A DNA stretch of 13,752 bases from Lutispora sp. (GTDB lineage: Bacteria; Bacillota; Clostridia; Lutisporales; Lutisporaceae): assembly GCA_030834765.1 (NCBI GenBank), contig JAUQXG010000315.1, forward strand, positions 1-13,752, read 5' to 3'. Below are positions 1-13,752 of the stretch, in pieces. The position numbers and the translations under genes are program-made. Each line of letters begins with the position of its first letter. Positions within the stretch are counted from its first letter, which is position 1. The notes beneath the pieces are model-generated. The model was given only the letters and a program-made list of their open reading frames with translations, was not told the DNA's origin and ran no database searches.

Positions 1-1716
1 GCCTTTATGGGAATTATGTGCGCCTCTTTTTGGCTGTACCCAGCTCTAAAAGGTGGAATCATGTCAATAGACAGTGAAGCGGTATCAAATGTGATGAAGG
101 ATTTAACTTATCCAATAAATCATTCTCTAAACCCACTTTTGCGGCTTTATAATATTGAGGCCTACTATTATGGATTAGCTTTTGCTTTTGCAGCGTTTTT
201 AGGACTTTTTATGTCCTCTAAAAAGGAATCCCCTTATTTTTTATCCGCTTTGATCATCTTTTTTGGTACAAGCAAGGCTGCACTGCCTCTTCTGCAGAAG
301 CTTCCTGTAAATCAATTGTTTTGGATGAATCGGTTTACTTCTATTTCCATGGCAATGATTATGATCGGTCTCTTATGCTGGAAAAGTTTAAGAAAAAGTG
401 TGTTAATTGTTGTATTATTATTTCTTATAGTTGATTCCGCATTTTCCTTTAAGCTATTAGGTTTTAATGGGCAATTTCCTGATACACTTTCAAAACAATT
501 AGATGTTGCAGCAAATTTATCTTCTCAACGAGTAGCGGTTTTAGATAGCTCTCAATTCGGCTCATTTCCTAGCTTCTATACAAAATCTCCCCAAGTATAT
601 GGTTGGGCATGGCAAGGAGCAGGGACTGCAAAAAATATAGTTTTATTGAATACAGCCTTAGAAAATGGATATTATGAAGTGATGTTTGATCGAGCATTAG
701 AGCTTGGCGCTGACACCTTACTGATAAAAAAGGATTTAATAAAAGAATTATCAGCCCTTGAAAAATCAGCATCTATTCAAGGATATATTGAAAAATATAG
801 AGATGATAGCGTGATTATATATCAATACCCAATATACACTAAATTTGGGACAAGTGCTTCCTATGAAGCTACAGCCATAGGCAGATATTCTTCAAATTTG
901 CTCTATATTTTCCCCAATATGGAACTTGGCAGCAGTGATTATATAGATGACTATACCTTTGATGAACTAAAAGATAATAATACTTTATTTTTATCCGGTT
1001 TCAAATATAAAAATAAAAAAAATGCAGAAGATTTAATTTTACGACTTTCCAGAAGTGGAGTAAGGGTTGTCGTAGATACAGCTGGGTTCGAAGAAAGCTT
1101 TTTAGAAGTTTCCGGAGAATCTATAACAATAAAGGATAATTTCAAAGAGCTATATTATAAAAATGCTCAGCTAACTATGAAGGATTTTCCTCAAGAAGAT
1201 CAGCTTTGGAAATCACCCATTTTAAGGGGTATAGAACATCTGGACAGCTATGAGGTAGCCAATTCAAAACTTTTAAATTATGTAGGAAACAAGGATAATG
1301 AAAATCTATTATTTATTGGACTTAATCTTCCTTATTATGCTTTTTTAACAAAGGATGAATCGGCAATCAAGATATTAGAGGACTCTTTGAATCTAAAGGC
1401 CTATGAGCTGCCTCAAAGAGCAGTTCATGAGGTTAAAATAAGTAGAAATGACGATGTATTGGTAATAAGCTCAGCTTCTCCAAATATCATTATGCCTGTA
1501 GCAGCTTTAGATGCTTTTGTGAAAATTAGTGGTGACTATGAAATAAAGAATAATCTTATCTATATAAAATCTAAAGAAGTAACCCTTAGAGTCATTTATC
1601 CCTATGCAAAGGAAGGGGTTTGCATATCTTTAGCTTTTCTCATAGGGATGGCAGCTTTGACTATTTATTTGAGAAAAAAATCAATTGCTATTCATTCAAT
1701 GGAGGTAAGTGCATGA
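1..1716 (+). CDS. PTPS_related-type polytopic membrane protein of an exosortase G locus (5'-truncated by window edge)
   Basis: The reading frame is open from base 1, so the true N-terminus lies outside the window and only the last 571 residues are visible. These show hydrophobic spans at roughly residues 55-72, 78-98, 110-126 and 132-150. A long, non-hydrophobic and probably extracytoplasmic stretch of nearly 400 residues follows, then one C-terminal span at about 540-556 followed by a basic RKK. This layout resembles large membrane proteins carrying the '6-pyruvoyl-tetrahydropterin synthase related' domain (and, more distantly, YfhO-like proteins); despite the name there is no sign of the pterin enzyme. 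Such a protein is a known companion of XrtG in Firmicutes. Its stop codon overlaps the xrtG start (ATGA at 1713-1716), so the two are co-translated. A role in surface glycan handling is inferred from the neighbouring glycosyltransferase. Family placement is by overall pattern, with moderate certainty. Confidence 0.7.
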   Translation, partial: AFMGIMCASFWLYPALKGGIMSIDSEAVSNVMKDLTYPINHSLNPLLRLYNIEAYYYGLAFAFAAFLGLFMSSKKESPYFLSALIIFFGTSKAALPLLQKLPVNQLFWMNRFTSISMAMIMIGLLCWKSLRKSVLIVVLLFLIVDSAFSFKLLGFNGQFPDTLSKQLDVAANLSSQRVAVLDSSQFGSFPSFYTKSPQVYGWAWQGAGTAKNIVLLNTALENGYYEVMFDRALELGADTLLIKKDLIKELSALEKSASIQGYIEKYRDDSVIIYQYPIYTKFGTSASYEATAIGRYSSNLLYIFPNMELGSSDYIDDYTFDELKDNNTLFLSGFKYKNKKNAEDLILRLSRSGVRVVVDTAGFEESFLEVSGESITIKDNFKELYYKNAQLTMKDFPQEDQLWKSPILRGIEHLDSYEVANSKLLNYVGNKDNENLLFIGLNLPYYAFLTKDESAIKILEDSLNLKAYELPQRAVHEVKISRNDDVLVISSASPNIIMPVAALDAFVKISGDYEIKNNLIYIKSKEVTLRVIYPYAKEGVCISLAFLIGMAALTIYLRKKSIAIHSMEVSA

Positions 1717-2297
1717 ATCATTTCATTATTTTAACTATGTCACTGCTTCTATGGGCTCTAGCATTTCTTGGGCTTAGGAAAATCAAAATGAATTTTTTTA
1801 AATTTATGATAGGAAGTCTTGGTTTGTTTACAATCGCCATGATATTTTTATCTGGTTTTTTAGAAATGAGTCTAAGCCTTGCTATCTCTAATAGTTTAAG
1901 TATAATTGAAAGGTTTACACACTATTTTCAAGTGTTTTCAGAAAACTCTATTATCACTTTAGACACAAAAAGTGGCATTGTTTCAATGTCCATAAATTAT
2001 GAGTGCTCAGGAGTAATCGAAATGCTTGTTTTTACCTCCCTTGCAATTTTCTTTCCCTTTGGCAGTATATTTAGAAAAGCTTTCTCCATCATTATGGGAA
2101 ATATTTATATTTATATTTCTAATATAATACGGATTATGTCTATTATATTTATTACCAAAACATTTGGAGCAGAGGCTTATTATATGGCTCATACTTTAAT
2201 TGCCAGGGTAATTTTCTTCGTTTTCATGCTTTTACTATATTACTTTGTATTCACTTTTACACAAATGAAATATCAGAATGTAGGTGATATAAAATGA
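1713..2297 (+). CDS. xrtG: Exosortase family protein XrtG
   Basis: This 194-residue protein is almost entirely membrane-spanning, with hydrophobic segments near residues 3-20, 33-60, 100-118, 125-148 and 163-183. It carries the residues expected of an exosortase/archaeosortase transpeptidase: Cys98 in the motif YECSG, Arg140 in SNIIRI and His160 in the segment MAHTLIAR, in the usual order Cys-Arg-His. Exosortases are thought to cut C-terminal sorting signals on the outer face of the membrane, much like sortases. The ATG at 1713 is chosen over an upstream in-frame ATG at 1620 because GGAGG at 1701-1705 is well spaced from it and it forms an ATGA overlap with the preceding stop. The gene also overlaps the next one by ATGA at 2294-2297. 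The short length and the Gram-positive context with a linked glycosyltransferase point to the G type. The substrate is probably the secreted protein encoded two genes downstream. Confidence 0.88.
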   Translation: MNHFIILTMSLLLWALAFLGLRKIKMNFFKFMIGSLGLFTIAMIFLSGFLEMSLSLAISNSLSIIERFTHYFQVFSENSIITLDTKSGIVSMSINYECSGVIEMLVFTSLAIFFPFGSIFRKAFSIIMGNIYIYISNIIRIMSIIFITKTFGAEAYYMAHTLIARVIFFVFMLLLYYFVFTFTQMKYQNVGDIK

Positions 2298-3640
2298 GTC
2301 AGGAATTATTTAGAGAATTTATTTTCTGGGGCATATGGCTGATCATTCCTCTTTGCATTGATATAATCAGCGGAATCATTGGTTGTATCTTTGTGATAAA
2401 ATCTCATTTTACTAAGGATTCAATAGAAATAGAATTCTTGCCCAATGTGACAATTATGATACCTGTGTATCATTCGGCAAAAACCTTAGAAAGCTGTTTG
2501 GCTTCTATTGCAAGGCAGGACTATCCATTAAAAAACATTCTGGTCTTATTGCTAAACAATGGTTCTAAGGACGAATCCTATGATATATTTTGCAGATTTC
2601 AAGAGAGGAATCCTAAGCTTCGTATGTGGTGGGTTGACTCTCCTAACGGCAAGTCGAAGGCATTGAACAAGGGACTTTATATGGCAGATGGAAAATATAT
2701 CATAAACATTGACTCTGATGGAGTTCTTGATAAAAGTGCCATAGGAAATATTGTAGAAAAGTTTGAACAAAATCAAGATATTTATGCCATGACCGGTGTA
2801 GTGCTCATAGATCATCAACAAATTGAAGAAAACAAGAATTTGAATATAAAATTTCTTCAAAGATGTGAAGCTTTTGAATATGCTGAGGCTTTTCTTGTAG
2901 GCAGAGGTTTTCAATCCTACAGCAATACAATGTTTACCCTATCGGGTGCTTTTTCTTGCTACAGAAAAGATATCGTATATAAAACCCAGCTTTATAACAG
3001 CGAAACTTTAGGTGAGGATGCTCATATGACCTCTCAAATAAGAAATCTTATAAAAGGAAAAATCTCACTTTGTGAAAACGCTTTTTTCTATGTGGATCCA
3101 ATAGAAAGTTTTGATAAGCTTTATATACAAAGACAGCGTTGGCAAAGAGGAGAAATAGAAGTTGCCTCTCTATTTAAAGACACAGTAGACAGAAGCAAAA
3201 AAGGACTTTTTAATGTTCTTAAATATAATATGTTAAAGGACCATACGCTGGTATTCCCTCGATTTATTTGGTTATTTGCTATGGTATATCTGATATTTTT
3301 TGACTATCCTTTAAAGCTTATCATTGGAGCTAATATCATCATGTATTTAGCTTATGTATTGAACTCACTCTTATATTTTCGGGCTTCAAAACTTTTTCTA
3401 AAGGAGCAGCCTGATGCTTCAAGCTATATGAGTACACATTGGTATATAGTATTTTTGCTTCCACTATACAGATTGATGGTGTTTTTTATGCGACTTGCTG
3501 GAATCATCAATGCAGCGGAAAAATATGCAGCTTGGAATACCAAAACATTATCACAAGAAAAAAAGCAAATATGGGATATATTGAATAAAAGATTTGGCTT
3601 CTACTATAAGATAAAATCATGGATAAATAGTGGAGCATAG
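2294..3640 (+). CDS. Family 2 glycosyltransferase, exosortase G-associated
   Basis: The 448-residue protein begins with a membrane anchor (about residues 10-36), continues with a cytoplasmic GT-A domain (about 50-290) and ends in several hydrophobic spans (about 321-362 and 383-402). Family 2 signatures are clear: a nucleotide-sugar binding start (IMIPVYH at 54-60, NNGSKDES), an NGKSKALN segment at 118-125, the metal-binding DSD at 140-142, a GED catalytic-base motif at 240-242, and QRQRW at 279-283, the QxxRW motif of processive synthases. It therefore resembles polysaccharide synthases of the cellulose/poly-GlcNAc type, which polymerise and export a glycan, and it matches the glycosyltransferase typically linked to xrtG. 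The sugar donor cannot be read from sequence. It starts inside the xrtG stop (ATGA overlap) and ends about 20 bases before the putative exosortase substrate gene, consistent with a single operon. Confidence 0.87.
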   Translation: MSQELFREFIFWGIWLIIPLCIDIISGIIGCIFVIKSHFTKDSIEIEFLPNVTIMIPVYHSAKTLESCLASIARQDYPLKNILVLLLNNGSKDESYDIFCRFQERNPKLRMWWVDSPNGKSKALNKGLYMADGKYIINIDSDGVLDKSAIGNIVEKFEQNQDIYAMTGVVLIDHQQIEENKNLNIKFLQRCEAFEYAEAFLVGRGFQSYSNTMFTLSGAFSCYRKDIVYKTQLYNSETLGEDAHMTSQIRNLIKGKISLCENAFFYVDPIESFDKLYIQRQRWQRGEIEVASLFKDTVDRSKKGLFNVLKYNMLKDHTLVFPRFIWLFAMVYLIFFDYPLKLIIGANIIMYLAYVLNSLLYFRASKLFLKEQPDASSYMSTHWYIVFLLPLYRLMVFFMRLAGIINAAEKYAAWNTKTLSQEKKQIWDILNKRFGFYYKIKSWINSGA

Positions 3641-3659
3641 ATATGGGGGTGTTTTTATC

Positions 3660-4367
3660 ATGAAATATATCATAAAAATTGCATTATTATTGTTATTGCT
3701 TATTCTAAGCTTGACTGGAATAGCTTTCGCAAATAATGATGATGCGCCCATTGCTATTGATGGTGCTTTTAGAGATTGGGATGGTAAACCTTATATAGCA
3801 GACTCAAAGCATGATGTAAAAACACCTGCTTCTGATATTACAGCCTTAAGCTTTATTGCAGATAATAAATATTTATACCTATCTGTTGAAAGAATTGCAG
3901 CGAAAAAATCAGAGCCTTGGAATCTAAGTGTTATTATGATAAATGGGTCAGAGGGAGAAATGTATCCACAAGACATACCAGGCTATAAAGCTTTTTCCTC
4001 TCCTCAATTTGATATAATCTGTGATTATAATAATTCAAATAATAAAAGTAAAATGCTAATAAATGTATACTTGGATGGTGTCAAATTAGAATCCTCATTT
4101 TCAGGTTCAGCAAATGGAAAAAACATTGAATTCCGATTGCCTCTTGAAAAGGTAGGATTAAGCGGCAAAAACAAAAGCATTATGTTTACAGTTAAATCTC
4201 AAAACGATAAAAAAGAAGCAGATTGGGTACCTGATGGTAAAACAATAGTCGTTACAACAGGTCCCAGCCTATGGACATTTTCATATGTAATTTTCTTCGG
4301 CTTTGTCTTCTTAGTCTTCATCAAGCAAAGCCAGACAAAGAGAATGTCTAAAGCACCCAATGATTAA
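3660..4367 (+). CDS. Secreted protein with Firmicu-CTERM-like sorting tail, probable XrtG substrate
   Basis: The 235-residue product has a typical signal peptide (MKYIIK then a leucine-rich core) with likely cleavage after AFA at residue 24. The mature part opens with IAIDGAFRDWDGKPY (31-45), a start seen in DOMON/CBM9-like sugar-binding beta domains, and stays beta-rich to about 198. The tail TTGPSLW (199-205), one hydrophobic span (about 206-221) and a basic end (KQSQTKR) form the tripartite pattern of exosortase signals and fit the Firmicu-CTERM type. The ATG at 3660 is preferred over a GTG at 3630 because the signal peptide starts there and G-rich 3645-3649 gives a ribosome binding site. 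It is the last gene of the cassette. Inference: XrtG cuts near the tail and fixes the protein to a surface molecule. The sugar-binding idea is weaker than the signal-plus-tail evidence. Confidence 0.78.
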   Translation: MKYIIKIALLLLLLILSLTGIAFANNDDAPIAIDGAFRDWDGKPYIADSKHDVKTPASDITALSFIADNKYLYLSVERIAAKKSEPWNLSVIMINGSEGEMYPQDIPGYKAFSSPQFDIICDYNNSNNKSKMLINVYLDGVKLESSFSGSANGKNIEFRLPLEKVGLSGKNKSIMFTVKSQNDKKEADWVPDGKTIVVTTGPSLWTFSYVIFFGFVFLVFIKQSQTKRMSKAPND

Positions 4368-4386
4368 TCACTATAGTATTCGACAT

Positions 4387-5283
4387 CTAAAGGAATAGCA
4401 GTATTACTCCAGTTATTGATATAAATGCACCTAATATTTCTTTTGGAAGCACCTTTTCTTTAAATATCATAATAGAAGCAGGTATGATCAGTATTGGTGA
4501 AAGGGATGTGATAGTTGATACAATACCTGTTGCAGTATATTGAACTGCCATCAGAGAAAATGATACGCCCACGAAAGGGCCAAAAAAAGCTCCGATAGAT
4601 ATTTGGCCTATGGCTCTACGATTTGTAAAAGCTTGTTTTAGCTCTGGCCATTTTTTCTGAAATGTTATGATTATGGTAAACCCAATCATAGCAGCTATAA
4701 TTCTTATCTGTGTTGCAGCAAAAGGATTATAATCACCCATTCCAAGTTTACTAAATACCAGACCGAATGCTTGTCCTAGTGCGCCGATTCCAGCAAAAAT
4801 TAATCCCTTTACCGGACGATTGAGCTTGACCTTTTTCTCCCCTGCGCTTCTGCTAAGCACAACCAGGCAAATTCCACACATAGTAATGAACATTCCTGCT
4901 ATAGACATCATTGAAATGGTTTCTCCCATAAGAAGAAATCCAGCTAATGCTGTGATAGGCGGTGCTGTGGACATAATCAACAAAGATATTCTTGAACCGA
5001 TTTCAACATAAGCCTTAAACAAAAAGAAATCTCCTATCACAAAACCAATTACCCCAGATATCAAAAGCCAAAACCATGTACTGGCAGAAGCATCTGTAGG
5101 AAGAGCAATTCCACGGCTAAGAAAAGTATATATAGCCAGCAGCACAAACGCTATAAAAAGCCTTATGTAATTTACTGATAACGAGCCTACCTTTTTCCCC
5201 GCAGCTTCAAAGGCAATTGCTGTTAAAGTCCAGCTTACAGCAGTTGTCAAAGCAGCTAACTCCCCTATATGTGCCTGAATCAT
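4387..5283 (-). CDS. EamA/DMT-superfamily transporter
   Basis: The 298-residue protein is a ten-span permease made of two EamA repeats, about residues 5-140 and 155-297. Typical DMT features include AFEAAGKKVGSLSVNYIR in the first repeat and conserved ends of both repeats (LMGETIS near the fourth span and IFKEKVLPKEILGAFISITGV near the ninth and tenth). Members export metabolites such as amino acids, or carry sugars or nucleosides, across the cytoplasmic membrane; the substrate cannot be predicted. An in-frame TTG lies 15 bases upstream (5298), but the ATG at 5283 is chosen because GGGGGG on the - strand sits seven bases before it. The gene converges on the exosortase cassette with only 19 bases between the two stop codons and no clear terminator there. 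A possible -10 lies at 5323-5328, so it is probably transcribed separately from the ion transporter gene. Confidence 0.88.
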   Translation of the reverse strand: MIQAHIGELAALTTAVSWTLTAIAFEAAGKKVGSLSVNYIRLFIAFVLLAIYTFLSRGIALPTDASASTWFWLLISGVIGFVIGDFFLFKAYVEIGSRISLLIMSTAPPITALAGFLLMGETISMMSIAGMFITMCGICLVVLSRSAGEKKVKLNRPVKGLIFAGIGALGQAFGLVFSKLGMGDYNPFAATQIRIIAAMIGFTIIITFQKKWPELKQAFTNRRAIGQISIGAFFGPFVGVSFSLMAVQYTATGIVSTITSLSPILIIPASIMIFKEKVLPKEILGAFISITGVILLFL

Positions 5284-5322
5284 TATGAATCCCCCCAAGC
5301 AAACTAAAAATAAATACAGTAC

Positions 5323-5328
5323 ATTATA
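5323..5328 (-). promoter_or_regulatory. Possible -10 element for the EamA gene
   Basis: On the - strand this reads TATAAT, about 40 bases upstream of the chosen ATG and just after the upstream gene's terminator. No good -35 hexamer is found at 16-18 bases, so the promoter is tentative. Confidence 0.35.
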
Positions 5329-5340
5329 TCACGAAAAACA

Positions 5341-5376
5341 AAAAGCTGTTATCCATCATTACAGATAACAGCTTTT
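5341..5376 (-). terminator. Rho-independent terminator of the ArsB/NhaD-type transporter gene
   Basis: A perfect 13-bp inverted repeat (AAAAGCTGTTATC, 5341-5353, and GATAACAGCTTTT, 5364-5376) encloses a 10-base loop. Read on the - strand the stem is followed by a T-rich run (TTTTTGTTTTT), and it begins two bases after the transporter's stop codon. It should end the transporter transcript before the EamA gene. Confidence 0.88.
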
Positions 5377-5378
5377 CT

Positions 5379-6659
5379 TTATCTTAAATAAAAAACATAC
5401 AAATAAACAGTAGATACAGCTATAGATATAAGCATGAGTGGAAATGCAACTTTCATATACTGGGCAAAACCTATTTTATATTTATGCTTTTCTAATATCC
5501 CTGCCACCACCACATTGGCGGATGCGCCAACCAGTGTTCCGTTGCCTCCTAAGCATGCACCTAATGCCAAAGCCCACCAAAGAGGTGTTATATTCATAGC
5601 AGTAAGCACTCCAATGCTTTGTATTAGCGGTATCATAGTCGCAACAAAAGGTATATTATCTAAGAATGCTGATACAATTGCTGAAACCCAAAGTATCAGC
5701 AAAGTCGTATACACTAAATCACCTTTTGTTATATTTAGAAGCTGTTTTGCTATGGATTCAATGATACCTACTTTTTCTATTGATCCAACTAGTATAAATA
5801 AAAATGCAAAGAAGAATATAGTTGGCCACTCAATCTCCTGTAATACTTCTTCCACATCAGATTTGCTTATAAGCATAAGTACCGCCGCTCCTGTTAAAGC
5901 TACCGATGATGTTTCCAATCCAATATATTGGTGAAGTATAAAGCCAAGTATAGTCAAGCCTAAAACAATTAAAGATTTTATTAGGAGAGGCTTATCAGTC
6001 AAAGTTTTTTGTTCATCAAATTGAGAGATCTTTGCTTTCAACTCATCTTTTACATGCAATTGCTTCTTATATATAAGTTTCATAAGAAAGAATGTTACAG
6101 CAAATATTACTATGGCTATAGGAGTCATATTTTTTATAAAATCCATAAAGCCTAGCCCAGCTTCTGCACCAATCATAATATTTGGAGGATCTCCTATCAA
6201 TGTTGCTGTTCCACCAATATTTGATGATATGATGAGAGCTATCATGTATGGTATTGGATTTATTTTTAGTGTATCTGTCAAAACCAAAGTAACGGGTGCT
6301 ATCAAAAGTACAGTAGTTACATTATCTAAAAGCCCTGATGCTATGGCGGTCACAACAGAAAGCATGATTAATATCTTCCAAGGATCACCCTTCGCCAATT
6401 TTGCAGCTTTAATTGCTACATATTGAAAAAGACCTGTAGTTTTTAAAATATTTACAATGATCATCATTGCTATTAGAAGACTTATTGTATGAAGATCTAT
6501 TGCTAAGAAAGCTTCATCAAGATTCAGCACCTTGAATAGAATCATCGCAATCGCCCCAATAAAAGCAATCTTGGTACGATTTATCTTCTCTGAAATGATG
6601 ATTCCATAAGTCATAATAAAAATTGTGCTGACTGTTATGAGTTGTACCTGATGGGACAT
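5379..6659 (-). CDS. ArsB/NhaD-type (ion transporter superfamily) permease
   Basis: The 426-residue polytopic protein belongs to the ion transporter superfamily that contains ArsB, NhaD and the P protein. The internal repeat is easy to see. The first half has GLLDNVTTV (109-117) then SNIGGTATLIGDPPNIMIG (146-164); the second half has AFLDNIPFV (331-339) then GACLGGNGTLVGASANVVVAG (367-387). These LDN and GGxxTLxG motifs form the ion-binding hairpins. A charged cytoplasmic loop (about 198-226) separates the halves. Substrate could be Na+/H+, arsenite or a carboxylate; no ars regulator or reductase is nearby, so an arsenic role is not supported. AGGAGG lies eight bases before the ATG. It follows the unrecognised 163-residue gene by 77 bases with no terminator between, suggesting co-transcription, and it ends in a strong terminator. 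Confidence 0.87.
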   Translation of the reverse strand: MSHQVQLITVSTIFIMTYGIIISEKINRTKIAFIGAIAMILFKVLNLDEAFLAIDLHTISLLIAMMIIVNILKTTGLFQYVAIKAAKLAKGDPWKILIMLSVVTAIASGLLDNVTTVLLIAPVTLVLTDTLKINPIPYMIALIISSNIGGTATLIGDPPNIMIGAEAGLGFMDFIKNMTPIAIVIFAVTFFLMKLIYKKQLHVKDELKAKISQFDEQKTLTDKPLLIKSLIVLGLTILGFILHQYIGLETSSVALTGAAVLMLISKSDVEEVLQEIEWPTIFFFAFLFILVGSIEKVGIIESIAKQLLNITKGDLVYTTLLILWVSAIVSAFLDNIPFVATMIPLIQSIGVLTAMNITPLWWALALGACLGGNGTLVGASANVVVAGILEKHKYKIGFAQYMKVAFPLMLISIAVSTVYLYVFYLR

Positions 6660-6684
6660 GAAAACGACCTCCTATGTGTATCAT

Positions 6685-6709
6685 GCAGCTTTTACAAAAG
6701 TTTAGCTGC
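6685..6709. repeat. Short inverted repeat in the leader of the ion transporter gene
   Basis: GCAGCT (6685-6690) and AGCTGC (6704-6709) flank 13 bases, just upstream of the transporter's ribosome binding site. There is no T run on the - strand side, so it does not look like a terminator of the 163-residue gene. It could be a leader hairpin or a chance repeat. Confidence 0.35.
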
Positions 6710-6736
6710 TTCCTTTGTTCATTTTATATATGGATT

Positions 6737-7228
6737 TTACTTGAGCGAATCTGGTTCCTTATCAAAGTAAACCCTTTCACTCATATCCTTGGTTTCAGTA
6801 ATTAAGTTTTGAAGCTGGCCTACTATCTTTTCAAATTTCTCAAACTGTGTTAAAGGTATATTGTAATATAAATACAAATCATCAAATTGCTTAAGCAATA
6901 TATTTATATCTTGGCTAGTTTGGATGAATTTATTAAACATTTTACTGTTTCGGGCATTTTCAAACTGGGCAATATCATGTTTAATTATGCCTATGATATC
7001 TTCTTCTGACTCAAATGTACCCACAGATAATGGGTAAGGTGCACGCCTTTGGAGAAAATATCTGCCTTTTTTATTTATATTGTATGCATATTTAACAACT
7101 GTATCTCCAATGTGAAACTTAACATAGCAGACCACTCCCCTGATAATTTCAACCTTTGCACCCATTTGCCTTAATAGTAAGCAATGCATATCCTGTTCAA
7201 CATTTACCAAACCTTGTGTCAATTTCAT
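6737..7228 (-). CDS. Unrecognised 163-residue protein
   Basis: I do not recognise this family. The protein is soluble-looking, without signal peptide or membrane span. The first half (about residues 22-90) alternates short hydrophobic strands and charged turns (IIRGVVCYVKFHIGDTVVKY; FLQRRAPYPLSVGTFES), suggesting a small alpha/beta fold. The second half (about 90-155) is rich in K, E, L and Q with heptad-like spacing and probably forms long helices or a coiled coil. The ATG at 7228 has a GAGGAG only three bases upstream, which is tight; Met14 is an alternative start. A good promoter (TTGTAT-17-TATAAT) lies about 90 bases upstream, supporting it as a real expressed gene, and the ion transporter follows. 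A regulatory or accessory role for the transporter is possible, but nothing in the sequence proves it. Confidence 0.7.
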   Translation of the reverse strand: MKLTQGLVNVEQDMHCLLLRQMGAKVEIIRGVVCYVKFHIGDTVVKYAYNINKKGRYFLQRRAPYPLSVGTFESEEDIIGIIKHDIAQFENARNSKMFNKFIQTSQDINILLKQFDDLYLYYNIPLTQFEKFEKIVGQLQNLITETKDMSERVYFDKEPDSLK

Positions 7229-7318
7229 TCACTCCTCACTGTTTTAAAATTTCTTGTTTTACCTGTACTTACTATGTAAATAGGAAAGACAATTATATGA
7301 CTAGTCGTGCCATTGACC

Positions 7319-7347
7319 ATTATAGTACACTATTTACTAAAATACAA
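7319..7347 (-). promoter_or_regulatory. Sigma-A-type promoter for the 163-residue gene and ion transporter
   Basis: On the - strand TTGTAT (7347-7342) is separated by exactly 17 bases from TATAAT (7324-7319), giving a start near 7312 and a leader of about 84 bases. The leader contains the 8-base palindrome GACTAGTC at 7299-7306. The -35 sits immediately after the terminator of the peptidase gene. Confidence 0.62.
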
Positions 7348-7349
7348 AC

Positions 7350-7382
7350 AAAAAAGTATATCATCTCCATATCTGATGATAT
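7350..7382 (-). terminator. Probable terminator of the P1 peptidase gene, overlapping its stop codon
   Basis: On the - strand ATATCATC (7382-7375), a 9-base loop and GATGATAT (7365-7358) are followed by ACTTTTTTG. The 8-bp stem is A+T rich and includes the last codons and stop (TGA, 7363-7361) of the gene. The stem is modest, but the T run and position support termination. Confidence 0.6.
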
Positions 7383-8326
7383 GTTAGCATATTCTCCAAT
7401 GTCTGGGCATTCTTTATAGCATTTACAATGGCTTGAGCCATCACTCTAGCACCTAGAAAACCGACTACATTTACATCAGCTGAAACTTTACCTGTAGCTA
7501 GTGCAAAGATGGTATCTCCATCATACATTGTGTGTGCAGGCCGCATAGCCCTTCCATAGCCATTATGCGCCATGCTTGCAACCTTGTTCGCCTCTGCTTT
7601 TGTGCATGCTGCATTTGTTGCGATTACTCCAATGGTTGTATTTCCTAAAAAAGCATTTTTCGTATGATCATATTGCCTTAAAAGGATTTCTTCAGAATCG
7701 GCAAAGCTTTTCTTATCCTCATTCAACGTGCCAGCTAAAATCTCTCCGGTACTAGGGTCAATAACATCGCCAAAACAGTTTACTGCGACGATCGCTCCTA
7801 CCATCAATTCCCCTACTTGAACACAGTGGCTGCCAAGACCTCCCTTCATGGCATATTCCATCCCAAGGGCTTTTCCTACTACAGCTCCAGTTCCAGCACC
7901 TACTGATCCTTGTTCATCTTCAAAGTTATTAGAATTTAAGCAAGCCCTATATCCCATTTCCTTGTCTGGCCTTACCTTATAATCTCCCACAGCAAGATCA
8001 AAAAGTACTGCACTTCCTACGATAGGCACCTTTGTCACACCAACATCAAAACCTACTCCTTTTTCCTCCAGATATTGCATTACGCCAGAGGAAGCATCCA
8101 GTCCAAATGCGCTGCCTCCGCTTAAAACCACTGCGTGCATTTTGTCCACAAGATTCATAGGATTTAGAAGGTCTGTTTCTCTTGTTCCCGGCGCACCGCC
8201 TCTGACATCTTCACCTGCCGTCGCTCCTTCTTCACATATGATTACCGTACAACCTGTAGCCGCTTCCATATTCTGCTCATGCCCTACCTTTACTCCAGGT
8301 ATCTCTGTAAATCTTATTATTTCCAA
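7361..8326 (-). CDS. P1 family peptidase (DmpA/BapA-like, self-processing aminopeptidase)
   Basis: The 321-residue protein matches the DmpA/P1 family of N-terminal-nucleophile hydrolases, which includes L-aminopeptidase/D-esterases and beta-aminopeptidases. Family landmarks are the opening FTEIPGVKVGHEQN (6-19), GATAGEDVRGGAPGTRETD (34-52), LSGGSAFGLDASSGV (68-82), and GNTTIGVIATNAACTK (228-243). In relatives the chain cuts itself just before a Ser or Thr that becomes the nucleophile; here the likely site is Asn229/Thr230. No signal peptide is seen, so it acts in the cytoplasm. The start is TTG at 8326, supported by AAGG seven bases upstream and by conservation beginning a few residues in; the first ATG would be Met20, inside the conserved region. 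It has its own terminator and candidate promoter, so it is probably monocistronic. The peptide substrate is unknown. Confidence 0.87.
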   Translation of the reverse strand: MEIIRFTEIPGVKVGHEQNMEAATGCTVIICEEGATAGEDVRGGAPGTRETDLLNPMNLVDKMHAVVLSGGSAFGLDASSGVMQYLEEKGVGFDVGVTKVPIVGSAVLFDLAVGDYKVRPDKEMGYRACLNSNNFEDEQGSVGAGTGAVVGKALGMEYAMKGGLGSHCVQVGELMVGAIVAVNCFGDVIDPSTGEILAGTLNEDKKSFADSEEILLRQYDHTKNAFLGNTTIGVIATNAACTKAEANKVASMAHNGYGRAMRPAHTMYDGDTIFALATGKVSADVNVVGFLGARVMAQAIVNAIKNAQTLENMLTYHQIWR

Positions 8327-8330
8327 TTTA

Positions 8331-8337
8331 TCACCTT
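8331..8337 (-). promoter_or_regulatory. Ribosome binding site that supports the TTG start of the P1 peptidase
   Basis: The - strand reads AAGGTGA here, with AAGG ending seven bases before the TTG at 8326. No ATG or GTG is placed better, so this site decides the start. Confidence 0.6.
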
Positions 8338-8359
8338 CTATATATATTATATATATTTC

Positions 8360-8388
8360 ATTTTAGCATAATAGTAGATGAATTTAAA
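8360..8388 (-). promoter_or_regulatory. Candidate extended -10 promoter for the P1 peptidase gene
   Basis: The - strand has TTTAAA (8388-8383), 17 bases, then TGCTAAAAT ending at 8360, an extended -10. A second TATAAT occurs at 8351-8346 but lacks a -35. The proposed -35 overlaps the T tract of the upstream terminator. Confidence 0.4.
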
Positions 8389-8418
8389 AAAGGCATATGA
8401 TAAATCACACACCTTTTT
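8387..8418 (-). terminator. Rho-independent terminator of the yjjI-yjjW pair
   Basis: On the - strand AAAAAGGTGTGTGA and TCATATGCCTTTTT pair over 14 positions (three G-T wobbles) around a TTTA loop, ending in a run of six T. The stem begins within the yjjW stop codon (8419-8417). Confidence 0.8.
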
Positions 8419-9253
8419 ATATTATCACTATATTTTTACATCCATTTGCCTTCGCTATATCATATAATTCTTCCATCAACTCATTTGTTGGTACATAGCT
8501 ATTTATCAGTTGAGTTCTAACCCCTATTGGCCTATACTTTATCAGCTTATACCTTATATTAGCATTTAATTTTGCAATTCTTTTGCTTACCATATCCACA
8601 GTTCTTATATTGTCTAAGACTTCGGGCACGATGACTGTTCTCACTTCATAAAGCTTATTGATAGAAGCAAGGTAATCCAAGTTTTTCAACACGATTTGAT
8701 TATCTTTTCCCGTTAGCATCTTATGAGCCTCGCTATCATAAGCCTTTACATCAAGCATCACCATATCTATCGCATTTATAAGTCTATCATCCCCCCAAAA
8801 AGGGACAGAGCCATTGCTGTCAATAAAGGTTGTCAGGTTAAGTGCTTTTACTTCCTCACAGAGTTCTGTTACAAATTCTTTTTGCAGCATACATTCTCCG
8901 CCAGAAATTGTAATTCCCGATATAAAACATTTTGTATTTTCTATTTTATACATAACTTCTTCAATGCTCATCCATATTGCCTTCGGAGAGCTACAGCTTT
9001 TACAAGATTTAAGGCAGTTATCACAGTCTATGCATTGATCCTTATTCCATGCTACGAAGCCTTCTTGCTTTAAAAGGCAACCTTTAGGACATGTGGCGAT
9101 GCAAAGACCGCAGTTATGGCAATTGTTTATAGTTTCAGGGTTATGGCAGTAAAGGCAATTAAAATTACACCCTTGCATAAATATTGCAGTCCTGTTCCCA
9201 GGCCCATCTACTGAACTAAAGGGCAAAATTTTATTTATTAGGCCTTTGCTCAT
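8417..9253 (-). CDS. yjjW: Radical SAM activase of the YjjI glycyl-radical enzyme
   Basis: The 278-residue protein is a glycyl-radical-enzyme activase. The radical SAM cluster motif is CNFNCLYC (Cys29, Cys33, Cys36), and a GGE motif for S-adenosylmethionine binding is at 118-120. Between them lies a ferredoxin-like insert with two Cys sets (Cys45, 48, 51, 55 and Cys74, 77, 80, 84) that should carry two extra 4Fe-4S clusters, as in the longer activases. It would abstract hydrogen from the glycine of YjjI to create the stored radical, which works only without oxygen. The start codon overlaps the yjjI stop by ATGA, and its own ribosome binding site is weak, so translation is probably coupled. 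Assignment to YjjW rests on the insert, the C-terminal length and the YjjI partner next door. Confidence 0.9.
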   Translation of the reverse strand: MSKGLINKILPFSSVDGPGNRTAIFMQGCNFNCLYCHNPETINNCHNCGLCIATCPKGCLLKQEGFVAWNKDQCIDCDNCLKSCKSCSSPKAIWMSIEEVMYKIENTKCFISGITISGGECMLQKEFVTELCEEVKALNLTTFIDSNGSVPFWGDDRLINAIDMVMLDVKAYDSEAHKMLTGKDNQIVLKNLDYLASINKLYEVRTVIVPEVLDNIRTVDMVSKRIAKLNANIRYKLIKYRPIGVRTQLINSYVPTNELMEELYDIAKANGCKNIVII

Positions 9254-10740
9254 TCTTTTCGCTCTTTTCTATCTAGGACATGCTGATTTTTTACTGCTCC
9301 TAATCCTAAAACAGCAGAGCCGTTTAATACTGCTTCACCTGTATCTAGTTTTTCCATATCTGACCTTTTTACTAAATATCCAGTAATTCTCACCACATCA
9401 CTGTCTGAGCTATAAAAAGAAATATATCTCATTCCCACCTTCATCGCACCCTTTAGTACATCCAGTACGTAGTTCATATTATTCTTCACCGTGCTGTCGA
9501 ATCTAAATATATCTCCTATGCCTGACGGGAAAAACTTATGGAAGTAAGATGAATGCATAATATGATCAAGCATTTCAGGTTCTTCCCCTATAGGTATTCG
9601 GCATCCAGGGCTTATATTCACATCCGTATCTATTCCCACCTGTGCATGAAGAAGGAATTTGCCATTGGAAAATTTGCAATAGGGGCTATTGTATTTATTT
9701 ACTTCTTCTTCCAGCCTAGTTATTATTCTTATCCCCAATTCATCGGCTGTTTTAGAATGGCCATATCTATCAGCTTCTTCCTTTGCATCCAGCAAATGAT
9801 TTACAATCTCCGCTAACCCCACCATTCCAAACATTGCAGTAAATCTATCCATAGCTATTAACTCTTCTTTTACAAGAAAGTTGCTTTCAGCAAAACCACT
9901 TTCTTCCACCAAAAATCGAATTCTTTCATCCATATATGCAGCCATCTTTGAAACCACATGAGGCAAAAGATTATTTAAAAAATCATCTGTATTCTTTGCA
10001 ATTGGTCTTAGCTTTGCTAAATTCATTCTTACTAAAGTGAAGCTTCCTCCACCTATAGGCAACCCATTATAGCAGCTAGCTATACCATAATCATTGCCAA
10101 ACTCTTTTGAAAACATTTCATGATTTGCAAAGCTTGGCTTAGCGGTTTCTAAACTAGTTGCTATGGCTTCTAATGCAAAATCATTTGGCGTTTCATCGCT
10201 GTATTTCAACGTAATATTTGGTATAGATGTATTGAGTTCTTTTGATGCTCTTAATATAAGGCTTCCTGCTTTAGTGGCCTTTGGTCCAATATTCGCATGA
10301 CAAAAGGAATCTGTAATGGTCCTATCTATATGCAGCAAAAAAAGCTTTATTGCCTGATAGGATTCCTCTTCATCTTTAATAAATCTATCAAGAAGATAAT
10401 CTATATTTCCTAAATAAACTGGAAAAGAAGTTATGGAAGGCACATGTCTATATAAAATAAGGAGATGGTTGGTAGCTTCCCATATATTTTTAGGCGGTTC
10501 TAGTCCTAAAAATTTGCTGCCCTTACTTAAAAACCTTTCATAATCTGGCACGATATATCTTGGCCTATAAGGAGCATTTCCTTCAAAAAGATCACATATG
10601 ACTCCTTCATCTCTATATTTTTGAGTTTCCTCATCAATATTGAGCACATTGATGCTATTCTCTGCAGCCTTTGCTAAAGCCAATACCTTTTGCTCATAAG
10701 TCAATGTAGTGTCTTTGATAATATCTTTTACATCGCTCAT
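9250..10740 (-). CDS. yjjI: YjjI-family glycyl-radical enzyme
   Basis: The 496-residue protein is a short glycyl-radical enzyme, close in length to E. coli YjjI (roughly 500 residues) and much shorter than pyruvate formate-lyase or diol dehydratases. The C-terminal radical loop reads RITGYLVKRSDMEKL (451-465) with Gly454 as radical site. The probable thiyl-radical Cys is Cys223 in GIASCYNGLPIGGG. The substrate of this family is, to my knowledge, unknown. The cytoplasmic enzyme is activated by the radical SAM protein encoded immediately downstream with a 4-base overlap. An ATG six bases upstream (10746) is possible, but GGAAGGGAG is two bases from it and eight bases from the ATG at 10740, which is therefore chosen. 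A perfect 10-bp inverted repeat lies 38-69 bases upstream, in the likely promoter area. Confidence 0.92.
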   Translation of the reverse strand: MSDVKDIIKDTTLTYEQKVLALAKAAENSINVLNIDEETQKYRDEGVICDLFEGNAPYRPRYIVPDYERFLSKGSKFLGLEPPKNIWEATNHLLILYRHVPSITSFPVYLGNIDYLLDRFIKDEEESYQAIKLFLLHIDRTITDSFCHANIGPKATKAGSLILRASKELNTSIPNITLKYSDETPNDFALEAIATSLETAKPSFANHEMFSKEFGNDYGIASCYNGLPIGGGSFTLVRMNLAKLRPIAKNTDDFLNNLLPHVVSKMAAYMDERIRFLVEESGFAESNFLVKEELIAMDRFTAMFGMVGLAEIVNHLLDAKEEADRYGHSKTADELGIRIITRLEEEVNKYNSPYCKFSNGKFLLHAQVGIDTDVNISPGCRIPIGEEPEMLDHIMHSSYFHKFFPSGIGDIFRFDSTVKNNMNYVLDVLKGAMKVGMRYISFYSSDSDVVRITGYLVKRSDMEKLDTGEAVLNGSAVLGLGAVKNQHVLDRKERKE

Positions 10741-10777
10741 AACCATCTCTCCCTTCCAAAAGTGAATTCACTATAAT

Positions 10778-10809
10778 AATAGCTTATCTATATACTATTA
10801 TAAGCTATT
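10778..10809. repeat. Perfect inverted repeat in the yjjI upstream region, possible operator
   Basis: AATAGCTTAT (10778-10787) and ATAAGCTATT (10800-10809) form a perfect 10-bp inverted repeat with a 12-base spacer. No T run follows on the - strand, so it is a poor terminator for the M20 gene. A weak promoter (TTGAAA, 16 bases, TATAGA on the - strand) overlaps it, which would suit a repressor or activator site controlling yjjI-yjjW. Confidence 0.55.
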
Positions 10810-10850
10810 TTCAATGCATATGAAAGCTAGCAATTATTGATAAACAAAAC

Positions 10851-12017
10851 CTATTCTTGGCTTCTATTTTTGAATTCTTCTTTTATATTTTGCAATAAGG
10901 ATTTATCTGTTATGATATCATAGCCTGTATAAGCTAATGCTGTTGCACCTTTTAATATGAGTTCATGTCCCTTTTCTGATATAGTTTCTTTTGCCATTTC
11001 TCTTGAATGTGCAGGAATAACATAATCCCATACGCCGATATACGGATGTATGGCTGGGACTACATTGCTTACATTTCCGATATCTATAGAGCCAAAACTT
11101 TGTTTAGGCGGATTTACTTCCTCAATGCCTGATAATTTTAGATTTTCATTGAAAGCTGCCGAAAGTGCCTTATTTGTTTTTAAATCATCATAGGATTTTT
11201 CATAATTATTTATTTCAAGCTCTGCACCTGTCATGAGTGCAGCTCCTCTTGCAACATTTTTTACTTTTTCTACTACTTCCTGTAGGTATTCTTTTTTACC
11301 TGCTCTAATATAAAATTGTGCTATGGCATCATCAGGTACAACATTAGCCGCCACTCCACCCTTTTTCACTATGCCATGCATTCTTACATCTGGTGTTACA
11401 TGCTGCCTCAGTGCATCTACTCCATTGAAAGTAAGAATCACTGCATTCAATGCATTTATTCCTAATTCTGGTGCAGCCGCTGCATGACTTGCTTTTCCAG
11501 TAAAATGAAACTCTATTGCTTCCATGGCTAAGGATGTTCCACTTTCATGAGTTTTATCACTAGGATGGGCGATAAGAGCTACATCTATATTTTCAAATAC
11601 TCCTTTTTCCGCCATATCTACTTTAGCTCCATTGGTTTCTTCAGCCGATGTGCCTAACACTACTATCTTCCCACCTATTTCATTTAATACCTTGCTAAGT
11701 GCAATTCCAGCACCAGCACTCATGACACCTATCATATTATGTCCGCAGCCATGTCCTACCTCAGGCAATGCATCATATTCACAAAGGTAAGATACAGTAG
11801 CTCCTGGTTTTTTGCTGTCAAAAATCGCTCTAAATGCTGTAGGTCTATCAACCACACCAATCTCAACATCAAAATCATGGGCTTTTAAAAAATTCGTTAA
11901 CTTTTCACAGGCTTTAAATTCTTCATCTCCTAATTCTGGATTATGATAAATAAAATCATTAATATTCCAAAGATCATTTTTTAAAGCTTCCACTTCTTTA
12001 TATAATTTTTCTTTCAT
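10851..12017 (-). CDS. M20-family metallopeptidase/amidohydrolase
   Basis: The 388-residue protein belongs to peptidase family M20, in the amidohydrolase group that includes p-aminobenzoyl-glutamate, N-acyl amino acid and IAA-conjugate hydrolases. The metal site is visible: CEYDALPEVGHGCGHNM (79-95, with His89, Cys91 and His93), the catalytic Glu pair in SAEETNGAK (124-132) and His151 in ALIAHPSD. The dimerisation domain lies between about 165 and 285 (FTGKASHAAAAPELGINALNA). It has no signal peptide and should act in the cytoplasm, removing an acyl or aminoacyl group from an amide. GGAGG six bases before the ATG supports the start. The following hairpin is not a terminator, so read-through into yjjI cannot be excluded. 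The exact substrate is unknown. Confidence 0.9.
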   Translation of the reverse strand: MKEKLYKEVEALKNDLWNINDFIYHNPELGDEEFKACEKLTNFLKAHDFDVEIGVVDRPTAFRAIFDSKKPGATVSYLCEYDALPEVGHGCGHNMIGVMSAGAGIALSKVLNEIGGKIVVLGTSAEETNGAKVDMAEKGVFENIDVALIAHPSDKTHESGTSLAMEAIEFHFTGKASHAAAAPELGINALNAVILTFNGVDALRQHVTPDVRMHGIVKKGGVAANVVPDDAIAQFYIRAGKKEYLQEVVEKVKNVARGAALMTGAELEINNYEKSYDDLKTNKALSAAFNENLKLSGIEEVNPPKQSFGSIDIGNVSNVVPAIHPYIGVWDYVIPAHSREMAKETISEKGHELILKGATALAYTGYDIITDKSLLQNIKEEFKNRSQE

Positions 12018-12049
12018 GATTTACCTCCGATTCATATCATTCTATATAT

Positions 12050-12055
12050 ATTATA
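12050..12055 (-). promoter_or_regulatory. Possible -10 element for the M20 gene
   Basis: The - strand reads TATAAT about 33 bases before the ATG. The -35 region at the right distance (TAATGG) is poor, and falls in the arms of the inverted repeat described next to it. Confidence 0.38.
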
Positions 12056-12067
12056 CCGTATTTATCA

Positions 12068-12102
12068 AATATCCATTATTCTTAATATGGAAGATGGATA
12101 TT
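12068..12102. repeat. Inverted repeat upstream of the M20 gene, possible operator
   Basis: AATATCCAT (12068-12076) and ATGGATATT (12094-12102) are a perfect 9-bp inverted repeat with a 17-base spacer, placed where the -35 region and upstream activator sites of the M20 promoter would be. It could bind a regulator; no function is shown. Confidence 0.42.
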
Positions 12103-12295
12103 CTAAACATGTCCATTCCATAAATTGCATAGTTATATTTTTTGTACTCATATTGTTCTAATAAAATCTATAAACAGTGATATGCTAATCCTTTAAAATC
12201 AGTACTCTACAAGCAGATTACTTTATATTACAACATTATTAAAAATTATGCATAAATTTTGTTTCCAAATATTTCTTGTTTATTTTTATTTAGTA
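12103..12295. other. A+T-rich intergenic stretch without recognised content
   Basis: This part of the divergent gap between the M20 gene and the riboswitch shows no coding potential, RNA gene or convincing hairpin. It probably only holds upstream promoter sequences. Confidence 0.4.
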
Positions 12296-12301
12296 CAGGT
12301 G

Positions 12302-12307
12302 TATAAT
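12302..12307 (+). promoter_or_regulatory. -10 element for the riboswitch and cell-wall hydrolase transcript
   Basis: A perfect TATAAT ends eight or nine bases before the riboswitch begins, so transcription would start almost at the first riboswitch base. The T-rich -35 region (TTTATT at 17 bases) is weak. Confidence 0.55.
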
Positions 12308-12314
12308 TTTAAAA

Positions 12315-12488
12315 AACGCCGAATCCGCATTTGGAGCGGGGGAAAATATAATTATTTGGGGTGCATTTGCATATTTTGCGCAGCAAAAAATGCTTTTGTT
12401 TTTTGCTTTTATGAAAACAAAAGTTCTGTAGCAATTGTGTAATAGGGAAACTACTCTCTCCCGAACCCGTCAGCTAACCTCGTAGGCG
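12315..12488 (+). ncRNA. c-di-AMP riboswitch (ydaO-yuaA type)
   Basis: The conserved blocks of this riboswitch appear in order: CGCCGAATCCGC (12317-12328), GGAGCGGGGGAA (12333-12344), TTGGGGTGCA (12356-12365), TAGGGAAACTACTCTC (12443-12458), and the 3' core CCCGAACCCGTCAGC then TAACCTCGTAGGCG (12460-12488). The closing stem pairs CGCC (12317-12320) with GGCG (12485-12488). The variable middle holds two clear hairpins: TTTTGC/GCAAAA (12374-12388), and CTTTTGTTTT (12393-12402) with AAAACAAAAG (12414-12423). In Firmicutes this element senses cyclic di-AMP and normally lowers expression of cell-wall hydrolase or osmolyte genes, which fits the downstream NlpC/P60 gene. No terminator lies between it and the gene; the ribosome binding site begins six bases after the closing stem, which suggests control of translation. 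Confidence 0.93.
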
Positions 12489-12493
12489 AATGA

Positions 12494-12499
12494 GAGGAG
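12494..12499 (+). promoter_or_regulatory. Ribosome binding site of the NlpC/P60 gene, next to the riboswitch
   Basis: GAGGAG lies eight bases before the GTG start and only six bases after the riboswitch closing stem. An upstream in-frame ATG (12490) overlaps this site and is therefore unlikely to be the start. CCTC in the riboswitch core (12478-12481) could pair with GAGG here. Confidence 0.7.
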
Positions 12500-12507
12500 A
12501 AAAACAA

Positions 12508-13215
12508 GTGAATAAAAAGATTATGCTGTATACGACAGCGCTAACCATCATGCTTACTCTTTGTTTAGGAGGGGTTAGTGTGTACGCCGATTTTGGTGAT
12601 TCTACGCTGAAATATGGTATGAGAAGCTCTGATGTTACAACTCTTCAGACTAAATTAAAAAGTCAAGGCTACTTTAATAGTACCGCAACTGGATACTTTG
12701 GTAGTTTGACGAAATCTTCTGTAGTAAAGTTCCAAAAAGCGAAAGGCTTGAGTGCTGATGGCATAGTAGGAAAAGCTACATTTGCAGCATTAGGAAAAAC
12801 TACTGCCAAGGCTGCCACTACATTATCTACAAGAGGAACTGCTGCAAGCAGCCAGATAAACTCAATCATAGCTACTGCAAAAAAATACATGGGAGTAAAA
12901 TATGTTTGGGGTGGAGAGTCACCAAGTGGATTTGACTGTTCAGGCTTTATGCAATATGTATTTGGCAAGAATGGAGTATCACTTCCAAGAACAGCTGCCC
13001 TTCAGTTTCAAAAAGGTACTTCAATAACTAAAGCTAATCTAAAAGCGGGAGACATGGTCTTCTTTTCCACATATAAAGCGGGCGCATCTCATGTAGGTAT
13101 ATACCTTGGAAGCGGAGATTTTATTCATGCAAGTTCTTCTAACGGTGTTACAATAAGTGAATTGAGCAGCACATATTATGCGCAAAGATATTTAGGAGCA
13201 AAAAGAATGTATTAA
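12508..13215 (+). CDS. Secreted peptidoglycan-binding NlpC/P60 cell-wall hydrolase
   Basis: The 235-residue protein has a signal peptide (MNKKIMLYTT then a hydrophobic core) with likely cleavage after VYA at residue 27. A PG_binding_1 domain follows at about 32-96 (LKYGMRSSDVTTLQTKLKSQ, then GYFGSLTKSSVVKFQKAKG and DGIVGKATFAAL), then a Thr/Ala-rich linker (97-113) and an NlpC/P60 domain (about 115-235). The catalytic Cys144 is in FDCSGF, His195 in SHVGIYLG, and the third residue is probably His207 in FIHASS. Such enzymes cut peptide bonds within the peptidoglycan stem (gamma-D-Glu-diamino acid type) outside the cell during growth. GTG at 12508 is the start, with GAGGAG eight bases upstream. 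The c-di-AMP riboswitch directly in front ties its expression to wall and turgor state, and a strong terminator ends a one-gene transcript. Confidence 0.93.
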   Translation: MNKKIMLYTTALTIMLTLCLGGVSVYADFGDSTLKYGMRSSDVTTLQTKLKSQGYFNSTATGYFGSLTKSSVVKFQKAKGLSADGIVGKATFAALGKTTAKAATTLSTRGTAASSQINSIIATAKKYMGVKYVWGGESPSGFDCSGFMQYVFGKNGVSLPRTAALQFQKGTSITKANLKAGDMVFFSTYKAGASHVGIYLGSGDFIHASSSNGVTISELSSTYYAQRYLGAKRMY

Positions 13216-13261
13216 TGTATTGCATTGGCAATATCAGTAAAGTGTATTAAATATAATTAAT

Positions 13262-13297
13262 AAAAACCCTCAGCGAAAAAAATTGCTGAGGGTTTTT
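13262..13297 (+). terminator. Rho-independent terminator of the NlpC/P60 gene
   Basis: A perfect 13-bp inverted repeat (AAAAACCCTCAGC and GCTGAGGGTTTTT) with a 10-base loop ends in a T run, 46 bases after the stop codon. Its A and T arms would also allow it to work on the other strand, but no gene converges here. Confidence 0.93.
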
Positions 13298-13442
13298 AAA
13301 TTTTCAGAAGTTTAAAAAATACTTTAGTTTATTATCTTTATTTCTTGCTATACTCCGTTCATATTTATCTTATCATGTTTTTTACATAAAAATAATGTAC
13401 AATAGAGTAAGCCAAATTATTTATTCTGGAGGTGTTTTGATT

Positions 13443-13752
13443 TTGAAAAAAATGCTAAGTAAAGCCACCTTTGCTGGAGGCTGCTTTTGGTGTATGGTTG
13501 ACTGCTTTTACCTGCTGGAAGGTGTAGAAGATGTAATAGTCGGTTATGCAGGAGGCCATAAAGAAAATCCTACTTATAAAGAAGTAAAATCTCAGACAAC
13601 AGGACATTATGAAGTTGCTCAGGTACTATATGATCCCATGCTCACTAGCTATGAAGAATTATTAGATATGTTCTGGAGGCAGATAGATCCTACAGATGCC
13701 CAAGGACAATTTCAAGATAGAGGAGAGTCTTATAAGACCGCACTATTCTATC
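13443..13752 (+). CDS. msrA: Peptide-methionine (S)-S-oxide reductase MsrA (3'-truncated by window edge)
   Basis: About 103 codons are visible before the window ends. The MsrA signature AGGCFWC appears at residues 11-17, with Cys14 as the catalytic nucleophile. Further conserved parts are VGYAGGHKENPTYKEV, TTGHYEVAQVLYDP (the Glu being the active-site acid) and FWRQIDPTDAQGQFQDRGESY. The enzyme reduces the S form of methionine sulfoxide, repairing oxidised proteins in the cytoplasm, which suits an anaerobe exposed to brief oxygen. GGAGG at 13428-13432 lies 10 bases before a TTG at 13443 and 19 before an in-frame ATG at 13452, so the TTG is preferred; another TTG at 13437 is possible but very close. 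A TACAAT at 13398-13403 may be the -10. Whether an MsrB domain is fused further on cannot be seen. Confidence 0.92.
   Translation, partial: MKKMLSKATFAGGCFWCMVDCFYLLEGVEDVIVGYAGGHKENPTYKEVKSQTTGHYEVAQVLYDPMLTSYEELLDMFWRQIDPTDAQGQFQDRGESYKTALFY

Follow-up and report, generated by a model that had tools for sequence, protein, structure and literature searches.

The window analysed here, a whole contig (C152) of 13,752 nucleotides from a Lutispora species, opens with four genes on the forward strand. The first, at 1..1716, is a partial ORF that encodes about the C-terminal two-thirds of a GT-C-type multi-spanning membrane protein; coordinate 1 is the contig edge and not the start of a gene. It is followed by an XrtG exosortase of 194 aa (1713..2297), an XrtG-associated family 2 glycosyltransferase (GT2; 2294..3640) and a Firmicu-CTERM-like secreted protein of 235 aa (3660..4367), which is the presumed XrtG substrate. 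ATGA overlaps link the first ORF to XrtG and XrtG to GT2, and the CTERM ATG at 3660 sits 19 bases past the GT2 stop, with its own stop at 4367. This four-ORF arrangement, overlaps included, had been described in the initial annotation and is confirmed in the sequence. The operon stops there, as the following gene (4387-5298) lies on the opposite strand.

The initial annotation had also placed every part of the system in one short operon within the window, which does not hold. The contig end interrupts the operon: the GT-C gene has no start in C152, and its N-terminal part is on a second contig of the same genome, C325. With the GT-C homologue from a related locus (L018) as query, residues 25-231 match the end of C325 and residue 249 onward matches C152, and alignment to this homologue suggests that about 17 GT-C residues are absent between the two contigs. 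Just before the N-terminal part of GT-C, C325 encodes a PTPS-like protein of 119 residues; the next gene upstream is oppositely oriented and does not resemble GtrA. From these sequences we infer that C325 is contiguous with the window and that the operon reads PTPS-like/GT-C/XrtG/GT2/CTERM, of which the window contains the truncated GT-C gene and the three genes after it. Neither a DPM1-like GT2 nor a GtrA-like protein is seen between PTPS and CTERM. The presence within this operon of the DPM1-like GT2 of its relatives was considered and rejected, the two good matches in the genome being on contigs C376 and C362 (40 and 35% identity).

XrtG scores 189.7 bits against TIGR03110 (cut-off 102.75), GT2 603.5 bits against TIGR03111 (cut-off 363.95) and the GT-C protein 441.8 bits against PF10131 PTPS_related (cut-off 26.4, profile positions 156-620). 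The exosortase of an XrtG cassette, the QxxRW glycosyltransferase of the XrtG-associated family and the PTPS_related membrane protein proposed earlier are all borne out by these scores. The PTPS-like protein on C325 passes both TIGR03112 (126.2 bits, cut-off 69.35), a PTPS-related family that the NCBI family text associates with XrtG systems, and PF01242 PTPS (59.4 bits, cut-off 22.4).

The conserved exosortase residues of XrtG (Cys98, Arg140 and His160) are unchanged in 32/32 loci, and a sequence search of the PDB with XrtG gave no match. The DSD, ED and QRQRW motifs of GT2 are typical of processive synthases; in the alignment of XrtG loci, DSD and ED are invariant, as is QRQRW in the 31/31 rows (of 32) that reach it. 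Residues 44-353 of GT2 match cellulose synthase chains in the PDB (E 1.2E-7 to 1.5E-7; BcsA 4hg6, 1.5E-7). After its own family, the next-best NCBIfam models for GT2 are PgaC/IcaA and NodC, both well below cut-off. Classification as the poly-beta-1,6-GlcNAc synthase PgaC/IcaA was rejected at 123.9 against 422.3 bits (TIGR03937), the two being similar in kind.

The CTERM protein begins with a signal peptide region recognised by eye (about residues 1-24, 3660..3731; model helix 2-23) and ends with a sorting tail (4254..4367) in which, by eye, TTGP at residues 199-202 is followed by a hydrophobic helix (204-230 in the model) and basic residues. The signal peptide and tripartite anchor noted initially therefore stand, and the match to the Firmicu-CTERM model TIGR04145 is nearly full-length (profile positions 1-189 of 191, E 2.5E-10), but its 40.6 bits fall below the NCBI cut-off of 50. 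The protein is thus a TIGR04145 homologue and is not called a member. A low-complexity linker is absent from it. In some homologues (L037, L028 and L031) the protein includes a long linker rich in Ser or in Pro/Glu. The idea that all CTERM proteins share one tail motif was rejected, as only 24 of the 33 CTERM ORFs fit a simple pattern. The CTERM proteins of L021, L027, L037 and L040 seem to contain two domain copies, often with a low-complexity linker, and the CTERM gene of L041 reads as two ORFs.

Elsewhere in the window, the minus strand encodes an ion transporter (5379-6659) that is nearest to the MamN/DASS/ArsB models and below the cut-off of all five listed, and a YjjI glycine radical enzyme with its YjjW activase (8417-10746; TIGR04040, 741 bits, and TIGR04041, 372 bits), a pair for which we know of no established substrate. 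A c-di-AMP riboswitch on the plus strand (12307-12503; RF00379, 90.3 bits) lies directly 5' of, and slightly overlaps, an ORF for a peptidoglycan-binding NlpC/P60 protein (12490-13215).

Conservation of the XrtG loci

Scanning GTDB genomes with an alignment of XrtG yielded 30 loci, in which clostridia and lactobacilli are both represented. Together with the window and L009 these form the set of 32 compared here; all were chosen by XrtG, which is therefore present by construction. L008, L010 and L011 were left out, and L018, L033 and L035, whose contigs equal theirs in length, kept instead. GT2 and a CTERM protein are encoded on the same strand in 32/32 loci, the CTERM match in L038 being weak (8.4E-5); the E-values are flattered, because iteration of the component profiles used the same loci. 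Component counts are lower bounds, because several contigs end near the cassette.

The CTERM gene precedes XrtG in 28 of the 32 loci and closes the operon in four: the window, L012 (Clostridium sp. OS1-26), L013 (Clostridia PL23a_bin.55) and L018 (Clostridia L_E1_T20_C_bin.41). These four form one clade on a long branch in both the XrtG and the GT2 trees (support 100/100), although the sister group of the clade differs between the two. For the two members scored against TIGR04145, the low values (40.6 bits for the window, 36.5 for L012) fit the divergence of this clade. L012, L013 and L018 share the CTERM-last order and the TTGP-type tail with the window, but have a DPM1-like GT2 between GT2 and CTERM that is absent from the window. 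With a loose profile, a DPM1-like GT2 is found in at least 20 of the 31 other loci, nine of which also have a GtrA-like protein; both labels were checked against Pfam for the L018 copies only.

The GT-C protein is matched by profile in at least 26/32 loci, the six without it being those of the Lactobacillales (L036-L041). GT-C and PTPS-like proteins were sorted by length alone, as one profile pulls in the other. The H-x-H motif, of the kind that holds zinc in PTPS, is kept in 24/26 stand-alone PTPS-like ORFs, and one of the two lacking it (L012 9408-9845) resembles a GT-C fragment. Among the 16 GT-C proteins longer than 950 aa, called PTPS fusions by their length (loci given: L014-L017, L019, L023, L024, L027, L028, L030, L031, L033 and L035), the motif is kept in only three and absent from 13; a PTPS domain was confirmed by Pfam in the L033 protein, the sole fusion scanned. 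Since H-x-H is mostly lost in these long proteins, the fused PTPS domain may have become structural. In Clostridium sp. OS1-26 the GT-C gene (L012 7318-9845) seems to be split into two ORFs of 603 and 145 aa, which may reflect a frameshift or a pseudogene.

The co-occurrence of XrtG and CTERM extends to whole genomes. XrtG was found in 12 of 391 genomes of the class. A CTERM profile (A3), for which CTERM proteins were taken from 23 of the 32 loci and in some cases shortened at the start or to their last repeat, has a match in every one of the 12, always on the XrtG contig and within about 1.4 kb of XrtG. Some of these genomes are in A3 or contain near-copies of its rows, and seven are outside it (G045, G100, G126, G128, G322, G324 and G366). 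Among the 379 XrtG-negative genomes only seven have matches, all weak (E 3.4E-6 to 8.0E-4). In a second set, 23 other XrtG genomes overlapping the first and corresponding to 23 of the 30 scan loci (without L013, L019, L021, L023, L028, L031 and L034), no second CTERM locus was found in any: all matches in a genome fall within about 1.3 kb of each other on a single contig, and the several matches in G067, G074 and G075 are parts of one gene or of a split gene at a single locus. As A3 already includes a sequence from most of these genomes, this search tests for further copies only. A search of the window's own genome for a second TIGR04145-like protein found none at E 1, in an assembly that is 86.85% complete and where absence is not proof.

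A one enzyme-one substrate system, as first read from the locus, is supported by these sequence comparisons. The initial annotation had allowed that the idea would fail if the tail protein fell short of the Firmicu-CTERM model while many such tails occurred without xrtG; the shortfall is real (40.6 against 50 bits), but matches in genomes without xrtG are few and weak, and three of the four scanned with Pfam are CBM9_1 domains.

A predicted CBM9-like ectodomain

Between signal peptide and tail, about residues 29-202 of the CTERM protein (3744..4265) are predicted to fold as a CBM9-like beta-sandwich, on the basis of two AlphaFold models derived from one alignment, profile-profile comparison and stray profile matches. 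The CBM9-type fold is seen on predicted models only, and CBM9 proper ranks first for both, but is tied by Z with enzyme subunits that we take to be proteins of like fold. The CBM9 modules 7nwn and 1i82 share this predicted fold over the whole region, but their identity to it is 11%, and the ectodomain has no Pfam CBM9_1 match. Profile-profile comparison with CBM9 gave 91.7-95.7%; the CBM9_1 alignment A6 comprises 17 of the 48 matches listed, and A5 added L100-L102.

Pfam CBM9_1 (PF06452) itself matches neither the window CTERM protein nor any of 23 CTERM proteins, and has no match in the window's own genome. Of the seven weak CTERM-profile matches in XrtG-negative genomes, four were scanned with Pfam and three were read as ORFs only; three of the four scanned are CBM9_1 domains, two of them in proteins also bearing a CBM_4_9 domain, and one is without CBM9_1. 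A Foldseek search with the window model alone gave antibodies and was misleading. Sequence searches of the PDB gave nothing useful: the CTERM profile reached E 0.28 at best, and the top match to the stretch of L103 matched by A3 (E 0.057) was not a CBM9. The CBM9 reading of the CTERM protein is new here, though it may be described elsewhere in the literature; a literature search, with most subscription journals outside it, found no paper pairing an exosortase with CBM9 or with 6-pyruvoyl tetrahydropterin synthase, and none proving the XrtG reaction or product.

Possible function and known systems

In the scheme that we favour, to which as a whole we give a probability of about one half, GT2 would polymerise and extrude a glycan, which GT-C together with the PTPS-like protein would modify outside the membrane. 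XrtG would then use Cys98 to cut its one substrate in the tail, near TTGP, and pass the new C-terminus of the CTERM protein to an acceptor in the envelope, and the anchored CBM9-like domain would bind the glycan and retain it at the cell surface.

The conserved genes could also be read in other ways. The CTERM protein might itself be the glycan acceptor, glycosylated by GT-C and GT2 or joined at its C-terminus to the glycan by XrtG, so that the product is one glycoprotein. The single CTERM locus per XrtG genome is consistent with this, the Ser-rich or Pro/Glu-rich linkers of L037, L028 and L031 would suit O-glycosylation, and the membrane protein belongs to PF10131, proteins of which type use lipid-linked sugars outside the membrane. 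However, the window protein lacks any such linker, the conserved part of the family is a compact domain predicted to be CBM9-like, and the processive-type motifs of GT2 suit a free polymer; we regard a glycoprotein product as unlikely.

In cellulose synthesis, BcsB guides the nascent chain, and a CTERM protein whose tail is normally left uncut could act similarly, as a single-span membrane protein beside GT2, with XrtG serving in release or quality control. The gene neighbourhood, with CTERM beside XrtG (28/32) or last in the operon (4/32) and always with GT2, would be compatible with such a role, as would a predicted sugar-binding-type fold just outside the membrane helix, but the invariant Cys/Arg/His (32/32) and the presence of CTERM in 12/12 XrtG genomes suit an enzyme-substrate pair, which makes an uncut tail quite improbable. 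It is harder still to credit a CBM9-like fold that binds haem or another non-glycan ligand in a sensor or electron-transfer protein, with the glycosyltransferases serving some other purpose: CBM9 proper, although tied, ranks first for both models, three of the four stray matches scanned are CBM9_1 modules (two with CBM_4_9 in the same protein), and a family 2 glycosyltransferase adjoins in 32/32 loci.

For the favoured scheme of tail cleavage and glycan retention, the cleavage or transpeptidation by XrtG and its acceptor are putative and are modelled on archaeosortase A, for which its authors propose, speculatively, that a lipid amine resolves a cysteine-linked intermediate (PMC7157517). The ligand, the outcome of CTERM anchoring and any attachment to the glycan are likewise presumptive; for the biological role the model is PepA of Aquincola, as an rpoN1 mutant overexpressing this protein had less soluble and more bound exopolysaccharide (PMC9850573). 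A bolder version, which we consider very doubtful, would make XrtG a dedicated protein-to-polysaccharide ligase that cuts its CBM9-like substrate near TTGP: an amine or hydroxyl on the GT2 polymer would resolve the thioester, the CBM9-like protein would covalently cap its own glycan, and PTPS and GT-C would prepare the accepting sugar. If true, Gram-positive cells would have a way of making a covalent protein-exopolysaccharide without sortase.

The system comprises five genes, with a single enzyme and a single apparent substrate that resembles a glycan-binding module, and is simple and testable. It raises the question of whether XrtG ties a glycan-binding protein, and thereby an exopolysaccharide, to the Gram-positive surface; if so, this would bear on the aggregation of lactobacilli and on how an exosortase works in cells without an outer membrane.

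Gram-negative PEP-CTERM/exosortase (EpsH) systems likewise combine an exosortase, polysaccharide genes and tailed secreted proteins, and the paper on them reports that PEP-CTERM was not found in Firmicutes and gives a median of eight tailed proteins per genome (PMC1569441), as against one in the window's genome; the window CTERM protein, unlike those of PEP-CTERM systems, is without a PEP motif. XrtG systems are themselves already known, being named by NCBI models and in PMC12854382. According to that paper, LP_RS09075-LP_RS09090 of Lactiplantibacillus plantarum, which encode Firmicu-CTERM, XrtG and a pair of XrtG-associated glycosyltransferases, make up a complete XrtG system; it is reported as transcript levels and is overexpressed in IFN-I-inducing strains that also aggregate, which is a correlation only (PMC12854382). 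It resembles the window in combining a Firmicu-CTERM-type protein with XrtG and XrtG-associated glycosyltransferases. In the six Lactobacillales loci compared here, CTERM precedes XrtG and no PF10131-type GT-C is matched by profile, whereas in the window CTERM is last and GT-C is present.
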